DNA of 64,000 nt from a virus, in IMG/VR virus record IMGVR_UViG_3300035565_000044, positions 1 to 64,000 of that record; one strand, given 5' to 3'. This document shows, one piece after another, positions 1-64,000 of this stretch. The notes under the pieces were generated by a model that was not told the origin of the DNA, did no database searches, and worked only from the letters and a program-made list of their open reading frames with translations. The translations under genes and the position numbers were made by a program. Each line of letters opens with the position of its first letter. The first letter of the stretch is position 1.

Positions 1-384
1 CGTATCGCTACAGTTAGCGGCCTTGTGGAAGTTCGTATTATCCCAGTGACAACTGCTACTGTTACTGCTGTTGGCGCTGCGACATTTGTTCTTGGTGATT
101 CTGTAACGTCTAATAGTATTATACCATCAACAGCGGTTGCATCTTTTGCTTCTGCTGGATTGATCTGGTATAATAATGCTGGCACAGGCGCTCTTGCGAC
201 GACAATTGCTGCTGATGCTGCTGAAAGCTTGCAGGTTCTTACCTATAGCGGCGCTACAGCCCATAACATTGGCTATACAGTAGGCACATCCGCCCTTCTC
301 ACTGGTGGACTTACCTTCTACATCCAGTGGCGTCCGATAACTCCCTCTGCGACCGTTACAGCAGGCACAGGCGGCGTCCTTTAA
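1..384 (+). CDS. Virion protein, C-terminal part (runs off left edge)
   Basis: The frame is open from base 1, so this is the end of a gene that begins outside the window; a GTG at 25 is the first in-window start-like codon but has no ribosome-binding site. What is visible is a beta-rich, Ala/Thr/Gly/Val-rich chain without Cys, ending in GTGGVL, much like the next small structural genes. It stands first in a colinear run of virion genes, 22 bases before the next start. I infer a tail or capsid decoration component; no family recognised. Confidence 0.6.
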   Translation, partial: RIATVSGLVEVRIIPVTTATVTAVGAATFVLGDSVTSNSIIPSTAVASFASAGLIWYNNAGTGALATTIAADAAESLQVLTYSGATAHNIGYTVGTSALLTGGLTFYIQWRPITPSATVTAGTGGVL

Positions 385-406
385 TCCCTAAGCTAGGAGG
401 ACTGCC

Positions 407-1159
407 ATGACAGTAAGTGGCGTCACATCATTTAGGGGTAAGGTCCGCTTTACAGATACGTTTACCGGAAATGTAAGAGCTAGGTCTCCAATAGTAGCGT
501 ATGTAGGCGATAACCTCACATACGGTACTGGTGGAAGTCGCCCATACAGCTCTTACGTCGTTCCAAACACATGGAATGGACTCCAGCCCGCGAATAGAAC
601 ATTTGCGGCTCCTGGATACACCATTCCCCAGCTTTACAACCAATCTGAACTTGGCCAGCAGAATCATAGGACGGGGGCGACGCTATCACCTCCTAACTAT
701 CTGCACAGCTCAATGGGAACAGATTTTGGTTTAAATATAGCTGTTGTTTGGGCAGGAACAAACGATATCGCTGCTGGTACGCCAGTGGGCACGACATATA
801 GCAGCCTCATCGCCTACATGAATAATATAAGAAGCCGTGGATGGTCCACCATCGTTTGCACGATGATTTCCAGACGTGGCTACGATACGCAGAAGAACCA
901 GCTCAATGCTCTGATTAGCGCTGGTTGGACATCTTTTGCTGGAGGCTACTGCAACCTTGCAGGCGTTCCACAGATTGGAGCGGATGGAGCCTACGCCAAC
1001 ACAACGTACTTCAACGCTGATGGCGTTAACCTCACAGACGCAGGATATGTCCTCGTGGCTCAGGCCGTACAGCCTGTGGTCAATGGTATGATAGCTGGAG
1101 CTACTACAGGTTTTACCAACATAAATGCTGTAGCTGCGGCTCTCATATTCGGTGGCTAA
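407..1159 (+). CDS. SGNH/GDSL-hydrolase-like virion protein, probably inactive
   Basis: 250 aa, preceded by a strong AGGAGG site. The SGNH hydrolase blocks are visible in order: block I as GDNLTYG (residues 34-40), block III as GTND (117-120), and block V as DGVNLT (205-210). In active members block I reads GDS and block V DxxH. Here the nucleophilic Ser is Asn36 and the catalytic His is Asn208, while the block III Asn and block V Asp remain. The fold is therefore supported but hydrolysis is not expected. Active relatives in phage tails deacetylate or trim surface glycans; this one may only bind glycan. It sits among virion genes and is probably co-expressed with them. Confidence 0.75.
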   Translation: MTVSGVTSFRGKVRFTDTFTGNVRARSPIVAYVGDNLTYGTGGSRPYSSYVVPNTWNGLQPANRTFAAPGYTIPQLYNQSELGQQNHRTGATLSPPNYLHSSMGTDFGLNIAVVWAGTNDIAAGTPVGTTYSSLIAYMNNIRSRGWSTIVCTMISRRGYDTQKNQLNALISAGWTSFAGGYCNLAGVPQIGADGAYANTTYFNADGVNLTDAGYVLVAQAVQPVVNGMIAGATTGFTNINAVAAALIFGG

Positions 1160-1179
1160 TTTAAAATAAGGAGGCCACG

Positions 1180-1746
1180 ATGGCCATTCTTCCATACACT
1201 TACTACCCAGAGGTTAAGGCGGGGCGCGTTTTCTACGGTTCTACTGCGGCTGGCGGCGTTGCTCTTCCCATTTCAACTGGTACTGCTGTTACATTCGCCC
1301 TTTGGAATACTGATCCTGGTAAGGTCATGATTCCTCTGTGGTTTTCTGCTGCATATGCTTCCGGTGTTATCGTGGTTAGCCAGATTGGCTTTACTACACA
1401 GACAGTTGGGTTGACAGGCGGCGCCACTGGCCTTCCTGTCGCAGCCTATACGGCAGGAACAGCGAAGAACGCAAATAGTGGTTCTGGATATAATTCCACA
1501 GCTACATTCATCCCAGCAACAGCTACTCTGACGGCTGGTAACGCGGCTGGCGTCCCTGTGTACTATACAGGAATGCAGTTCAATACCACGACCGCTGGTA
1601 ACGGCGCTTACTGGATGGATCACGAGTTTAATGGACGCATTATACTTCAACCAGGACAGATTATGTTCGCTTGCGGAAATGCTGCTCAGACAGCTCTTTT
1701 GTCAATGACGCTGGCTTGGGATGAACTTCCAATCGCTTCTATGTAA
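1180..1746 (+). CDS. Small virion protein, beta-rich
   Basis: 188 aa with an AAGGAGG site 6 bases before the ATG. Composition is rich in Gly, Ala, Thr and Val with no membrane segment. A short stretch around residues 41-52 (ALWNTDPGKVMIP) resembles the TIWNTASASN stretch of the protein at 2190-2927, so the two may be related decoration or tail-tube-surface proteins. Placed 20 bases after the SGNH-like gene in the same transcript. Function not recognised. Confidence 0.7.
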   Translation: MAILPYTYYPEVKAGRVFYGSTAAGGVALPISTGTAVTFALWNTDPGKVMIPLWFSAAYASGVIVVSQIGFTTQTVGLTGGATGLPVAAYTAGTAKNANSGSGYNSTATFIPATATLTAGNAAGVPVYYTGMQFNTTTAGNGAYWMDHEFNGRIILQPGQIMFACGNAAQTALLSMTLAWDELPIASM

Positions 1747-1757
1747 TAGGAGCTAAA

Positions 1758-2165
1758 ATGGCTATAAAAGCAAACACATCAATACTATACGATGGCATTC
1801 GTAATGCTGTTGTCCAGCTAACGGGTATTAGTGACGGTGTTGATAACGAAAATAACGTCGTTAAAGTTGATGTGTCTCAGCTTGGCCTATCCCCTCAGAA
1901 CCGTCCTTGCGTTAAGGTAAGCGTTCTAGAAATAGCGTTCAATGTTTCTAGGGGGCAGGTGACGTTAGCATGGGATGCGCTGGACCCGGTCCCGTTCGAG
2001 AACTTGGAAGGCAATAGGACTATAAAGTACTGGTTTTCCAGTGGTTTGCATAACGACTTTATGCAGGCTAATGGCGCAACAGGAAATATCGTTCTATCGA
2101 CTTCCAATGTTGAGCCAGGAAGCACTTATACTATAATGCTTCAGCTCAAGAAGAAATATCAATAA
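1758..2165 (+). CDS. Small virion protein
   Basis: 135 aa, ATG preceded by TAGGAGC. The C-terminal part (GATGNIVLSTSNVEPGSTYTI) has the alternating beta pattern common in small phage structural proteins, and the chain ends in a basic LKKKYQ tail. The N-terminus reads as a coil or helix followed by strands. Tight spacing (11 bases after the previous stop) places it in the virion operon. No family recognised. Confidence 0.7.
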   Translation: MAIKANTSILYDGIRNAVVQLTGISDGVDNENNVVKVDVSQLGLSPQNRPCVKVSVLEIAFNVSRGQVTLAWDALDPVPFENLEGNRTIKYWFSSGLHNDFMQANGATGNIVLSTSNVEPGSTYTIMLQLKKKYQ

Positions 2166-2189
2166 TTATCCACTTCCTGGAGAACATAA

Positions 2190-2927
2190 ATGCCTATTAC
2201 CAGCCAAATGCAGGGAACTCCCTCCATTGTTCTGCCTACACCAGCGGCTACCGGCCCAAATCAGGTTGTAAACGTTCGCACAGACCAGTACGGAAACCTT
2301 TCTGTTAACAACCGCATTCCAACAAAGGGCGCTCTGGCTCTTGAGGGTGTGTACTACTCTGCGAATAATGCTCAGTCTGGTATTGCCACTGCGGCGGCGG
2401 TTACTGCTTTTTCTGCGGTTAACCCATTCCTGACAATCTGGAATACAGCTAGCGCTTCTAATACAGCGTCTGCACACATTGTGCTTGACTATATCTCGCT
2501 TGTGGCGACAGCGGCAGGCACAGGCGGTACTTCTTTGCAGTGCGCTGTGGTGATCGATTCTTATAATCGCTACACCTCTGGCGGTACGGCTCTGACGCCA
2601 CAGAAGAGCGATAGCTATGGAGCTCCTTCGATTGCTCAGGTTTATGCTGGCAACATTGTGGCGGCGGCGGCTCTGTCTTCTGCGCGCACCCCTGTTGGCC
2701 TGCGCTATCTGAAAGGCGCCATTCCGGTGGCTGGCGATACCTACACCTTGCAGTTTGGCTCGGTTGACTCGGTTTCGTCCCTCCAGGCCGCGACCATCAC
2801 ATTCTCTGAGCAGCATATGCCGCCTATCGCTGTCAATCCTGGTGAAATTGCTCTGGTCTACATCTGGTTGCCTTCTCAGTCGGCAGCTAGCTCGTATGCT
2901 CCAGAAATTGGCTGGTACGAAGTCTAA
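2190..2927 (+). CDS. Virion protein, beta-rich
   Basis: 245 aa, ATG preceded by CTGGAG. Rich in Ala, Ser, Thr and Val with predicted strands throughout and no transmembrane segment. It shares a WNT-containing stretch with the 1180-1746 product. It is the last gene before a very stable UUCG-capped hairpin and a parS-like palindrome, so transcription may be trimmed here. I infer a capsid or tail decoration role from context only. Confidence 0.65.
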   Translation: MPITSQMQGTPSIVLPTPAATGPNQVVNVRTDQYGNLSVNNRIPTKGALALEGVYYSANNAQSGIATAAAVTAFSAVNPFLTIWNTASASNTASAHIVLDYISLVATAAGTGGTSLQCAVVIDSYNRYTSGGTALTPQKSDSYGAPSIAQVYAGNIVAAAALSSARTPVGLRYLKGAIPVAGDTYTLQFGSVDSVSSLQAATITFSEQHMPPIAVNPGEIALVYIWLPSQSAASSYAPEIGWYEV

Positions 2928-2935
2928 GGCTAATG

Positions 2936-2955
2936 GCGGCTCCTTCGGGGGCCGC
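2936..2955 (+). terminator. UUCG-capped hairpin, weak or partial terminator
   Basis: An 8-bp stem (2936-2943 with 2948-2955) closes the extra-stable UUCG tetraloop at 2944-2947. The following tract is only moderately T-rich, so it may stabilise the upstream mRNA 3' end rather than stop transcription fully. Confidence 0.5.
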
Positions 2956-2961
2956 TATCCT

Positions 2962-2977
2962 TGTTTCACGTGGAACT
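2962..2977. promoter_or_regulatory. parS-like palindrome 1
   Basis: TGTTTCACGTGGAACT, 14 of 16 matches to the bacterial ParB-binding site parS (TGTTTCACGTGAAACA). Intergenic, just before the start at 2995. One of fourteen such sites in the window. Confidence 0.65.
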
Positions 2978-2994
2978 AGCGCCAAGGGGCGAGA

Positions 2995-3480
2995 ATGTCT
3001 AAATATATAGCACAACTGAACTATACGTTCACGCCCTCGACGCGAACTGTAGATTTCAGAGGGCAGAATGGATTTGATCCAAGGTATCTTCTTGCCATAA
3101 GCAACCTTACCGCAAATCAGATCATATATACGGCTGGAATTTCCGGATTTGGATTTTCTTCTATTGACGCTACGGGCCGTATAATTACATTGCAGTATAA
3201 CACTCAGCTAATGAGCTCTAGTGATCTTCTGCAATTCCATTATGACGATCAATTAGACGCGCTTTCTGACATCAGCTCCATGATGACAGGAACCGCAGAC
3301 CCGGATAAATCTGTCAGCGGCCTTGGCGCTTGGGTTAAGGAGCCTACAGTCCAAGAACTTCTGCGTCGTCTCATTGTTGAAGTGAGAGTTGGAACAATTG
3401 TTACAGCTTATGGTCTTGGTATATCTGAGGTTGACATAGACGGTATGGTCACTGGTATGTACACTGATATGACCATATAA
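2995..3480 (+). CDS. Hypothetical virion protein
   Basis: 161 aa, with AAGGGGCGAGA before the ATG. The N-terminal half is beta-rich (FTPSTRTVDFRGQNGFDPRY), the C-terminal half contains a helix (residues about 106-130). No Cys, no signal peptide, no membrane segment. It lies between the UUCG hairpin with parS-like site and the zinc-ribbon gene at 3490. Family not recognised; virion role inferred from position. Confidence 0.65.
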   Translation: MSKYIAQLNYTFTPSTRTVDFRGQNGFDPRYLLAISNLTANQIIYTAGISGFGFSSIDATGRIITLQYNTQLMSSSDLLQFHYDDQLDALSDISSMMTGTADPDKSVSGLGAWVKEPTVQELLRRLIVEVRVGTIVTAYGLGISEVDIDGMVTGMYTDMTI

Positions 3481-3489
3481 TAGTGTCAA

Positions 3490-5088
3490 ATGAGCACGCG
3501 TCCCAACAAAGAACGCACCTACCTTGACCTTGGCTCCTACAATGTCACATGCGATAGGTGCGGAAAGAAAATTAAGAACACCAGCGCCAGGAAAGAATGG
3601 ACTGGCCTGATTGTCTGTGGACGGTGCTTAGACGAGCGCCATCCACAGGACTTTGTGCGTGCTCGCGTAGACCATATGACTGTTCCGGTTGCGCGTCCGC
3701 TCCCGGTATTCACATTTCTAACCACGCCAAATACCGGGATAACCGGAAGGCTCTTGACGCCACTCCCATCAGGGCCAGAAAACGTTTGGGACAATGGGAA
3801 CATAGTCAACGTCAGCGTAACGGGCGGGGCGCTGGCGTCAGTGATGGAGCTCCAGCTTTTAGGTGGGGCGAACCTGATTGCGATACAAGGGACAAATGGC
3901 TGGGAAGTTCTGCAATTCCAGAATGCTACTTTGGTTTCAGGAACGACATATAATCTAACAAAACTCCTTAGGGCAAGATACGGAACATATCAGAATATGG
4001 GCGCTCCTACTGGAGCGCTTTTTGTCTATTTAGGGCAGGCGTCTCCATCCGTATCTGCATGGATACAAACAGAACTTGGTTTGAACGTCCTATCTCAGCT
4101 TAACATATCGACGCCAATCCCACTGTATCAGCAGAGCATTATTACGACTGTTGGCGCTGGGGCTATCGTTGTCCCACTTGGCTTCACAAGAATGAAGGCT
4201 GAGGCAATTGGTGGAGGCGGCTCTGGCTCTAGCAATAATAGCTTCATATCAAGCGGTGGCGGTGGAGGTGGCGCTTACGCTGTCACCAATTCTATAACTG
4301 TAAATCCAGGAAGTGTGGTCTATACCTATGTTGGGGCCGGAGGCGCTTCACCAGCTTCGCCTCTATCTGGAAATAACGGTTATGACTCATGGGTCAATAT
4401 CGCTAACGGTTCTTCTCCAATAGATAAAACTCAAGGTTGTTTAGCTAAGGCTGGCGTAGGGGCGGTGTTTCTTACTGGAGGATTAGGCGGCGCAGCGGCG
4501 TCTTGCATTGGAGACACTGTCTATTCTGGCGGAAACGGTGGACGTGGTGGAGCGCACGGCGCATCATACTACGGCGGCGGTGGCGGCGGCGGTGGTTCAG
4601 CAGGGCCAGTTGGCGCTGGCAAGAATGGCGGTGGCGACGGCAGTGGCTCTTATGCGGGCGGCAGCGGCGGCGGCGGCGCAAATGATGGGGCTTCTACTGC
4701 TGGCGCAACCCCTGTAGCTATGGTTGGTGGTTCAGGCGGCCTAGGAGGACTAGGGACGGGCGCTGGCGTTGGTGGGCTATCTAACAGCGTAGGAACCGCT
4801 GGCACGGCTGGCGGAGGCGGTGGCGGCGCTGGTGGGGCCACTAATCCTAACAACGGGTTCCCTGGTGGTCCAGGCGGCATGGATACAGCTTTTGACTCCA
4901 CTCATGGCGCTGGCGGCGGAGGCGGCGGCGGAGGCGGCGCTGATTTGACTGTCGTCCCAACAGGCGGCTACGGGGGCAATGGCGGCGGTTACGGCGGTGG
5001 CGGTGGCGGTGGTGGATATGGATCAACCACAAATGGCCTTGGCGGGCGCGGCGCACAAGGCATTATCGTTATAACTTTCTATCCCTGA
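3490..5088 (+). CDS. Zinc-ribbon and glycine-rich tail tip protein
   Basis: 532 aa, three visible parts. Residues 21-46 carry two CxxC pairs (C21, C24, C43, C46) in a treble-clef-like ribbon followed by WTGL and RHPQDF, a module common at the start of podovirus structural proteins. Residues about 70-180 contain the pattern WEVLQFQNATLV then LLRARYGTYQ, which matches the C-terminal region of the alphaproteobacterial gene-transfer-agent baseplate protein. Residues about 215-530 are a glycine-rich domain with long G runs, ending GIIVITF, like the polyglycine receptor-binding tips of some phage adhesins. The start overlaps no upstream gene. I infer a host-contact protein at the tail tip. Confidence 0.75.
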   Translation: MSTRPNKERTYLDLGSYNVTCDRCGKKIKNTSARKEWTGLIVCGRCLDERHPQDFVRARVDHMTVPVARPLPVFTFLTTPNTGITGRLLTPLPSGPENVWDNGNIVNVSVTGGALASVMELQLLGGANLIAIQGTNGWEVLQFQNATLVSGTTYNLTKLLRARYGTYQNMGAPTGALFVYLGQASPSVSAWIQTELGLNVLSQLNISTPIPLYQQSIITTVGAGAIVVPLGFTRMKAEAIGGGGSGSSNNSFISSGGGGGGAYAVTNSITVNPGSVVYTYVGAGGASPASPLSGNNGYDSWVNIANGSSPIDKTQGCLAKAGVGAVFLTGGLGGAAASCIGDTVYSGGNGGRGGAHGASYYGGGGGGGGSAGPVGAGKNGGGDGSGSYAGGSGGGGANDGASTAGATPVAMVGGSGGLGGLGTGAGVGGLSNSVGTAGTAGGGGGGAGGATNPNNGFPGGPGGMDTAFDSTHGAGGGGGGGGGADLTVVPTGGYGGNGGGYGGGGGGGGYGSTTNGLGGRGAQGIIVITFYP

Positions 5089-5098
5089 GGATTTAAAA

Positions 5099-5614
5099 TT
5101 GTCTAGTGGACTCCTCGCCCCTGTGATCATAACCGGATTGAATGATGGCGGCAACATCGTCATAAGCTGGGTAAGGTGCTCACGCATACCTGGAATTGAA
5201 CAAGATAATTGGTCTTCTCAGTACTTTGAAGCTCCACTTGATTCTATTGATGAAAGATATGAAGTAGACGTTATATCCCCATCAGGTTCAGTAGTCAGAA
5301 CGCTGTACGCCATAGGCTCCCCAACAGCAAACTACACAGTTGCTAATCAGACGGCTGATTTTGGAACTGTACAATCAACATATACGATAAATGTTTATCA
5401 AACCGACCAGATATTGGGCAGGGGATCATATAGGCAGGCTGTTTTGAACGTGGCTTCTCTTAAAAACTTGAAACATTATAATAATATGGTTATTGAATTA
5501 GATGTAACGATTTCAATGTCAGCTTCGTTTGCAATTGTTCATGGCGTATATCCCATTCCATTCATTTTTGGTGGAGCCCCGATATCATCTGCGCCTCTTG
5601 GCGGAAGCTTATAG
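5099..5614 (+). CDS. GTA baseplate C-terminal-like tail protein
   Basis: 171 aa starting at TTG, with TGAGGAT eight bases upstream; no ATG fits better. The sequence follows the pattern at the far end of GTA-type host-specificity proteins: SWVRCSRIPGIEQDNW, then EVDVISPSGSVVRTL, then ADFG and a final VYQ-DQILGRG segment. With the middle part of the preceding gene it looks like the GTA megatron end split over two proteins. Likely a tail tip or baseplate component. Confidence 0.65.
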   Translation: MSSGLLAPVIITGLNDGGNIVISWVRCSRIPGIEQDNWSSQYFEAPLDSIDERYEVDVISPSGSVVRTLYAIGSPTANYTVANQTADFGTVQSTYTINVYQTDQILGRGSYRQAVLNVASLKNLKHYNNMVIELDVTISMSASFAIVHGVYPIPFIFGGAPISSAPLGGSL

Positions 5615-5628
5615 TAGGAACATAAGTC

Positions 5629-6240
5629 ATGGCGATACCAAAATTAGTAAATTTAGCGCAGATGACCACGCCGACAGTCGGAACTGGCCAGATAACAATG
5701 GGCGCGGCTACGACAACATACAGGACGTTTGCGGCGGCTGGCATTGTTAATGGCGATACGGTTAGTTACTCTATTTTAGACTCAGGCCAACGTGAGTACG
5801 GCACAGGCGTCATAACGGTAGTCGGCTCTATTATGACTATGACAAGAGTGCTTAGAGGATCAACAACTGGTTCTCTATTGAACCTAAGCGGTGGAGCTGT
5901 CGTATCGTTAACGCCAGCAGCGGAAGATTTCCCTAATTTATCACAAACCGTTGTAACGGCCACGCCATACACGGCTCTGACTACAGACAAAAACATATTC
6001 ATAGCTCTTTTGGCTAATAATATATGCACCATAACACTTCCATTGGCGGCGGCAATGGGAGGTAGTCTTTTTATAAAAGACGCATTAGGAATTGCTCTGG
6101 TTTATAACCATCAGATAAAAACATCTGGTTCTGACGTTTTTGAAGGCGGCGGAACTACATTTACGTATTATACAAACTATCAGGGACAAGAGTTCATACC
6201 CGTCCTTCTAGGAACGACATGGACATGGAGCGTAAGATGA
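5629..6240 (+). CDS. Tail fibre or baseplate protein
   Basis: 203 aa, AGTAGGAAC site. The first 110 residues follow a widespread tail-protein pattern: TTYRTFAAAGIVNGDTVSY, then a WE-like QREYGTGVI turn, then RVLRGSTTGSLLNL. The second half is beta-rich and ends TWTWSVR. Its stop overlaps the next start (ATGA), indicating translational coupling to the spike gene at 6237. Function as structural tail protein is inferred from pattern and place. Confidence 0.7.
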   Translation: MAIPKLVNLAQMTTPTVGTGQITMGAATTTYRTFAAAGIVNGDTVSYSILDSGQREYGTGVITVVGSIMTMTRVLRGSTTGSLLNLSGGAVVSLTPAAEDFPNLSQTVVTATPYTALTTDKNIFIALLANNICTITLPLAAAMGGSLFIKDALGIALVYNHQIKTSGSDVFEGGGTTFTYYTNYQGQEFIPVLLGTTWTWSVR

Positions 6241-9101
6241 GAATACTTGCTATCGTTGGTTGGATTGCGCTATGTTTGGTGGCTGGCGTCGGCGCTGGCG
6301 AGTTCCTGTCGTCCATAGCCTCAGCACAGTCTGGACAGCTCCGTCCAGGTTCTATATGGGGGAACCCAACGACAGGCGCGGCTCCCGGCCGTGATAGTAC
6401 GCCTACTGATATAATGGACTCTAAGGGCGTATTCTATGTGGATGATTATACCACGTATGCAGATTTTATCCATGACGATACCCCGGCATTCACAGCGGCT
6501 TTGGCGGCAGCAAACGCTGCTGGCGGCGGTACTGTTTATATTAGCCAGAAACATTATTGGATAAATACAGCAAATTTAACTATAGGAAAGCGCGTAACTC
6601 TTCAGTGCACAAGCCATCCTAGCAAGATGACCTCTGGATTTGATTTTAGAAATCTTCCATGTACGCTATATATGACGTCTCCATATGGAATAATTCTTAA
6701 TGGTTCCATAAAAGACGTTAATCTTCTTACATACGCTACTCAGTTGTACACTCAAAATCCAACAACTCGTGCTGCAATGAGAGCATATGTTGCTGGATTT
6801 ACGGGTACTGGCATTACTATTGGAGATGGAACTACAGCAGGTTCACAGATTGCTGATAACGCCACCATTGATAATGTTTTAATAGGTGGCTTTGGAACAT
6901 GTATTATCCAAAATCAAGCCGACCATACCTTAATAAAGGACGTTCTTGGCGATTGCACTAATGGTTTAGATATATCAAAGTCTTTTGATGATAATAGGCT
7001 TCGTGGCATAGAATTCTGGCCATTCACTACGACAAATAAGACCCATTCTTTCGACACATGGACAGTAACTAACGCAGCAGATAACGGTCTTGGCGCATGG
7101 CGTTTGACTCTCTCTGCTCCTAGCGATATCGCTACAGGTGAACAGCTTTGGGTATCACAAGGAACTGGAGCGGAAGGTGCTGGCGGACTCTATACCGTAA
7201 CCGCTGTAGATACTACGCATGTTGATTTGCAGGGCTCTGTGGTGTCTCCATCCACTACAGGAACGACAATCCAGGGTTCAACATATGTTGCAGTTACATC
7301 AACTGATGATTTGCAACCTGGAATGTCAGTCACGGGCGTTGGAATCCCAGCAGGCGCCGTGATTGGAGCCGTATGGACGACACGCCCTGCTATCAGCCTT
7401 GACCAAGCTCATCCAGCTACGGCTGCTGGCGTTGGCGTCGCTCTAACATTTGCCAGCAATGCATATGTTTCTGGAAAAACAATCGCATACAATTCCACAT
7501 GGCGCTCTGGCACTGGGTTCCGCATTGGCAGGGCTGATGGAACAACCTGCGAAGGCTGCTTTGACTTTGGATTTCACATTGGTTTCAACTTTAACCAAGC
7601 TGTCGGCGTAAGTTTTACAAACACACAACACGATCAGCACCAGCGCGTACCGAATAAGAATAATGTTGATATTGGAATGGAATTTACCGGAGCTGCTACC
7701 TATAGCAACTATATTTCAGGGTCAATGGTCACATGCGGAGGCGTATGCGTTGTATCTAATACTACTGGGAATGCTGTAAGCAATAACAACGTTATTGATG
7801 GGTATAGACTACCAACAAGTATTGCAAAGTCAACAGCTATTGAGATAGCGGCTGGTGGTTTGACGACAACAAATATAGTTAGCGCATCTGATCAAGTTAT
7901 TCTCATAGACAATGCTGCAAATATTGGAACATTTCACGGAAACTCAGCCGCAAATACAAAAATATACAGCACTGGAACATATAACAGATTTGTTGGAGCT
8001 GGAAACTTCTATGGTGGACAGATTGAATACCAAAGTCCAACAAATGAGTATGCGCAAAAATATACAGCAACTAATAGTATACCTTCTGGAACAACAAGCT
8101 ATGATCTTTATGACTCAACACAAGGTGCTGATAGTAAGTATTGGAGATGGTCAGCATCCGGTGGCGTGCTAAGGGGACAGACAGCAAATGACGCATATAG
8201 TTCTGCCGCCAATTGGATAACTGTAACCAGATCAGCTAACGTTCCATCAGTATCTACATTTGCGACTCAACTAGTGACAAAGGCTTCTGCTACTACTGGT
8301 TCTGGGTTTAATGTTCCACATGGGACAGCTCCAACAACTCCTGCTAATGGGGATATATGGACGACTACAGCAGGACTTTATTCTTATATAAATGGAACTT
8401 CATATCAATATTTACCAGTAAGTTCTACACTATCTCCAACATTTGGTAGTGGCGTTAGGCTAAACAGTACGGCTGGAAGCTATCAATGGTATGCTTCTGG
8501 CGCTGGTGTTGACCAAAAATTCTGGGATTTGTATGAGGGAACATCGGGTAACCTCGCATTTAGAAGCGTTAATGACGCCTTTACCCTATCAAATTCATGG
8601 CTAACATTCAATAGAGCCTCTGGATATACCATAGGTACGATATCGACTGCGGCTCCATTGACCGGAGGAACAGCCGCTTCCTCAAGCCTTATCCTAGAGT
8701 CCACATCTGGCGCTGGCACAACAGACTCCATTGTTTTGAAAACAGGTTCTCAGGTCCAGGCTGGCGTGTTTGATACAACGCAGCATTTTCAACCTGGAAA
8801 TGCCACAGCTCCTACAATAGCTAGCGCCGCCTGTGGCGCTCTGACAAACGGCGCTGTCGTAGCTGGCTCAAATGATCAAGCTATGAGCATCACGATTGGC
8901 GCGGCTGCAACCACATCTTGCGCAATAACTTTTGCAGGAACATGGGCGACAGCGCCGCGCGCTTGCATGTTCACTCCAGCTAACGCCACAGCAGCGGCAC
9001 AGGGAACGACGCTAGCCTATGTTAGTTCGATCACTGCGACAACCCTTACAATAACGGGCGCGGCTCTGGCTAACGCCAACTACTACATCCATTGCTACTG
9101 A
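6237..9101 (+). CDS. Pectate-lyase-fold tail spike with Sec-like leader
   Basis: 954 aa from the ATG at 6237, which overlaps the previous stop by 4 bases and has GGAG at proper distance; an upstream in-frame ATG at 6219 lacks this. The N-terminus (MRILAIVGWIALCLVAGVGA) is a textbook hydrophobic signal-type segment, unusual for a cytoplasmically assembled tail protein. Residues about 60-130 match the start of a right-handed beta helix (DDTPAFTAALAAANAAGGGTVYISQ). The rest is long, beta-rich and repetitive; a WTTTAGLYSYINGTSYQYL segment near residue 705 is a known tail-fibre signature. The chain ends with a compact VATSC...YIHCY-type domain. Likely receptor binding or capsule degradation. Confidence 0.75.
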   Translation: MRILAIVGWIALCLVAGVGAGEFLSSIASAQSGQLRPGSIWGNPTTGAAPGRDSTPTDIMDSKGVFYVDDYTTYADFIHDDTPAFTAALAAANAAGGGTVYISQKHYWINTANLTIGKRVTLQCTSHPSKMTSGFDFRNLPCTLYMTSPYGIILNGSIKDVNLLTYATQLYTQNPTTRAAMRAYVAGFTGTGITIGDGTTAGSQIADNATIDNVLIGGFGTCIIQNQADHTLIKDVLGDCTNGLDISKSFDDNRLRGIEFWPFTTTNKTHSFDTWTVTNAADNGLGAWRLTLSAPSDIATGEQLWVSQGTGAEGAGGLYTVTAVDTTHVDLQGSVVSPSTTGTTIQGSTYVAVTSTDDLQPGMSVTGVGIPAGAVIGAVWTTRPAISLDQAHPATAAGVGVALTFASNAYVSGKTIAYNSTWRSGTGFRIGRADGTTCEGCFDFGFHIGFNFNQAVGVSFTNTQHDQHQRVPNKNNVDIGMEFTGAATYSNYISGSMVTCGGVCVVSNTTGNAVSNNNVIDGYRLPTSIAKSTAIEIAAGGLTTTNIVSASDQVILIDNAANIGTFHGNSAANTKIYSTGTYNRFVGAGNFYGGQIEYQSPTNEYAQKYTATNSIPSGTTSYDLYDSTQGADSKYWRWSASGGVLRGQTANDAYSSAANWITVTRSANVPSVSTFATQLVTKASATTGSGFNVPHGTAPTTPANGDIWTTTAGLYSYINGTSYQYLPVSSTLSPTFGSGVRLNSTAGSYQWYASGAGVDQKFWDLYEGTSGNLAFRSVNDAFTLSNSWLTFNRASGYTIGTISTAAPLTGGTAASSSLILESTSGAGTTDSIVLKTGSQVQAGVFDTTQHFQPGNATAPTIASAACGALTNGAVVAGSNDQAMSITIGAAATTSCAITFAGTWATAPRACMFTPANATAAAQGTTLAYVSSITATTLTITGAALANANYYIHCY

Positions 9102-9111
9102 GAAAGATACA

Positions 9112-9501
9112 ATGTCTGTCCTTACCCCCACCTCAGCCGCTTCAGTTATAAACTGGATGACGGGGAACGCTACGGCGACAACATCGACAAGATATATCGC
9201 TATGTATGCTGGAGACCCTACGGCGGGTGGGGTTGAGCAGACGTTCAACCTCACTGGCGCCACTACCAGAACCAATATCACATCTAGCATACCATCTGCA
9301 TCTTCCGGAAGCGTTACGAATAACGTCGCCATCGTTATCACAGCATCAACCATAATAGCTTGCAGCGTTAACTATTTCGCAATCATGAGCGCCGCTACTG
9401 GCGGAATAGTGGTGGCGTACAAGCCTATAACGCTGATAAACCTTGGCGTTGGCGACTCTCTTACGATACCCATTGGAAGCTTAACTATAGCGATACCATA
9501 A
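9112..9501 (+). CDS. Small tail structural protein
   Basis: 129 aa. The sequence SAASVINWMTGNATAT, RYIAMYAGDPTAGGVEQT and RTNITSSIPSAS follows a common phage structural family pattern (WMTG, then YVALFTGDPT, then a beta sandwich). No Cys pair or membrane segment. It lies directly between spike 1 and the DUF2793 gene, so a tail surface or chaperone-like role is likely. Confidence 0.65.
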   Translation: MSVLTPTSAASVINWMTGNATATTSTRYIAMYAGDPTAGGVEQTFNLTGATTRTNITSSIPSASSGSVTNNVAIVITASTIIACSVNYFAIMSAATGGIVVAYKPITLINLGVGDSLTIPIGSLTIAIP

Positions 9502-9502
9502 G

Positions 9503-9664
9503 ATGACAGATCACGTAATATCAGTTAATTTGAATATAGAAGTTGACGCTAAGGCGGAGACGCCTGTCCCAGATTTTCACGTGAAACAACAGATGTCTAT
9601 CATAATTGAGAATGTATCGTTCTCAGTTGGCCGGATAGAGGAAAAAGAAGATGGTAAACACTAG
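9503..9664 (+). CDS. Small ORF, 53 aa, parS-like site inside
   Basis: ATG at 9503 to TAG at 9664, one base after the previous stop and overlapping the next start by 14 bases, the packing expected of a real gene in this operon. The product begins MTDHVISVNLNIEVDAK and is acidic and beta-prone with a charged end (GRIEEKEDGKH). It contains a parS-like palindrome (9573-9588) within the coding frame. No family recognised; the ribosome-binding site is weak. Confidence 0.5.
   Translation: MTDHVISVNLNIEVDAKAETPVPDFHVKQQMSIIIENVSFSVGRIEEKEDGKH
9573..9588. promoter_or_regulatory. parS-like palindrome 2
   Basis: ATTTTCACGTGAAACA, 14 of 16 matches to parS. It lies inside the small ORF at 9503-9664, which argues for selection on the DNA site rather than an intergenic promoter role. 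Confidence 0.6.
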
Positions 9665-10211
9665 TCCTATATTCGGCTTACAGTATCTGTTTCAGAATCA
9701 AAGCCAGAAAGAGGTCTATGTAAATCAAGACCTTACGGTAATTGACGCCTTTCTTCAGCCTACCGTCATAAGCAACGTTGTCTATACGCCTCCGCCTACG
9801 CCTGCCGATGGGGACAAATACATCGTTCCTACTGGTTCTTCTGGAGTTTGGGCTGGTCAAACCAACGCCATCGCCATGTACAGCGCTCCAAGCATGTACT
9901 GGTCATTTTACACTCCTAAAATTGGATGGATAGTGTATAATCAGGCGTATCCAGGGCTGTTCCTATTCACGGGAACGGCTTGGACGCCTTACATACTAAG
10001 GGGAACTTTTACCCTTACCCCTAGCGCTACATCAACAGTGATTACAACATCAGCGTGTTTTACGACAAGCGTTGTGCTATATTCTCCAAATACGCCAAAC
10101 GCCGCTAACGATATGGCCACAACTTCCATCGTCCCTGCGAACGGAAGTTTCACAATAACCCATGCGAATAATGCCAGAGTGGATAGGACGTTCAAATATG
10201 TCATTGTCTAA
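9651..10211 (+). CDS. DUF2793 tail protein
   Basis: 186 aa, GAGGAAAAAG before ATG. The N-terminal 100 residues fit DUF2793, a domain found in alphaproteobacterial prophages and gene transfer agents: LQNQSQKEVYVNQDLTVIDAFLQPTV, then PTPADGDKYIVPTGSSGVWAGQ, then a W-rich beta region. The remaining 80 residues form a small beta domain ending FKYVIV, common at the end of tail fibres. It immediately precedes the second spike, whose start lies inside its last codons. Likely a fibre or spike adaptor. Confidence 0.8.
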   Translation: MVNTSPIFGLQYLFQNQSQKEVYVNQDLTVIDAFLQPTVISNVVYTPPPTPADGDKYIVPTGSSGVWAGQTNAIAMYSAPSMYWSFYTPKIGWIVYNQAYPGLFLFTGTAWTPYILRGTFTLTPSATSTVITTSACFTTSVVLYSPNTPNAANDMATTSIVPANGSFTITHANNARVDRTFKYVIV

Positions 10212-12171
10212 ATATGTTGCGATATGCGCCGTAATCGCACTTGGCGCTGGTTCCGCATACGGTCAAAGCAATTATCTTAAAGACACTGGCGTGTTTGGCA
10301 ACGTCAATAACACTGACTTGCCGACTATGCCCGCCAATACGCTTAAGTGCAATAATACGGCGCTGGCGGCGCAGCCTGCGGATTGTACATTTCCATCTGT
10401 GGCAACGCAGGTTGAGTCGTCTATCAATGCGCAATACAACTACATCACAGATTTTGGCGGCGTAGCTGGCGGCGTCACTGATAATTTCCTCACGCTCCGA
10501 GCGGCCTGTAACGCTTCTGGAGGCGCTAGACTATATATCCCTGCTGGAACCTACGCCGTGACGGTTCCGGCCGTCACAACCCTCTGTACGGTCCCTGCGA
10601 ACACGGTTATCGAGGGCGCTGGCAAAGGCGTCACCGTCCTTAATCTAACAGTCTCAGATACGAGCTATGCTACCGTATTTTTGCTAGCGAACGCCAACGT
10701 CGTTTTTAAGAATTTAACCATAAATGTGATTACCAACTCAACGGTTCTTACGACAATTTTTGGTCTTCAGGCTAATAATGTAAGATTTGAGAATTGCTCT
10801 TTCATCGGAAATTCCGTTGAAGGCGTCCGTGTAGGCGGAACCGCCACCAATCTTGACACGGTTAATATCATTTTTGCATCTACAGCGCTGACTGGCACTC
10901 CGATAACGATAACATTCACCGTCACCACTGGCCTGACAACGGCGCAGATCGCGAGTGGTCTTGTCAATGCTGTGAACGCCAATGCCGTGCTTACGGCGGC
11001 TGGCGTAACGGCTACGCTTGATGGTTCATTTGTTAAGATAAATCAAATAGATACGCTTATCCCTCAAGCTTCATACACAACGTCCGTCACTGGCGCCGCT
11101 ACTGAAACGCTTACAATTGGACCATCGTCTGGTCTAAATCTCGTGACCATAGGCGGAACACAGGCCGACGACTTCAGTATGTTGAACGATGATGTTACAT
11201 CTTTCAGCTATGTTGTTCTTAAGGCTAACGCTACTACAACAACTAATAATAGGTTCACATTTAGAGGCGGATTCTATAATAAAAATATAACTGGAGCATT
11301 CAATATTAACAGCCCTTCTGGAACATTCAATGGAGTATTGATTGAAGGAACTACTATTGGGTCAGTTGGAATAAATAATGCCAATGATTTGCCTATTGCT
11401 CTTGCTCATGTTACTGACGGTAGAATAATTGGAAATTATCTATATGGTACATACAATCAGAACGCCATGCACTTTGAAGAAGGGGCTAACGATCTGATTG
11501 TCTCAGGAAACGTTGTAGAGATGGCGACGGCGACGGCGCTTGGAGCGGTATACGGCGGAACATGTATGTACTTTGTAGATAACAATATTGGTGGTGCTGG
11601 TTTTAGACCCGTTAATAACGTAACCATAGCAAATAATGTCTGCACAGCCTCCACAGCAAATGAATCTGGATTTGCTATATGGCAGGCGTCTGTGAGTCTC
11701 GCTTCCCAGAGATGGGCGATAACTGGGAATGTTTTCTCTGGATTTGCAAATGGTGTGAGGACAGACGTTATCAATGGCATGACGATGACGGGTAACTACA
11801 TATCTAATAACGCAGCGAGCGGCAATGGAATCGTTTTAGGGGCTGGTGTTACGTATGCAATGGTTTCCCAGAATGTTATTAGAACATACCTTACGCCATT
11901 GACGACAGCAGCAACCCTATCTGTTATTAGAGATAACTATGGATATAACCCTGTTGGCGCAGCTACTGTGACTCCAGGCGCTTCTCCATGGACATATACA
12001 GCAGGTTCTAGTCCTGAGGACCATTATGTAAGGGGTGGAACCGTTAGCTCTATAACTACTGGCGGACAGTCGATAGCAACAACTTCTGGTTTAACTATTC
12101 ATTTGGAACCAAATGAAAGTTATGTAGTAACATATACCGTCGCTCCAGCCGTTACCAAGTCGGTGCACTAA
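10198..12171 (+). CDS. Pectate-lyase-fold tail spike 2 with Sec-like leader
   Basis: 657 aa from ATG 10198, which overlaps the end of the DUF2793 gene and is preceded by ATAGGACG; an in-frame ATG at 10162 has no such support. The N-terminus (MSLSKYVAICAVIALGAGSA) again is a signal-type segment with an AYG-Q end. A beta-helix start is clear (FGGVAGGVTDNFLTLRAAC, then GGARLYIPAGTYAV). A separate inserted beta domain covers about 210-320 (TALTGTPITITFTVTTGLTT). The stop overlaps the next start by one base (TAATG). Likely a receptor-binding or depolymerase spike. Confidence 0.75.
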   Translation: MSLSKYVAICAVIALGAGSAYGQSNYLKDTGVFGNVNNTDLPTMPANTLKCNNTALAAQPADCTFPSVATQVESSINAQYNYITDFGGVAGGVTDNFLTLRAACNASGGARLYIPAGTYAVTVPAVTTLCTVPANTVIEGAGKGVTVLNLTVSDTSYATVFLLANANVVFKNLTINVITNSTVLTTIFGLQANNVRFENCSFIGNSVEGVRVGGTATNLDTVNIIFASTALTGTPITITFTVTTGLTTAQIASGLVNAVNANAVLTAAGVTATLDGSFVKINQIDTLIPQASYTTSVTGAATETLTIGPSSGLNLVTIGGTQADDFSMLNDDVTSFSYVVLKANATTTTNNRFTFRGGFYNKNITGAFNINSPSGTFNGVLIEGTTIGSVGINNANDLPIALAHVTDGRIIGNYLYGTYNQNAMHFEEGANDLIVSGNVVEMATATALGAVYGGTCMYFVDNNIGGAGFRPVNNVTIANNVCTASTANESGFAIWQASVSLASQRWAITGNVFSGFANGVRTDVINGMTMTGNYISNNAASGNGIVLGAGVTYAMVSQNVIRTYLTPLTTAATLSVIRDNYGYNPVGAATVTPGASPWTYTAGSSPEDHYVRGGTVSSITTGGQSIATTSGLTIHLEPNESYVVTYTVAPAVTKSVH

Positions 12172-12884
12172 TGACAACATCTGGCGTAACCGCCTTAAAT
12201 CTAACGGCAAGAGATATTATCTATTTTGCCCTTAGGAAGATAAACGCGACGCCGATTGGACAAGACCCTTCTCCGGGGGAGGTTGATCCAGTAACCATTG
12301 AGCTAAATCTCATGCTCAAGGAATGGCAGCTTCATGGTCCGCATCTCTGGCGCCACACAGAAGGAAGCGTAGCGGTGGTGGCAAACGCCCCATCGTATTC
12401 CTTGGCGACAGACAACCCACTACGTCTTGTTGAAGTGCGCTATCGCTATCCGCCAACAAGTGACCCGACTGCGCAACGTGATCTTCCAATGGAAATGATG
12501 ACAAGGGAGCAGTACAAGACGCTTCCTGTTAAATTAACATCAGGAAGTCCACCCACACAGTGGTACTTTGATCCACAGGAAACTACCAACAACCTTTACG
12601 TATGGCCAGTGCCAGCAGTTACCGCTGGAGACACTATTCAGTATACATTTCAGCGTAGATTCCAGATAATAACAAACCTAAGCCAGAGTCTTGATATTCC
12701 TGAAGAATGGCTATCAACAGTAGGTTATGGTTTAGCTGCGCGGTTGATACCTACATATGGTATTGAGACGAAAACTGGTGAAATAATCATAGCGATGGCG
12801 ACTGACCTCATTATGAAGGCCAAGGGCTTCGATAGGGAAGACGTTGTCCACATGATGCCACAGTGGCGCGGGCGGAGGCGCTAA
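12171..12884 (+). CDS. P22 gp4-like head-to-tail adaptor
   Basis: 237 aa. In the P22 type, gp4 forms the ring under the portal and recruits the tail needle or plug proteins. Visible family pattern: TARDIIYFALRKINATPIGQDPSPGEVDPVTIELNLMLKEW, with a beta region YSLATDNPLRLVEVRYRY and PPTQWYFDPQ then LYVWPVP. Start and stop overlap both neighbours by TAATG, so the three genes are translated in series. The next gene is gp10-like, the same order as in P22. Confidence 0.85.
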   Translation: MTTSGVTALNLTARDIIYFALRKINATPIGQDPSPGEVDPVTIELNLMLKEWQLHGPHLWRHTEGSVAVVANAPSYSLATDNPLRLVEVRYRYPPTSDPTAQRDLPMEMMTREQYKTLPVKLTSGSPPTQWYFDPQETTNNLYVWPVPAVTAGDTIQYTFQRRFQIITNLSQSLDIPEEWLSTVGYGLAARLIPTYGIETKTGEIIIAMATDLIMKAKGFDREDVVHMMPQWRGRRR

Positions 12885-14305
12885 TGCCTGACTTTCCGCT
12901 AAGACTGCCAACAGAGTCAACAATTGGAAGAGACGGCCAGGAAGCCTCTGTACGCCTTATAAACGGCTATGCAGAGCAGATGGGCGTTGACCAGGATGGA
13001 AAGTCTCCATACGTCGTCTACGCCGCTCCAGGGCTTACCAGATGGGACTCAGGAGGTTTCAACGGAGCCGAGCGCGGGGCTGTCGTCCTTGACGCCAACA
13101 ATCTTATATATCTTCTGGGAAACCAACTTGTAAAGTTCGACGCCAACGGTGCGCCAACAGTCTATGGAGCCATCCTAGGAACAGACAGAGTCACCATGGC
13201 TCGTAATAGGAACGGCACACCCCAGATTGGAATAGTGACTTCAGTAAACAATGCTTACTATGTGTTACAAGGCTCAACGCTTACACAGCCAGTAGAGCCA
13301 AATCTACCTGCCCCGAACTCTGTAGCTTATCTTAAGGGAAATTTCTTTTATGGGATTAATGACGGACGCATATTCTCAAGTCCTCAGGAGCAGGCTACAG
13401 GGATTGGCGCCCTAGCTTTTGCTATAGCTAATGCTGACGCTGGCGGCATCGTTAGGATTATAGCTCACGTTGGATATCTTTATATATTTGGGCCTAGAAG
13501 TCTTGAGATTTGGCAATACACTGGAGATATTCCTTTTCCATTGCAGCCAGTTCAGCAGTACATTGCTCTAGGGCTCGCTGCGCCTGCGTCTCTTGCAGAA
13601 ACGGACAAAGGACTAGTTTGGGTTGACCACAAAGGGTTTGTAAGATTTGGGCGCGATGGTTCCGCTCAGAGAATTTCCACTCACTCAGTTGAACGCGCCA
13701 TCTCCGCATCAGGGGCGAGTCGTTCAAACTTAACTGGTTCATTTTGTACATTCCAGGGCCATGAGTGTTATGTTCTAAGTCACCCCACAGACTGGACATG
13801 GGTTTATGACTTCAATATGCAGAGATGGTATGAGCGTAAATCTTATGGACAGAATAGATGGTTGGCTAGCACATTCACTTGGTTTAATAATGATTATATA
13901 TGCGGATCAAATGCTAATGGACGTCTATACAAGATAGATATGACTAATTTTGAGGAAGATCACCAAGTTTATACCATGGAAATTTGGTGTGAAAACTCTC
14001 ATAATTATCCAAACTCTCTATTCATAGATTCTCTTAATATCGATATCGTGTCTGGCGTCGGCAATTTGGAAGACCCTGAGGATATGGACCCAAAAATATC
14101 CATAGATTATAGCGACGATGGTGGGAAAAACTTCTACGGAGAACGTATGATAGGCATCGGCGCTATGGGTAACTTTAGGAAATTGGTGCGCACGGGGCGC
14201 TGGGGTCGTGTAGGACAGAAGGGGCGTATCTGGCGCTTCAGAGCCTCTGCTGGTGTTCTAAGAGCATTTATTCAAGCAACATTGCGCGGTAGACCAGGAC
14301 TATAA
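12884..14305 (+). CDS. P22 gp10-like packaged-DNA stabilisation protein
   Basis: 473 aa from the ATG overlapping the previous stop; P22 gp10 is of almost identical length. The pattern of a beta-propeller-like tail hub is visible: SVRLINGYAEQ near the start, RVTMARNRNGTPQIG, YLYIFGPRSLEIWQYTGD in the middle and ISIDYSDDGGKNFYGER near the end, followed by RWGRVGQKGRIWRFR. These match the packaged-DNA stabilisation family. The protein plugs the portal channel together with the gp4-like ring. Confidence 0.85.
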   Translation: MPDFPLRLPTESTIGRDGQEASVRLINGYAEQMGVDQDGKSPYVVYAAPGLTRWDSGGFNGAERGAVVLDANNLIYLLGNQLVKFDANGAPTVYGAILGTDRVTMARNRNGTPQIGIVTSVNNAYYVLQGSTLTQPVEPNLPAPNSVAYLKGNFFYGINDGRIFSSPQEQATGIGALAFAIANADAGGIVRIIAHVGYLYIFGPRSLEIWQYTGDIPFPLQPVQQYIALGLAAPASLAETDKGLVWVDHKGFVRFGRDGSAQRISTHSVERAISASGASRSNLTGSFCTFQGHECYVLSHPTDWTWVYDFNMQRWYERKSYGQNRWLASTFTWFNNDYICGSNANGRLYKIDMTNFEEDHQVYTMEIWCENSHNYPNSLFIDSLNIDIVSGVGNLEDPEDMDPKISIDYSDDGGKNFYGERMIGIGAMGNFRKLVRTGRWGRVGQKGRIWRFRASAGVLRAFIQATLRGRPGL

Positions 14306-14308
14306 CCC

Positions 14309-15115
14309 ATGGCTACAGGTTTAACAAGGCCACAGGACAAGGTTATCGTTGACCCTAAGACAGGGCGCTTAACGCTTGAATGGGATACGTTTTTTAATAA
14401 CATTGGTAAAATTCTAGGTGGAACGCTAAGCCAGTTTACAGGACGGCTCATAGCTACTCAGAAATTCACTATAACAGGAACATATACGCCAACAACAGGC
14501 GCTAACTCAGCCGTAATAGTTTGCGTAGGCGGCGGCGGCGGAGGCGGTGGCACTGGCGGCTTAAATCCTGGACAGAATGGCGGAGGCGGCGGTGGCTCTG
14601 GGGGATACTCTCAGCATTATATATCAGGATCGCTAACGACGCAAACGGTGACTGTTGGCGCGGGTGGGGCGGCTGGCGCTGCTGCGAACGATATAGCGGG
14701 GAATGGCGGAGATGGAACTGCTACCTCATTCGGCGCTCTGTGCATTGCTAATGGCGGAACACACGGTCTAGGCGCTTCATCTGCGAATAGCACTTACTCA
14801 CAAAGTGGAAGCGGTGGAGCTATTGGAACAGGAAATGTTTACACTATAGCTGGTAATGATGGTGGAAGCAATTCCATGATACAGAATGCTAATTATGGCG
14901 TTATTGGAGGACATGGAGCAGCTTCTGCCCTTGGTGGGGGGACAAAAGGAGCATTTATATCAGGTGGAAGTTTTGCAACATCTGGAGTAGCAGCAGGAAT
15001 TGCAGGAAAAGGGTATGGAGCTGGTGGATCAGGAGCCGTATGTCAGAGCAGCGTATCAACAGCCCTTGGCGGTGCGGGCGCAGCAGGAATCTGCATCGTC
15101 TATGAGTACAGCTAA
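14309..15115 (+). CDS. Glycine-rich tail tip protein 2
   Basis: 268 aa. Residues 1-65 form a helical or beta head (LTRPQDKVIVDPKTGRLTLEWDTFF is typical of tail adaptors). Residues about 70-268 are a glycine-rich domain with long G runs, alternating with strands such as TVTVGAGGAAG, and ending AGICIVYEYS. The same architecture and closing strand recur at 3490-5088 and 25133-25942. Its end overlaps the start of the acetyltransferase-like gene by 14 bases. Confidence 0.7.
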   Translation: MATGLTRPQDKVIVDPKTGRLTLEWDTFFNNIGKILGGTLSQFTGRLIATQKFTITGTYTPTTGANSAVIVCVGGGGGGGGTGGLNPGQNGGGGGGSGGYSQHYISGSLTTQTVTVGAGGAAGAAANDIAGNGGDGTATSFGALCIANGGTHGLGASSANSTYSQSGSGGAIGTGNVYTIAGNDGGSNSMIQNANYGVIGGHGAASALGGGTKGAFISGGSFATSGVAAGIAGKGYGAGGSGAVCQSSVSTALGGAGAAGICIVYEYS

Positions 15116-15560
15116 AACAATAATACGCCAAGCCATAGAAACAGATGTTCTCGGAATATACGATTTATATCGCGACCATCTTGATAATAAGAAATATGGT
15201 GTTACAATGGCGTATGCCCCAGAGCGCCTTCTGGCCTACGTTGAGAACGTCATTTCTAGCGACAATTTTTGCGCCCTCGTTTCAGTAAAACCAAAAGAAG
15301 TAGACATTATCACAGGCATAATAACCTGCGTCATTGTCGATTGCCCCTTTTCCTATGAAAAAGTTTGTAGAGAACTAACGTGGATACGAAACCCCAAGTA
15401 TCCAAGCAGTGGACTTCGACTTCTTAGGGGAATTGAGAATTTAGCGCGTGACCGTGGCGCCACCGTGGCCATTGTTGGATGTACAGACGATAAAATCGCA
15501 AGGCTTTTAAGCTTACGTGGCTATGTGAGGTCTGAGATTGTATATGAGAGGAATATCTAA
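15102..15560 (+). CDS. GNAT-like acetyltransferase
   Basis: 152 aa from ATG 15102, which lies inside the end of the preceding gene. The N-terminal pattern IIRQAIETDVLGIYDLYRDHL and the C-terminal half (GLRLLRGIENLARDRGATVAIVGCTDDKIARLLSLRGY) fit the GNAT fold: helix after the acetyl-CoA strand, then the closing strand. Similar small GNAT proteins sit among podovirus internal virion genes. The substrate cannot be told. Stop overlaps the next ATG (TAATG). Confidence 0.65.
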   Translation: MSTAKTIIRQAIETDVLGIYDLYRDHLDNKKYGVTMAYAPERLLAYVENVISSDNFCALVSVKPKEVDIITGIITCVIVDCPFSYEKVCRELTWIRNPKYPSSGLRLLRGIENLARDRGATVAIVGCTDDKIARLLSLRGYVRSEIVYERNI

Positions 15561-16204
15561 TGGCCATAGCGATTGTCGCCGCTGCGGCGATTGGCGCTGC
15601 TAGCGCTTACTTTGGAAACCAAACAGCATCTAAGCAAGCCGAGAAGGTAAGACAAGACGCTGTAAACTGGCGCAATCAGGTTGTAAAGGCCGCTGATCCG
15701 TTTCTACAGGGCGCCCAGAATGACTATAGCGTTCTAGATAACGCTATGGGCGTCAATGGACAGGCGGGAATGCAGAGTTATATGACCAATTCTCTTAATC
15801 CTTTGTTGGCTGGAGCACAGAGCAACGCCCTTAATGCGCTCAATCAAAAGTATGCAGCTATGGGCTATGGTCCTCTTAGCGGAAACCAGATTGCTGCTGG
15901 AAATAACTTAATGCAGCAGTCATATCTCAACCAATATAACCAGCAAGTAGGTCAACTCGCACAGGCCGCACAGGCCAGAGGCGCTATTGGCGCTAATATG
16001 TATGGTACGGCTGGACAGGCTAACGCCTACTCCACACAGGCTGGCCTCGCTGGCGCTCAGTATCAGGGACAGGCGATTGCTAGAGCCGGACAGCAGGCTG
16101 CGGATGGCCTAACATCATTGGCTGGATATCCAGGAGCGCAGAACTGGTTCTCTGGACTAGGAAGCAATACAGGCGCGGGCGCTGCGCCAGCTAGCAAAGG
16201 TTAA
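15560..16204 (+). CDS. P22 gp7-like DNA ejection protein
   Basis: 214 aa, Ala/Gln/Gly/Asn-rich. A hydrophobic Ala-rich N-terminus (IAIVAAAAIGAASAYFG) is followed by a long helix-forming region (QNDYSVLDNAMG, NALNALNQKYAAMGYGPLSGNQIAAG) and tandem QA/AG repeats. This composition and the position before two very large helical proteins correspond to the gp7 ejection protein of P22-type phages, which leaves the head with the DNA and enters the cell envelope. Confidence 0.7.
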   Translation: MAIAIVAAAAIGAASAYFGNQTASKQAEKVRQDAVNWRNQVVKAADPFLQGAQNDYSVLDNAMGVNGQAGMQSYMTNSLNPLLAGAQSNALNALNQKYAAMGYGPLSGNQIAAGNNLMQQSYLNQYNQQVGQLAQAAQARGAIGANMYGTAGQANAYSTQAGLAGAQYQGQAIARAGQQAADGLTSLAGYPGAQNWFSGLGSNTGAGAAPASKG

Positions 16205-16209
16205 GGAAC

Positions 16210-19200
16210 ATGGGCGTTTTAGACGAAGTCCCTAATCTCGCTAATCAGGCGCAGACTTGGTCAAACTATTGGCAGAACCAAAATAAGTGGGAATCTGAGC
16301 GCGCCGCTGGCCAAGCGCTTGCGAACGACAATATTGACCAAGCTAAGAAAGAAGCCGCAGTACGCGGCAACTTAGGTCTATATTCCGACCTCCATACAAT
16401 GCAGCAGCAGCGCCAGTTGGAAATTGGCCAGAAGATGCTTGCTGTTGTCCAATCCGCCAAGACGCAGAACCAATATCATTCCATGATTGACCTGCTTACC
16501 CAGCATGGCGTCCCTGGATTGAGCAAATATCGCGTTCCCCCTGGTGGAGATTTTGAGACAACTAAGAATACGGCGCTGGCGGAGCTTGGAACACATACTG
16601 AATATCTGAAATGGCAGCAGGAACAGCTAAAAGCTGAAACAGAACGGCGTAAAGTTAATTATCGTGGGATAATGACCGTTCCCGGCGCTCCACGTGAAAC
16701 ACCAATTGGTCCTATGGACTTACCACGAGAAGGCGGGATTACGCCTGTAACGCCAGTCCCGACAGGGGAGTCTGGGAAGCTCGTAGGAAGGCCAACAGAA
16801 GGCGTAGAAGCCACTGGCGCATTGACGCCAACAATGTCCATTGGTGATATCAGCGCCCGTCTAGGCACTGAAATGGCGAGTCGTGGATTAGCTCCTACTA
16901 CTACCAAGACTGGAGAACCCGGCCCAGATCGCAAATTTGCCTATTCTACGACAGAGGAAGGAAAACCAGTACTTGAAGAGCTGCCTGAAGGCGCTGAGTT
17001 TGAAGGGACTGGGACAAAAGCGAAGAGAAGCGATTATGAGATTTCTTTGGAACGGGTTAACGCTGATCCACTAAACGCTGGTAAATCCGAAACAGAACGC
17101 GCGCGCCTTGCTGCGGATATCGTCAAGACGATGAAGCAGAAGGATTCTTCTGATGTTCAGATGACCAAGATATTTGCTGATCCTCAGATGGCTGAGGCAG
17201 CGAATAAGCTATATGCGGCAAAGAAAGGTCCACAAAAAACTACTGCTGTTGAGCGCGCTGCTGATCGCATTAGTTCCGCGTATGAAGCGTCTCACAATGG
17301 TGAGAAGATGGACCCGTTTCAGGCGCTTACGCTTGCTAAACAGGCTATTGAGAAAGAACCTGAGGGAATACAGAAGCTTAAGATGCTCATGGGGCCAGAG
17401 CATGATAAGCTCTTAGGTGTTATTGAGGAAGACGCCAGAGCCGAAGGTAAGATAAAGCAGCCGGAAACAATGCAGATTGCGCGCGCCATACAGGATGAGC
17501 GCAGAAAGATGGGCGCAGACGTTCCGCCCATCACTGATGCAATCAGAGAAGCTGTAAAAATAACCAATAAGGGTCCTTCTACAGTTGCTCTTCTTAACTA
17601 CTTGTCTGGATTGCCAGAAAACCAGGACAAGAGCATAGAAGAAATCCAAAATCAGGTTGTCAAGCTCCAGCGTGAAACTGGAGCCGAGCGCGAAACGCGC
17701 AAGATTGGCGAGGAAGAGGGGCTGAGCACCCGCGAGGCTATCCGTGTCCGCGCCAAAGAGTCCAATGACGAACAAATGATGGCTGATATTCGTGAGCATA
17801 ATCCGAATATGACAGACGCGGAACATAGAGATATATTCCGCAAAATGAAGACTCATATCTCTGAAGTTGAAAATATAAAGAAAGAGACAGGTCTTGACAC
17901 TCTTGGTTCTATAGAAGCCAAGGAAAAAGTTAAGGCTAAGGCTATAGCTGAGGGGCGCACAGTCCCCATGGCCCTACAGACTACCAAAGAAGTTGACGGA
18001 AAAGTAGTTCCTGGAACTATGTTTATAAATCCGATAACTCAGAAAGAGACATTTGTCCCGCATCCTCCAGGCACCGGCGAAGTTACAAAATATGGAGCCA
18101 GGATTGGGAAAATAAACGCTGAGCTAGATGAAATTGAGAAAATACGTAAAGAAAATCCAGGAATGAGCGAGCTTGAAGCCATTACCGCGCGTAACAACGC
18201 TAAAATGACTTCAAAGAATCCTAGCGCAGAATTGCAGGGAATTAATGCGCTAAAGACGCTTTATCCCGATGAAAACTTTGAGCAGCTTACTAAGCGCTGG
18301 GTCGGTCTCCATGAAAAGAAGTCCGATAAGGACAAAGAAATTGCTGCTATTATGGACGCCCACCCTGGGGAAACCAAGGAAGACGCCTATGCGCGGCAAG
18401 CGGCTCTTAATAAACTCACTGTCCTGAAGAAAGATCCGACAACTGGTGAATTTAAGGCTATTCCCATCGAAGGAACAATAGAGAAGCAGAAGCTTGATAA
18501 ACCTCTTAAGGCTGGAAATGAATCTGATCTAACAAAAGTTGTCAAAGCTCTTGGTAATGATCCAAGATATAAAGATATTCCTGAAGTTGATAGATATAAC
18601 ATAGCTAAGAGTATCCTTAACCAGAAAGGATATAACGTACACATAGCTAATGATGGTAATCTTGCATTCCAGGCTGCTGAAAATAGTGAAGCTGATATAA
18701 AGAAGAAAACTGAGGACCTTAGAGAGAGGCAACTCGCCTTGCGCGAACGAGTAGCCACGGACCCATTGCTTAGCGCTCAGATGACATGGGCTAGAGAAAC
18801 TGCAAAATATAATGTTAAGACAGTAGGACGTGAAGCTCAGACTATTGTTCTTGATAACCATATTAATGGTGTAGTTGACCTTGCTGGCGGAGCTGATCCA
18901 AAGAAGGCTGAAAATCCCCAGAAGAGACGTGATCTGGAGTCTGCAATTGGTTTTCTAAATGCTGGTCTTGGGTTAAGAATATGGCGTGGAGAAATTTCGC
19001 CAACATCTAAAGTTCCTCAGGCTGCTATGTCTTTGCTTCAGTATAAGCACGCTATCCAAGCGGAGGCGGCGCGCGTCCTTAGTATGGGCATGACTGGGAA
19101 TATAGCCCATGAGCACGCTGTTGAGCTTGGGAGAATTGTGGGAGACCTGGAGAAGGCGCCAAGCGTTGAAGCCCTTCTTGCACAGGTTAAAACTGTGAAA

Positions 19201-19452
19201 GAAATAACCCACGCTATTAGAACCCTACCAATGTTGCCAGCAGACGCCTTTGAGGCACAGAAGATGCTTAGCAGCAGGCAGGAAGAGCCTGATCATGCTA
19301 AGGCCAAGTCTATGGCTGATGAAATTACAGGGAAAGATTCTGAAGGAGTTTATACTTATAAAGACGGAACCACTAGGAGATGGAAAAAAACTCTTAATGA
19401 AACTGGCGATAAAGTTGTCCCAATATGGTTAGAGGATAAAAAAGAAAAATGA
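16210..19452 (+). CDS. Large internal virion (ejection) protein
   Basis: 1080 aa, almost entirely charged and helical with no membrane segment or Cys-rich motif. The N-terminal 180 residues contain Gln-rich helices (DLHTMQQQRQLEIGQKMLAV); the remainder has long Glu/Lys-rich helices. Size, composition and position between a gp7-like protein and a glycine-rich membrane-active protein fit the gp16/gp20 group of ejection proteins. It overlaps the next gene by 4 bases. A parS-like site lies within its coding sequence at 16686. Confidence 0.65.
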   Translation: MGVLDEVPNLANQAQTWSNYWQNQNKWESERAAGQALANDNIDQAKKEAAVRGNLGLYSDLHTMQQQRQLEIGQKMLAVVQSAKTQNQYHSMIDLLTQHGVPGLSKYRVPPGGDFETTKNTALAELGTHTEYLKWQQEQLKAETERRKVNYRGIMTVPGAPRETPIGPMDLPREGGITPVTPVPTGESGKLVGRPTEGVEATGALTPTMSIGDISARLGTEMASRGLAPTTTKTGEPGPDRKFAYSTTEEGKPVLEELPEGAEFEGTGTKAKRSDYEISLERVNADPLNAGKSETERARLAADIVKTMKQKDSSDVQMTKIFADPQMAEAANKLYAAKKGPQKTTAVERAADRISSAYEASHNGEKMDPFQALTLAKQAIEKEPEGIQKLKMLMGPEHDKLLGVIEEDARAEGKIKQPETMQIARAIQDERRKMGADVPPITDAIREAVKITNKGPSTVALLNYLSGLPENQDKSIEEIQNQVVKLQRETGAERETRKIGEEEGLSTREAIRVRAKESNDEQMMADIREHNPNMTDAEHRDIFRKMKTHISEVENIKKETGLDTLGSIEAKEKVKAKAIAEGRTVPMALQTTKEVDGKVVPGTMFINPITQKETFVPHPPGTGEVTKYGARIGKINAELDEIEKIRKENPGMSELEAITARNNAKMTSKNPSAELQGINALKTLYPDENFEQLTKRWVGLHEKKSDKDKEIAAIMDAHPGETKEDAYARQAALNKLTVLKKDPTTGEFKAIPIEGTIEKQKLDKPLKAGNESDLTKVVKALGNDPRYKDIPEVDRYNIAKSILNQKGYNVHIANDGNLAFQAAENSEADIKKKTEDLRERQLALRERVATDPLLSAQMTWARETAKYNVKTVGREAQTIVLDNHINGVVDLAGGADPKKAENPQKRRDLESAIGFLNAGLGLRIWRGEISPTSKVPQAAMSLLQYKHAIQAEAARVLSMGMTGNIAHEHAVELGRIVGDLEKAPSVEALLAQVKTVKEITHAIRTLPMLPADAFEAQKMLSSRQEEPDHAKAKSMADEITGKDSEGVYTYKDGTTRRWKKTLNETGDKVVPIWLEDKKEK
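16686..16701. promoter_or_regulatory. parS-like palindrome 3
   Basis: CGCTCCACGTGAAACA, 13 of 16 matches to parS with an intact core and right arm. It is embedded in the coding sequence of the large ejection protein. Confidence 0.45.
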
Positions 19453-22094
19453 GTGGGGAAAAAATAACTGATCCGGAAATTCTTTCTCAAATTCCGGGAA
19501 TGCAGGCGGATGCGCCTTCGCCAAGCGTCTCTGACAGCGGAATGGTTATAAGTGACCCTGAAATATTAAAAAAGATAAACTCTCCTCGATCTGATGTAAC
19601 TCAGGAAGAAAATTCGCTCATACCCCCAGAAGAACGCGCCATGCTATCCGAAGTTGGCGCCGCTGGAGTGCACTCTGGGGCTTGGACAGGGTTTACAGGT
19701 GGCCTTGGAAGCGTTCTTGAGTCTGCTGTTGCGACTCCTTTTACATATATACAGAGGAAGTCGGAGGGAAAAGACACAAGCTTTGCTAAAGAGTACTGGA
19801 GAAACCTTGAAGCCCTTAGGATAATGCAGAAGGGTTACGAGAGAGCTAATCCTCTGACAGCCGCTGCCTCTGAAGCAATTGGAATGTACGCCAACCCCAT
19901 TGGTGGCGCTCTAGAGGGTCCTGGAAAGGTTCTGGGGGGAGCTATTGCGAGTAGAGTAGGAACAGCTATCCCTTCAGCTTGGGGTGGGCAGGCGGCGGCA
20001 AGAATTGCTGGCATGGCTGGTGAAGCTGGATTGGCTGGAGCCGGGATTGGTGCAGAGCAAGCGCTAGGGCAAGGATACGATTTTACTCCGTCTCAGTACG
20101 TCACAGCACCTCTTGGCGGGGCTGTGGTGGGTGGAGCGCTTGGCGCTGCTCTTGCTCCACCGTTAGCGGGAATAGGAGCTGGCCTTACCTATGCTGGAGA
20201 AAAGGTTGTTAAACCTCTTACTGGAGCAGCCGGTAGACTTATAGCCAATGCTGTTCCTGAGGCTCCAGGGAAATGGCTTAAGGGTAATTCTGAAGAAATT
20301 GCTAAATCTGCTGCGACTAAAGACGTTGCTGACGCCATGGACGAGGTGTCTAGAACTATTAATGAAAGACGCGCAGCCAAAGGGCAAATTCCAATTGACC
20401 CATTAGACAAAATTCGTGAGAGCATACTCCCTCCTGTGCTCCCTCCTGCATCTGGAAAAGGCATAAAAAATATTGATAATGCTGAAGATGTTGTTTCAAA
20501 TATTGATGCAGTAAGCAAGCTAAGAGTATCTGGTGGTAGGTCAGGATTAACTGAGGCCAGAAAAAGAGCAGTTCAGGAGATAATGGTTAGCAAAAGGCTG
20601 TCACCTGAAGCTAGAATAGAAAACATAAATAAATTAAAGTATTTGAGCCAGACTGAAAAGGATTCTTTGACAAAAGCTATCCAAGAAAACCCAATAGATG
20701 CTAAAGATAGGGTTGATGCGGATAATGCTAATAGTTATTTTGAATCGTTTACAAACCATCAGAAGATACCTACTAACCTCATTGATCAAACAGCACAGGT
20801 AGCGGCTGCGTCAAAGAGTACTGGCGCTGAAAATCCAATGGATAAGCTCGCTAGAGTTGCTGCTGGCTCTGGTGGCGCTGAAAAGAGCGCCTTGGCCGCT
20901 GAGCTTGGTCAAAGGCAAGCAGAACAGCCATTACGTATGGCTAAGCATATAGAAGAAGCTGCAAAATCTGCTACTCCCGCTGGAGATTTTCAAAATCTTG
21001 ATCAAGCGAGACAGACAGCGGAGCATCTAACTTCTACGGTTGCTAAGGACGCATATGGAAAAGTTCGCCAAAGCAGAGCTCCTATTGACTTAACGGAAAA
21101 GCTTGCTGAGTACGGGCGCCAGCGTATGGGTATGACTGGGGAAGCTGGCAACGCTTTGGGCAAAGCTATTCAAGAATTTAGGACAGTTCATCATAAAGAA
21201 TCTCCATATGGACTTTCTCCTGATGAGATGTCTGATATCCAGGCTACTTTCAAGGGGCACCAGTTTCAGCCTGACGTTAGTAGGTTTATAGACGCCAGAC
21301 ATACATTAGATGACATGATAAAGGGCGCAAAGGGCCATGCGTATCAAGTTCTAAACCAATTTAGAGCTGATATGAATGAAATAGCCCGCGCAGCGCATCC
21401 TCAACTAAAAGTTGCTGATCAGACTTTTGGCGAGGGAAAAACAATAGAGAAGATTATTGATAAGGCTTTTGAATCGTCAACAAAGCTAAATCATTCAGCA
21501 GAAGACACAGTTAAGTACTTTGACTCATTAATTCCAGAGCAAAAGAACTTATTTAGAATGTCATTTGCTCAGAAATTAAAAGAAATTGTGGAGTCTGCCC
21601 CTGAAAAGTCGGCGTTCGTTGGAGGTAAATTCCAGAACAAAGCTACAAGAGATATGATAAATCATATATTTGGTAGCGTTCCTGGGGAAGTTCTTAATAA
21701 TGCTATAGCTAGTGAAGCTAGCACTACACATACAATGTATAAAGCATTCGGAGGCTCCCAAACTACACCATGGAGAGACGCCATAGAGCAGTTTCGCCTT
21801 GGCGCCGAGCTTCCAGCCCATGTCATGGTGCATCCGTTAAGCCCACACGGCATATGGAACACTGCGGCTAACCTATTGAAAACAGACATAGCTAATAGGC
21901 AGGCTACTCATATTGGTAGGATGATCGCACAGTCTGATCCAATACAGAAGTTGAAAACTATTAATATGCTTAAGCAGGCAAAAGATCAAGCCTCACAGCA
22001 GGCTATGAATAGACGAGCGCTTAGAGCTGAGCGCATACAAGCTTTTGCCCCACTCTTAGCAAACGCCCATACGGTAGGCCAAGATGCCCAGTGA
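19449..22094 (+). CDS. Large ejection protein, membrane-active N-terminus
   Basis: 881 aa. Residues about 60-290 contain Gly/Ala-rich hydrophobic stretches (GGALEGPGKVLGGAIASRVG; AGLAGAGIGAEQALG; GGAVVGGALGAALAPPLAGIG) able to insert in membranes, as in pore-forming ejection proteins. The rest is helical and charged, ending with Gln-rich helices. It overlaps both neighbours (4 bases upstream, 11 downstream), so the ejection proteins are made as a set. I infer a role in the DNA conduit across the envelope. Confidence 0.65.
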   Translation: MSGEKITDPEILSQIPGMQADAPSPSVSDSGMVISDPEILKKINSPRSDVTQEENSLIPPEERAMLSEVGAAGVHSGAWTGFTGGLGSVLESAVATPFTYIQRKSEGKDTSFAKEYWRNLEALRIMQKGYERANPLTAAASEAIGMYANPIGGALEGPGKVLGGAIASRVGTAIPSAWGGQAAARIAGMAGEAGLAGAGIGAEQALGQGYDFTPSQYVTAPLGGAVVGGALGAALAPPLAGIGAGLTYAGEKVVKPLTGAAGRLIANAVPEAPGKWLKGNSEEIAKSAATKDVADAMDEVSRTINERRAAKGQIPIDPLDKIRESILPPVLPPASGKGIKNIDNAEDVVSNIDAVSKLRVSGGRSGLTEARKRAVQEIMVSKRLSPEARIENINKLKYLSQTEKDSLTKAIQENPIDAKDRVDADNANSYFESFTNHQKIPTNLIDQTAQVAAASKSTGAENPMDKLARVAAGSGGAEKSALAAELGQRQAEQPLRMAKHIEEAAKSATPAGDFQNLDQARQTAEHLTSTVAKDAYGKVRQSRAPIDLTEKLAEYGRQRMGMTGEAGNALGKAIQEFRTVHHKESPYGLSPDEMSDIQATFKGHQFQPDVSRFIDARHTLDDMIKGAKGHAYQVLNQFRADMNEIARAAHPQLKVADQTFGEGKTIEKIIDKAFESSTKLNHSAEDTVKYFDSLIPEQKNLFRMSFAQKLKEIVESAPEKSAFVGGKFQNKATRDMINHIFGSVPGEVLNNAIASEASTTHTMYKAFGGSQTTPWRDAIEQFRLGAELPAHVMVHPLSPHGIWNTAANLLKTDIANRQATHIGRMIAQSDPIQKLKTINMLKQAKDQASQQAMNRRALRAERIQAFAPLLANAHTVGQDAQ

Positions 22095-23529
22095 AAAATA
22101 TTTTAACTATCTAAGAGCTTCTGAGTCTGGTGGAAATGATCAAGACCAGTCTAGAACGTCTTCGGCAAAAGGGCGCTATCAGTTCACTAATGGCACAAGA
22201 GACCATATAATATCAGCATACCCTCAGCTAGGGCTGACAAAAGAAAATTTCTATACGCCAGAGTCCCAAGAGAAGGCTATAAGAGCCCTTACTGCCGAGA
22301 ATGAAAACTACCTTAAGAGCAAGGGCATTCCGACAACGGACTTAAACGTCCATATGGCCCACTTTCTTGGCGCTGGCGGCGCCAGAGACTTTATCAACGC
22401 CCATGATAAAGACCCCAATACGTTGGCTGTGAATGTCGTTCATCCACAATCGGTTGCGGCTAACCATGAGGTATTTTACCATAAAAACAATGGTAAAGTA
22501 GACCTCAACAGCCCTAGGACTGTCGGTGAAATCTACCAGATGTACGGCAAGCGTTTTGGCGAAGGCGCAGCGTCTCCGTCCCAAACTTATCAAGCGCCGA
22601 CGCCTTATAATCCAGCCGTGCGACAAGGATGGACGGCTAGCGCGGAGCCAGCGGCGCCAGCAGCGGCCACAGACAAGCCTGCTACGCCAGGGCAGACAAC
22701 GCCCCCTGGACCAGCCACATTCAATCCCATGGGAATGTCCCGCAATGCTCTTAGCGGCGGTCCTGGTGGCTCTAGTTCGCTTACTCCTGGTCCAGCAACA
22801 GATAAAGAGGGAAAAGCAAAAGAAGGCGAACCTCTGTTTACCCCTTACCCGTGGCAAAACATATCGAGCTATTACGTTCCCCAACTTCCTATGAAAGTGG
22901 GCGGTCGCGCTCGCGCTCACAAAGTCCCAGTTCTTCCATCGCATCTTGCTAAGGATAAACACTTCTCAAAAGTTTGGGAGGGACTACACACTGACCCGCA
23001 ATCGGTTTCCCACGAAGACCTTCTTAAAGCCTATCAGAAGATTAGTGGTTCCGACGAGAACCCGGCGCCAGCAGTGGCGGCGCAACAGGCGCAGTCCACG
23101 CTGGAACAAGGGCCGCCTGCCTACGCCTCAGGAGGAGTTGTACAGGAAACTGAGCCAGGAGCGAAAAGCAAAACAGCCGTTGGGTATATAAGGTCCGATA
23201 CTGGTGGAACGGCAGATAAGCTGTCATTCAATGTGGTTCAAGACTCTTATGTAATACCTGCTGACATTGTTAGTGGTCTTGGCCATGGAAATTCTGATGC
23301 TGGAGCAAGAATAATAGCGGAACGCTTCAAAGGGAGACTTTCTGCTAGAACTCAGGGTACTGTTCCTGTTAAGCTTTCCGGAGGGGAATATGTTATTCCG
23401 CCTCATGTGGTTAAACGTGTCGGTAAGGGAAATATAGAGCGCGGAATAGACCATTTTGAAGACTTCATCAAAACAGTTCGCGCCAAAACGATCCTGGACC
23501 TTCACCATAAAAAGAAACCGATACGATAA
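22084..23529 (+). CDS. Virion-associated lytic transglycosylase-like protein
   Basis: 481 aa. The N-terminal 160 residues read as a lysozyme-fold muralytic domain: ESGG at 14-17 (Glu14 the likely catalytic acid), SSAKGRYQFTNGT like the GAxGLYQF element of SLT enzymes, and HMAHFLGAGGARDFI. Residues about 165-300 are a Pro/Ala/Gly linker. The C-terminal domain (LSFNVVQDSYVIPADIV and VPVKLSGGEYVIPPHVV) is a repeat-like module seen in phage internal virion proteins. Probably cuts peptidoglycan during DNA entry; distinct from the endolysin at 25944. Confidence 0.7.
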   Translation: MPSEKYFNYLRASESGGNDQDQSRTSSAKGRYQFTNGTRDHIISAYPQLGLTKENFYTPESQEKAIRALTAENENYLKSKGIPTTDLNVHMAHFLGAGGARDFINAHDKDPNTLAVNVVHPQSVAANHEVFYHKNNGKVDLNSPRTVGEIYQMYGKRFGEGAASPSQTYQAPTPYNPAVRQGWTASAEPAAPAAATDKPATPGQTTPPGPATFNPMGMSRNALSGGPGGSSSLTPGPATDKEGKAKEGEPLFTPYPWQNISSYYVPQLPMKVGGRARAHKVPVLPSHLAKDKHFSKVWEGLHTDPQSVSHEDLLKAYQKISGSDENPAPAVAAQQAQSTLEQGPPAYASGGVVQETEPGAKSKTAVGYIRSDTGGTADKLSFNVVQDSYVIPADIVSGLGHGNSDAGARIIAERFKGRLSARTQGTVPVKLSGGEYVIPPHVVKRVGKGNIERGIDHFEDFIKTVRAKTILDLHHKKKPIR

Positions 23530-24146
23530 TGGTTAATCCTCAGTACTCCGGAGCCTCCCCCGAAGAAGGGCAGGACTTTGATAGTCATCTTAGCCAACTT
23601 GCTGAGATGATACAAAGGAATAAGGCTGCTCAGCAGGCCGACGCCGGTAGAACAGCAATGGCGCAGGCCACCGAGCCATATGCTCCACCAGCGCAGCCGT
23701 CTCCAGAAGCGATGAAAGCTCAGCAGATGTTACAGCAAGGGGGGATGGCCTTGCAGCAGAAGGAAAAGATGATAGGCGATTCGCTTAAAGCGGCGACAGC
23801 CAATCTCGATCCTTTGCAGAAAGCGGCCTTGGCCCTGAAGCTTCACCAGAACGCGTTAGCGGCTGCTACAGGGCGGGATACGTCTAGCCACCTGGAGCTA
23901 CCCCTCGATCCACGTTCGGCCCTCCTGAGCGCATCCTACGGCGCTGGAGGCTCATCCCTTGGAGACCCCTTTGGCGGGGCTGCGCGTATCTTAGCGAGCC
24001 TAGGGCCAACGGCGCAAATGCCGCGCTCTACCCTTGATCTATACCATGAAATGCAGGCTAGGCGTCCACATAAAATTGTTATCCAAGTGAACCATGGCGC
24101 ACCAGAGCAAAATTCTGGCGGAGAAAATAAGAAGAAGGCTTCGTAA
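23529..24146 (+). CDS. Hypothetical virion-associated protein
   Basis: 205 aa, Ala/Gln/Pro-rich. Starts one base within the previous stop (TAATG) and ends the same way with the next gene. Visible features are helical segments rich in Gln and Met (MKAQQMLQQGGMALQQKEKMI) and an Ala/Gly/Pro-rich tail. No known domain. Its place after the transglycosylase suggests an internal virion or scaffold-like partner. Confidence 0.6.
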   Translation: MVNPQYSGASPEEGQDFDSHLSQLAEMIQRNKAAQQADAGRTAMAQATEPYAPPAQPSPEAMKAQQMLQQGGMALQQKEKMIGDSLKAATANLDPLQKAALALKLHQNALAAATGRDTSSHLELPLDPRSALLSASYGAGGSSLGDPFGGAARILASLGPTAQMPRSTLDLYHEMQARRPHKIVIQVNHGAPEQNSGGENKKKAS

Positions 24147-25129
24147 TGGCTACTACATCATTATACCGCCGTCGCGGAGAACAGTTCTTTGATAATAATG
24201 GTGTAGTTCTCTCTGGGGGGCAACTATTTTATTTTCAGTCTGGGACAACGAGCCAGGGGTATACATATTCTGAGCAAACTGGTGTTGTGCAGAACCCATC
24301 TCCCATAATCCTTGATGCTTCAGGAAGGATACCAGTAGCAGTATTCCTTGGGTCAACATATGATTATAAAGAGATACTAACAGACTCTCTTGGAAACACC
24401 ATATCCCCGTGGCCGTTTGATGGAATACCAAGAGCTATATCAACAGCTAATCCACTAACGGGTTTTGAGCGCCTTTACCAGCCATGGGTTTTAGTCAACG
24501 GGACAAACTCCCCGCTTACAGTAGCCAATTCCGCCGTAGGTAACGCCTACGAGTGCGACTGTACATCAGGAAATTTGGTTATTAATCTTCCTGCTGTTAC
24601 AACATGTCAAACTGGTACTGGATTTACATTTAAAAAGATAGACTCAAGCGCTAACACTGTTACAATAAATCCAAACGGAGCTGATACTCTTGATGGATCA
24701 ATTGTTCCTGTGGTCATTGGCGTAAAGAATATGGCTATTGGAATAACCAACGATAGCGCTCAGTGGCTCTCTACAATATTTGCGTCACTTCCGTTCTTCT
24801 TAGCTGCTCAGAGACAGAGCGTCACTGCTGGCGCTTCTCTATCAATAGATATGAGTAAAGGTTGGCATGTTGCTCTGTCCCTTGGAGCAACAGTAACATC
24901 ATTTGCAGTTACGAACTGGCCAGCAGCAGGAACGGTTGGAAAGCTTACGCTAGACATAACAAATACTGGTACATTCAACATAGGAACGTGGCCGACGACA
25001 ACAATATGGGCCGGTGGCTCTACTCCAGTTATAACTTCAGGAAACGGAAAGCAAGACACTGTAGTTCTTACAAGCACCAATGGCGGAACTGCATTTCGCG
25101 GATACGTCGCTTCACAAAATATGTCGTAA
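24146..25129 (+). CDS. Tail fibre or spike with conserved N-terminal attachment domain
   Basis: 327 aa. The first 100 residues follow a widespread phage tail pattern: GEQFFDNNGVVLSGGQLFYFQSG, then NPSPIILDASGRIPVAVFLG and the YKEILTDSLGN turn, which usually attaches fibres to the virion. The rest is beta-rich, with a Cys pair near residue 132 (YECDCTSGN). Starts on the previous stop. Likely a short fibre or spike that partners the glycine-rich protein just downstream. Confidence 0.7.
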   Translation: MATTSLYRRRGEQFFDNNGVVLSGGQLFYFQSGTTSQGYTYSEQTGVVQNPSPIILDASGRIPVAVFLGSTYDYKEILTDSLGNTISPWPFDGIPRAISTANPLTGFERLYQPWVLVNGTNSPLTVANSAVGNAYECDCTSGNLVINLPAVTTCQTGTGFTFKKIDSSANTVTINPNGADTLDGSIVPVVIGVKNMAIGITNDSAQWLSTIFASLPFFLAAQRQSVTAGASLSIDMSKGWHVALSLGATVTSFAVTNWPAAGTVGKLTLDITNTGTFNIGTWPTTTIWAGGSTPVITSGNGKQDTVVLTSTNGGTAFRGYVASQNMS

Positions 25130-25132
25130 ACT

Positions 25133-25942
25133 ATGCCCATTATATACCTCACCTCAGGCACTTCCTGGACAGTTCCGGCTGACTGGTCTAACGGAAACAA
25201 TTCAATCGAATGTATTGGCGGCGGTGGCGCTGGCGGAGGCGGTTGGTATGACGGCAAAGGCAATGGCAACCAAAGCGATTGGGCTGGAGGCGGCGGGGGC
25301 GGCGGCGCTTACTCTGCAATATTCAGCTTTGGCACTACTCCAGGGAATATCATAACTTATCACGTTGGCGGCGGAGGAAATGGACCAACTCCGTACAATA
25401 CCAATGGTAATATAGGTGGAGATACTTGGTTTAATGGCGCTAACTTAGCCGCATCCAGCGTTGGAGCGAAGGGCGCTCTAGGGGGATATAAGGGGCAGTC
25501 TTCTGGTGGTGGTGGAGCTGGCGGACTAGCATCTGGTGGTGTTGGAACTGTTAAATACAGCGGTGGCACAGGAGCTAATGGCGGTCAATATCCTATTGGC
25601 GGCGGAGGCGGCGGCGCGGCAGGTCCTAACGGGAATGGCGCCGATGGCGGTGTCGGCTTTTACGCTCAGGCTCAAGGCGGACCTGCTGACAATAACACTG
25701 TGGCTGGAGCTCCCCCTGGAAACTACGGGAACACAGGCGCGGAGTGGCCTGCTGTAGGTTGCGGTTCTGGTGGCGGAGGAAGCAATTACACTGACGCAGG
25801 CGGCGGCGGATACTATGGCGGCGGCGGTGGTGGTTGGGGATATGGCTATGGCGGAGCCAACAACAACTACGGCGCTCCAGGAATCATAATTATTAAATAC
25901 TACATAGCCCATCCTCAAGTGTCAACCCTGATAGGAATGTAA
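25133..25942 (+). CDS. Glycine-rich tail tip protein 3
   Basis: 269 aa, begins MPIIYLTSGTSWTVPADW, the usual opening strand of the glycine-rich domain, then alternates G runs with short strands and Tyr/Asn/Gly turns, closing with PGIIIIKYY. About one third of residues are glycine. It is the simplest of the three such proteins in the window, essentially the domain alone. Likely a receptor-binding tip that sits on the preceding fibre. Confidence 0.7.
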   Translation: MPIIYLTSGTSWTVPADWSNGNNSIECIGGGGAGGGGWYDGKGNGNQSDWAGGGGGGGAYSAIFSFGTTPGNIITYHVGGGGNGPTPYNTNGNIGGDTWFNGANLAASSVGAKGALGGYKGQSSGGGGAGGLASGGVGTVKYSGGTGANGGQYPIGGGGGGAAGPNGNGADGGVGFYAQAQGGPADNNTVAGAPPGNYGNTGAEWPAVGCGSGGGGSNYTDAGGGGYYGGGGGGWGYGYGGANNNYGAPGIIIIKYYIAHPQVSTLIGM

Positions 25943-25943
25943 C

Positions 25944-26636
25944 ATGTTGTCTAATTACAACCTGAGTTTCAGAGCTGTACTCAAGTTCGAGGGCGGATTT
26001 TCCAACGACGCCCATGATCCTGGTGGCGCTACCAATCTAGGTATTATCCAAAGGGAATACAATGCCTATCGCGACAAAAAAGGACTCGATCAACAGAGCG
26101 TTCGTCTGATAACACAAGATGAAGCGAATGAAATATATAAAATACAATATTGGGACTGGTTGCGCCTGGACGATTTTCCAGCAGGAATTGACTTCGCCAT
26201 ATTCGATGCTGCTGTCAACAATGGCGTTGGAGCCGCGCCCAAGTTTGCCCAGCGCGCTAGCAACAAAGTTAGCGGATCAAACCTCGTTGTTGACGGGCAC
26301 CTGGGACTGCTCTCTAGAGCTGCTATCTTTGCCTGTCAGCCAGAAGCATTCATCGACGCCTTCTGCGATGAGCGTCTTAGATATGACCGTGGCTTAAAGA
26401 TTTGGCGTTACTTCGGCGGAGGATGGACGAAACGCGTGAATGGCGATCCCCGTACAGGCTATCAGGGTGTCCGGGGCATCGCCAAGGCGCTAGCGTTGAA
26501 GGCGAGGGGCTTGACGCCTCCGCTAGCGCCACCTCAACTCGTTTCACGTGAAACACCAGTTGCGCCGTGGGCGTTAGGACAGGCTTTAAGCGCTGTCTTC
26601 AACTGGATTCTTGCAAGATTCGGAAGGAAGACATAA
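25944..26636 (+). CDS. Endolysin, glycoside hydrolase family 108
   Basis: 230 aa. The GH108 signature is clear: FEGGFSNDAHDPGGATNLG with catalytic Glu16, followed by a helical lysozyme core (WDWLRLDDFPAGIDFAIFDAAVNNG). Residues about 105-175 fit the peptidoglycan-binding PG_binding_3 domain that follows GH108 (VDGHLGLLSRAAIF, then FCDERLRYDRGL and GGWTKRVNG). No signal peptide, so a holin is needed; a holin-like gene lies 730 bases downstream. The C-terminus is slightly amphipathic. Contains an in-frame parS-like site. Confidence 0.9.
   Translation: MLSNYNLSFRAVLKFEGGFSNDAHDPGGATNLGIIQREYNAYRDKKGLDQQSVRLITQDEANEIYKIQYWDWLRLDDFPAGIDFAIFDAAVNNGVGAAPKFAQRASNKVSGSNLVVDGHLGLLSRAAIFACQPEAFIDAFCDERLRYDRGLKIWRYFGGGWTKRVNGDPRTGYQGVRGIAKALALKARGLTPPLAPPQLVSRETPVAPWALGQALSAVFNWILARFGRKT
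26540..26555. promoter_or_regulatory. parS-like palindrome 4
   Basis: CGTTTCACGTGAAACA, 15 of 16 matches to parS, inside the endolysin coding sequence, encoding a linker-like segment (VSRET). Confidence 0.65.
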
Positions 26637-27319
26637 TGCCAATGAACCCTACGCCTGCTGGGTTGCAACAGAGCCCTGGTTTTCCAGGGAGCTGGCAGAG
26701 CCAGACATTTGGACAGCAAGGCGGAGCTGCCGAGATGCAGAACCACGGCCTATCGCCATCAGCTAGGCCAACTTCGGGACTTCCAGCGTACGGCAATCCA
26801 CCATCGATCTATCAGCCGCCGTCATACCAGCCATTCACATCTGGACCACAGTCTCAATTCAGTCCGATGATGGACCATCCATATCAGCCTCAGTACCATA
26901 CGAGCAAAGAACCCGGAGGAGGAAACCAACAGCAGCAGCAGCATCAGCAGCAGCAGCAGCAGGGGGCTAATCAATCTTATCTAGGGGGAACTAATGGGGT
27001 TGGTGATGGGAACTATCTACATGGCCACCATAACAATGTCCCCATGAATAGTCCATGGGGACAGCAAGATATGAACAATGATTACCAAAGTTGGGGTGAT
27101 CCTTACTCATTCCTCAATCCATGGCATATGTTCGGCGGTGGCTCTCATATAGGATTTTCTACCCAGTTCAATGCAGTTCCGAATATGGCCCCTAATCCTA
27201 CTCCAATTGGTTTCTCACAAGGATACCAATCTTCGCCAATGGGATTGAATCCATACTCTTCTCTAAATCGTAGCGGAACCCAGCCGTATAGTTTCTTGGG
27301 AGTCCAGACTAGTGCCTAA
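26636..27319 (+). CDS. Low-complexity Pro/Gln/Gly-rich protein
   Basis: 227 aa from the ATG that overlaps the endolysin stop and is preceded by GGAAGGAAG. The chain is dominated by Pro, Gln, Gly, Asn and Ser, including a poly-Gln/His stretch near residues 98-112, and has Trp/Tyr-spaced low-complexity segments to the end. It looks intrinsically disordered. No domain recognised. The slot between endolysin and holin suggests a lysis or virion-surface role, which is a guess. Confidence 0.6.
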   Translation: MPMNPTPAGLQQSPGFPGSWQSQTFGQQGGAAEMQNHGLSPSARPTSGLPAYGNPPSIYQPPSYQPFTSGPQSQFSPMMDHPYQPQYHTSKEPGGGNQQQQQHQQQQQQGANQSYLGGTNGVGDGNYLHGHHNNVPMNSPWGQQDMNNDYQSWGDPYSFLNPWHMFGGGSHIGFSTQFNAVPNMAPNPTPIGFSQGYQSSPMGLNPYSSLNRSGTQPYSFLGVQTSA

Positions 27320-27369
27320 TAATGTAACCTGTACTGAGTTACACACGAGTAAATGTGGGAGACCGAATA

Positions 27370-27930
27370 ATGACTGACCAAAACACTGGCCTCAATGGGC
27401 TTATCGCCGCCATAGAACTTGCAGCTCCGTCGCTTGCAACCCTGATGGGCGGCCCATTGGGCGGGGCTTTGGCGTCTGGCGTTGTATCCGCTCTACAGAG
27501 CGGTGGCGTAGGCGCGGATTTGCCCGCCCCTGTTACCCCTGGGGCTATTGCTCCAGCGGCCCTGGATAGCCCTCTAGCCCTGTTACAGACCATCCTGGGG
27601 GCGCTGGATCAACAGGCTTCTGACCATCTTAACGAGGTGACTGCGGCTCCCACCGCTGCCGGTTCGTCGGCTACACCATTGCCACATGCGGACGGAGGCG
27701 TCCAGGTAAATTCTACTGATAATCTAGCCAAATTGTGCGTAGCAGTTGTGGGCGCTGTCGTCGCTGCTGTTGGTTTCGCCTCCCCCACAGCAGGGAGCTT
27801 CTTAAACGGGTATGTGCCGGTCGTCGGTGGCGTATTGGCCGCAGCAATTAGCATGTTCCTTTCCCATAGAACCGTGGCCAGGGCTAATGCCAATACTGCG
27901 GCTTTGCAAAACCAGACTGCCGGTAAATAG
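27370..27930 (+). CDS. Holin-like membrane protein
   Basis: 186 aa from ATG 27370, chosen because GGGAGA lies 7 bases upstream; an in-frame ATG at 27355 has none. Residues 1-50 are Ala/Gly/Leu-rich and amphipathic, 50-120 an Ala/Pro-rich region, and two hydrophobic segments follow (about 122-142 and 146-165: LCVAVVGAVVAAVGFA and VVGGVLAAAISMFL) with a short hydrophilic tail. Two closely spaced C-terminal membrane helices plus the endolysin context fit a holin of unusual length; no holin family assigned. Confidence 0.55.
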   Translation: MTDQNTGLNGLIAAIELAAPSLATLMGGPLGGALASGVVSALQSGGVGADLPAPVTPGAIAPAALDSPLALLQTILGALDQQASDHLNEVTAAPTAAGSSATPLPHADGGVQVNSTDNLAKLCVAVVGAVVAAVGFASPTAGSFLNGYVPVVGGVLAAAISMFLSHRTVARANANTAALQNQTAGK

Positions 27931-27951
27931 CGCCAGAAAGGATGTTCGGAC

Positions 27952-28016
27952 GAGAGAGACACAACCGTAGGAAGCGCTGTGTCTCTCTCTAGCCGTAGTG
28001 TGCGTTCACCACGGCT
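27952..28016 (+). other. Two tandem RNA hairpins between lysis genes
   Basis: A perfect 12-bp inverted repeat (27952-27963 with 27978-27989, 14-base loop) is followed after one base by a second hairpin (27991-27996 with 28011-28016, extended by three more pairs after a mismatch). No T run follows, so this is not a standard terminator. It may regulate or stabilise mRNA between the holin-like and coiled-coil genes. Confidence 0.5.
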
Positions 28017-28074
28017 ACCGTACATATAGTGAAATGACGCTTACAGAGCAATAACCCGCGAGTAGGAACGCGCC

Positions 28075-28590
28075 ATGGCGTTGGAGCAGGGAAGGGGGAG
28101 TCCCGATCACGAGCAGGGAAAAGGTCGTGAGATGGAGAACCGTATAGGCGCGCTTGAGCGTGATATAAACGTTCTGTCGCATAATCAGAAAGTGTTGAGT
28201 GAAAGCTTTCATTCTCTAGAGAGAGAAATGAAGGAGGGTATTTCATCGCTAAGAGATGGAATTGGTGTCGCTCTATCCAAAATGGACCAACATATAGTTG
28301 CAGAGCAAGCCAGAAAACCTATGCCGTACCGGGACATGGTGTCTATGGCGACGAGCATGGGCACCCTAATTATAATGTTATCAGGAGCAATTTTTTTTCT
28401 TATAGAAGCTCGTGTCAGCGCAGCGGTGACAGAAAGTTCCGCATTCGTGAGGGAATGGAAACAGGATGGGCGGTTGTACGTCACGCTGTCTAAGCTCCAG
28501 GACGACATAATCCACATGACACAGCGCATAGCAGAGCTTGAAAAACAGGCCCAAGGAAGGCCGCAGACGCCCGTACAGGCCCACAAATAA
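28075..28590 (+). CDS. Coiled-coil protein with one membrane segment
   Basis: 171 aa, AGTAGGAACGC upstream. Residues about 20-80 form a heptad-like coiled coil (IGALERDINVLSHNQKVL, then MKEGISSLRDGIG). Residues about 108-130 are a membrane helix (MATSMGTLIIMLSGAIFFLIEA). The C-terminal 40 residues form another helix (LYVTLSKLQDDIIHMTQRIAELEKQ). No lipobox or spanin pair seen. Position at the end of the lysis cassette suggests a lysis-timing or envelope role. Confidence 0.6.
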   Translation: MALEQGRGSPDHEQGKGREMENRIGALERDINVLSHNQKVLSESFHSLEREMKEGISSLRDGIGVALSKMDQHIVAEQARKPMPYRDMVSMATSMGTLIIMLSGAIFFLIEARVSAAVTESSAFVREWKQDGRLYVTLSKLQDDIIHMTQRIAELEKQAQGRPQTPVQAHK

Positions 28591-28620
28591 AAAAGGAGTG
28601 GGGATATGCTCCCCACCCCT
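28590..28620 (-). terminator. Rho-independent terminator between convergent genes
   Basis: A 7-bp GC-rich stem (28598-28604 with 28610-28616) is flanked on the left by six A, which reads as a U run for the minus transcript ending at 28631. It probably also serves the plus-strand lysis transcript. Confidence 0.75.
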
Positions 28621-28630
28621 AATTGAGCCA

Positions 28631-29638
28631 TCAGCGCTCTTCTGAGCCGATGAGCTTCCTCAAGCTCGCATTCTCTTCATCTATCTCTTTAGACATTCTT
28701 TCCTTGTTGCGCTTGTAGGAGCTTCCCGTCCTTTTCCCCCCCATCACATCGGCAGTGACAGAGCGCGCAATCCTATTGGTTTCGTTGGCCTGGATAGAAA
28801 GAATATTCCCCTCACCGAAACAATCGTTAGGCGTCCACCCTTCCAGCTTCACGCCCTCGGGAACCCGTATCATTCCCACAGCCTTGTTTTCCCTGAAGCA
28901 ATTCCAGCACCAAACCAATAACTTAGCTCTCTCTTGATCAATCATGATCTTTTTGTCAGAGCGCAGTCTAATGAAATGTTCCCTGACCCTATGGGCAGGA
29001 CATCCCTCATATCCAGGTTTCCCTGTCCGAAAAACATCGAGAAAGTTATTCGCTTCCTCAAGATATCCCTGGTGGTATCCACCGATATAATGAATGGCGC
29101 CCAATGTAGACTTGGGAACGATCTCAATCGGCGCACAGCGCTTAACGCTGCTCATAACATTGGGATGGCGGTCGAGAATGTTAAGAACTTCTTCAATGGT
29201 AAGCTTAACTTTATCCGTCTGCTCATAGGCAAAATAGGCGAGCTTGCGGAGCACGGCGCTCAGGACGTGAGTGGAGATATTCCCCTGAATATTCAAGTGG
29301 TCACGGACTGTACGCAAGCGCCCGGTATCGATAGTCATCATGGCGTCTTCTTTGATGCCATAGACAACCAGACAGAGAAACGGGGGAAGGTTAGGATTGA
29401 CCTGCAACGCCGCGAGATAGCCCGTAAGGCGATGGCGGCCGTCAATCAACTGACCATTCGTATTGAAACGAATAGGCGCCCCATTAAACTTCCATTTTCC
29501 ATCGAGGAATGAACGCATCCTTTCCGCAACCGTTGCCTCAGACAAAGGCCGGTTAGGAGCCGTAACTGCAAGATAGTCTTTCGCTAATTGGGCGTCGATC
29601 TCGATAAGTTCCATATCGATTTCATCGGTTTTCCGCAT
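28631..29638 (-). CDS. ParB/sulfiredoxin-fold domain protein
   Basis: 335 aa from the ATG with AGAAAGGGAAG upstream; an in-frame TTG extends it by 10 residues without a better site. The ParB N-domain element DGRHRL (66-71) is present in the context GQLIDGRHRLTGYLAA, followed by MTIDTGRLRTVRDHL, a pattern of phage proteins usually annotated ParB-like. The rest is helical with no obvious helix-turn-helix of the chromosomal ParB type. Such proteins are nucleases, CTP-using clamps or regulators; which applies here is unknown. Notable because parS-like sites fill the window. Confidence 0.65.
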   Translation of the reverse strand: MRKTDEIDMELIEIDAQLAKDYLAVTAPNRPLSEATVAERMRSFLDGKWKFNGAPIRFNTNGQLIDGRHRLTGYLAALQVNPNLPPFLCLVVYGIKEDAMMTIDTGRLRTVRDHLNIQGNISTHVLSAVLRKLAYFAYEQTDKVKLTIEEVLNILDRHPNVMSSVKRCAPIEIVPKSTLGAIHYIGGYHQGYLEEANNFLDVFRTGKPGYEGCPAHRVREHFIRLRSDKKIMIDQERAKLLVWCWNCFRENKAVGMIRVPEGVKLEGWTPNDCFGEGNILSIQANETNRIARSVTADVMGGKRTGSSYKRNKERMSKEIDEENASLRKLIGSEER

Positions 29639-29694
29639 AATCTTCCCTTTCTGATATTTGCGACGCAACCCTGTGTGAGCTGCGTCGCGTCCTG

Positions 29695-30087
29695 CTATCC
29701 CATCTTCCGTTCTGAGCGTGCCGTCGCTTCCTGACTTACGCCTTGCCAGTAAATTCTGTCCAGATTGAGCATTTCAACCTTTTTCAAGTTGGCCTGCGTT
29801 CTGGCGTCGTGCATGGCTTTAACGTGCGCCTTGAAAGCAGCGGATGTTCTCGCTAGTCTCTCAGCAGCGGACTGCGTTAGCTTCGCATTCTGCTGTAGCA
29901 GGTTATTAATAAGCTCGTCCAGAAGAATCTTCCTCCCCTCCTCAAGGCGTGAAGCGGCGTCGTCGGCCCATACCCACCGTTCGGCGGACAGGCGCCATTC
30001 CTCACGTTTCCTGTCGCGATCCCAGTCGTTATTCCTTTGGTTTTCTCTTGGATGATTTTGCTGCGTCCTCTGCTGATACTGGTTCAT
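29695..30087 (-). CDS. Hypothetical protein, charged helical
   Basis: 130 aa with TAGAGG six bases before the ATG. The N-terminus is Gln/Asn/Arg/Asp-rich and probably disordered (NDWDRDRKREEWRL); the remainder is a long amphipathic helix region (LLDELINNLLQQNAKLTQSA). It overlaps the end of the ERF gene by 59 bases, so the two are co-translated. Likely an accessory of recombination or replication; no family recognised. Confidence 0.6.
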   Translation of the reverse strand: MNQYQQRTQQNHPRENQRNNDWDRDRKREEWRLSAERWVWADDAASRLEEGRKILLDELINNLLQQNAKLTQSAAERLARTSAAFKAHVKAMHDARTQANLKKVEMLNLDRIYWQGVSQEATARSERKMG

Positions 30088-30808
30088 TTGCAGCCTCTAA
30101 GGTCTTCTTTTTGTCAGCAAAAGCGGTTCTCACAGACGAGAGTCCAGGGCCATCTGGGATATTATTGAGGGCGTCTCGATTCTCTTCTAACCATTTATTA
30201 AGTTCAGGAATGGCCTTGCAACGACGTATCTCATCTATAGCCGTTTCTACGACTTTAGCATTATGAGTTTCATCGAGCCTGTTTTGGATGGTGGCGGCTC
30301 CATCATCATCGGTTGTGGCTAGGCACAAATAGGACTGAAGCCCATACCTCTTGCCAAACGTTAGAGAGGAACCAATGCTGTAGACAGTGGTTTCAGTAGG
30401 GAGTTCAACAAGAACAGCTTCCCACTGACCAGATTCTACATGCGTTATAAGTGTGATGATGGGGGATGTGTACCAGCGCTTTACCGTATTACCATGCGAG
30501 CGTATTGTTCCTGAGAACTGCTTCAGAAGGAACCCGTGTTTATTCAAGACGGGGCGCACGGTTGCTAGAAGGTTGCCAAGGCTGGAGAATCTTGATTTGG
30601 TAAACGGATTAGCTTTATCAGCGATAATTAACGCTTCAAGCTCTAATTGCACCTTGAGCATCGCCTTATTGAAAGGGAATGATGCGGTAGAGGCGATAGC
30701 TTCACCAAATCCTCTGAAGTATGGGGCAGGTATGTCTTGTAGTGGTATTCTATCTTCTGATTCTACTGGGTTTACTTGCGCGTCGAAGTCTTCTTCTATT
30801 TCACTCAT
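30029..30808 (-). CDS. erf: ERF-family single-strand annealing recombinase
   Basis: 259 aa from the ATG at 30808. ERF proteins anneal complementary single strands for phage recombination and genome circularisation. The hallmark is visible: FPFNKAMLKVQLELEAL at the start of the domain, LLATVRPVLNKHGFLL, and GSSLTFGKRYGLQSYL followed by the acidic TTDDDGA. The C-terminal part is variable, ending in a basic SKRKPKE. It is followed by the overlapping gene at 29695 and preceded by a pentamer-repeat array at 30871-30955, which likely carries its control region. Confidence 0.85.
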   Translation of the reverse strand: MSEIEEDFDAQVNPVESEDRIPLQDIPAPYFRGFGEAIASTASFPFNKAMLKVQLELEALIIADKANPFTKSRFSSLGNLLATVRPVLNKHGFLLKQFSGTIRSHGNTVKRWYTSPIITLITHVESGQWEAVLVELPTETTVYSIGSSLTFGKRYGLQSYLCLATTDDDGAATIQNRLDETHNAKVVETAIDEIRRCKAIPELNKWLEENRDALNNIPDGPGLSSVRTAFADKKKTLEAANEPVSAEDAAKSSKRKPKE

Positions 30809-30870
30809 TTGATTTTCCACGAAAAATAGCTGGAAGGAAACTATATCCTACCAGCCATTCAAAATCAAAC

Positions 30871-30955
30871 GGTGCGTTGAGATGTGTAACGATATGTAAC
30901 GATATGTAACGATACGCCACGTTACGCCACGTTACGCCACGAGGCGAAACGATAT
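30871..30955. repeat. Pentamer-phased repeat array A
   Basis: Seventeen consecutive 5-base units in strict phase, nearly all of the form GNNNC (GTAAC, GATAC, GCCAC, GTTAC). The units GTAAC-GATAT and GCCAC-GTTAC recur. It sits about 63 bases upstream of the ERF gene start. Confidence 0.8.
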
Positions 30956-30993
30956 CTGGTGAAAGACGGAGCCAATGCCGAGCAAGCGATCCG

Positions 30994-31245
30994 TCAAGGA
31001 TTTTTATCAGCTCCGTCCTTCTGCTGATTAACGTATCCAGCTTCTTTGATCATGTCAAGCGTCTCTATTATCCCTGTGATAAACATTCCTATGCATATAC
31101 CGCTTGTGAAGCCAAATGATCCCCATATGAAGTCAAAGTACATACTTGCAATCGCAAGAATTGACATGATAGACATGGTTACGATGGCCAGTCTCCATGC
31201 TGGTTCAGTCTTGAGAAGGATAAAGAATATCTTTGTTCTTGTCAT
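30994..31245 (-). CDS. Small membrane protein, two helices
   Basis: 83 aa. Two hydrophobic segments (about 18-36, AIVTMSIMSILAIASMYF, and 43-60, GFTSGICIGMFITGII) flanked by a basic N-terminus and a Lys/Asp-rich tail. The GGAAC of the parS-like site 31249-31264 also serves as its ribosome-binding site. Function unknown; could modify the inner membrane or block superinfection. Confidence 0.65.
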   Translation of the reverse strand: MTRTKIFFILLKTEPAWRLAIVTMSIMSILAIASMYFDFIWGSFGFTSGICIGMFITGIIETLDMIKEAGYVNQQKDGADKNP

Positions 31246-31248
31246 CTT

Positions 31249-31264
31249 AGTTCCACGTGAAACG
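31249..31264. promoter_or_regulatory. parS-like palindrome 5
   Basis: AGTTCCACGTGAAACG, 13 of 16 matches to parS. It directly abuts pentamer array B and overlaps the ribosome-binding site of the 30994-31245 gene. Confidence 0.55.
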
Positions 31265-31324
31265 TTGCGTTGCGAGACGGCGCAGGGCGCTGCGGCATGT
31301 TACGTCGCGAGATGTTGCGACGCG
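31260..31324. repeat. Pentamer-phased repeat array B
   Basis: Thirteen 5-base units in phase, mostly NNNCG (TTGCG, AGACG, TTACG, TCGCG). It lies 15 bases upstream of the minus-strand gene starting at 31245 and is continuous with parS-like site 5. Confidence 0.8.
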
Positions 31325-31535
31325 AGAAACAATATTCACTGGTGTGCTGTTACGCCAAAGAGGGCACGGGTTTATCCTAGGCAAATCGCGGACCACACGA
31401 AGCACCGTTGGCCTCCCCTCACTCTTTAAAGGTATAGTGGAGTCCATCCCACTTGGCTGCTTCTAGGCCAACCTCCCAGTGAAATTAAGCCCTTAACGTG
31501 AGTTGTGCGCGTGAAGCGTAGCTTCGCTACTCCCG

Positions 31536-31841
31536 TTAAGCGGCTTCCGAGTTGTGGGCAGCTTGGAAACCAGCCATCCCACCAATTTCAATCCAATTTT
31601 CAAACGACTTTCTGTCTCCACAACACACAGCGGGAACGAAATTGTTTATAAATTCGGCAATGTCGTAAAGGCGGCGGCGGCTGGCGAAATCAGCATGCTC
31701 CAGAGCGCCTAACAAATTATTACTAAAAAACGCTTCAAGAAAACATCCTGGGTTAACCCCTTCATCAACATAACGCGTCAGGGGATGGCGTAAATGCGCC
31801 GGAACAAAGTCCCATACAGCCCTAGACTTCCAATCGTCCAT
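31536..31841 (-). CDS. Conserved phage protein, function unknown
   Basis: 101 aa, CAGGAGAG before ATG. The pattern VPAHLRHPLTRYVDEGVNPG, then FLEAFFSNNLLGALEHADF and CGDRKSFENWIEIGG is that of a small conserved phage protein found next to early genes in many siphoviruses and podoviruses. No catalytic residues evident. It is a lone minus-strand gene with an intrinsic-terminator-like hairpin just before its ribosome-binding site (31863-31896). Confidence 0.65.
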   Translation of the reverse strand: MDDWKSRAVWDFVPAHLRHPLTRYVDEGVNPGCFLEAFFSNNLLGALEHADFASRRRLYDIAEFINNFVPAVCCGDRKSFENWIEIGGMAGFQAAHNSEAA

Positions 31842-31852
31842 GTTTCTCTCCT

Positions 31853-31896
31853 GAAAAAAAATTCCCGGTTAGCCGATAGGGAAAAGCCAACCGGGA
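31853..31896 (-). terminator. Terminator or attenuator before the 31841 gene
   Basis: On the minus strand an 8-bp stem (31889-31896 with 31863-31870) is followed by a run of eight U, then by the ribosome-binding site of the gene starting at 31841. A terminator this close to a start suggests either attenuation or the end of a short upstream transcript. Confidence 0.65.
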
Positions 31897-32129
31897 GAAG
31901 TTGATAGAGGGAACGCAGCCCATCCCCTTTGGTTTGGACGTACAAGGGACGGGCGTGGGATTAATATAGACCCTTATGAAAAACACGCAAGGGGTAATCG
32001 TTCGATACGGACGACATTTTAGAATGAGGCAAAAATATCACAGAACCGTGGCCAAACGCCAACGGATGGGTTGACCATCCGCTACGAATAGGCTACATCC
32101 ATTCTCGTAGTAACCGAAAAGGGGAAATT

Positions 32130-33092
32130 ATGAAGTTCGGATATAAGGTTCTGGCTATGGTCGCGCTCTCTGCGACTCCTGCCATGGCGGCTGATCTCGG
32201 TAATTCTGGCGGATATAAGGACTCGGTTGAAACCGTAGCGCCTGGAGTGTCCGCAAGCTGGACTGGCTTCTACATCATGGGTGGACTGGGGCGCAGCTCC
32301 ACGTCGCATGATGTGAAGGGCCAGGAAGACTTGGCTACGGCGAAGGCGCTGACTGACGTTTATGTTCATTTCGATGGTGAGGGAAAGCGTACCTACAATA
32401 GCACTGCATGCGCAGTCAATGAAGATTGCTATAGGGCTTATAAGCAGGGCGATACTCTTCACCATAATAAAACTGGCCATGATCTTGTGGACAGCAATTC
32501 TAGCCTTGCTGGTTACACTGTAGACGCCACAAACTTTTTCTCCACTGATGGCACCGCTAGCGGGTTTGTAGGCTCTTTGGGCGTTGGCTACGATAAGCAG
32601 ATTGGCTCCATGCTGCTTGGCGTCATGGCTGACTACCAATTCCGCACCAACAAGACCACAATCGGCGGAGTTAGCGTTAAAGAATCTGACGCTATCTTCC
32701 TCGGCGCCCGTGCTGGTTTCCTTCCAACCCACAACATGCTTGTCTATGTGCTGGGTGGATACACATGGTTGAACCATTCTGGAGTTGTTAATTCTCTTCA
32801 GAGTGCTGACACCAACTATGGTGATGCCGGATACACAGCGAAATATGGCGATGGCAGCTTCGGCGGATTTACCCTTGGCGGAGGTGCTGAAATCCCCGTG
32901 GCTCGGAACTGGTTCCTTGGCGTTGAAGGCCGTCATACTTGGTACGGAAAAGAAGACCTCGTGTCCTCTACCTATACCTACACGTCTCCAACGGCCTACC
33001 ACCAGGACAAGTACCACGTTACCGACGAGCCTACCGAATGGTACGTCGGCGCCACCCTCAAGCTGAAAATGGGCGGCGACAGCTTCAAGTAA
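32130..33092 (+). CDS. Outer-membrane beta-barrel protein (alphaproteobacterial Omp type)
   Basis: 320 aa, AAAGGGGAAATT before ATG. A Sec signal peptide (MKFGYKVLAMVALSATPAMA, cleaved before ADLG) is followed by the hallmark YKDSVETV...SWTGFYIMGGLG seen in Hyphomicrobiales outer-membrane barrel and immunogenic proteins. The rest has barrel strands with Gly/Tyr/Trp alternation and ends with the typical final strand (WYVGATLKLKMGG). Two Cys lie in a predicted loop. It has its own transcription unit with a strong terminator. A phage-borne host-like Omp could alter the surface to exclude other phages or change adsorption. Confidence 0.8.
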   Translation: MKFGYKVLAMVALSATPAMAADLGNSGGYKDSVETVAPGVSASWTGFYIMGGLGRSSTSHDVKGQEDLATAKALTDVYVHFDGEGKRTYNSTACAVNEDCYRAYKQGDTLHHNKTGHDLVDSNSSLAGYTVDATNFFSTDGTASGFVGSLGVGYDKQIGSMLLGVMADYQFRTNKTTIGGVSVKESDAIFLGARAGFLPTHNMLVYVLGGYTWLNHSGVVNSLQSADTNYGDAGYTAKYGDGSFGGFTLGGGAEIPVARNWFLGVEGRHTWYGKEDLVSSTYTYTSPTAYHQDKYHVTDEPTEWYVGATLKLKMGGDSFK

Positions 33093-33120
33093 CTTGCACG
33101 ACGACCCGACTCGCGTGTAA

Positions 33121-33172
33121 TGTGAGCGCTCTTCTGAGAGGCCCCCCCTTTCAGAGGAGCGTTTTCTTTTTA
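33121..33172 (+). terminator. Rho-independent terminator of the Omp gene
   Basis: An 11-bp stem (33127-33137 with 33151-33161, one G-U pair) is followed by TTTTCTTTTT. It ends the outer-membrane protein transcript. Confidence 0.85.
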
Positions 33173-33230
33173 ACGCTCCGTGGCGTATCATAGCACCCCG
33201 CCCCGTTCCACAACGCAACGTAACGAGATA
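33171..33230. repeat. Pentamer-phased repeat array C
   Basis: Twelve 5-base units in phase (TAACG, CTCCG, TGGCG, CCCCG, CAACG, TAACG), ending 3 bases before the ATG at 33233. Confidence 0.75.
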
Positions 33231-33232
33231 TC

Positions 33233-33550
33233 ATGACTGTTATTGGAATACAGATGCTGGAGCCAACAGCAGAAGGTAAAAAGAACCTAAGCAATAGAGA
33301 CGTTGAATTTCTTAATCATGTAGCCCAAGAGATTGTTTTTGCTCGTGGGAAATTTCCAGGAACGAAGCATATGGTTGCCGTACTCTTGGAAGAGGTAGGA
33401 GAGCTGGCCAAGGCGCTCCTGGACTATGAGAACGACATTGCCCCTAAGGACGAGATTTGGCTGGAGGCGGTTCAATCCAGCGCCATGGCCATGAGATTGG
33501 CTACAGAGGGCGTTGACGGCATGCGGTACTCCAGATACAGTAACGAATGA
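33233..33550 (+). CDS. MazG-like nucleotide pyrophosphohydrolase
   Basis: 105 aa. The all-alpha NTP pyrophosphohydrolase pattern is visible: FARGKFPGTKHMVAVLLEEVGELAKALLD, with the metal-binding EExxE at 53-57, and the second helix pair WLEAVQSSAMAMRLATEG. Phage relatives hydrolyse (d)NTPs or ppGpp. It is shorter than full MazG (about 260 aa), as is usual for single-domain phage forms. Array C lies right before it and array D right after it. Confidence 0.8.
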   Translation: MTVIGIQMLEPTAEGKKNLSNRDVEFLNHVAQEIVFARGKFPGTKHMVAVLLEEVGELAKALLDYENDIAPKDEIWLEAVQSSAMAMRLATEGVDGMRYSRYSNE

Positions 33551-33610
33551 TTTCTCCCCGCTCCGTATCGTAGCGTATCGTACCGCAACATACCTTGACG
33601 TAACGCATCC
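33541..33610. repeat. Pentamer-phased repeat array D
   Basis: Fourteen 5-base units in phase, including TATCG-TAGCG-TATCG-TACCG and TGACG-TAACG. Starts within the end of the MazG-like gene and precedes a terminator and the GcrA-like gene. Confidence 0.75.
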
Positions 33611-33629
33611 GAATCAGATACTTTCGTAG

Positions 33630-33658
33630 AAAGGCCCTCCACCTTGGGGGGCTTTTTT
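33630..33658 (+). terminator. Rho-independent terminator
   Basis: A 7-bp GC stem (33634-33640 with 33646-33652) is followed by six T. It separates array D and the MazG-like gene from the GcrA-like gene 15 bases downstream. Confidence 0.8.
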
Positions 33659-33672
33659 GCTATGGGGATGAT

Positions 33673-34041
33673 ATGCTGAAAGAACGTGCGCTCAAGAGGT
33701 TAAAGAAGAATCTAGGGAACACATATGGCTACAGAAACGCAGCGTTGGCTAAAGAGCCGACGCCAGCGGAAAAGGTCATAGAAACCAAAAAAGAGGAGAC
33801 TGGTCTAACCATTTTAGACCTAGGCTCCAAGCAATGTAAATGGCCTACAGGCTACAACGAGTTCGGAGAAATTACTTTCTGTGGCAAGAAGAGACACCAA
33901 AGAGAGGACACTGGTGCGAAAAGTCCGTATTGCGCTTCACACCATCGGCTTGGACTCGACAAATATAGACCAAGACGAGGAAACGGAGGCGGCGGAGACG
34001 CCAAAGGCGATAGTGTACGCTCAACTGGCAAGGGCGGTTGA
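33673..34041 (+). CDS. GcrA-like zinc domain protein
   Basis: 122 aa with GGGGATGAT before ATG. Residues 46-95 match the C-terminal part of GcrA, the alphaproteobacterial cell-cycle regulator: TILDLGSKQCKWPTGYNEFG, FCGKK, then SPYCASHH, giving a likely zinc site C55, C70, C87, H90. The N-terminal helix-turn-helix of GcrA is missing; instead there is a short basic Lys/Arg region. In GcrA this C-terminal region contacts sigma70, so the phage protein may redirect or block host sigma70 transcription. The last 25 residues are Gly/Arg-rich and overlap the next gene. Confidence 0.65.
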   Translation: MLKERALKRLKKNLGNTYGYRNAALAKEPTPAEKVIETKKEETGLTILDLGSKQCKWPTGYNEFGEITFCGKKRHQREDTGAKSPYCASHHRLGLDKYRPRRGNGGGGDAKGDSVRSTGKGG

Positions 34042-34342
34042 CGAGTACGTCTGCGACATGATCATGGTCAAGTCTAAGGCTGGCCATGGGCTTCCTGCCA
34101 TTGCTGAATATCTTGGCCTTGAGCAGGATACCATATTGCATATGGGGAGCACCAAAGTAGAGGGCAGCTACCAGGGAAAGGCTGGAGCCAAGCTATCTGA
34201 CAGAGAGCGATTAGAAAGAAATAGGATTATTATAGACCTTTATGAAAAAGGTTTTCGACAGGTAGACATAATTAGGAAAATGAATATTTCCGCCCCTGTC
34301 GTCAACACCATTATATCAAAGCACCTTGGTAAGAATAAATGA
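34013..34342 (+). CDS. Helix-turn-helix protein, likely regulator
   Basis: 109 aa from a GTG with AAAGG five bases upstream; an ATG at 33881 would overlap the GcrA-like gene by 161 bases and seems less likely, so the start is uncertain. The C-terminal 40 residues (LYEKGFRQVDIIRKMNISAPVVNTIISKHLG) form a clear helix-turn-helix of the resolvase or homeodomain-like kind, and an earlier GLPAIAEYLGLEQDTI could be a second. It follows the GcrA-like gene and may be a phage transcription regulator. Confidence 0.6.
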   Translation: MYAQLARAVDEYVCDMIMVKSKAGHGLPAIAEYLGLEQDTILHMGSTKVEGSYQGKAGAKLSDRERLERNRIIIDLYEKGFRQVDIIRKMNISAPVVNTIISKHLGKNK

Positions 34343-34683
34343 TCAACAGCGTCGTCAGAAATGGCGGCGCTTTTTTCACGTGAAACACAAAAGCAAACGG
34401 CCCAGAGCCGTTCCAAGCTCTGAGCCGCCTACCTCAAGAAAGGAGATTACCAATGTCAGTGTAGAGAAGGTACACTTAAGACACATCGCGCCCTTAGCGC
34501 AATTGAGGCTCATGGAAATGCAACCCAATCACAACGCTATCTCTGCCGTCCTTCATATTAAGGATGACATTAACCATTCACCCTGATAATCTATATTTAT
34601 AATTTAAACATGGATATCAGGACTCATGATGCCTAGTGTTGTACCACTAAGCGGCCATGGAGTCAACCCCCTGGAGGTTTACC
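34343..34683 (+). other. Non-coding stretch with parS-like site, hairpin and out-of-frame start
   Basis: This stretch holds parS-like site 6, a hairpin at 34396-34425 (10 pairs with one mismatch), and a strong AAAGGAG ribosome-binding site at 34439-34445. The ATG after it (34453) stops after three codons (MSV). A protein-like frame continuing SVEKVHLRHIAPLAQLRLME to a stop at 34586 is offset by two bases. Either a broken small gene or a leader. Nothing else recognised. Confidence 0.45.
34372..34387. promoter_or_regulatory. parS-like palindrome 6
   Basis: TTTTTCACGTGAAACA, 15 of 16 matches to parS, intergenic. Confidence 0.65.
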
Positions 34684-34938
34684 ATGCCGCTTGAGAGCCT
34701 ACCCAAAATGGTGATGAAAGCAGTACATGAGGCAGATAACGATCCTGACGCACAGGCGGCTATCGTGGAGGTCCAAGCGCGTATGCTGGGTATGTCCATA
34801 GCCCTCATGACAAATGGCGACGCCAGGGCCGCCAATGAGCTTCTAGAGGGCGCTTCTCAGTACGCTATAGAGCAGGCTGCATCAACACAGCAGATCGACA
34901 GAATGTTGAACATAGCCCTTAAAAAGATCGGTCACTGA
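34684..34938 (+). CDS. Small hypothetical protein
   Basis: 84 aa from the ATG with CTGGAGG upstream; an earlier in-frame ATG at 34657 lacks one. All-helical, acidic and Ala/Met-rich (DPDAQAAIVEVQARMLGMSIALM). No domain recognised. Its end overlaps the convergent dCMP deaminase gene by 20 bases. Confidence 0.6.
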   Translation: MPLESLPKMVMKAVHEADNDPDAQAAIVEVQARMLGMSIALMTNGDARAANELLEGASQYAIEQAASTQQIDRMLNIALKKIGH

Positions 34939-35413
34939 GGCCAGGGAGCTGGCGCCAGAGACTTTCTCTAATAGGAATTAGCTCTGCGCCAACTTCACTG
35001 AACATCCTGTCTGCATGAACGCAGTTCTCATGCCACCTGTCTGAGAAACTACTTCTAACGATGAAGGGAAATACCACCCTCCGAATTCCACGTTGGATGA
35101 GCATAGCTGCGCACCCAGCGCACACGGGACACCAGGGTGCTGGCACGGCCACGTGTATGGTGCAACCGTGTAGCCGCTCTGTAGCGTAGGCCATGGCGTT
35201 TGCTTCTGCATGGATAATTCTCGGGTATTTAAGTGATCGATCATTAAATATCTCTGGAGAATCGTCACAGCCGCTAGGGAAACCATTTACGCCCATGCTG
35301 ACTATGCTATGGTCCGGCCTTGAAATAACGGCTCCGACCTTTGTTGATGGGTCTTTACTCAGGCGCCCAGCGATGTAGAAGGCGAGGCCGAGATATTCTA
35401 AGTCCCAATTCAT
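34919..35413 (-). CDS. dCMP deaminase
   Basis: 164 aa from the ATG preceded by GGAACC; a longer form starting at 35470 would cross a terminator-like hairpin. The zinc deaminase motifs are complete: HAE at 68-70 (His ligand and catalytic Glu) and PWCPVC with C95 and C98. The N-terminal LAFYIAGRLSKDPSTKVGAVI is typical of dCMP deaminases. It makes dUMP for thymidylate synthesis, a standard phage nucleotide-supply enzyme. It is a lone minus-strand gene. Confidence 0.9.
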   Translation of the reverse strand: MNWDLEYLGLAFYIAGRLSKDPSTKVGAVISRPDHSIVSMGVNGFPSGCDDSPEIFNDRSLKYPRIIHAEANAMAYATERLHGCTIHVAVPAPWCPVCAGCAAMLIQRGIRRVVFPFIVRSSFSDRWHENCVHADRMFSEVGAELIPIRESLWRQLPGLSDRSF

Positions 35414-35422
35414 ATTGGTTCC

Positions 35423-35455
35423 ATAAAAATATCCCCCCAGCCAGGAAGGGTGACT
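35423..35455 (-). terminator. Hairpin with T run before the dCMP deaminase start
   Basis: On the minus strand a stem of 6 plus 3 pairs is followed by ATTTTTATGG, which carries the start region of the 35413 gene. This is the same arrangement as at 31853-31896 and suggests attenuation. Confidence 0.45.
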
Positions 35456-35487
35456 GAGGGGATAAGTCAATCTGGGGAGATTATGCG

Positions 35488-35513
35488 ATATCCGTGAGGA
35501 ATATCCGTGAGGA
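35488..35513 (+). repeat. 13-bp tandem duplication at a start site
   Basis: ATATCCGTGAGGA occurs twice in direct tandem (35488-35500 and 35501-35513). The first copy supplies GAGGA as ribosome-binding site and the second the GTG start of the next gene. Confidence 0.75.
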
Positions 35514-35731
35514 CAGATTTATCTGAACTCTATCCTGCTGTCAAAGAGAAAATCATCCGTGTCAGATGGAAAAAAATGATAGCGGGCGCGGTATGGCAAA
35601 AACAGGGGAACCGCTGGCGTTGCGTTTTTAGCCCTCATGAACTAAGGTGGATGGCGAAGAGCACCCCAGAGCAAGCCAGGAGACGCCTGGAGGCCATGGG
35701 AGCTAAGTGGGAATGGTTAGAGCAGGATTGA
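35507..35731 (+). CDS. Small basic protein, possible nucleic-acid binding
   Basis: 74 aa from a GTG whose ribosome-binding site lies in a duplicated 13-mer. The sequence is rich in Lys, Arg and Trp (IRVRWKKMIAGAVWQKQGNRWRC), with a helix of STPEQARRRLEAMG near the end. Single Cys. No known family. It opens a plus-strand run of four small genes. Confidence 0.6.
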   Translation: MRTDLSELYPAVKEKIIRVRWKKMIAGAVWQKQGNRWRCVFSPHELRWMAKSTPEQARRRLEAMGAKWEWLEQD

Positions 35732-35734
35732 GAT

Positions 35735-35926
35735 ATGGGACGCCACAGGCCGAAAGACAGAAAGCATAAGGGCAGCAGCGAAACGCGGTATGAAGGCGAC
35801 CCGCGCGCTGTGCGTATTTATTTTGAAGATAGATCGAAGTACAAGGGCGCTATGATCTTGGCCGTGCGCCACAAAAATGGCGTAGGGCGTCCGCCAATGG
35901 TAAATATAAATGCGCGTGGTAAGTAA
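35735..35926 (+). CDS. Small basic protein
   Basis: 63 aa, strongly basic N-terminus (GRHRPKDRKHKGSSETRY) followed by a short alpha/beta part (AVRIYFEDRSKYKGAMILA). Lies three bases after the previous stop. No ribosome-binding site better than GAGAT. Function unknown. Confidence 0.45.
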   Translation: MGRHRPKDRKHKGSSETRYEGDPRAVRIYFEDRSKYKGAMILAVRHKNGVGRPPMVNINARGK

Positions 35927-35927
35927 G

Positions 35928-36176
35928 ATGGCATGGAATTATAGGGTAATGGAGTTCCCTGGAGACGAAGGTCATACTCTCTTGGGAATTCACGAAGTTT
36001 ATTATAACGAAGCTGGGGAGCCTAGGGCGTATTCTAAAGAACCAGTTCCAGTTGTGTGGGAAGGGTCAAATACCCCAGACGACATGAATGGCGGCAATGA
36101 TATCATCAATACGATGCTTGAGGCCATCAATAAGCCTATTCTAAAACCTTCAGACTTCCCTGATGGAAGTTACTGA
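35928..36176 (+). CDS. Conserved small phage protein (IHEVYY type)
   Basis: 82 aa from the second in-frame ATG, chosen because MAWNYRVMEF is the usual start of this family. The pattern WNYRV, then IHEVYYNEAGEPRAYSKEPVP and MLEAINKPIL near the end is a small domain of unknown function found widely in phages and bacteria. Its last codons overlap the next start. Confidence 0.65.
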   Translation: MAWNYRVMEFPGDEGHTLLGIHEVYYNEAGEPRAYSKEPVPVVWEGSNTPDDMNGGNDIINTMLEAINKPILKPSDFPDGSY

Positions 36177-36408
36177 GAAATATCTCTGGGTGGACACCGG
36201 CCATTATGCGGCCGTGTCCATCTGGGAGAAACGGGGCAAAGACGGAGAATGGGTTTGCACCTACGCCGAGCCCCTTATTGGTTGGATGAAGGGTACGCCA
36301 GGGCTCAAGGTGCGCGACCGTCTTGATGCTGCTGGGACGTTCTATGTGTGGTGTGATCCAACGGATCGGGGAATTGCTCTGGGAAGAGCTTTTCGAGCTG
36401 GCGGATAA
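36163..36408 (+). CDS. Small hypothetical protein
   Basis: 81 aa, starts within the end of the preceding gene with CTTCCCTG upstream. Trp- and Gly-rich alpha/beta sequence (YLWVDTGHYAAVSIWEKR, FYVWCDPTDRG). Its last third is antisense to a convergent small gene at 36305-36502. Function unknown. Confidence 0.5.
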   Translation: MEVTEKYLWVDTGHYAAVSIWEKRGKDGEWVCTYAEPLIGWMKGTPGLKVRDRLDAAGTFYVWCDPTDRGIALGRAFRAGG

Positions 36409-36502
36409 GGCCAAGCATCTCGTAGAAGTAGTTGTCTTCAGCAAACTCACCTATGAAACATTCACACGGATCACGCTTGCAGGTACAAACATGTTTCTCC
36501 AT
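36305..36502 (-). CDS. Small Cys-rich protein
   Basis: 65 aa, GGAGAAATTGTC before ATG. The N-terminus has CTCKRDPCEC, a possible metal-binding knuckle, followed by an acidic helix (EDNYFYEMLGLIRQLEKLF). The C-terminal 20 residues are antisense to the end of the 36163 gene. It heads the minus-strand group at 36305-38764 in orientation. Function unknown. Confidence 0.45.
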   Translation of the reverse strand: MEKHVCTCKRDPCECFIGEFAEDNYFYEMLGLIRQLEKLFPEQFPDPLDHTTHRTSQQHQDGRAP

Positions 36503-36583
36503 GACAATTTCTCCAATTTAATGGTTCTGGTGCTATTTATTATGTTGGCCATATTCGTTCTGGCTATCATGGCGCCAGTATAG
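36491..36583 (+). CDS. Possible 30-aa single-pass membrane peptide
   Basis: ATG at 36491 to TAG at 36583. The product is nearly all membrane helix (LMVLVLFIMLAIFVLAIM) with a short polar head (FLHDNFSN). The ribosome-binding site is weak and the first codons are antisense to the 36502 gene, so this is tentative. Confidence 0.3.
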   Translation: MFLHDNFSNLMVLVLFIMLAIFVLAIMAPV

Positions 36584-36627
36584 GAACCATGAGCGAGCTC
36601 CTAGGAAGTATGGGAACCATCATCAGC

Positions 36628-36900
36628 CTACGCGCCTCCCGTTTCAAACGGGATGCTGGAACCAAATAAGATATCAAGCTCTGCAACGCCATATCTCTTC
36701 TCCTGAATTGTCAGCCCATTCCACCCTCTTACCCACCGCCTTGGGTTTCCGCATCCTAGACAACTGCATATCTGCAAGTTATCTGCGGACCTTTGCACGC
36801 GCCACAGCAGGTTAGTGGGTTTAGACGTAGAGTTTTGCTTTATTATCCGTTCAGCTTTTCTGCGCATACGCTGTTTGTGGTGGCGCCTCAGGGCTCTCAT
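36628..36900 (-). CDS. Conserved small zinc-like protein
   Basis: 90 aa. A strongly basic N-terminus (RRHHKQRMRRKAERI) is followed by CSCLGCGNPRRW and LTIQEKRYG. This RRH...CSCxxCGNPR...LTxQE+R pattern belongs to a small family seen in many phage and bacterial genomes, unknown in function and presumed zinc or nucleic-acid binding. The start overlaps the gene at 36851 by 50 bases. Confidence 0.65.
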   Translation of the reverse strand: MRALRRHHKQRMRRKAERIIKQNSTSKPTNLLWRVQRSADNLQICSCLGCGNPRRWVRGWNGLTIQEKRYGVAELDILFGSSIPFETGGA

Positions 36901-37234
36901 TGATCCATTCCGTCATAACGTTGGTTGTCATGACGCGCCTCCCAGATCCTATTTTGAAGTAGGCGGGGGTTTCCACATTACGCCTTCCCCATAACTTTGG
37001 TACAATAATAATTTCATAACCCACCCATCCCTCGCGTTGAGCCGTTTGTAGGGCTAGGTGTACATTGGCGATAGAGAGGTGATGACCGTACATCCTCTCA
37101 AGCTCCCGTAATATGACCATAGACCGTTTTGAGCTAGTGTAGCTAAGGACGGATGGGAGGCTGTTGATGATATCATCTTGGTTAGGTCCACTGGAGACGG
37201 CCTTTATCATCCCTACTGCATCTTTCCAGCTCAT
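36851..37234 (-). CDS. Hypothetical protein, possible winged helix
   Basis: 127 aa from the ATG overlapping the VWA gene stop by one base, with CAGGAGAAT upstream. The middle (SYTSSKRSMVILRELERMYGHHLSIANVHLALQTAQREGWVGY) reads as a winged-helix fold, followed by a beta hairpin and TPAYFKIGSG. Co-translated with the VWA gene; may be a partner or regulator. Confidence 0.55.
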   Translation of the reverse strand: MSWKDAVGMIKAVSSGPNQDDIINSLPSVLSYTSSKRSMVILRELERMYGHHLSIANVHLALQTAQREGWVGYEIIIVPKLWGRRNVETPAYFKIGSGRRVMTTNVMTEWINESPEAPPQTAYAQKS

Positions 37235-38262
37235 TACATTCTCCTGACTAGAGTCCATATCATAAGTTTAGAGTTTATAGGAAGCTTACGATTATTGCTT
37301 GTACTCTGGATATATATCTCATAACCCCCATGGTCTCCAGGGGACAGGGATATGTTACCCTGATGCGGCAAACCAAGTAGGTCACGGGCAGCTATGCCGC
37401 TGTAGACGCTCCCTGTGGCTTTGTCCCTTATGCAGATAACCTTATGATCCTGAACAACTTTTTCGTATTTAACCAACTCATACAAAGAAGTTCCCTTACG
37501 GAAATCTCCAGTCTTATCCCTGCAAAAACTCTCTATGTTGTTCGGCACGTCAACAGGAATAATGCGCACTTCACTAGAGATATCCACCAGGGCCGCTTTA
37601 ACGTCCTCAGCCTTGACGTTCTTCAGGTTCGAGTAGAAGCTCGTGGTAGAGCGTCCGCCGCTGGCTCTGAGGCTGAAATACTCATTCACAGCCAAATCGT
37701 TGGCCGCTGTAGCCGCTTTGAAACCGCTCTCAGTCTGCACCCACTCCAGGATATTCCCTTCGTGGACGCCAAGCTTAACCAGAGCTGATTTATAGCCCTT
37801 GGGAACTCTAAAGACAAAGCTCCACCTATCCGTAGCGTGAAGACGCTCCATCTCGGAGGCCAGCCCTCTTTTCCATTTCTCTGACGAGCTGTTCTCTTGC
37901 CCATCAGTTGTAACCATAACAAGAAATGAAACGTCTAGACTATCAGCGTCTGGAACGCTAGACAATAGAGTTATAGCTTCTCCAACAGAGTCAAAAAGTG
38001 GAGTGCTGGCTCCATTGGTGATATATGATTTTTCCTCAATAGGTTTAAGAACGTGAACACTAGAGTTGATGTGTTCTCTAACAACCTTGCCCTCACCGGG
38101 GCCAATTCCGCACTTTATAGTGCTGACGATTGTGTCGATATTATTTATGGTTGCGGCGTTCTTTATAGACGCTATGTTAGCGTTATAATCGCGAGCGGCG
38201 GGGGCAGCTATCCGACCCATGGAATAGCTATGATCACGGATAAAGGCGATGTACTGCTTCAT
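37234..38262 (-). CDS. VWA-domain protein
   Basis: 342 aa, GAAAGGAAATAGC before ATG. A von Willebrand A domain starts at once, with MIDAS residues D10xS12xS14 (RDHSYSMG), Thr in STPLFDS and Asp in TTDGQENS. The C-terminal half (about 200-342) has no known domain and ends in beta-rich sequence. Phage VWA proteins of this form occur near AAA ATPases, and one (39235) lies a kilobase away on the same strand, beyond three tRNAs. Binding partner and role unknown. Confidence 0.75.
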   Translation of the reverse strand: MKQYIAFIRDHSYSMGRIAAPAARDYNANIASIKNAATINNIDTIVSTIKCGIGPGEGKVVREHINSSVHVLKPIEEKSYITNGASTPLFDSVGEAITLLSSVPDADSLDVSFLVMVTTDGQENSSSEKWKRGLASEMERLHATDRWSFVFRVPKGYKSALVKLGVHEGNILEWVQTESGFKAATAANDLAVNEYFSLRASGGRSTTSFYSNLKNVKAEDVKAALVDISSEVRIIPVDVPNNIESFCRDKTGDFRKGTSLYELVKYEKVVQDHKVICIRDKATGSVYSGIAARDLLGLPHQGNISLSPGDHGGYEIYIQSTSNNRKLPINSKLMIWTLVRRM

Positions 38263-38323
38263 GCTATTTCCTTTCTAGCAAAGACGCCGCCCAGAGCGGG
38301 GGCTCACTGGACGGCGTCAACTT

Positions 38324-38764
38324 CTACAACTTCTTTAGTACGTTAAGGATGCATCTGCCAGTATCAGCTCTTGTATGGGGATATGCGCCAAGGTTGTACT
38401 GGTCATCTGCATAAAGCCAATCGCACAACTTTTCGGTAAAAGCGGTTTTATCGTACACGCCTAGAGTGCTGCGTCCGTACTTGTAGGAGAGACGTCCAAT
38501 TTCACCGAAATCAGGGTCAACAAAACACTTGTGCTCAACTGAAACTCTGCTCTTACCTCTAATAAACGCATACGCTAAGAAAGAGCTACGCAACGCAGAC
38601 TTCACCACGCGTACTCTGTGATCGTGAAGGCCGAAGTTAAGTTCACTGCGTTTCTCATGATTTTTGAAACGCCCATGAACTGTGTATTTCTTTTCCTCAC
38701 ATCTAATGATGCGCGCCTCTTCAGAGAGGCTTTTTATTTTAATCTTAAGATAAACTTTAGACAT
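38324..38764 (-). CDS. Hypothetical conserved phage protein
   Basis: 146 aa with AGGAGAAACG before ATG. It opens with strongly alternating SKVYLKIKIKSLSEEARIIR and contains basic segments (EEKKYTVHGRFKNHEKR) and a KYGRSTLGVYDKTAFTEKL region. I recognise the general pattern from phage genomes but know no function. It is upstream of the VWA gene in the same orientation, 61 bases away. Confidence 0.6.
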   Translation of the reverse strand: MSKVYLKIKIKSLSEEARIIRCEEKKYTVHGRFKNHEKRSELNFGLHDHRVRVVKSALRSSFLAYAFIRGKSRVSVEHKCFVDPDFGEIGRLSYKYGRSTLGVYDKTAFTEKLCDWLYADDQYNLGAYPHTRADTGRCILNVLKKL

Positions 38765-38781
38765 TCGTTTCTCCTGATGTT

Positions 38782-38797
38782 TGTTTCACGTGGAACA
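38782..38797. promoter_or_regulatory. parS-like palindrome 7 (best match)
   Basis: TGTTTCACGTGGAACA, the exact reverse complement of the Bacillus-type parS consensus TGTTCCACGTGAAACA. Intergenic, 18 bases upstream of the gene starting at 38764. Confidence 0.75.
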
Positions 38798-38858
38798 TGA
38801 AAGCAAATACAGGAGGTGGACGAGGTGCATATTCACGTCATTGAATGTTTCCTAAAGT

Positions 38859-38934
38859 TGGTAGCGGGAGCCAGATTCGAACTGACGACCTCCTGGTTAT
38901 GAGCCAGACGGGCTTACCTCTGCCCTATCCCGCA
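38859..38934 (-). tRNA. tRNA-Met (CAT)
   Basis: 76 nt including encoded CCA. Acceptor 6 pairs plus a T-T mismatch at 1-72, D-arm GGGC/GCCC, anticodon loop CTCATAA on a 5-pair stem, variable loop AGGTC, T-loop TTCGAAT. The unpaired 1-72 position recalls initiator tRNAs, though the three GC pairs of the initiator anticodon stem are not complete. Confidence 0.9.
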
Positions 38935-38938
38935 TTAT

Positions 38939-39025
38939 TGGTCACGGACTGCGGACTTGAACCGAAGACTTCCACCTAATAGATTGCTCTAGGGCGGTGG
39001 CGTTCTACCATTAAACTACCCGCAA
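38939..39025 (-). tRNA. tRNA-like gene with oversized anticodon loop
   Basis: 87 nt in tandem with the two normal tRNAs and ending in encoded CCA. D-arm (GTTT/GAAC, loop with GG) and T-loop (TTCAAGT) are standard; the acceptor pairs with several wobbles. The anticodon stem CCACC/GGTGG is perfect but its loop is 19 bases and contains a 4-bp mini-hairpin with a GCAA loop. The anticodon cannot be assigned. Either a degenerate tRNA, an unusual intron-bearing one, or a decoy. Confidence 0.6.
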
Positions 39026-39028
39026 CAA

Positions 39029-39100
39029 TGGCGCTCCTACACAGGATCGAACTGTGATTTTCAGGATTGAAAGCCTTATCCCTCACCAGAGGATAGGAGC
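39029..39100 (-). tRNA. tRNA-Glu (TTC)
   Basis: 72 nt with G73 and encoded CCA. Acceptor stem 7 perfect pairs, anticodon loop CTTTCAA, T-arm CACAG/CTGTG perfect. The D-loop is only four bases (GGTG), shorter than usual, and the anticodon stem has one mismatch. Confidence 0.85.
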
Positions 39101-39107
39101 ATATACT

Positions 39108-39162
39108 ACTCGTTACGTCACGTCAAGTTACGGGGCAAAGCGTCAAGACACGATACGATGCA
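39108..39162. repeat. Pentamer-phased repeat array E
   Basis: Eleven 5-base units in phase (ACTCG, TTACG, TCACG, TCAAG, TTACG, ACACG, ATACG), starting 8 bases upstream of the tRNA cluster and reading toward it. Confidence 0.75.
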
Positions 39163-39176
39163 TCATGGAAACATAA

Positions 39177-39242
39177 TACTAGAGGGAAATGGATGGGGTC
39201 CACTCCCCTCTAGTACGGCCACGGTTCTCTACAGTTAGAGAA
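39177..39242 (-). other. Two hairpins downstream of the AAA gene
   Basis: A perfect 10-bp inverted repeat (39177-39186 with 39206-39215) and a second 8-bp hairpin covering the AAA stop codon (39223-39242). Neither has a T run; they may protect the mRNA end or form an inefficient terminator. Confidence 0.5.
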
Positions 39243-40875
39243 CGTGATGGGCAATCTTCTCTACTATTTCCTTCAATGCCTTGAGCTCGTCATCTACGTT
39301 CGAGCTCTTATCGAGCATGGCTGTAAACTGACGACCAGCATGCTGATTAGGAGACACAGTCTCCGCATCACCGCCACTGGCGAACTCATGATGATGCTTC
39401 ATTCCGATAGCTGCATCAGCAATGTCTTGACCGATCAGTACAGAACGACCATCCATGATAGCGCTCAGCTTGGCGGACTTGCAAACCTCAGCAATAGTAG
39501 CTGGAGTGAAGCTATTCATGATGCGAACTGCGTCAGAAATATCTTCACCATTCCCCAGAAGTTCACCAGAGAACGCCCGGATCATACGATCCATGGTCTT
39601 GGCGTCAGGCAAGCTAACGTTGACGATAACGTCGAGACGCCCAGCGCGCCGAACAGCAGGTGTGATCTTTTCAGCGTGGTTCGTTGTAAATACGCTGATA
39701 ATCTGGTCATTCTTGCTCAAAACGCCGTCAAGCGTATTGAGAAGATCGTTCGTCAAATCTTGACCACGGTCATTCGTAACGCGGTCAATGTCTTCAACAA
39801 ATACAAGGCAAGGCTGGAAACGCTTGGCAAACTCCAGGGTTTCACGAAGACCCTTAGGGTTATCAACCAGAATGAAAGTCCAACCGTTCTGCACAGCAAG
39901 GGCGGCGGCGGCGCGTCCGGTAAGAGACTTACCCATGCCGTATTTGCTGCTGAGAAGAACCTTGCGGCTCAAACTAATTCCAGCCTTAACGCACTCAACG
40001 CGCTTACGGATTGGAGTGAAGAGAGACATATTCAACAGACGAGTAACGTCTTCGTTGAAAATCAAATCATCAACACTGATGCCGCTAACGTCAATAAACT
40101 TGGGCTCGCTTCCCTCGATAATGTTACCATTACCGTTGATGGAAAGGCGCAACGCCTTGGCCTTGTAGATAGACTCGCTGGCGATAAGCTTTTTCGTAAG
40201 AGCGATGAGGTCAAGAACGGCCTTGCGGTCCTTCGTCTTAACTTCAGCGTTCACATAGAATGAAAACTTTCCTGTACGACGATCCCTATCAAATCCAGTA
40301 GTGACGTTTCCGTCAATGCCAGGGAGATCGTAACGTCCAACCGGAACCATCACAGAGTCTTCTGGCTTATGGCTCAACTGCACGGTGCGCCATTCAGGCT
40401 TAACCTTGACAGGTCCGAAGAAACCCTGGACAGTGTACGACTTAACGTCGCTAAGGTGATAAGTCTGACGCAGAGCCTTCACGAACGCCACAGCGGCGTC
40501 ATAGGGATATGCGTCAAAATACTCTTCAACTTCACACTCTTCGTTCTGCGCCCTAGCATGGTCAGCGAGAATCTTGGATGCGGCTTCCGAGGTCATCTTA
40601 ATCGGAAGTCCAGGAAGCGTAATGCCCTTGCTGTCCATGTCATGGACGATAGCAGGTTCAACCTTGTTCCACAGCATTTCCGCAAATACAGCCTTATCGC
40701 TGTCGGGAAGAGCGTCGTAAAAAGCGCTGGCGTCAGTGTGGACGCCGTTGGCGTGTCCATTAGAAAATGAATTTGCCGCAGAGGCCATAGTATTAATGTT
40801 TGCCACTCCAACTTTCCTTTCGTTACCGTACTTCTTATTCAGTCTTTCAATGATCTGAGCGTCGGTTTCAGCCAT
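39235..40875 (-). CDS. AAA-family ATPase
   Basis: 546 aa, AGGAGAAAGTGATCC before ATG. The N-terminal 280 residues are a unique alpha/beta region. The AAA core follows: Walker A variant SSKYGMGKS (about 311-319, first Gly replaced by Ser), Walker B LVFVEDID (about 358), sensor 1 FTTNH, and the AAA-specific RRAGRLD arginine-finger element. This is the classical AAA type (FtsH, spastin, BCS1) rather than a DNA-helicase AAA. Probable remodelling of a protein target. Ends in a short coiled coil (NVDDELKALKEIVEKI). Confidence 0.8.
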   Translation of the reverse strand: MAETDAQIIERLNKKYGNERKVGVANINTMASAANSFSNGHANGVHTDASAFYDALPDSDKAVFAEMLWNKVEPAIVHDMDSKGITLPGLPIKMTSEAASKILADHARAQNEECEVEEYFDAYPYDAAVAFVKALRQTYHLSDVKSYTVQGFFGPVKVKPEWRTVQLSHKPEDSVMVPVGRYDLPGIDGNVTTGFDRDRRTGKFSFYVNAEVKTKDRKAVLDLIALTKKLIASESIYKAKALRLSINGNGNIIEGSEPKFIDVSGISVDDLIFNEDVTRLLNMSLFTPIRKRVECVKAGISLSRKVLLSSKYGMGKSLTGRAAAALAVQNGWTFILVDNPKGLRETLEFAKRFQPCLVFVEDIDRVTNDRGQDLTNDLLNTLDGVLSKNDQIISVFTTNHAEKITPAVRRAGRLDVIVNVSLPDAKTMDRMIRAFSGELLGNGEDISDAVRIMNSFTPATIAEVCKSAKLSAIMDGRSVLIGQDIADAAIGMKHHHEFASGGDAETVSPNQHAGRQFTAMLDKSSNVDDELKALKEIVEKIAHHVL

Positions 40876-40950
40876 GGATCACTTTCTCCTCTTGTCTATC
40901 CGAACCGGATGCTTTCGTCAACCACTAATTTGCAGAAAATTCGTTAATAA

Positions 40951-41304
40951 TTAGTTAACATGAGCCATTGGCGGCGGAGCTAACCAGAACCCTGTTTCCT
41001 CCATAAAATTGTCCCGCTGCTCAAGCGTCGCATGACAACGGACCAGGACAGCGCACTGTTTATATCTAGCATCAAATGCGTAAACTCTGCTGATGCCCAT
41101 CCTATGGCGCAAGGCGGCCTCGAAAAACGTTCCTAGGCTTGCCTTAGACAGATTGAGAGACCTATGCGGCCTCCCGTCTCTGGGGTATTCTCCAGCGTCC
41201 CAAGGGAATTGGCCATAGACGTTTGGATTGTATTTGTTTCCAATCTCTATGGCTCTTTCGATTTCGGCGCTGAATTTCTTATTTAAAGTTTCTTGAATGG
41301 ACAT
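40951..41304 (-). CDS. Hypothetical protein
   Basis: 117 aa, starts 2 bases from pentamer array F with no clear ribosome-binding site, so translation may depend on the array region or be leaderless. Helical N-terminus (IQETLNKKFSAEIERAIEIG), then RSLNLSKASLGTFFEAALRHRMGISRVYAFDARYKQCAVLVRC and a Pro-rich end. No family recognised. Confidence 0.5.
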   Translation of the reverse strand: MSIQETLNKKFSAEIERAIEIGNKYNPNVYGQFPWDAGEYPRDGRPHRSLNLSKASLGTFFEAALRHRMGISRVYAFDARYKQCAVLVRCHATLEQRDNFMEETGFWLAPPPMAHVN

Positions 41305-41305
41305 A

Positions 41306-41365
41306 AGACGTTGCGTTATGTTGTGATGCGAGACGTAACGGCGAGTTACGATACGACGTGGTGTT
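41306..41365. repeat. Pentamer-phased repeat array F
   Basis: Twelve 5-base units in phase (AGACG, TTGCG, TTATG, ATGCG, TAACG, TTACG, ATACG), directly upstream of the 41304 start and overlapping the stop of the next minus gene. Confidence 0.75.
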
Positions 41366-41642
41366 ACTCAGGCGGGCGCCATCCTTCTTTGGTAAGCGCC
41401 GCCATAGCCAATCTAGCGTACTCTTCAGCTAAAACTCTACATCCATCAATGACATCTTCACCACGGTAATGGATATCTGGCCTGGACCTTGGGCATAATT
41501 CGCATGTTTTCTTATCTCCAATCTGTCCATTGTTGCGGCATAAATGCCTACACATGGTCCAGGTTAAGAGATCACTCGGGCGTGGTTGCCTGCACATGTC
41601 CCGGATCGTTATCGGGATGAATTCCTCTTTCGTCTTCGTCAT
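41364..41642 (-). CDS. Small Cys-rich protein
   Basis: 92 aa from the ATG preceded by AAGGAATATC. Contains spaced Cys residues (MCRQPRP, MCRHLCRNNGQIGDKKTCELC) that could bind zinc, followed by a helix (GCRVLAEEYARLAMAALTKEGW). It overlaps the upstream gene by 71 bases. Function unknown. Confidence 0.6.
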   Translation of the reverse strand: MTKTKEEFIPITIRDMCRQPRPSDLLTWTMCRHLCRNNGQIGDKKTCELCPRSRPDIHYRGEDVIDGCRVLAEEYARLAMAALTKEGWRPPE

Positions 41643-41802
41643 TGAGATATTCCTCAAGGATAACAATACCTTTACGTAGAGAAGCGGCGGCTACGTCTGT
41701 TTTGCAGCCGTTGAATGTAGAACCACGCCCACACTGAGATAGCATGGTGGCTAATTTTCTAATTTTGGTTAAATCTTCTTGAGAGAAGTGGCTTTGCGGC
41801 AT
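41572..41802 (-). CDS. Small hypothetical protein
   Basis: 76 aa from ATG 41802; its ribosome-binding site GTGGAAC is the arm of parS-like site 8. Helical N-terminus (FSQEDLTKIRKLATMLSQCG), then ASLRKGIVILEEYLNDEDE, and a His/Asp-rich tail. Function unknown. Regulation may be tied to array G and the palindrome just upstream. Confidence 0.5.
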   Translation of the reverse strand: MPQSHFSQEDLTKIRKLATMLSQCGRGSTFNGCKTDVAAASLRKGIVILEEYLNDEDERGIHPDNDPGHVQATTPE

Positions 41803-41803
41803 T

Positions 41804-41819
41804 TGTTCCACGTGAAAAT
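41804..41819. promoter_or_regulatory. parS-like palindrome 8
   Basis: TGTTCCACGTGAAAAT, 13 of 16 matches; overlaps the ribosome-binding site of the 41802 gene and runs directly into array G. Confidence 0.55.
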
Positions 41820-41882
41820 ACGTTGCGTTATGATGCGGAGAGATACGATGCGCCACGTGACGTCAAGTTGCGCTGCGTCATC
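41818..41882. repeat. Pentamer-phased repeat array G
   Basis: Thirteen 5-base units in phase (ATACG, TTGCG, TTATG, ATGCG, CCACG, TGACG, TTGCG, CTGCG), joined to parS-like site 8. Confidence 0.8.
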
Positions 41883-41974
41883 CGATTCAGATAGTCCACC
41901 TAGCGGGAGGAGTCAACCCTCAAAAATTGTCCACACCCCCTTTCAAAAAAAGTCCAACATGTTACGTTTTCGTA

Positions 41975-42003
41975 TTGACTTCCAACCGGGCGCGTTGTAA
42001 AAT
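41975..42003 (+). promoter_or_regulatory. Sigma70-like promoter of the replication block
   Basis: TTGACT at 41975-41980, a 17-base spacer, and TAAAAT at 41998-42003. Transcription would start near 42010, giving a 470-base leader before dnaB. This is one of the best promoters in the window. Confidence 0.75.
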
Positions 42004-42009
42004 TTTTAC

Positions 42010-42481
42010 TATGCTGCTATTGGCAGGCCCAGACAGAGATAACTCCCTAAAATCGAAGAATATCGCAACCAGATAGGTGAAAACCTTCCTGGTTTTCCGT
42101 GTTTATCACTCATTTGGTTAAAAATCGATGCCAGGACAGAATGTATGGATTGCTTCCATTTTTTCTGAAGCAAACGGCCATGCGCAGAATCATCTAGACT
42201 TCGGCGCCGCGAATCGTTTAAGGTCCGGAAACGAACAAAGGCCGGTGCTCCCTGAGAAAGAGCAACCGGCCTTCAAAAAGCATAAATCTGAACAGTGCCC
42301 CTCGCAAGAGCAATTCAGAAAGGAACTTTAGAAACCAAGCTTGGGCTATCTAGCTTCAGCTAAAGGCGGCTTTTGCCGTTCCAGGCGCCAACTTTACTTC
42401 TGGCGTCAACCAATGTCCGCTCCGAACGCGTCAGGTCGCCTTGACGTGTAACGGACCTATGCGCTCCAGTCAAGGAAAAAT
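42010..42481 (+). other. Long structured leader of dnaB
   Basis: No convincing gene lies here; an ORF at 42128-42331 lacks a ribosome-binding site. Hairpins seen: GAAAACC/GGTTTTC at 42079-42097; a 12-pair stem at 42238-42273 (GGCCGG arms); and three smaller ones between 42360 and 42475, including a CGTCAGG/CCTTGACG stem. The leader could contain an attenuator, a small RNA or a replication origin. Confidence 0.5.
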
Positions 42482-43843
42482 ATGACAAACTTTAAAAATA
42501 GCGTTGCCGTCGCCCCTCTCGCCAACCATGAGCTGGAGAAGGCGCTGCTCAGCTCCATACTTAACACCCCTGATATATTTGATAAAATTGGGGACTCTAT
42601 CCTCCCTGAATTCTTTAGCTCCCCCCTCCACCGGGCTCTGTACACGCGCCTGTCTGCGTTCCTTATGCGGGGAGAGCGGGTCAATCCACTCTTGCTGACT
42701 AAAGATATGAATGATGAAAGTAAGAAAGAGGTAAAGGAAATATCTGATTACCACTCAGATGGTTCTCTTGCCGAAAGTAACCTGGAAGCCCTTCGGGAGC
42801 TATGGCAAAGGCGCGAGCTCCAGAGAATGTGCGATGAGGGAGCGGCGCTTGCTTCTACGGACATGGCACCTGAAGCGTTGATCAACAAGCTTGAGGAGAA
42901 ATTATATAAAATAGCTATTCCCGTGGAAAGCGAAATGGTTTCTTCTGCTCAAGCTTATAAAGAGCTTATGGATGAAATTAAGGCGCGTGTTGATAAGGCT
43001 AATGAGACTTTTCCCCGCACTCCCATTCTCCCAGGTCTAAGAAGTGGCTTCGAACAGCTAGATGACATGTTAGGTGGCCTCCAAGAAGGACACTGTATAC
43101 TTCTTGGAGCTCGTCCGTCTATGGGAAAAACGGCCTTATTAGGGAACATATCCCATAACGTAGCTGCTGCTGGAGACCCTGTTGGATTTATAACCTATGA
43201 AATGACTGTTGAGCAGTTACTCTTACGGGCGGCGGCGTCTGAGGCAAGTGTTAGCTCAGACGCACTCAACCGTGGAGACCTCAGCGATCCACAACTTATC
43301 AAGTTCCAAGAAGATTCTGGTTGCTTGGCGCATCTCCCCATACACTACGTATACAACCCAGGTAACATTGACAAGCTACTGACAGTCATGAGGAAGCTTG
43401 TTAGAGTTAAGAAATGCAAGCTTATCATCATAGATTACGTTAATCTTATACCTGGAGGTATAGGAAGAGATGCTACAGAGAAGCTTGGAAACATCTCTGC
43501 TTCTCTGAAAATGGCGGCTGGACGCCTTGGAATTCCAATTATCATAGCTTGTCAGCTCAATAGAAACCTAGAGTCTAGAGACGACCAAAGACCACAGCTC
43601 TCTGATCTAAAGCAGTCTGGTAATCTAGAACAGGATGCTGACGCTGTTATTTTTCTTCACAGAGAAATATACTTTGTTGAGCGTAGGCGCCCAGATGTTT
43701 CTGATCCAAAATTTTCAGCTTGGCAGGCTGATTGCAACAGATGGCGTGGAAGGGCTGAGATCCTTCTTAGAAAAAACCGCCATGGCCGTATAGGAGAATC
43801 CGAAATAAACTTTAACGAGTCCACCACCAAATTCTCTAATTGA
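42482..43843 (+). CDS. dnaB: DnaB-type replicative helicase
   Basis: 453 aa with AAGGAAAAAT before ATG. N-terminal DnaB domain (ANHELEKALLSSILNTPDIFDKIG), linker helix, then the RecA-like ATPase: Walker A GARPSMGKT (about 210-218), FITYEMTVEQLLLRAAASEA with the catalytic Glu, Walker B LIIIDYVNLI, and IIACQLNRNLESRDDQRPQLSDLKQSGNLEQDADAVIFLHR with the arginine finger region. Full-length for phage DnaB. Followed by a terminator and the loader-like gene. Confidence 0.95.
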   Translation: MTNFKNSVAVAPLANHELEKALLSSILNTPDIFDKIGDSILPEFFSSPLHRALYTRLSAFLMRGERVNPLLLTKDMNDESKKEVKEISDYHSDGSLAESNLEALRELWQRRELQRMCDEGAALASTDMAPEALINKLEEKLYKIAIPVESEMVSSAQAYKELMDEIKARVDKANETFPRTPILPGLRSGFEQLDDMLGGLQEGHCILLGARPSMGKTALLGNISHNVAAAGDPVGFITYEMTVEQLLLRAAASEASVSSDALNRGDLSDPQLIKFQEDSGCLAHLPIHYVYNPGNIDKLLTVMRKLVRVKKCKLIIIDYVNLIPGGIGRDATEKLGNISASLKMAAGRLGIPIIIACQLNRNLESRDDQRPQLSDLKQSGNLEQDADAVIFLHREIYFVERRRPDVSDPKFSAWQADCNRWRGRAEILLRKNRHGRIGESEINFNESTTKFSN

Positions 43844-43904
43844 GAAAAATAAGAGAAAAATAAGAAGAACATAAGAATTGATCTTCTTTCTCACACAGTT
43901 TAAA

Positions 43905-43940
43905 ATAAAAAAAGGAGGCTGTAAGCAAGCCTCCTTTTAA
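43905..43940 (+). terminator. Terminator after dnaB
   Basis: A 10-bp stem (43911-43920 with 43928-43937, loop of 7) ends in a short TTTT. It may only partly stop transcription, since the loader-like and primase genes follow in the same direction. Confidence 0.7.
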
Positions 43941-43976
43941 TAAAGAATAGAAACCCTAACCCATAAGGGACTTCCT

Positions 43977-45329
43977 ATGGCCGATTCTACTGCACAAAAA
44001 AATAATGTCAATAAGTTTTTGCCAGAGTACGAATCACAGAGTGTTTTCCGCTCAGACGGGGCTGACTACGCATACACACTGGTATCTAACAGACTGCTCC
44101 AAGACTCTGGCATTGATTGGGAAACCAGGGGAATGATTGCGGACCTGCTGAGCAGGCCAAAGGACTGGGATATTAGCGTTATGGGGCTGGTGGCTATGGC
44201 CAATGGCCTAACTAAGAAAGCAAAAATTTATAGGATGATAAACGCCGCTATGGCGAGTGGGTACATCCGACGCTTTACCAAGCGTGGCGCCGATGGACGT
44301 GTGGCTGGATATACGTATGTCGTATCAGACAACCCTTCTCGCCTTGCACTGCTTTCCGATTTTCAGGAAACTGCTAAGCAGGAAGCTGAAAAACAGCCAC
44401 AACAAAGTAAAGATCTTAAAAAAGTAAAAACAGAAAAAAAATACACAGCGCCAACATCGCATTTCCCACATTTTGAAGAGGACATGGAAACAAAAACTCC
44501 CCCCATCCCCCAAGGGGGGAGTGGTCATTCCTGCGTCATGACCGTTCGTGAAAACGCCGAGCCTACAAGCCAACCATCCCAACCAACGTGGGAGGACGAG
44601 GAAGGGTTTGTTAACCATATTAAGATAGACGACTCCGCTACTCATTCCACTTCAATGGTATCCAGCCTTGAGGAAACGCCAGAAGCGGTGAAAGCTGAAA
44701 CCCTGGTCCTGACGCCCCCAGAGCCAGAAGCGCCGTCTGTGACGCGTAAGAAGGCCAAGAAAGCGCCTTCTACGAAGCTGGACCACAATACCGACCCTGA
44801 GTTTGGAAAATTCTGGGATAAATACCCAAATAAGAAAGGAAAGGCTGGCTCTTACGCCCATTGGAAGAGATTTTGTAAGGATAAACCGGAGCTGGCTTCT
44901 CTTTTGCCACAGGCCGCTATGGAATACGAGAGCGATCTTCGTAGGCAGTACAAGAGCGCTTCTGAGGCTAAGCAGCGCACCTGCTGTGGATATAATTGGT
45001 TCAACAAAGGTCTCCATGAGTACTATGTTGATGTTATAATTGAGAGAAGTAAGCCACAGCCTGTGGAAAATTCAGAAAGCCAATTAGAGCAACGTGCACG
45101 CGAAGAACGCGAGAGAGTCGCTAGGGTAGCTGAAGCATGTTCTGAAACTAAGCGGGCTAGGTTCGTTGAATTCTTGTCAAAGGTGTACTCCAACGTTAAA
45201 GACGCATGGAACGAAAAGGTTATTGAATATTTCCATGCCCGTAAGTACTGGGATATCGACGCCCTTATCCCAGTTGATGTGAAGAATGAAGCCAGGGCTG
45301 CTATCGGAGCTCCACTTCTGGCTTGTTAG
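43977..45329 (+). CDS. Replication initiator or helicase-loader-like protein
   Basis: 450 aa. The N-terminal 115 residues form a winged helix-turn-helix of the lambda O / phage replication type (YTLVSNRLLQDSGIDWETRGMIADLLSRP, then TKKAKIYRMINAAMASGYIRR). A Pro/Glu/Lys-rich linker follows (about 130-270). The C-terminal 170 residues (FGKFWDKYPNKKGKAGSYAHWKRFCKDKPELASLLPQA) match the DnaT/loader-like tail seen in phage replication proteins. Lies between dnaB and primase, consistent with origin recognition or helicase loading. Confidence 0.7.
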   Translation: MADSTAQKNNVNKFLPEYESQSVFRSDGADYAYTLVSNRLLQDSGIDWETRGMIADLLSRPKDWDISVMGLVAMANGLTKKAKIYRMINAAMASGYIRRFTKRGADGRVAGYTYVVSDNPSRLALLSDFQETAKQEAEKQPQQSKDLKKVKTEKKYTAPTSHFPHFEEDMETKTPPIPQGGSGHSCVMTVRENAEPTSQPSQPTWEDEEGFVNHIKIDDSATHSTSMVSSLEETPEAVKAETLVLTPPEPEAPSVTRKKAKKAPSTKLDHNTDPEFGKFWDKYPNKKGKAGSYAHWKRFCKDKPELASLLPQAAMEYESDLRRQYKSASEAKQRTCCGYNWFNKGLHEYYVDVIIERSKPQPVENSESQLEQRAREERERVARVAEACSETKRARFVEFLSKVYSNVKDAWNEKVIEYFHARKYWDIDALIPVDVKNEARAAIGAPLLAC

Positions 45330-45344
45330 AAAGGAAAGATTACC

Positions 45345-46253
45345 ATGTCCGAAAGGTTTACCGACGCCGCCCGCTCCAGGGGCTTGCTTATACAAACTCC
45401 CATTGCTGATGGGACTGTTCACCGAGTACGCACTTCTGACAAACCCCACTCCCGAAATGGCGCCTACGTGCTCTTTACCAACGGCCGGGGATGGTTCGAA
45501 AACCACGCTGACGGCATGGGGCGTCAGGAATACGCTCCAGAGTCTAAGGGCGGGCTCACAGCGGCCGAAAGGTATGAGGCTAGGATTAGGGTAGCCGAAG
45601 AGAGAAAGCGGTTCCAGGAGGCTCGCACAGAGGAATACAGAGCGGCTGCGCTGGAGGCCAAGGATCTCTTTGGCAGAGGGCTTATGGTCAAGGCGCATGG
45701 CTATCTGAGCGCTAAAGGCGTCCTCCCTCACGGACTGCGCGTTTTGGACGGCGCATTGCTTGTCCCAGTTCGAGACGCGAATGGGAACTGGCAGAGCTTG
45801 CAAAGGATTTTTTTAAATGGTTCAAAAACCTTTCTAAAGGGCGGGAGACTTGAAGGGGGGATGTTTGTCATTGGCAACATATACCCTGAAGGGGCGGCGC
45901 TGGTTGCCGAGGGTTACAGTACTGGGGCGACTATCTATGAGGCGACGGGTTGCGCTACGATTGTGGCGTTCAACTGTGGAAACCTTACAAAGGTGGCTAG
46001 GTCCCTTAGGAAGAGATATCCTAAGTTGAAAATAATCATTTGCGCTGACGATGACCGGAACACGCGTGGAAACCCAGGACTGACAAGCGCGAGCGAAGCG
46101 GCTAGGGCGGTGGGTGGTTATCTGGCCAAACCAAATGTTAAAAAAGGTAGCGACTTCAACGATATGTGTGCTGAACTAGGCATGCAAGAGGTTAGGCGCG
46201 CGCTTATGGCGGTAGTGAAAGGTTGCATGGCAGAGCCGGATCGTGGTAAGTAG
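45345..46253 (+). CDS. Toprim-domain primase
   Basis: 302 aa with GAAAGGAAAG before ATG. No zinc finger is present. Residues 60-130 form the linker fold of phage primases (KGVLPHGLRVLDGALLVPVRDANGNW). The Toprim core has Glu in ALVAEGYSTGATI (about 187) and the DxD in IIICADDDRN (about 232), with DFNDM near the end. It makes RNA primers together with the DnaB helicase. The missing zinc domain suggests priming depends on a partner or a degenerate recognition. Confidence 0.85.
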   Translation: MSERFTDAARSRGLLIQTPIADGTVHRVRTSDKPHSRNGAYVLFTNGRGWFENHADGMGRQEYAPESKGGLTAAERYEARIRVAEERKRFQEARTEEYRAAALEAKDLFGRGLMVKAHGYLSAKGVLPHGLRVLDGALLVPVRDANGNWQSLQRIFLNGSKTFLKGGRLEGGMFVIGNIYPEGAALVAEGYSTGATIYEATGCATIVAFNCGNLTKVARSLRKRYPKLKIIICADDDRNTRGNPGLTSASEAARAVGGYLAKPNVKKGSDFNDMCAELGMQEVRRALMAVVKGCMAEPDRGK

Positions 46254-46259
46254 GAGCAT

Positions 46260-46324
46260 TAACGTTTCGCCTCGTAACGCATCATAACACGCCTCTCCTC
46301 TTCGCACCATAACGTAACGTTTCA
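46260..46324. repeat. Pentamer-phased repeat array H
   Basis: Thirteen 5-base units in phase (TAACG, TTTCG, CCTCG, TAACG, CATCA, TAACA, then TAACG-TAACG), running into parS-like site 9. Confidence 0.75.
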
Positions 46325-46333
46325 TGTGAAACA
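46318..46333. promoter_or_regulatory. parS-like palindrome 9
   Basis: CGTTTCATGTGAAACA, 14 of 16 matches to parS, core changed to CATGTG. Fused to array H and to an 11-bp inverted repeat. Confidence 0.5.
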
Positions 46334-46372
46334 ATGCGCTACCTTGACAAAATCGTTGAGATAGCGCATTGT
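46331..46372 (+). promoter_or_regulatory. Inverted repeat around a TTGACA element
   Basis: An 11-bp perfect inverted repeat (46331-46341 with 46362-46372) flanks TTGACA at 46344-46349; a poor -10 (CATTGT) lies 17 bases on, inside the right arm. It may be an operator-controlled promoter or a hairpin stop (GCTTTTG follows) ahead of the gene at 46404. Confidence 0.45.
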
Positions 46373-46403
46373 GCTTTTGTATGCAAAATTGAAAGGGATG
46401 AAT

Positions 46404-46757
46404 ATGTCTGAAGGGAATCAGTACAACTCTGGCGCCCGACCACGGGCTAACAGACTTTTACTCGGAAAGTTATACGAAAAGACTAGTCAGAGTGGACAAA
46501 AGTATTTTCAAGGCGTTCTTGGATTTCTAAAAGTCCTTGTTTTTCATGATGATAACGCGGAAGCGGGCAACGAATGGAATTTTTTCGTTGTAGAACGTGA
46601 TCCTTCAGAAACTAAGCCTCGTCAGATTAGTGGTCCACCTCAGCACCAGCCCAACGCTGTAGGCCAAGGCGGCGGATATGGCGCTCAGACGGCCCCCCGC
46701 CCCATACGCCAGCCGCGACAGTTGCCTCCAGAAGGTGGGAGCAATGACCCTTTCTAA
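46404..46757 (+). CDS. Small protein with SSB-like acidic tail
   Basis: 117 aa from the second of two close ATGs, giving a 6-base gap to GAAAGGG. A short beta-rich domain (GKLYEKTSQSGQKYFQGVLGFLKVLVFHD, then EWNFFVVERD) is followed by a Gly/Gln/Pro-rich linker and ends GGSNDPF, like the protein-binding tip of SSB proteins. A full OB fold is not evident, so single-strand binding is only a suggestion. Placed in the replication block. Confidence 0.5.
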   Translation: MSEGNQYNSGARPRANRLLLGKLYEKTSQSGQKYFQGVLGFLKVLVFHDDNAEAGNEWNFFVVERDPSETKPRQISGPPQHQPNAVGQGGGYGAQTAPRPIRQPRQLPPEGGSNDPF

Positions 46758-47298
46758 GCCTCCTAGAGGGTTCCTGACGCCTAGATGGGCGACAGAGGCT
46801 TTACTGTCCCATGTCGAACATTTGGTCAATGGCCTGGAGCCTGCGGCTGGTCAGGGGGGAATATCGAGAGTCTTGAAAGAAAGTGGTAAAAAAGTCGAAT
46901 CTTTTGATATTTACGAGCACAAGGACGATGGAATAACGGTTAACCGGCGTAACTTCCTCAGTCAGCATTGGGACGTTAAATATTCAAACTTTCGAATGAA
47001 ACTGAAAGCTTCGGATGGCGGGATTATCTGCCATCCACCCCAGCATCTATTCAAACAGTTTATCAAGAAAGCATTGACGCTAACCGAGCACCACGGGACA
47101 GTGGCGTTCTGGCTTAGTCATTCAATTGACACAGAGCTCTGCTACCAGGAGTTCTTCCATGGAAGCGACGCATTTTATAAAAAGATCGTTCCAATTCAAA
47201 GACTAAGACTATCGGATGATACTCTGGAGCCAATGGCGTGGTATATCTGGAGACATGGATATGGGGGAGTTCCGACTCTTCATTATGAAATAATTTAG
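46744..47298 (+). CDS. Class I methyltransferase-like protein
   Basis: 184 aa from the ATG with GGTGGGAG upstream, overlapping the previous gene by 14 bases. Motif I is visible as GLEPAAGQGGISRVL after the usual FLTPRWATEALLSHV entry, followed by FDIYEHKDDG as acidic strand end. The catalytic region reads GIICHPPQHLF where N6-adenine enzymes have (D/N)PPY. The fold is supported, but catalysis is uncertain because of the His in place of Asp/Asn and the missing Tyr/Phe. Confidence 0.6.
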   Translation: MTLSKPPRGFLTPRWATEALLSHVEHLVNGLEPAAGQGGISRVLKESGKKVESFDIYEHKDDGITVNRRNFLSQHWDVKYSNFRMKLKASDGGIICHPPQHLFKQFIKKALTLTEHHGTVAFWLSHSIDTELCYQEFFHGSDAFYKKIVPIQRLRLSDDTLEPMAWYIWRHGYGGVPTLHYEII

Positions 47299-47305
47299 GT
47301 GAGTA

Positions 47306-47563
47306 ATGGGGCGTATGAGGAATAGAGCGGTTGATGGAGTGCGCCGCCATAGGCGTAAATTTTCAATTGACCGTGAGAAGGCTATTGAAAGCACTATAGA
47401 GGAAATGATATCCATCATGAATAGACTGATTATTTTAGTAAGAAGTGATGAGGATGGACTTGACTCTAATGAGGCAAATAGAGGAAACGGCAGTAGAGAT
47501 ATCAATGGAGCCACGGTGGCAAGACGCTACGGCCGAAAGGATAATGAAAGCCAAGAAGGCTGA
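47306..47563 (+). CDS. Small basic protein
   Basis: 85 aa, AGGTGAGTA before ATG. Basic start (RNRAVDGVRRHRRKFS) and one helix (KAIESTIEEMISIMNRLIILV), then a disordered Asn/Gly/Arg-rich tail that overlaps the next gene in another frame for 116 bases. The overlap makes the C-terminal part uncertain. Function unknown. Confidence 0.4.
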   Translation: MGRMRNRAVDGVRRHRRKFSIDREKAIESTIEEMISIMNRLIILVRSDEDGLDSNEANRGNGSRDINGATVARRYGRKDNESQEG

Positions 47564-48095
47564 ACGGCAGGTCCATGAAAATATAGTATATGGTACAAAC
47601 GGTTTTCCTACTGGTGAGAATCGTAGAGAAATTTATTCTGCTTTGGACACTCTTTACAGGCGTAACCCACCGATGATCTTAAAAGAAGAGTGGGAAGCTG
47701 GTTGCCATTTCTTATTTATATATAGAAAATCAGAACAGCATACAAGAACTACAATGAAATGGGTAGCTCAAGTGGATGGAGGCGTTTATGCGCCAGACCC
47801 GCTAGAGTTTAAAGAGTTCTCAATTAAAGAACTCTATTCAGCTAGCAAGTCAGTCCATCCCCAGGGGCGTACAGCCCTTACATGGCTTATAGAAAACGAA
47901 TGGCATGATATGAGCCTCGTTGACCTTGGAAGCCAATACCCTGGACCACAGGGAAGGGACGCCCAAAGAGAACGAGGCCGAGTCTATCTGCGGCTGGCGC
48001 TTAACGATTTAGGGAAGTACTTCGGATTTATTTCCCCCAATAACGCTTGGGATACCAGGAGGTTTCTGGAGCAATTATTGGGGAAGAGGCGTTAG
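47448..48095 (+). CDS. Hypothetical protein
   Basis: 215 aa from ATG 47448; GTG 47445 and ATG 47454 are alternatives. Mixed alpha/beta with a basic helix near residues 30-45 (RIMKAKKAERQVHENI), a beta region (FLFIYRKSEQHTRTTMKWVAQ), and a helical C-terminus (LRLALNDLGKYFGFI; RRFLEQLLGKRR). No family recognised. It overlaps the convergent 48092 gene by 4 bases. Confidence 0.55.
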   Translation: MRMDLTLMRQIEETAVEISMEPRWQDATAERIMKAKKAERQVHENIVYGTNGFPTGENRREIYSALDTLYRRNPPMILKEEWEAGCHFLFIYRKSEQHTRTTMKWVAQVDGGVYAPDPLEFKEFSIKELYSASKSVHPQGRTALTWLIENEWHDMSLVDLGSQYPGPQGRDAQRERGRVYLRLALNDLGKYFGFISPNNAWDTRRFLEQLLGKRR

Positions 48096-48457
48096 CGGTT
48101 CTTGTTCCTATTATATATGGTTTCTAGCGCAGTTATAGATTCGCTAGATAAGGCTTCTTTGAAAATCTCAATAAGCTTTTCATTGTTAGGAGTTTCCTTT
48201 TCGGTAGGGGCTGAGTCCCTGAGCGACACAGCCACCTTTGCCACCACGCCCCCAGCATAGTAGCACAGAGCGCAAATAACTTCGTTGTAGTCGCTCCCCC
48301 TTCTCTCCTCAGAATCAAGCCACCTAAGGGCAGACTCTAGCATGTGTTTACGGGCGCGTCCTACGAGCGCGACCTGTTCGCTATCGCTGAGGCTATCTTG
48401 GTGGGCTGACTCCACCGCCGCAACGATCATTTCATCAAGCTGCTTTTCAATGTCCAT
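48092..48457 (-). CDS. Small helical protein
   Basis: 121 aa from the ATG with GAGGAG upstream. Entirely helical and acidic (IEKQLDEMIVAAVESAHQDSLSDSEQVALVGRARKHMLESAL), with CALCYY and a hydrophobic GGVVAKVAVSL in the middle. No family recognised. It is divergent from the Ro60 RNA unit, whose promoter begins 80 bases upstream of its start. Confidence 0.55.
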   Translation of the reverse strand: MDIEKQLDEMIVAAVESAHQDSLSDSEQVALVGRARKHMLESALRWLDSEERRGSDYNEVICALCYYAGGVVAKVAVSLRDSAPTEKETPNNEKLIEIFKEALSSESITALETIYNRNKNR

Positions 48458-48512
48458 ATTTTTCTCCTCTAACCCCTTGTATCCGTTACGGACGTTCGTT
48501 GCAAATGAGAAA

Positions 48513-48528
48513 AGTTTCACGTGGAGCA
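48513..48528. promoter_or_regulatory. parS-like palindrome 10
   Basis: AGTTTCACGTGGAGCA, 13 of 16 matches to parS, located 10 bases upstream of the -35 element of the Ro60 RNA promoter. Confidence 0.5.
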
Positions 48529-48537
48529 TTTTCCTCG

Positions 48538-48567
48538 TTGACATGGGGTTAATTAGGGCTTAATTAT
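48538..48567 (+). promoter_or_regulatory. Promoter of the Y-RNA-like unit
   Basis: A perfect TTGACA at 48538-48543, then AATTAT at 48562-48567 (18-base spacer). Transcription would begin near 48574, just before the first conserved GTGGCTAG element at 48581. Confidence 0.7.
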
Positions 48568-48580
48568 CTCTTCACAGCCG

Positions 48581-48639
48581 GTGGCTAGGAAGTCGATTAC
48601 AACGTCTTGTGAACGCTAACATCGCCTCCGCTTTCCCCC
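48581..48639 (+). ncRNA. Y-RNA-like unit 1 (short)
   Basis: Starts with GTGGCTAG and the shared CGATTACAACG. A closing helix pairs GGA-A-G-(T)-CGAT (48588-48597) with ATCG-C-C-TCC (48621-48629), and an ACAA/TTGT hairpin lies inside. It ends GCTTTCCCCC, parallel to GCTTTTTCCC and GTTTTTCCC in units 2 and 3. This is the smallest of the three and holds no tRNA-like part. The same helix position with different bases indicates a conserved structure. Confidence 0.7.
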
Positions 48640-48659
48640 GGCGTCTGAATTTTTGTGTC

Positions 48660-48783
48660 GTGGCTAGGGATACGATTACATCTTCTATAGACAAGAAGAC
48701 TTGCTTGGTTCGATTCCGAGCTCCCCCACCATCTACGGGGGAGTGTCCAGGGTGGACAGTCGTTATCGTCCCCGCTTTTTCCC
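48660..48783 (+). ncRNA. Y-RNA-like unit 2 with permuted tRNA-like module
   Basis: Same 5' element (GTGGCTAGGGATACGATTACA) split as GTGGCTAG plus CGATTACA. Closing helix: GGG and ACGAT (48667-48676, AT bulged) with ATCGT and CCC (48765-48772), plus AC/GT. Inside lie, in order: hairpin TCTTCT/AGAAGA with a 7-base loop (48681-48699), a T-arm CTTGG-TTCGATT-CCGAG (48704-48720), an acceptor-like stem CTCCCCC/GGGGGAG (48721-48727 with 48737-48743) whose loop contains ACCA, and hairpin TGTCCA-GGG-TGGACA (48744-48758). This is the arm order of a circularly permuted tRNA. Confidence 0.75.
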
Positions 48784-48804
48784 GACGCAACTTAATTCAG
48801 TGGA

Positions 48805-48930
48805 GTGGCTAGATTTCCGATTACAACGATAGCTCAGTTGGTAGAGCAACAGACTTCATATCTGTAAGTCGTAGGTTCAAACCCTACTCGTTATCCCGTA
48901 AGGGGTAATCCATCGTAAATCGTTTTTCCC
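48805..48930 (+). ncRNA. Y-RNA-like unit 3 enclosing a tRNA-like cloverleaf
   Basis: Begins GTGGCTAG and contains CGATTACAACG. Closing helix: GATTT and GATTAC (48812-48824, CC internal loop) with GTAATC (48905-48910) and AAATC (48917-48921). Within it lie a full tRNA-like cloverleaf (48823-48895) and a GUAA-capped hairpin (48893-48906). Ends GTTTTTCCC. A stem holding a tRNA-like module next to a Ro60 gene is the architecture of bacterial YrlA-type Y RNAs. Confidence 0.75.
48823..48895 (+). tRNA. tRNA-like cloverleaf, anticodon TCA, inside Y-RNA-like unit 3
   Basis: All four arms are present: acceptor ACAACGA/TCGTTAT (one mismatch at pair 2), D-arm GCTC/GAGC with loop AGTTGGTA, anticodon arm ACAGA/TCTGT with loop CTTCATA, variable AAGTC, T-arm GTAGG/CCTAC with loop TTCAAAC. 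The anticodon would be UCA (reads UGA). Against a working tRNA: no encoded CCA although the other phage tRNAs have it, U at position 37, and the acceptor end shared with the enclosing helix. Could be a Y-RNA module or an opal suppressor. Confidence 0.6.
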
Positions 48931-48946
48931 TCCACTGCTTTAAACA

Positions 48947-48986
48947 GGCGCCGGTTCCTTCGCAAGAGGGGATCGGCGTTTTTTGT
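48947..48986 (+). terminator. Terminator of the Y-RNA-like unit
   Basis: A 10-pair stem (48949-48958 with 48968-48978, two wobbles) followed by six T. It separates the RNA unit from the Ro60 gene. Confidence 0.85.
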
Positions 48987-49000
48987 TTGTAATGCGTAAT

Positions 49001-49060
49001 TTACGTCTCGCTTCATAGCGTGTCGTGACGTGCCGCAACTCACCGTAACGTAACGTCTTG
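49001..49060. repeat. Pentamer-phased repeat array I
   Basis: Twelve 5-base units in phase (TTACG, TCTCG, TAGCG, TGTCG, TGACG, TGCCG, CACCG, TAACG, TAACG), ending 16 bases before the Ro60 start. Confidence 0.8.
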
Positions 49061-49075
49061 TAGAAAGGAAAGAAA

Positions 49076-50482
49076 ATGGCTCGTACTAATACTAGGACCA
49101 GAGCGCCACGCCCTCTGACGCATGAAGGCGCTCCAGCCGATAGGATCACAAAAGAGCAAGAGTTGCGCCGCTCTGTGTCTTGCTGCCTGCTTTGGGAGAA
49201 TGAATTCTATGAAAGCGGTGAAGACATTGCTAGCCGCATCAGGCGTCTCGCGCTGGAATGTTCTCCTCAATTTGTGTCTAATCTTGCTATTGATGTTCGC
49301 AATCGTCTTCACCTTCGTCACGTTCCTCTTTGGCTGCTTTGCGCTTTGGCTAAAACTGGAACTGGAATTCCGGGGCTTGTGGGGAATACTGTAGCACAAA
49401 CCATCCAACGCCCAGACGAAATTCCTGAGCTTTTGGCGCAGTATTACAAGGCCAATGGCGTTGCTATTAAGGATAAGGGCGGAAAGATCAACAAGATCAA
49501 GATGCCTAAGCAATTCAAGAATGGTATCGCGCGAGCCTTCACTAAGTTCAACGAGTACTCGCTGGATAAGTGGAACAAAGACGGCGATATCTCCTTGAAA
49601 TACGCCATGCGCGGCGTCCATCCAAAGCCAAAGGATGAGGCTCAGGCTCAGTTGTGGGCTAAGCTTTTGGGTAAGGAAGATAAGGAAACTGGCAAGTCTC
49701 AGAAGCTTAAGACGGCAGATACAGTCATGTCCGCCTTGAGCGCTGGAAAAGAAAAGAAAACAGCAGAAGATAAGAAAACTGTTTTCGAGCGCCAGTTGCG
49801 TGAAGGAAAGATTGGATATTTCGCGTTATTGAAGAACTTGCGCGGGATGGTTGATGCTGGCGTTGACAGGCAGCTCGTTATTGACGCATTGCGCGCTAGG
49901 AAGGGAGACAAGGGAATTTTGCCGTTTCGCTATGTTTCCGCTGCGCGGGCGGCGCCAACGTATGAACCATATGTTGATGAAGCTCTTCAGCACGCGATTA
50001 AGAGCAGCAGGGAACTTCCAGGGCATACTTGGGTGCTTGTTGACGTTAGCGGCTCCATGGACGCCAGTATCTCTGCAAAGAGTGATCTTAGCCGGATAGA
50101 CGCCGCTGCGGCTCTGGCGTCTCTGATTCACGGAGACAGAACAGTTATTACGTTCAGCAATGAAATAAAAGTTGTTCCAAGTCGCCACGGTATGGCTGGA
50201 ATTGAGGCTATTCTCAAGAGCCAGATTCATAGCGGTACTGAGATGGGAAGGGCCATAAAGTATGTGAATGATCGCGCCAAGCCCCAAGATCGGCTTATCG
50301 TGATCACTGACGAACAGAGCGGGGATGTCGTCCCTGATCCAGTTTGCCAGAACGCATACGTCATAAATGTTGCGTCCTACCGCAATGGCGTCAGTTACGG
50401 CCATGGATGGAACCATATTGACGGTTGGAGCGAAGCCGTGATAGATTACATTCATGAGCATGAGGCTACGCTTAAATTGTAG
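49076..50482 (+). CDS. Ro60-family protein (TROVE-VWA)
   Basis: 468 aa with TAGAAAGGAAAG before ATG. Residues about 20-300 are the helical-repeat TROVE ring: ITKEQELRRSVSCCLLWENEFYESGEDIASRIRRLALE, RHVPLWLLCALAK, KYAMRGVHPKPKDEAQAQLW, and LREGKIGYFALLKNLRGMVDAGVD. A VWA domain follows with a complete MIDAS: DVSGSMD (about 322-328), SGTEMG, and ITDEQSG. In animals and bacteria Ro60 (Rsr) binds Y RNAs and misfolded RNAs and, with PNPase, directs RNA decay. Directly upstream lies a promoter-RNA-terminator unit with three Y-RNA-like transcripts. Confidence 0.9.
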   Translation: MARTNTRTRAPRPLTHEGAPADRITKEQELRRSVSCCLLWENEFYESGEDIASRIRRLALECSPQFVSNLAIDVRNRLHLRHVPLWLLCALAKTGTGIPGLVGNTVAQTIQRPDEIPELLAQYYKANGVAIKDKGGKINKIKMPKQFKNGIARAFTKFNEYSLDKWNKDGDISLKYAMRGVHPKPKDEAQAQLWAKLLGKEDKETGKSQKLKTADTVMSALSAGKEKKTAEDKKTVFERQLREGKIGYFALLKNLRGMVDAGVDRQLVIDALRARKGDKGILPFRYVSAARAAPTYEPYVDEALQHAIKSSRELPGHTWVLVDVSGSMDASISAKSDLSRIDAAAALASLIHGDRTVITFSNEIKVVPSRHGMAGIEAILKSQIHSGTEMGRAIKYVNDRAKPQDRLIVITDEQSGDVVPDPVCQNAYVINVASYRNGVSYGHGWNHIDGWSEAVIDYIHEHEATLKL

Positions 50483-50496
50483 TTTCATGTGAAACT
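50481..50496. promoter_or_regulatory. parS-like palindrome 11
   Basis: AGTTTCATGTGAAACT, a perfect 16-bp palindrome except for the central step, 13 of 16 matches to parS. It overlaps the Ro60 stop codon. Confidence 0.45.
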
Positions 50497-50517
50497 GCTA
50501 CGCCCATAGCATGCTGA

Positions 50518-50560
50518 TAGGCCCGCCCCTTGATCGCACCAGGGGGCGGGTTTATTTTAT
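50518..50560 (+). terminator. Terminator after the Ro60 gene
   Basis: An 8-bp GC stem (50522-50529 with 50543-50550) followed by TTTATTTTATTTG. It stands between the Ro60 gene and the convergent minus-strand gene ending at 50557. Confidence 0.85.
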
Positions 50561-50769
50561 TTGTTGATGTTTATAGCTGGAGAATTTTGTCCCTTGGTGA
50601 TAGCCACCTGAGCCTTTCTTCCGCTAGTTATATTGATATTCGTATAGCCGTCTTCTGTTGTTATGGTTATCTGAGCCTTGTCTATGATAAACCAAAGTAT
50701 GAAGCTAATCACAGCTATAGCAACTAGACCAGCAACGTACAGGTTGATTGTTGATATGATATCTATCAT
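50557..50769 (-). CDS. Small membrane-anchored protein
   Basis: 70 aa. Residues 8-28 are a membrane helix (INLYVAGLVAIAVISFILWF), followed by a beta-rich periplasmic or cytoplasmic part (QITITTEDGYTNINITSGRKAQVAI). Starts right after the stop of the next upstream gene (TAAATG), so it is coupled to the Cys-rich exported protein. Function unknown. Confidence 0.6.
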   Translation of the reverse strand: MIDIISTINLYVAGLVAIAVISFILWFIIDKAQITITTEDGYTNINITSGRKAQVAITKGQNSPAININK

Positions 50770-51045
50770 TTATTCTGTCACTCCAGCCTTAAACTCTTCA
50801 AGACACTGCCCCTTTTCCTTAAAATAAAATGGATACGGAGGATGGCAACCATATGGCTGCGGTACGTTATTGCATCCCTTCCGGTTCCATTCATCTATAT
50901 TGTAATATAGATTAGAATCCGCTTGGGCCACACAGAGTTTGTATCTCTGATTAGCCGCCTTTCTCTCGTCAGGAGTAAGACAATCGGCATGGGCGACTCC
51001 GCAGAGCCGCGCCAGAAGAGCCATTATGATTACGGTTCTATTCAT
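50770..51045 (-). CDS. Small exported Cys-rich protein
   Basis: 91 aa from the ATG giving a short signal peptide (MNRTVIIMALLARLCGVAHA, likely cleaved before DC). The mature part has five Cys (DCLTPDERK, YKLCVAQA, KGCNNV, YGCHPP, GQCLEE), suggesting disulfides in the periplasm. No family recognised; superinfection or envelope roles are possible but unproven. Confidence 0.6.
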   Translation of the reverse strand: MNRTVIIMALLARLCGVAHADCLTPDERKAANQRYKLCVAQADSNLYYNIDEWNRKGCNNVPQPYGCHPPYPFYFKEKGQCLEEFKAGVTE

Positions 51046-51638
51046 TTCGCCCACTTGATTTGAACTGGTTTTCCCATACGCAGAAGCGTTATTGCTCTGC
51101 GCTCTATGCCGTCTTCAGATACGAACTTAGCCTCCTCTTTCCACCTTCCATCTTCAAGAGTCCACAGAACATGCGTGCTCGGTACTGGATGCATTTGCGC
51201 AAACAGTTTTCCAAGCGTGGCCATGGGATCGGTGTCTAAACGAGTGGGGGAGGCGTCTGGAGCCTCTACGGCCTTGGCCTTGCCGAACAGGGTTAATTTC
51301 TCCCTTGCTGGCTTCTTGACCGTCACAACAGGACGTGGCGCTGTTGACTTCTTTATTTGGGCTATGCCGCGAACGTAGGGAACGCCTAGCGCGTCCTTAA
51401 GGTCATTCACTGCTCTTACTAGGTCAGCCTTGCCGTTCGTGTGAGCTCTTGAGTCTGTTGTGTTGAGCGTCACATCGATTTCAACTTTGTGCTCAACATC
51501 TTGATAGGTGTAGACGCCGCTGAATTTGGCGGATGCGCCGCGACGTTCGATTATAACTTTGGTTAAATCAAGCTTGTCCTTAGCGTATGAAATTAATTCT
51601 CTCATATGCTTCAGGCTTGAAACGTCAGATTTGGCCAT
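51042..51638 (-). CDS. Hypothetical protein
   Basis: 198 aa from the ATG with GAAAGGGATGATC upstream. N-terminal alpha/beta part (DLTKVIIERRGAS, TYQDVEHKVEIDVTLNTTDSR), a Lys/Pro-rich linker, and a C-terminal beta part (THVLWTLEDGRWKEEAKFV, AITLLRMGKPVQIKW). No family recognised. Overlaps the exported Cys-rich gene by 4 bases. Confidence 0.55.
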   Translation of the reverse strand: MAKSDVSSLKHMRELISYAKDKLDLTKVIIERRGASAKFSGVYTYQDVEHKVEIDVTLNTTDSRAHTNGKADLVRAVNDLKDALGVPYVRGIAQIKKSTAPRPVVTVKKPAREKLTLFGKAKAVEAPDASPTRLDTDPMATLGKLFAQMHPVPSTHVLWTLEDGRWKEEAKFVSEDGIERRAITLLRMGKPVQIKWAK

Positions 51639-51697
51639 GATCATCCCTTTCGGACTGTGTTGCACTCTTTCTGTTCGATGTGTAGCCTACGGCATAA

Positions 51698-51717
51698 CGG
51701 TTAAGAAACCGTTACCA
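51698..51717. promoter_or_regulatory. 8-bp inverted repeat, possible operator
   Basis: TAACGGTT and AACCGTTA separated by four bases, 7 bases upstream of the -35 of the 51725 promoter. Confidence 0.45.
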
Positions 51718-51724
51718 ATTCCCA

Positions 51725-51753
51725 TTGACCACAACGTTCGTATCGGATATACA
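51725..51753 (+). promoter_or_regulatory. Sigma70-like promoter almost touching a start codon
   Basis: TTGACC at 51725-51730, 17-base spacer, TATACA at 51748-51753, only two bases before the ATG at 51756. Either translation is leaderless or this is a chance match. Confidence 0.45.
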
Positions 51754-51755
51754 TT

Positions 51756-52121
51756 ATGTCTAAGTTAAAAGGAAGGGGACTTGTAGAGGAACAGCTCCTC
51801 AAATTAGCCCCTAGCGTAAACGATAGGTTTCGATCCACGTTTGAAGAATCTGAGCTTGGCGCCCGGCGCTTCGCTCACCTCGTGAGATGGAAGATTGAGC
51901 CTAGAGTTCATGTCTCAAAGAATGGATGCGTCACGTTTCGTTTTATAGACATAGGCGTGTCAATGACGGCGTTCATTTTTTTAGATAACAGCGCCTTAGA
52001 TTACAGAGCTAGCATGGAAAGAGAAGGATTTAAATATACTCCGTATTGCCAGGGGATAGACACAATGGTTAATTCATTGTCTATTATTAAGGCGTTTGGG
52101 GTAGATTTATTTACCATATAA
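51756..52121 (+). CDS. Hypothetical protein
   Basis: 121 aa, no clear ribosome-binding site. Basic helical start (SKLKGRGLVEEQLLKLAPSVNDRFRSTF), a beta region (PRVHVSKNGCVTFRFIDIGVSMTAFIF) and an amphipathic end. No family recognised. First gene of the plus-strand group 51756-53727. Confidence 0.5.
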   Translation: MSKLKGRGLVEEQLLKLAPSVNDRFRSTFEESELGARRFAHLVRWKIEPRVHVSKNGCVTFRFIDIGVSMTAFIFLDNSALDYRASMEREGFKYTPYCQGIDTMVNSLSIIKAFGVDLFTI

Positions 52122-52134
52122 GAAAGGAAAGATA

Positions 52135-52737
52135 GTGAAGATTTGTACAGTCATGCTTGAGGGCATTTCCCATTACTCTCAATCTCGCATGCATTCAGAG
52201 CCAGCGTTGGAACAGGAAAGCGCTGACGAGTACGCCAAGCGCACAGCCCTAGACCATTTGCATTTCGACAGCAAAGGGCATGTGTTTATCCCCCCTATGT
52301 CTATCAAGCAAAGCATTGATAACGCTGCGAAATATATGCAGCAAAAGGTTCCTGGAAAGGGACAGGCGACATATACAAAGCATTTTAAAAGCGGATTGGC
52401 GGTTGTTGAGCCTCTTATGCTTTTTGACAGTGAAGGAAACCCTGTCATGAAGAGCGCATCCCCCGTTGAAAAACTATGGCTCAACTCCGATGGAGTCAGG
52501 GGAGGCGGAAAGCGCGTATGGAAGTATTGCCCATATATCCCTTCTGGATGGACAGCCGAGCTTCAGGCTCATATTCTTGACGACACCATAGGCGAAGAAG
52601 TTTTTTTAAATACTCTCGTGAACGCAGGAAGGTTTATTGGGCTTGGAAGGTTCCGCCCCGCTAGTGGGGGATACTATGGACGCTTCACATATAAGCCTGA
52701 TAGCGTCAATTGGGAAGTTCTTAGAAACTTCTTGTAA
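52135..52737 (+). CDS. Conserved phage protein with Gly-rich GLGRFRP motif
   Basis: 200 aa from a GTG with GAAAGGAAAG upstream. The pattern KICTVMLEGISHYSQSRMHS, then KGHVFIPPMSIKQSIDNAAKYM, KGQATYTKHFKSGL and finally GRFIGLGRFRPASGGYYGRF is a conserved phage protein seen in several podoviruses and siphoviruses. The Gly-rich end and beta-alpha-beta layout faintly resemble RAMP-type ferredoxin folds, without real evidence. It is usually followed by a helix-rich partner as here. Confidence 0.6.
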   Translation: MKICTVMLEGISHYSQSRMHSEPALEQESADEYAKRTALDHLHFDSKGHVFIPPMSIKQSIDNAAKYMQQKVPGKGQATYTKHFKSGLAVVEPLMLFDSEGNPVMKSASPVEKLWLNSDGVRGGGKRVWKYCPYIPSGWTAELQAHILDDTIGEEVFLNTLVNAGRFIGLGRFRPASGGYYGRFTYKPDSVNWEVLRNFL

Positions 52738-52746
52738 GGGCGGACC

Positions 52747-53277
52747 ATGAAAATAGAAGACGAAGACGGTAAGTATAATTATTACGCCGATATCTATGTT
52801 ATACGTGATTTGTTTTCCAAGGTGGAGATTGGGGATACAATAACGTTTTCTCAAATAGAAGAAGTTATGAAGAAACCCGTTGACGGCTCTGTCTACTCCG
52901 CTATTCATCAGGCAAAGATTTTGCTTGAAAGCGAAGATAGAATGGTGTTTGGCAACGTGCGCAGCGTAGGATACAAGCGGCTAACCGATAGCGAAATTAT
53001 AGAATCTTTCGAGCTCGACCGCCGCCGCCTCCGCCGAAGGGCTCAAAGGGCTGCGCGCAGATTGACTAATATAAATGACTACGCCAGCCTCAGCAATGTG
53101 CAGAAGATAACGCATCAGGCGGGGCTAGGCGTCCTAGCGGCAATATCTAGAGTGGCTATGCCTAGGACGGTTGAGGACGTTAAGAAGTCCGTAGCTACGC
53201 TGGAGGCTCCTACTAAGTCAACTCATGCCCCGATTGGGAAGATTTTGGATATCATGAGGGGAAACGTAAAAGATTAG
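52747..53277 (+). CDS. Winged-helix-like partner of the 52135 gene
   Basis: 176 aa, GGGCGGACC before ATG. N-terminal winged-helix pattern (YYADIYVIRDLFSKVEIGDTITFSQIEEVMKKPVDGSVYSAIHQAKILLE), then an Arg-rich helix (DRRRLRRRAQRAARRLT) and a helical tail. Likely binds nucleic acid. Conserved pairing with the preceding gene suggests a shared process. Confidence 0.55.
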   Translation: MKIEDEDGKYNYYADIYVIRDLFSKVEIGDTITFSQIEEVMKKPVDGSVYSAIHQAKILLESEDRMVFGNVRSVGYKRLTDSEIIESFELDRRRLRRRAQRAARRLTNINDYASLSNVQKITHQAGLGVLAAISRVAMPRTVEDVKKSVATLEAPTKSTHAPIGKILDIMRGNVKD

Positions 53278-53291
53278 TTTCACGTGAAACG
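53276..53291. promoter_or_regulatory. parS-like palindrome 12
   Basis: AGTTTCACGTGAAACG, 14 of 16 matches to parS with a perfect 14-bp palindrome, overlapping the stop of the 52747 gene. Confidence 0.65.
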
Positions 53292-53298
53292 GTGGCAT

Positions 53299-53727
53299 AT
53301 GAACTTTTTCGATGGATTCGATAGCCAGGATCGGGCTAAGATAACGAATATCTCATCTAGCCTAGTTGGCTTGATGGTAAAGATTAATGGTTTGGTTAGG
53401 CAACTATCCAACTTTCGGCCAGAGGGACTTATGTCAGCAATTGAAGACCTGCGCGAAGGCGTAAAGAATGCAGTTGGCAAGATCGAAGCGCTTACAAGCC
53501 AGCTTGGTTCCGTGAGTTCGCACGTTGAGACTTTGTTTAAGGAAAACTCAGAGCTCAAAATCCAGCTTGCTGACGCCAATACTCAGCTAGCGGCGCTCAA
53601 GGGAGCGGCTACAGCCCCCGCTGAGGCTCATAGTGAGGTTGAGTTGCAAGACTTAGCCAATCAGCTTAAGGCGGCTGTGACGCCTGCTGTAACAGCTCCT
53701 GATGTCAATCCAGCGCCACAGGCTTAA
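53299..53727 (+). CDS. Coiled-coil protein
   Basis: 142 aa from ATG 53299 with GGTGG upstream. Heptad-patterned helices (ITNISSSLVGLMVKING, LMSAIEDLREGVKNAVGKIEALTSQL, HVETLFKENSELKIQLADAN) and an Ala/Pro-rich tail. No membrane segment. Last gene of the group, followed by a strong terminator. Confidence 0.6.
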   Translation: MNFFDGFDSQDRAKITNISSSLVGLMVKINGLVRQLSNFRPEGLMSAIEDLREGVKNAVGKIEALTSQLGSVSSHVETLFKENSELKIQLADANTQLAALKGAATAPAEAHSEVELQDLANQLKAAVTPAVTAPDVNPAPQA

Positions 53728-53730
53728 TGA

Positions 53731-53766
53731 AAAGGGCGCGGTCTCTTGATGGAGCCGCGCCCTTGC
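53731..53766 (+). terminator. Bidirectional terminator
   Basis: A 10-bp GC stem (53732-53741 with 53755-53764) between the convergent genes ending at 53727 and 53768. T-rich on one side (GCTTTA) and A-rich on the other. Confidence 0.75.
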
Positions 53767-53767
53767 T

Positions 53768-54028
53768 TTATGATACTTTCTCAAATAGGTGAGCCACCCA
53801 CCAGCCATCATCTAAAAGAAGAGTTCCTATATAATCGTATCCGTCTTCTATGGGCTTTCCTGTTTCAATAAAAGAGAATATTCTTTCTTCCTTGGGCTGT
53901 TCATCGTCTACGAGAGCCCACATGCAGCCAATGCCGTGTTGTATTCCTAGTTTTATCACCTTAGCCCCTTTGGGCATGGATAAGGTGTTATGCTCATTTC
54001 CTAATTTATATTTTAGTATGGTTTTCAT
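53768..54028 (-). CDS. DUF7352-like phage protein
   Basis: 86 aa, AGAAAGGAAAGACG before ATG. The pattern ILKYKLG, SMPKGAKVIKLGIQHGIGCMWALVDDE, IFSFIETGKPI, YIGTLLLDDGWWVAHLFE matches the small phage domain DUF7352. Function unknown. It is the last gene of the minus-strand group 54833-53768. Confidence 0.7.
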   Translation of the reverse strand: MKTILKYKLGNEHNTLSMPKGAKVIKLGIQHGIGCMWALVDDEQPKEERIFSFIETGKPIEDGYDYIGTLLLDDGWWVAHLFEKVS

Positions 54029-54040
54029 CGTCTTTCCTTT

Positions 54041-54295
54041 CTATCTATGGTCATACATATGATAGCGCTGTCTTGTATAATTTGGCTTTGCCTTGAACGT
54101 ATTTAGACCGTTCCTATTCCAAGGCAAAATCCATGCTGGGAGCCAGCGCCAACCTTCCGCCTGACGCCCACGCCATACGCTCCTATCATATAGGTCTGTC
54201 ATGACGCATTCCCACATAGGAAAAACTTCATCTTTCCTATTGCAGTAATCGTCAGATAGTTGATCAGCAATATGCGTAGGAAGGCGCACTCTCAT
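54041..54295 (-). CDS. Small hypothetical protein
   Basis: 84 aa from the ATG with CAGGAAAAGAA upstream, overlapping the previous stop (ATGA). N-terminal helix (RVRLPTHIADQLSDDYCNRKD), a Trp-rich middle (RWLPAWILPWNRNG) and a basic end. The start resembles ribbon or ring-like small regulators but nothing firm. Coupled to the 54292 gene. Confidence 0.55.
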   Translation of the reverse strand: MRVRLPTHIADQLSDDYCNRKDEVFPMWECVMTDLYDRSVWRGRQAEGWRWLPAWILPWNRNGLNTFKAKPNYTRQRYHMYDHR

Positions 54296-54474
54296 TTCTT
54301 TTCCTGTCTTTCGTACTGGCATACGCACTTCATTCGTGGACGCGTAGCCTTAGGGTCTTTCCCGGCGCCATCGATGCAAGCTGAATAGGAAATGTATTTG
54401 TGAATGAGCTCTGGGGGAATGTAGCCTTCAGGCGAGCAATAGAGCGCGTAGGCGACAAGAAGTTCCTTCATCAT
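54292..54474 (-). CDS. Small hypothetical protein
   Basis: 60 aa, AAAGGGAAG before the tandem ATGATG. Helical (KELLVAYALYCSPEGYIPPELIHKYIS) with spaced Cys (YC, AC, CVC). Chained to both neighbours by 4-base overlaps. Function unknown. Confidence 0.55.
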   Translation of the reverse strand: MMKELLVAYALYCSPEGYIPPELIHKYISYSACIDGAGKDPKATRPRMKCVCQYERQEKK

Positions 54475-54833
54475 CTTCCCTTTCTGGTTACAAGTTTTTC
54501 TAAGGCTTCGTGTAGATAGCGTATCACAAACTCTCTAGGCTTCCCTCCCCATAAACACCCCTCCCTAGCCTCTATAGCGGCCTCTAGAGCCTCTTGAAAG
54601 GTAGGGCGCGGCTCCCCTAGCCTGGACCACCTAGGACGCCCAGGACCGCCCGCATAGTGAGCTCTGAGCACCTTCCTAGTCCACACCTGATATGGGCCAG
54701 TTTTTCCCTTAGCCCATACCTCAAATGTATATTTATTCTCATGGGTAGACCAAGAAATTAGCCGTATTCCATCCGGGGCGGATAGGTCAATCTCAACGCC
54801 GCTAGGCATTGACGATAATAATTTGAGGGCCAT
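54471..54833 (-). CDS. Small hypothetical protein
   Basis: 120 aa, ATG without a strong ribosome-binding site. Mixed alpha/beta sequence (IDLSAPDGIRLISWSTHENKYTFEVW), then FQEALEAAIEAREGCLWGGKPREFVIRYLHEALEKL helix. It is the first gene of the group that reads away from the regulatory region at 54834-55047. Confidence 0.5.
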   Translation of the reverse strand: MALKLLSSMPSGVEIDLSAPDGIRLISWSTHENKYTFEVWAKGKTGPYQVWTRKVLRAHYAGGPGRPRWSRLGEPRPTFQEALEAAIEAREGCLWGGKPREFVIRYLHEALEKLVTRKGR

Positions 54834-55047
54834 TTACTAATATCTCATGTATCCGCGACAGTGAAGCTGTCGCTTCAGCGAACATGAGAAAAATTTTTAC
54901 ATTTTTTTGAAAAAAAGTCAAAAAAAGTGTTGACTCTACCTGTGAAACACACTATATGTTGTTTCACGAGAGTTCTTTGACAATTTGTTTCTCTGATGAC
55001 TGGGGCCACTAATCCGTTTGGATCAGTGGCCGCAATGCGTTGTGGGG
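54834..55047. promoter_or_regulatory. Divergent regulatory region, possible replication origin
   Basis: Holds nested palindromes (outer CTCATGT/ACATGAG, inner GCGACAG/CTGTCGC, 54846-54888), an A/T-rich tract with repeated AAAAAAGT, the plus-strand promoter at 54930, two outward-facing parS half sites, and a hairpin (GGCCACT/AGTGGCC with ATCC/GGAT) at 55005-55032 that may end the minus operon. A minus-strand TTGACT with a TAAAAA box is also visible in the A/T tract. The combination resembles an origin or operon switch. Confidence 0.45.
54930..54958 (+). promoter_or_regulatory. Promoter flanked by parS half sites
   Basis: TTGACT at 54930-54935, 17-base spacer, TATATG at 54953-54958. GTGAAACA (54942-54949) lies in the spacer and TGTTTCAC (54960-54967) at the start point. 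It points into minus-strand genes, so it would make an antisense or small RNA. Confidence 0.55.
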
Positions 55048-55515
55048 TTAGTGTTCTATGCTACACACGCTAAACATGGCGTAGCCAGTAGCGATAACGT
55101 CTAACAGCTCCGCTGTCTTCTGGTTGTGGCCACGCCTTTTCCAGAAGTCGCTAAGGTTTGGGGAAAACGACATGCGGTGATAAATTTTGTTTTTTATATC
55201 AACGCTTTGTCTGATTTTTTCTTGCTCATTCTCAACTTCGCGTGGAATTTGCGAAAGTTTTTCTTCAAACATCCTGGCATCTTCAGGATTATCTAGAAAC
55301 CTGTCAAAAGACTCTATGATATCTGGTAAATGCATAACGTCTGAGCCATCAATCATAACGATTGACGCCATGGGGATAACCTTTAGAAGGTCGTCAGCGT
55401 CGGCTCGCTCCATGGGCATGGCTTTATCTTTGGTTCTACTCATGCTAAGCGCCACGTCGTCAAACGACACCATGTAGGCGCCTTGCGCCATGATAAAACA
55501 GTCTTTCTCGCTCAC
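55048..55515 (-). CDS. Hypothetical protein
   Basis: 155 aa from a GTG with GAAAGGAAATTAA upstream. Helical, acidic (ADADDLLKVIPMASIVMIDGS, IIESFDRFLDNPEDARMFEEKLSQI). A short motif WKRRGHNQKTAELLDVIATG near the end. No family recognised. It is the last gene of the long minus operon coming from the right edge. Confidence 0.55.
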   Translation of the reverse strand: MSEKDCFIMAQGAYMVSFDDVALSMSRTKDKAMPMERADADDLLKVIPMASIVMIDGSDVMHLPDIIESFDRFLDNPEDARMFEEKLSQIPREVENEQEKIRQSVDIKNKIYHRMSFSPNLSDFWKRRGHNQKTAELLDVIATGYAMFSVCSIEH

Positions 55516-55526
55516 TTAATTTCCTT

Positions 55527-55853
55527 TCAGTTAGAAACTCTCAAACGGCTTTCGATAATCTGCTCTGTGCTCATTCTGCGACGATTGGCAGTTGATAGCA
55601 CCGCCGCCGCCTTTGTGCGGAACTTACGCGCCGTGCGCTTCATTCCCTCCTGGATAATGATGATTTTGCGCCAGACTTCAAGCTGATTGTCGGCTTCCGC
55701 CTTAGCCATGCGCCATGCCGTCTTGCGATGGGCGTAGACGCCAACCACCTTAACGCGTTCATCAACCGTGACAATCGCCTCAAATGTCCCATCTTGGCGC
55801 TTGTGGGTTTGCCATTTGAATTCATGACCAAAGTAATTGAGCGTTCCCATCAT
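55527..55853 (-). CDS. Small basic protein
   Basis: 108 aa, AAAGGGAAGGGATACC before ATG. Beta-rich start (LNYFGHEFKWQTHKRQDGTFEAIVTVDERVKVVGVY) followed by long basic helices (TAWRMAKAEADNQLEVWRKIIII; RKFRTKAAAVLSTANRRR). May bind nucleic acid. No family recognised. Confidence 0.55.
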   Translation of the reverse strand: MMGTLNYFGHEFKWQTHKRQDGTFEAIVTVDERVKVVGVYAHRKTAWRMAKAEADNQLEVWRKIIIIQEGMKRTARKFRTKAAAVLSTANRRRMSTEQIIESRLRVSN

Positions 55854-55869
55854 GGTATCCCTTCCCTTT

Positions 55870-56064
55870 CTAATCTAAAATTCCCATCCTCTTACGGCAG
55901 ATGGGGCATAGTCCGCTAATAATCTTTATTCTCTTGTAGACTCCACCACAAGTTATGCAACGTAGGTGATAGTAGTCCAGAGCACGACGTTTCTTCTTCT
56001 TCTCAAACGCCACTGTCCCACGCTTCAGTCTAGCCTTATGGTTGTCTCTGTGTCCTTTCCCCAT
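55870..56064 (-). CDS. Small zinc-ribbon protein
   Basis: 64 aa, AGAGGTAAACTG before ATG. Very basic first half (HKARLKRGTVAFEKKKKRR), then two CxxC pairs (CITCGG...CPIC), giving a likely zinc ribbon. Such small proteins often bind RNA or RNA polymerase; no specific family. Confidence 0.6.
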   Translation of the reverse strand: MGKGHRDNHKARLKRGTVAFEKKKKRRALDYYHLRCITCGGVYKRIKIISGLCPICRKRMGILD

Positions 56065-56122
56065 CAGTTTACCTCTTAAAGGTTAACAAAATGAAAACGC
56101 CCAGGAGTTACCCCAGGCGTTT

Positions 56123-56138
56123 CGTTTCACGTGGAACT
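56123..56138. promoter_or_regulatory. parS-like palindrome 13
   Basis: CGTTTCACGTGGAACT, 13 of 16 matches to parS; overlaps the last bases of the 56137 gene. Confidence 0.5.
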
Positions 56139-56661
56139 ATTCATCAACCTTGAAAGGTTTAGACCAAACGTCTCGCTCAAAGCTTCTGGATAGGGCGTCA
56201 ACTAGATTGGCGTCTACAGGACGGTCATCGCTATGGTTATGTTCCATGCTGGTTAGGGAAACGCCGTCATTAATCATCTCCGCCGCCGCTTCTTCGAAGC
56301 TAACCTTGCACTTTTCCCCCTTACGTGGCGTGTATGTCTCTAGCTCTGGTTCTTCTCCCAAAAGATATCTGGCTCTTTCAGGAGTTATGATTTCATGGGC
56401 TAGATGACACTGACTAAGCGGTGGAAGGTCAATACTCTCTACAGGCGTGCGCCCATCCTCCCAGTGCAGCCCCTCAGCTCCACATGGCTCTGTTACCTTG
56501 CTGTGGTAGATCACCGAGCCATCTGTTTTAAGCGCGACACGGACCACAGAAGCGTGAGCATCATTTCCATTAATGGCGTATACAGCGAGATTACACTTGC
56601 AGTCTATGCCATATGGTTGCCCATGTACACAATTTGGGCAAGTCTTTTTCATTCCGTCCAT
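56137..56661 (-). CDS. Hypothetical Cys-containing protein
   Basis: 174 aa, GAAAGGCTAATGCC before ATG. N-terminal CPNCVHGQPYGIDCKC could bind zinc. A beta-rich middle (SVVRVALKTDGSVIYHSKV) and a helical acidic C-terminus (VSFEEAAAEMINDGVSL, DANLVDALSRSFERDVW). No family recognised. Confidence 0.55.
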   Translation of the reverse strand: MDGMKKTCPNCVHGQPYGIDCKCNLAVYAINGNDAHASVVRVALKTDGSVIYHSKVTEPCGAEGLHWEDGRTPVESIDLPPLSQCHLAHEIITPERARYLLGEEPELETYTPRKGEKCKVSFEEAAAEMINDGVSLTSMEHNHSDDRPVDANLVDALSRSFERDVWSKPFKVDE

Positions 56662-56674
56662 GGCATTAGCCTTT

Positions 56675-57007
56675 CTACTTAATAGGAAACATGCGAGCTA
56701 TTATTTCTTCGTCTGTTTCCTTCTCTATCGCTTTAGTAGCGCTACGCGTCTTTGCTATTTCTGCAAATGCGCGTATGTCTCCTAGATGCGCAATCCTCTC
56801 CACCTCCATCAGCGCGTTACAGATGTAAGGCGCCAGCGTTACAAAATCTTGGTATTCTTCCATTCCGTACATGCGAAATTCTGAATTTATTGGACCTTGA
56901 TAGTATTTGTAACACTGAGAAATATATTCAATGGCTACGCGCGCAACGCGCATATGATGCTCGTTGGGGGTAACGCTCTGAATTGGCTCAGCTTCTTTGT
57001 GTTTCAC
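56675..57007 (-). CDS. Hypothetical helical protein
   Basis: 110 aa from a GTG with AAAGGAAAGACT upstream. All-alpha (HHMRVARVAIEYISQCYKYY; FVTLAPYICNALMEVERI; ETDEEIIARMF). No family recognised. Confidence 0.55.
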   Translation of the reverse strand: MKHKEAEPIQSVTPNEHHMRVARVAIEYISQCYKYYQGPINSEFRMYGMEEYQDFVTLAPYICNALMEVERIAHLGDIRAFAEIAKTRSATKAIEKETDEEIIARMFPIK

Positions 57008-57066
57008 AGTCTTTCCTTTCGTACAGGGAAGGGCGAGCTAGCCTAAGCTAACCCGCCGTATTGTTT

Positions 57067-57681
57067 TTACAGTCCTTCTGCGTCTTCGTACACGTCATAT
57101 GGGTTGCAAAGTTCAGGCTCGGCAATCACATTCCCATAAACATCATGAGTAATATCAGCTCTACTCATGAACTCAGGAATAATTTCCAGTACACTACGTA
57201 TGCATACTTCTTTCTGCCTAAGCTTTTTTACAAAGCTTTCTTCAATATCATGAATAGCGTCTTCGTAGTTTCTATTAGCCCTAGTGTGGGCGTCTTCACG
57301 TCTGCGCAAATTTTCACGGTTCTTTATAAAATCTTCTGTTCCGTGTTCTCTGTTGTAGATATTAAAGTCTAGTTCTGCGGCCTTGGCGTTGTCGTCCCTG
57401 TTTCTCTCAGCTTGAGTCATTTCAAGGTCTTTTATATAGTGCTCTTCTAGGGTAAGAGTTGGATAAGGCGGAACCTTTATGTCATGGATAGTGCGCCAGT
57501 TAACGCCAAGGCGCACGTTCGCCATTTTCTTCTGAAAAAAATTCAGAAATTCAAACGCTTGCTTATGATTTATAACTTCTTCCCAATTCTTACACTCAAT
57601 AAGCGCTCGATAAGTTCCGCAGCTTTGGGTAGCTCCTACGTACTGCGCCCATGCCGCCATTTGTTTGACTGTGACTGCCAT
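57067..57681 (-). CDS. Hypothetical helical protein
   Basis: 204 aa, AAAGGAAAGACTAAT before ATG. Long helices with Asn/Arg/Glu (MTQAERNRDDNAKAAELDFN; NLRRREDAHTRANRNYEDA) suggest a coiled coil. The end is acidic. No family recognised. Confidence 0.55.
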   Translation of the reverse strand: MAVTVKQMAAWAQYVGATQSCGTYRALIECKNWEEVINHKQAFEFLNFFQKKMANVRLGVNWRTIHDIKVPPYPTLTLEEHYIKDLEMTQAERNRDDNAKAAELDFNIYNREHGTEDFIKNRENLRRREDAHTRANRNYEDAIHDIEESFVKKLRQKEVCIRSVLEIIPEFMSRADITHDVYGNVIAEPELCNPYDVYEDAEGL

Positions 57682-57742
57682 ATTAGTCTTTCCTTTCGTC
57701 AGTGACGCCCTTGGCGCCTGTGTTAGGGTATGATAGAGAAAC

Positions 57743-57952
57743 TTAATTATTAGTTACCTTTCCGCTTATTTTCACCTCGCCTTCCGCTATTTCGCGAAGC
57801 GTGCTTACATCTACGTCAAAGCCAACAACGATACGCAAGTTATTGTTATAATTGCGTAATACGTAGTCCCACGCTTCGATTGCGTTCTCTAAGCCAAACT
57901 CTTTAACGCGCGCACGGTCAACATCATCAGTTTCGAATATATGAATTTTCAT
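57743..57952 (-). CDS. Small hypothetical protein
   Basis: 69 aa, AAGGGAAAGAA before ATG. Alpha/beta (MKIHIFETDDVDRARVKEFG, then NLRIVVGFDVDVSTLREIAEGE). Its start overlaps the stop of the 58-aa gene upstream (ATGA). Function unknown. Confidence 0.55.
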   Translation of the reverse strand: MKIHIFETDDVDRARVKEFGLENAIEAWDYVLRNYNNNLRIVVGFDVDVSTLREIAEGEVKISGKVTNN

Positions 57953-58125
57953 TTCTTTCCCTTCTCGTATCGTTCGATCTTAGCGCGGTTAGCAGCTCTA
58001 AGCGATGCTGCACGTATGGCTTGGGTTACGCCTGTGCGCCCGTTAGACGCTAGCGCCACTCTCAACGACAAATCTATTGAAATGGCCATGCGTTCGTCAA
58101 ACACCTTTGCGAATTTGATATCCAT
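57949..58125 (-). CDS. Small basic protein, 58 aa
   Basis: ATG at 58125 with AGAAGGGGTGTAGC upstream, stop overlapping the next start by 4 bases. The product (FAKVFDERMAISIDLSLRVA, then RTGVTQAIRAASLRAANRAK, ending KIERYEKGKK) is helical and strongly basic at the C-terminus. It fills an otherwise empty 250-base gap in the array. Function unknown. Confidence 0.55.
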   Translation of the reverse strand: MDIKFAKVFDERMAISIDLSLRVALASNGRTGVTQAIRAASLRAANRAKIERYEKGKK

Positions 58126-58204
58126 GCTACACCCCTTCTAAAACCGCCTACGTTGGGCCGTGGCGGCTTTAAGAGAGGGGCAGGCTCTACACCTGCCCAT
58201 GATG

Positions 58205-59215
58205 CTAATTGCCGTGTACAAGCGCCCTTGTGACGTTGTCAAAGAAACTCAACTCAAGGCCAAGCTCCCTTGCAATCCTTACGCTTTCAGCGCGTTCAAT
58301 CAAATGACAACCGGCCTTTATGTCGCCATTGGGATAAACGCAATTGACGGTAAAAGAACCTACGCGTTTATTGATCTCGAACGTACTAACGATTCTCATA
58401 GAGCTTAGAAGCTTGTCCGTGGTTTTAAACAGCTCCACAGCTTCACTAAGAGGGACACGGGCGCCGAGTGATGTTTCTAACGTGTCGCCCTTCACTCTGA
58501 GATATGCGCCGCCGCTTGGCGTCTTGAAGCCTTCCCAAGGCAACCTGACGTGAGCGCCTTTCATCCATTCCGTTAACGCCTCAAGTTGCGACAGCCTAAG
58601 CAGGCGCTCTTGTTCGGTCTTGGCATCCAGTCGTTTCTTCTCACGCTTAGCGCGGGCAGCAACCTTCTTTGGATCGTTCGCCGCAAGGGCTAGGCGCTCA
58701 AATCTGGCGTTAATACGCGCCCAGTCGGCGCCGTAGTCGATTGCAGGTTCTTCAAGGTCGAATATGAGACAATATCCGGAAACGTCTCCACGGGAGCGCA
58801 AAAGAAAATTCCGCCCGTATTGGTTCCATTCGTCAGATTTTATCGCGCGTTCATATCTGTTAACGCCTGCTCTGTATTGACTTACAAGGTAATCAATGTT
58901 TTCCTTGTGCCTTATCCTGCTATCTCCGAAATCTGGCTCAATCCAAGGGACGACATAGCTGTGAACAAGATGCTTAGTCGCCACTTGTGCAAGGCCGAAA
59001 TGTTTACTTGTAGAGTTAGACCGATTGCGCGCTGCAATGTTAAGAAGTACAACTGATATATCATCTTTTTTTATGATATTTGCTATATTCATTGCGTATG
59101 AATATAATTTTGTTCCTAAAAAAGATATTGTGTTTTTAGCGTTGTTCGCTTCATCCTGCGTTTGCGCCGCCCACAAATGCGCAACCATTGCTGAGTTAAC
59201 TACTTTACGAGTCAT
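58205..59215 (-). CDS. Conserved phage protein of unknown function
   Basis: 336 aa, GAAAGGAAAGACT before ATG. The opening (VVNSAMVAHLWAAQTQDEANNAKNTISFLGTKLYSY) and the ending (GSFTVNCVYPNGDIKAGCHLIERAESVRIAREL) follow a pattern common to a conserved protein of many phages, with a charged coiled coil in the middle (KVAARAKREKKRLDAKTEQER). No catalytic site is apparent. One of the two larger genes of the right-hand array. Confidence 0.65.
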   Translation of the reverse strand: MTRKVVNSAMVAHLWAAQTQDEANNAKNTISFLGTKLYSYAMNIANIIKKDDISVVLLNIAARNRSNSTSKHFGLAQVATKHLVHSYVVPWIEPDFGDSRIRHKENIDYLVSQYRAGVNRYERAIKSDEWNQYGRNFLLRSRGDVSGYCLIFDLEEPAIDYGADWARINARFERLALAANDPKKVAARAKREKKRLDAKTEQERLLRLSQLEALTEWMKGAHVRLPWEGFKTPSGGAYLRVKGDTLETSLGARVPLSEAVELFKTTDKLLSSMRIVSTFEINKRVGSFTVNCVYPNGDIKAGCHLIERAESVRIARELGLELSFFDNVTRALVHGN

Positions 59216-59295
59216 AGTCTTTCCTTTCTTGAGTTAACGTCTACACGCTAGCAGCCACAGCGGCGCCATGGCTGCTAACATTTAGGCATTATCTC

Positions 59296-59529
59296 TTATT
59301 CCCATCCTTCCGGATTCTGCGCCTTTTCCGCTGTCATAACGTCAATAATATTCTGCAACATGCTTATTAGCAGTTTAATCTCGTCAATTTTTATAGGTAT
59401 TGATTGAGACTCATGCGAAAATTCATTTGCTTCTAGATACGCGCATTTCCTATAATTTTCGTATGAAATTGAAATGTAGTCGTCATAATATGTATGAAGT
59501 GTATGTTTTACTTCATCCTTTCCTTTCAT
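59296..59529 (-). CDS. Small hypothetical protein
   Basis: 77 aa, AAAGGTAAGGAAAAG before ATG; overlaps the 59526 stop by 4 bases. Beta strand with Tyr (HTYYDDYISISYENYRKC) and a final helix (IKIDEIKLLISMLQNIIDVM). The helix resembles the ends of the 60237 and 60454 products, so these may be related small proteins. Confidence 0.5.
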   Translation of the reverse strand: MKGKDEVKHTLHTYYDDYISISYENYRKCAYLEANEFSHESQSIPIKIDEIKLLISMLQNIIDVMTAEKAQNPEGWE

Positions 59530-59777
59530 CTTTTCCTTACCTTTATCGAATTTCCAGGCGAGAAAAAGTTCTGCTCAAACTTGGGATGCTTCCAAGCTGT
59601 TTCGCGCCTCATAAGGTTCTCTGCGCTTTTCTTCGCTTGCGCCGCAGTCTCTAATACGCCCCATGCGCCGCCTACGGACTGCTTAGCCAAAACTTCGCCG
59701 CTAGCGGTTATCTTTATGGCGTGATACGTCCATTTCCAATATGAACGCAGTAGCGCCTTTTCCTTAGCTGACAGCAT
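59526..59777 (-). CDS. Small basic protein
   Basis: 83 aa, AAAGGAAGGACA before ATG. Basic helical start (AKEKALLRSYWKWTYHAIKI), then GGAWGVLETAAQAKKSAENLMRRE and a basic end. Function unknown. Confidence 0.5.
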   Translation of the reverse strand: MLSAKEKALLRSYWKWTYHAIKITASGEVLAKQSVGGAWGVLETAAQAKKSAENLMRRETAWKHPKFEQNFFSPGNSIKVRKR

Positions 59778-60153
59778 TGTCCTTCCTTTGCGCCGCCTTC
59801 AACATCAACTCAGCGAAAAATTCTTCCATATTTTTCCTATATTTTTTCTCTTCTCTCACTTTCCTTAAGCGCTGCGCCTTTGTCGCTGGCGCCTTCTTAT
59901 ATTCTCCCCTAACAGCGTCGTCTAATTCCTTTAATAAATAGTTAATTAGCTTATGCTGCTCATCATGCCAAGCCTGATACTCCACATTATTTTCAGCAAT
60001 AACGCTTGCGAGTTGCCCCACTTCAGGCATGGGTTTATATGGGTTGTCGTAATGGTGGAGACTGGCGCTTGTGAGAATTGATTTGATATCTCTGTATGGT
60101 ATCCCTGATATGGTAACGTTTCCGTCCTTATGGAGTTTGACGCGTAGGCTCAT
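59764..60153 (-). CDS. Hypothetical basic protein
   Basis: 129 aa from the ATG with GAAAGGAAAGGGT upstream; a longer in-frame start at 60201 lacks a site. Beta start (LRVKLHKDGNVTISGI), then helices rich in Lys and Arg (ATKAQRLRKVREEKKYRKN). parS-like site 14 lies 14 bases upstream. Function unknown. Confidence 0.55.
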   Translation of the reverse strand: MSLRVKLHKDGNVTISGIPYRDIKSILTSASLHHYDNPYKPMPEVGQLASVIAENNVEYQAWHDEQHKLINYLLKELDDAVRGEYKKAPATKAQRLRKVREEKKYRKNMEEFFAELMLKAAQRKDNAVS

Positions 60154-60166
60154 ACCCTTTCCTTTC

Positions 60167-60182
60167 CGTTTCACATGAAACA
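60167..60182. promoter_or_regulatory. parS-like palindrome 14
   Basis: CGTTTCACATGAAACA, 14 of 16 matches to parS with core changed to CACATG; upstream of the 60153 start. Confidence 0.5.
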
Positions 60183-60236
60183 AAACCATGCTAACGCCCA
60201 TGCCACGGCATAGGCGTTAACATTGTTCTGTTACCT

Positions 60237-60440
60237 TTATCTTATTTCCATGGCTGACTCTATTAGAGTCTTAAGCATTAAAATTTCACCACTATCCATT
60301 TTCGCGTATATTTCCCCGCCATCCTCAATCTGTATGGTTAAGGTAAATTCTTTTGTACCATTAACATGTCTAATTGACATTTTCTCTTTGTCGTCAATGG
60401 TGAATTTATGAATTGCTATTTCCTCAATCTTGTAAGTCAT
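60237..60440 (-). CDS. Small hypothetical protein
   Basis: 67 aa, AGGAAGGTAAAACGC before ATG. Beta-rich (EEIAIHKFTIDDKEKMSIRH, FTLTIQIEDGGEIYAKMD) ending in a helix (SGEILMLKTLIESAM). Layout matches the next upstream gene at 60454, suggesting a duplicated small gene. Confidence 0.55.
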   Translation of the reverse strand: MTYKIEEIAIHKFTIDDKEKMSIRHVNGTKEFTLTIQIEDGGEIYAKMDSGEILMLKTLIESAMEIR

Positions 60441-60453
60441 GCGTTTTACCTTC

Positions 60454-60672
60454 CTATCTGTTGAGCATAGCTCTCATGGCGTCAATAGTTTCTGAAAGTT
60501 TACGCAAATCGTCTGCGTAAAGACTCATAACAAAGAACTTCTTTTCCCCCTCTATTCCATGGGTTATTGAAAAGCGCACACATGGCGATGTTTCGTTGTC
60601 ATAGTTAATCTTTACAAATTCACCTGTTGACGCTTCAAAGCTGACTTGAGTTGTTATTCTAACCTCACCCAT
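60454..60672 (-). CDS. Small hypothetical protein
   Basis: 72 aa, AGAAAGGAAAGCGC before ATG. Four strands (RITTQVSFEASTGEFVKINY, CVRFSITHGIEGEKKFFVMS) and a final helix (DDLRKLSETIDAMRAML). Probably related to the 60237 product in fold. Function unknown. Confidence 0.55.
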   Translation of the reverse strand: MGEVRITTQVSFEASTGEFVKINYDNETSPCVRFSITHGIEGEKKFFVMSLYADDLRKLSETIDAMRAMLNR

Positions 60673-60735
60673 GCGCTTTCCTTTCTTGCTAGGGTTACTA
60701 AATTGGGCGAATTTCGCCCAATTGGATAATCCCAG

Positions 60736-60963
60736 CTATTCAGGTAACGCCCTAAGCGCCTTGTACGTAGGCTTACCTTTGCCGCCTATAGCCTTCCATG
60801 CGGCGTCTGCGGCGTCTCCATCCTTGCACCAGTTATTCCCTACGCCTGTTATGGTATCCCTGACGCCACCCATAAAGCGCTCTAGACGCATGGCGTCTTG
60901 CGCCCATGGATAACGTTTTAGGAGTTCTGCACGTAGGGCGACTAAAAATCCTGTTCTGGTCAT
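60736..60963 (-). CDS. Small hypothetical protein
   Basis: 75 aa, AGAAAGGAAAGCGT before ATG. Helical start (RTGFLVALRAELLKRYPWAQDAMRLERFMGGV), then GNNWCKDGDAADAAWKAIGG and a basic turn. Reminiscent of small phage proteins encoded near replication genes, but unassigned. Confidence 0.55.
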   Translation of the reverse strand: MTRTGFLVALRAELLKRYPWAQDAMRLERFMGGVRDTITGVGNNWCKDGDAADAAWKAIGGKGKPTYKALRALPE

Positions 60964-61017
60964 ACGCTTTCCTTTCTAGCTTGGTTAAATGAGCTTATTT
61001 CTGTGGGCTGGCGCCTG

Positions 61018-61269
61018 TTACAACTGAAAATAGTTGTGCGGTTTATATTCTGGATTAACTTCGTTTTGCATAAACGCGCACCACGTATCAGCATCGCGCA
61101 GAAGTCCTATGCGCTCAATAACACTAGCTGTGTCACAGAGCACGCGAGCTTTATCCGCGCTAGGCGCTTCTGCCATCTCCTCAATGGTCCGCATGTAGAG
61201 CGGACAAACAAATTCCTTTAATGGCTTAACCATTGCTAGAATTACGATGGCTTTAACAACTTCATCCAT
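61018..61269 (-). CDS. Small hypothetical protein
   Basis: 83 aa from the ATG overlapping the previous stop (TGATG). Helical with spaced Cys (VCPLYM, VLCDTAS, WCAFMQ). No family recognised. Confidence 0.5.
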   Translation of the reverse strand: MDEVVKAIVILAMVKPLKEFVCPLYMRTIEEMAEAPSADKARVLCDTASVIERIGLLRDADTWCAFMQNEVNPEYKPHNYFQL

Positions 61270-61763
61270 CACAGAACCAATTCCCCATCTGCATCAACAA
61301 TGTTAGTCAAACATGTAAGAAACGTATCTGCTATGTACTCTTTTATGTCTCTGTAGTTTTTACCAGTGACTTTTATGTTAATTTCGCCAAAGCATGGCGT
61401 TACTATTACTGTGTGGTCCGTCCATCCACAGTAATAACCGTTGCTATTCATGTGATGAAATGCAGTGATAAAGATAAGCTTGTCATCTGTTGACTTGTCA
61501 AAGTTAAACTGCGTTCCCTTGTCAAAACCACTACCGCTAGGCATATGCGCCTTGCATGCGTGCTCAATGGCGTGTAAGTGGCCATGAAAGTTTTGATATA
61601 AATGCTCAGCTTGCTTTTGCGTTTGCTTGGCGTTGTAGTTATCGCCTTTGGCTTCATATGCCTTGCTTCTGCATTCCGCTTCTGCCTCTAACTTTCCGCA
61701 GTTGCGCATGGCGTTAGCCTTCAGCGCCATGTAATAGTACAGCGGTTTGTTATGGAGTATCAT
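61269..61763 (-). CDS. Hypothetical protein
   Basis: 164 aa, AAAGGATTAGTAACCT before ATG. Helical first half with His/Gln/Lys (NAKQTQKQAEHLYQNFHGHLHAIEHACK) and a beta-rich second half (KLIFITAFHHMNSNGYYCGW, DHTVIVTPCFGEINIKVTG). Overlaps the 61750 gene by 14 bases. Function unknown. Confidence 0.55.
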   Translation of the reverse strand: MILHNKPLYYYMALKANAMRNCGKLEAEAECRSKAYEAKGDNYNAKQTQKQAEHLYQNFHGHLHAIEHACKAHMPSGSGFDKGTQFNFDKSTDDKLIFITAFHHMNSNGYYCGWTDHTVIVTPCFGEINIKVTGKNYRDIKEYIADTFLTCLTNIVDADGELVL

Positions 61764-61995
61764 AGGTTACTAATCCTTTCTTGCGCGGCCTTCCATGATA
61801 CCAATAATAAGCCTGTTGGCCCAATGGGCCACGCGTGACTTTGAACTTACAATCAGGCTCATTTTTCCGATATATTTTAAGCCATATTTCTGTTGTTCCA
61901 TCGGTTAGCGTCATGACTAGACGCCAACAGTTAGGCTTGGGCGCACGGGGATTGTAGCGCCATAGCCTTTCATAACTGGCGTATTCTATCGCCAT
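61750..61995 (-). CDS. Small hypothetical protein
   Basis: 81 aa, GGAAGGCAAGCC before ATG. Trp/Tyr/Arg-rich beta protein (ASYERLWRYNPRAPKPNCWRL, TEIWLKIYRKNEP). No family recognised. Confidence 0.5.
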   Translation of the reverse strand: MAIEYASYERLWRYNPRAPKPNCWRLVMTLTDGTTEIWLKIYRKNEPDCKFKVTRGPLGQQAYYWYHGRPRKKGLVTYDTP

Positions 61996-62090
61996 GGCTT
62001 GCCTTCCTTAGCGTAAGGCGCCGCCCACAGAAATAAGCTCATATCTAGGCATGCAATCTTAGAGCCTCATTGCGCTAGGCTAGTTAGATG

Positions 62091-63380
62091 TTAGTCTGAG
62101 AACTTGGCAAGAAGTGAATAAGCAGCAAACTCGTATTCGCGGCGTTTTTCCTGAATACGAATAGTTTTTGCAGCTTCTGTTAACGCCTCATGCGCATCAA
62201 ACACAGTTTCTATTGGATGCTGATTAGCATTGAAACCAATCTGCATAATCTTCTGCGTTTCTCCCTTGCCAATGGCTCTAACAAAAAGGCGCTGCAAGAA
62301 ATGCATTCTCGCCTCGTCTTTGTCATCATTCTTTTTGGAGTCAGTGATAGCCTTAATTCTTTCATTCTTCATTCCAGTTACCTGTTTAATGAAGGATGAA
62401 ATTTCTAGAGCGCTATCAAATATCTCGTCAGATTGACGGTTAATGCGCAGATTACCATTTTTGGTATGGTTAATCCGATGGGTTTTCTTCCCCATGACGC
62501 CACGCAAAGAAAGATTACAGCATACGCCTTGCAGCATCATACCTGTGAACCACGTAGACTGTGATTTTACCTCACTTCCACCAAACATTAAGCCTGGAAA
62601 GAATATATCAGGTAAACCACGACGCGTTTTTCCTATCTCTATAGGGTGGCCGTCTTGACATACAAAACACTGCATATCTTCCGGCCCCATAAAGAGACTG
62701 TTCTGCGCGTCCATATCATAGGGGTTATGCTCCATTGTTCCCCAGTTGATTTTTCCTGGAGTTTTCCACTTGAGCGGATTATTAGCCGTCAAATCACCTA
62801 GCAATGGGCGCAGCGCCCGCAAGAGTTGGGCGTTTGTCGTCCGTGTTTCTGGCGTAAACGCCAGCGAGCGCAATTCCCGTATGTCACCTTCGCCCCCATC
62901 CGCCGTGTACGCCGTTATTTTAGCGTCGGGCGCCAAATCCTTTAAACCTTCACGCAGAATTCTAGCCGCCCGTTTTGCATCGGGCAGCTTACGTAAATAG
63001 TTAGCTGGGATAGGCGTTTCCGCCGCTGCACATAACTGTGTAAACGCTAAATGCGTTGGATCGACGGGGATATATTCCCCCCTATGATTTGGAATAATAA
63101 TTTCCATGCTATCTGACACGACAATGTTGTGAATGTTCACTGTGTTGTCGTGGGAAATGCTTTCCCAATGCTCAGCGGCGTTTAAAAGTTCGTCAAACGA
63201 TGAAAACGTTTCATCGTCAGGACGCGTCGCCCATTGCTTAGACATGCTCCAGTCTACATCACCCATACGGTCAGGATTGACCTTATAAGCTCCAGATACA
63301 CGGCGCCCGTCATAGACAGGCTTAGTGTCCGCAACAACGTCAAACTTAGCGTCAATGATGGCTGGATTGTTGTTAGTCAT
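62091..63380 (-). CDS. DUF932 phage/plasmid-like protein
   Basis: 429 aa, AGGAAATGCAATC before ATG. The DUF932 (TIGR03299) family layout is visible: an early domain with DAFTQLCAAAETPIPANYLRKLP-like sequence, HNTVNIHNIVVSD in the loop region, RALRPLLGDLTANNPLKW, then SLFMGPEDMQCFVCQDG and WTGMMLQGVCCNLSLRG. DUF932 proteins are common in phages and mobile elements near repair and recombination genes; their role is unproven. Full length for the family. Confidence 0.8.
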   Translation of the reverse strand: MTNNNPAIIDAKFDVVADTKPVYDGRRVSGAYKVNPDRMGDVDWSMSKQWATRPDDETFSSFDELLNAAEHWESISHDNTVNIHNIVVSDSMEIIIPNHRGEYIPVDPTHLAFTQLCAAAETPIPANYLRKLPDAKRAARILREGLKDLAPDAKITAYTADGGEGDIRELRSLAFTPETRTTNAQLLRALRPLLGDLTANNPLKWKTPGKINWGTMEHNPYDMDAQNSLFMGPEDMQCFVCQDGHPIEIGKTRRGLPDIFFPGLMFGGSEVKSQSTWFTGMMLQGVCCNLSLRGVMGKKTHRINHTKNGNLRINRQSDEIFDSALEISSFIKQVTGMKNERIKAITDSKKNDDKDEARMHFLQRLFVRAIGKGETQKIMQIGFNANQHPIETVFDAHEALTEAAKTIRIQEKRREYEFAAYSLLAKFSD

Positions 63381-63485
63381 GATTGCATTTCCTCTTGTGA
63401 TAGATTGTGAGAAAGAAACGCAATGAGGCTATAGGATTGCATGCTAGGCTAGATACGGACTTGCTATTGCTGGCGCCAGTGTGGG

Positions 63486-63674
63486 TTATTTCTCAAGAAT
63501 TTTATGCAATGGCTTCATTACATGCTTAACCAATTCATTCTTTGCCATCACAAGATTTGTACGGCAAAGCAATGGCAATCCAGGTATTTGTAACACCTGT
63601 TCTATCATGTAGGTTGAACGCTCAACCCACTTGATAACCATGGATATTTGCGCCCGTTCTTCGCCGTCTATCAT
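63486..63674 (-). CDS. Small hypothetical protein
   Basis: 62 aa whose start overlaps the end of the 63671 gene by 4 bases. Helical (ISMVIKWVERSTYMIEQVLQI; LCRTNLVMAKNELVKHVMK). Function unknown. Confidence 0.45.
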   Translation of the reverse strand: MIDGEERAQISMVIKWVERSTYMIEQVLQIPGLPLLCRTNLVMAKNELVKHVMKPLHKILEK

Positions 63675-63964
63675 TGGCTTTTCTTCCTAGCAACTTTACA
63701 CATGCGCGCGCTATTGTTTTCGCTGACGCTGCACTCAATAAGAAAACTCATATACTTAGCTTTCCTATGGATAATTAACTCTAAATGGTCGCAGTGAAGG
63801 CCAGATTTTTTAGTGCAACCGTTATTACCGGCGCCTGCTTTCCAGAATAGGGTTAATTCATCGCCAGTCTTAAGCAGTGATACCACGGTTGACCATACGC
63901 TATCACAGCGTGATGCATGGTTCATTTCGAATGCATTCTCTATTTCATAGTCATAATTATACAT
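63671..63964 (-). CDS. Small hypothetical protein, possibly longer than the window
   Basis: 97 aa from ATG 63964, but the frame stays open to the right edge (residues read YGYNYDG before the Met), so the true start may lie outside. Contains several Cys (DSVW, GCTKKSGLHC, ECSVSEN, MCKVARKK) and a beta-helix mix. Function unknown. Confidence 0.4.
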   Translation of the reverse strand: MYNYDYEIENAFEMNHASRCDSVWSTVVSLLKTGDELTLFWKAGAGNNGCTKKSGLHCDHLELIIHRKAKYMSFLIECSVSENNSARMCKVARKKSQ

Positions 63965-64000
63965 TCCGTCATAATTATAACCATAAATAACAGTACTGGT

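What the first reader, a model, noticed from the sequence alone, without database searches (positions are those of the whole stretch)
32130..33092. Phage-encoded alphaproteobacterial outer-membrane barrel
A full host-type Omp with its own signal peptide and terminator sits alone among early phage genes. Phages rarely carry Omps; known cases change surface receptors to exclude other phages.
Basis: partly seen in the sequence, partly recalled or inferred. Interest (0 to 1): 0.62.

Follow-up and report, generated by a model that had tools for sequence, protein, structure and literature searches.

The report
Phage-borne outer-membrane beta-barrel gene
A virus that probably infects alphaproteobacteria carries an intact gene for a bacterial-type outer-membrane barrel protein; several unrelated phages carry relatives, so it is real but of a known kind, and the likeliest role, not tested here, is remodelling the surface of the infected cell.

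Summary
At 32130-33092 (+) there is an intact 320-aa ORF with a Sec signal peptide, a Pfam OMP_b-brl match above the curated cut-off and a strong terminator at 33124-33164. It stands alone between a leftward block (ERF recombinase) and a rightward block (GcrA-domain gene) of a 100.5-kb phage record. A five-sequence AlphaFold model gives an 8-stranded barrel with a 66-residue disordered first loop holding the protein's only two cysteines. Its best Foldseek matches include NspA, Ail, OmpX and OmpA.

Sequence relatives occur in four other IMG/VR phage contigs and in the isolated temperate Agrobacterium phage Rivra. The viral structure library already lists phage "outer membrane beta-barrel" proteins. 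So the kind is known, and a chimera is unlikely.

The exclusion function is plausible but untested. No close bacterial homologue was found with the two capped genome scans, so the host cannot be named below class level.

In passing: about 20 parS-like palindromes (GTTTCACGTGAAAC) stud this phage genome, mostly intergenic and about 40 times above chance, with no ParB found.

The parts
32120..32124 (+). RBS-like AGGGG, 5 nt before the ATG
   Evidence: sequence
32130..33092 (+). outer-membrane beta-barrel protein, 320 aa (P0001), OMP_b-brl
   Evidence: Pfam PF13505 E 1.2e-8 above cut-off; hhalign 98.3% to three phage OMPs; 8-stranded AlphaFold model
32130..32189 (+). Sec signal peptide (aa 1-20), AMA|AD cleavage motif
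   Evidence: inspection of translation; h-region mean hydropathy 2.2
32331..32528 (+). predicted first surface loop (aa 68-133), 66 residues, disordered in the model, with the protein's only two cysteines (C94, C100)
33124..33164 (+). intrinsic terminator
   Evidence: z -5.8
33673..34041 (+). neighbouring GcrA-domain gene (host clue: Alphaproteobacteria), context only
   Evidence: Pfam PF07750 E 1e-11
30029..30820 (-). ERF single-strand annealing recombinase (early-gene context only)
   Evidence: Pfam PF04404 E 3e-15

Best explanation
The gene is an accessory, moron-like single-gene cassette carried by a tailed phage of an alphaproteobacterium. It encodes an 8-stranded outer-membrane barrel of the Omp25/Omp31-like OMP_b-brl superfamily. 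Steps shown by sequence or model: intact ORF, signal peptide, barrel fold, long first loop, own terminator, and relatives in several unrelated phages. Steps inferred: after infection (or in a carrier state) it is expressed from its own promoter, exported by Sec, and inserted by BAM in the host outer membrane, where its long cysteine-bearing loop is exposed. There it most likely changes the cell surface so that further phages adsorb less well, by masking or diluting a receptor or acting as a decoy.
For: Pfam match above cut-off; fold model with 8 strands at pLDDT up to about 93 and Foldseek matches to NspA (TMt 0.66), OmpX, Ail, OmpA and OprG. Lone gene with strong terminator in an early region with ERF, dCMP deaminase, DnaB-like and primase genes. 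Codon usage matches the phage. Relatives in unrelated phages: G006 27-34% identity over the whole length, G007 28%, L027 52% over the N-terminal 50 residues, G005, and Rivra. In Rivra, a complete temperate phage, the OMP gene also stands alone, against the strand of the neighbouring lysis genes, and in G005 it lies beside what look like lysis genes. P0001 and the G006 protein keep the barrel and differ strongly in the first loop, yet both loops carry a cysteine pair.
Against: No experiment bears on function. No consensus promoter lies in the upstream gap on the + strand. No tyrosine or serine recombinase, ParA or ParB was found, so a lysogenic state, in which exclusion pays most, is not shown. 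Loop variability is also what any surface antigen under phage or protist pressure shows. The last residues (GGDSFK) are not the canonical terminal phenylalanine of BAM substrates.
Confidence: 0.4

Rival explanations
1. Host-benefit conversion gene: a Lom/Ail-like barrel that gives an infected or lysogenic host a surface trait (adhesion, permeability, resistance to attack) unrelated to phage exclusion.
For: The fold matches include Ail, OmpX and NspA. The best-known phage barrel, lambda lom, is described as a virulence factor expressed in lysogens, with a cited role in adhesion (PMC7067206). The relatives in G005 and Rivra lie in genomes with an integrase.
Against: No integrase was found in this record. 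A KilAC/Rha antirepressor gene is only weak evidence for temperance.
Confidence: 0.3
2. Lytic-cycle envelope helper: the barrel compensates for a host Omp that is shut off, or stabilises the envelope or helps lysis timing and debris decoying, without receptor exclusion.
For: It lies among early genes with its own terminator. In G005 and Rivra the relative is next to lysis genes or putative lysis genes.
Against: No spanin or holin feature is present; it is a complete ordinary barrel. In this phage it is far from any recognised lysis gene.
Confidence: 0.15
3. Recently captured host gene without a phage function (cargo).
For: GC 0.53 and GC3 0.57 are at the high end for this phage.
Against: Codon usage is not atypical. 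The ORF is intact, and homologous genes recur in at least five unrelated phages.
Confidence: 0.12
4. Assembly chimera of phage and host DNA.
For: None of the four fragmentary relatives covers this locus, and reads cannot be inspected.
Against: Phage-type genes lie on both sides, codon usage is phage-like, there is no frameshift, and G006 and L027 carry related barrels near replication genes.
Confidence: 0.03

Closest known systems
Alphaproteobacterial Omp25/Omp31-like surface barrels (Pfam PF13505 OMP_b-brl)
   Same: HMM match above cut-off, N-terminal A-DL...SWTGFYI motif, 8 strands
   Different: First loop of 66 residues with two cysteines; short tail GGDSFK after the last strand; encoded by a phage; no close bacterial homologue found with the scans available
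OMP-like protein gp27 of Agrobacterium phage Rivra (PV764937, annotated hypothetical)
   Same: OMP_b-brl family (70 bits), encoded by a phage, lone gene
   Different: About 30% identical; short first loop, terminal phenylalanine; next to lysozyme in a 44-kb temperate phage
Lom of phage lambda (Ail/OmpX-type barrel)
   Same: Works alike: small phage-encoded 8-stranded outer-membrane barrel; fold-level match to Ail/OmpX
   Different: No sequence-level membership tested against Lom; lambda is temperate and lom sits in its late region (own knowledge)
Cor of phi80/N15 (receptor-inactivating exclusion protein)
   Same: Possible purpose: outer-membrane exclusion (PMC11436027)
   Different: Small protein acting on FhuA, not a barrel (own knowledge)

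Membership tests
OMP_b-brl (PF13505) surface barrels | HMM score above the curated cut-off | tested here: met
   35.8 bits against 28.7
OMP_b-brl (PF13505) surface barrels | cleavable signal peptide | tested here: met
   by inspection, AMA|AD after a hydrophobic stretch; no dedicated predictor was available
OMP_b-brl (PF13505) surface barrels | 8-stranded antiparallel barrel | tested here: met
   AlphaFold with a 5-row alignment, mean pLDDT 62.9 with strands mostly 80-93; without an alignment the model failed, pLDDT 29; Foldseek to NspA, OmpX and OmpA
OMP_b-brl (PF13505) surface barrels | C-terminal aromatic BAM signature (typical rather than defining) | tested here: inconclusive
   the last strand ends TLKLKM and is followed by GGDSFK; relatives P0003 and P0004 also have tails, while P0005, P0006 and Rivra end in F
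OMP_b-brl (PF13505) surface barrels | location in the outer membrane | not testable with these tools
   needs expression and fractionation
Phage moron / lysogenic conversion gene | autonomous unit with own terminator | tested here: met
Phage moron / lysogenic conversion gene | own promoter | tested here: inconclusive
   no sigma70-type consensus on the + strand in 31842-32129; host promoter type unknown
Phage moron / lysogenic conversion gene | expressed from a prophage | not testable with these tools
   no integrase or resolvase found
Superinfection-exclusion protein | blocks infection by other phages | not testable with these tools
   needs adsorption and plating tests

The most novel reading that the evidence does not exclude
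P0001, the G006 protein and, at its N-terminus, the L027 protein belong to a phage-borne subfamily of alphaproteobacterial barrels marked by an A-DL-GG-KD motif before the first strand. Two of the three also have an enlarged, cysteine-paired first loop and a non-canonical C-terminus. The subfamily would be a dedicated, recurrently exchanged surface-remodelling protein of early phage regions.
Probability: 0.2. Interest if true: 0.5.

Novelty: new member of a known kind. Interest (0 to 1): 0.34.

Why it matters
If the barrel alters adsorption, it would show that environmental alphaproteobacterial phages, and not only lambdoid prophages, repeatedly acquire host-type surface barrels to control who else can enter the cell. 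The recurrence found here in at least six phage genomes gives a concrete gene set to test, one of them (Rivra) with a sequenced isolate and a laboratory host. As it stands it is a well-supported annotation with an untested function.

Tried and rejected
Direct search of sequenced phages and plasmids with P0001: nothing beyond a 42-bit intergenic chance match in a Paracoccus plasmid. A motif scan of viral contigs gave seven hits, of which only L011 (G005) is a true OMP. Single-sequence structure prediction failed. Rfam over 31842-33240: nothing. A 26-nt repeat upstream of the gene (31958-31983) matches the coding part of an HTH gene (34224-34249) and was not pursued as a promoter.

Full report
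Observation. The ORF at 32130-33092 (+) is intact and encodes 320 aa. It begins with a signal peptide (MKFGYKVLAMVALSATPAMA|AD) and matches Pfam OMP_b-brl (PF13505) at E 1.2e-8, above the curated cut-off. PHROGs and NCBIfam give nothing significant. The record is a 100,522-bp viral contig with no second such gene. A strong terminator follows the gene (18-bp stem, z -5.8). The 378-aa ORF on the other strand is a shadow.

Context. Upstream genes run leftwards (ERF recombinase 30029-30820; 28631-29668, phrog_5931). Downstream genes run rightwards (33233, a GcrA-domain gene 33673-34041, an HTH gene 33881-34342), followed by a dCMP deaminase, an AAA ATPase and the replication genes. Structural genes fill 1-28 kb and the end of the record (portal, major head protein, two-part terminase). 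So 'alone among early genes' is right. GC is 0.53 against 0.48 for the phage, but codon usage is not atypical. No tyrosine integrase, serine recombinase, ParA or ParB matches were found, although a KilAC/Rha antirepressor gene is present at record position 87002-87832. Lifestyle is therefore open.

Structure. Alone, the protein could not be modelled. With four phage relatives AlphaFold gives eight strands (46-67, 134-158, 161-178, 181-200, 203-220, 242-256, 261-286, 289-314), most at pLDDT 80-93, and a disordered stretch at 68-133, which by the usual topology is the first surface loop. Foldseek finds OmpA, OmpT, Ail, OmpX, NspA (TMt 0.66) and OprG. The strands are more amphipathic than in shuffled sequences (9 of 500 shuffles as high). 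The only two cysteines, C94 and C100, lie in that loop. The G006 relative also has two cysteines in its own, unrelated long loop (alignment).

Relatives. P0001 itself finds nothing among 50,697 phage records even at E 10. Two-sequence alignments found related barrels in IMG/VR contigs: G006 (63.9 kb; the tool matched residues 6-320 at 27%, next to a primase/polymerase-like and an ATPase gene), G007 (92.4 kb; 28%), and L027 (31.2 kb; 52% over residues 8-58, next to a family A DNA polymerase and an SNF2-type helicase). A motif scan found a further one in G005 (42.2 kb, with an integrase, beside what look like lysis genes). From these, the isolated temperate Agrobacterium phage Rivra was reached (gp27, annotated hypothetical, 70 bits to PF13505). 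These phages share few other proteins with this one, and only weakly for the most part, so the barrel has been acquired or exchanged repeatedly. BFVD also holds phage proteins named OmpW, opacity-type and 'outer membrane beta-barrel' with the same fold. Phage-borne barrels are therefore an established kind, merely uncommon among cultured phages.

Host. A GcrA-domain gene beside the barrel, a tail protein whose relatives are mainly Rhodobacter and Dinoroseobacter phage proteins and the Agrobacterium phage relative of the barrel's kin point to Alphaproteobacteria. A genus cannot be named: the bacterial collection scans were exhausted without a hit.

Function. The anatomy fits a surface-remodelling cassette. 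Superinfection exclusion is the favoured purpose (about 0.4), a lambda-Lom-like host trait next (0.3). Neither was tested.

Verdict. Observation confirmed; interpretation partly supported; new member of a known kind.

Noticed in passing
window 2963, 9574, 26541, 31250, 34373, 38783, 41805, 46319, 48514, 50482, 53277, 56124, 60168 and others; L002 and L003: The parS-like palindrome GTTYCACGTGRAAC occurs 15 times in the window with at most 2 mismatches (0.41 expected) and 24 times in the whole record, 7 of them perfect, mostly in intergenic gaps; 5 of the 24 have 2 mismatches. No ParB or ParA was found. It is nearly absent from the other OMP-bearing phages. It may recruit the host's ParB for partition, regulation or as a decoy; this looks more unusual than the barrel itself.
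   Followed up: partly
window 30912-30941, 31263-31279, 33209-33225, 33569-33610, 39103-39132, 41309-41320, 46273-46319: Repeats of CGTAACG/CGCAACG units, largely in gaps between genes, are enriched (21 matches against 6.7 expected); function unknown.
   Followed up: no
window 48823-48897 and 49076-50482: A canonical-looking tRNA with UCA anticodon (U at position 37) lies just upstream of a Ro60/TROVE-VWA gene. The phage uses TGA as an ordinary stop in many genes, so it may be a tRNA-like RNA partner of the Ro protein rather than a suppressor.
   Followed up: partly
record 89919-90818 and 90815-91576 (L003:7919-8818, 8815-9576): The terminase large subunit is split over two ORFs overlapping by ATGA: N-terminal ATPase and C-terminal nuclease domains in separate frames.
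   Followed up: no
window 31958-31983 and 34224-34249: A 26-nt repeat, 92% identical: one copy upstream of the barrel gene, the other inside the HTH gene 33881-34342.
   Followed up: partly
window 39032-39100 (-): A third tRNA-like gene scored by Rfam (34.4 bits) that ARAGORN did not list.
   Followed up: no
window 37234-38262 (-) and G007 29397-30245: A VWA-type protein near the barrel gene has a relative about 3-4 kb from the barrel gene in phage G007 (26% identity, E 8e-8).
   Followed up: no
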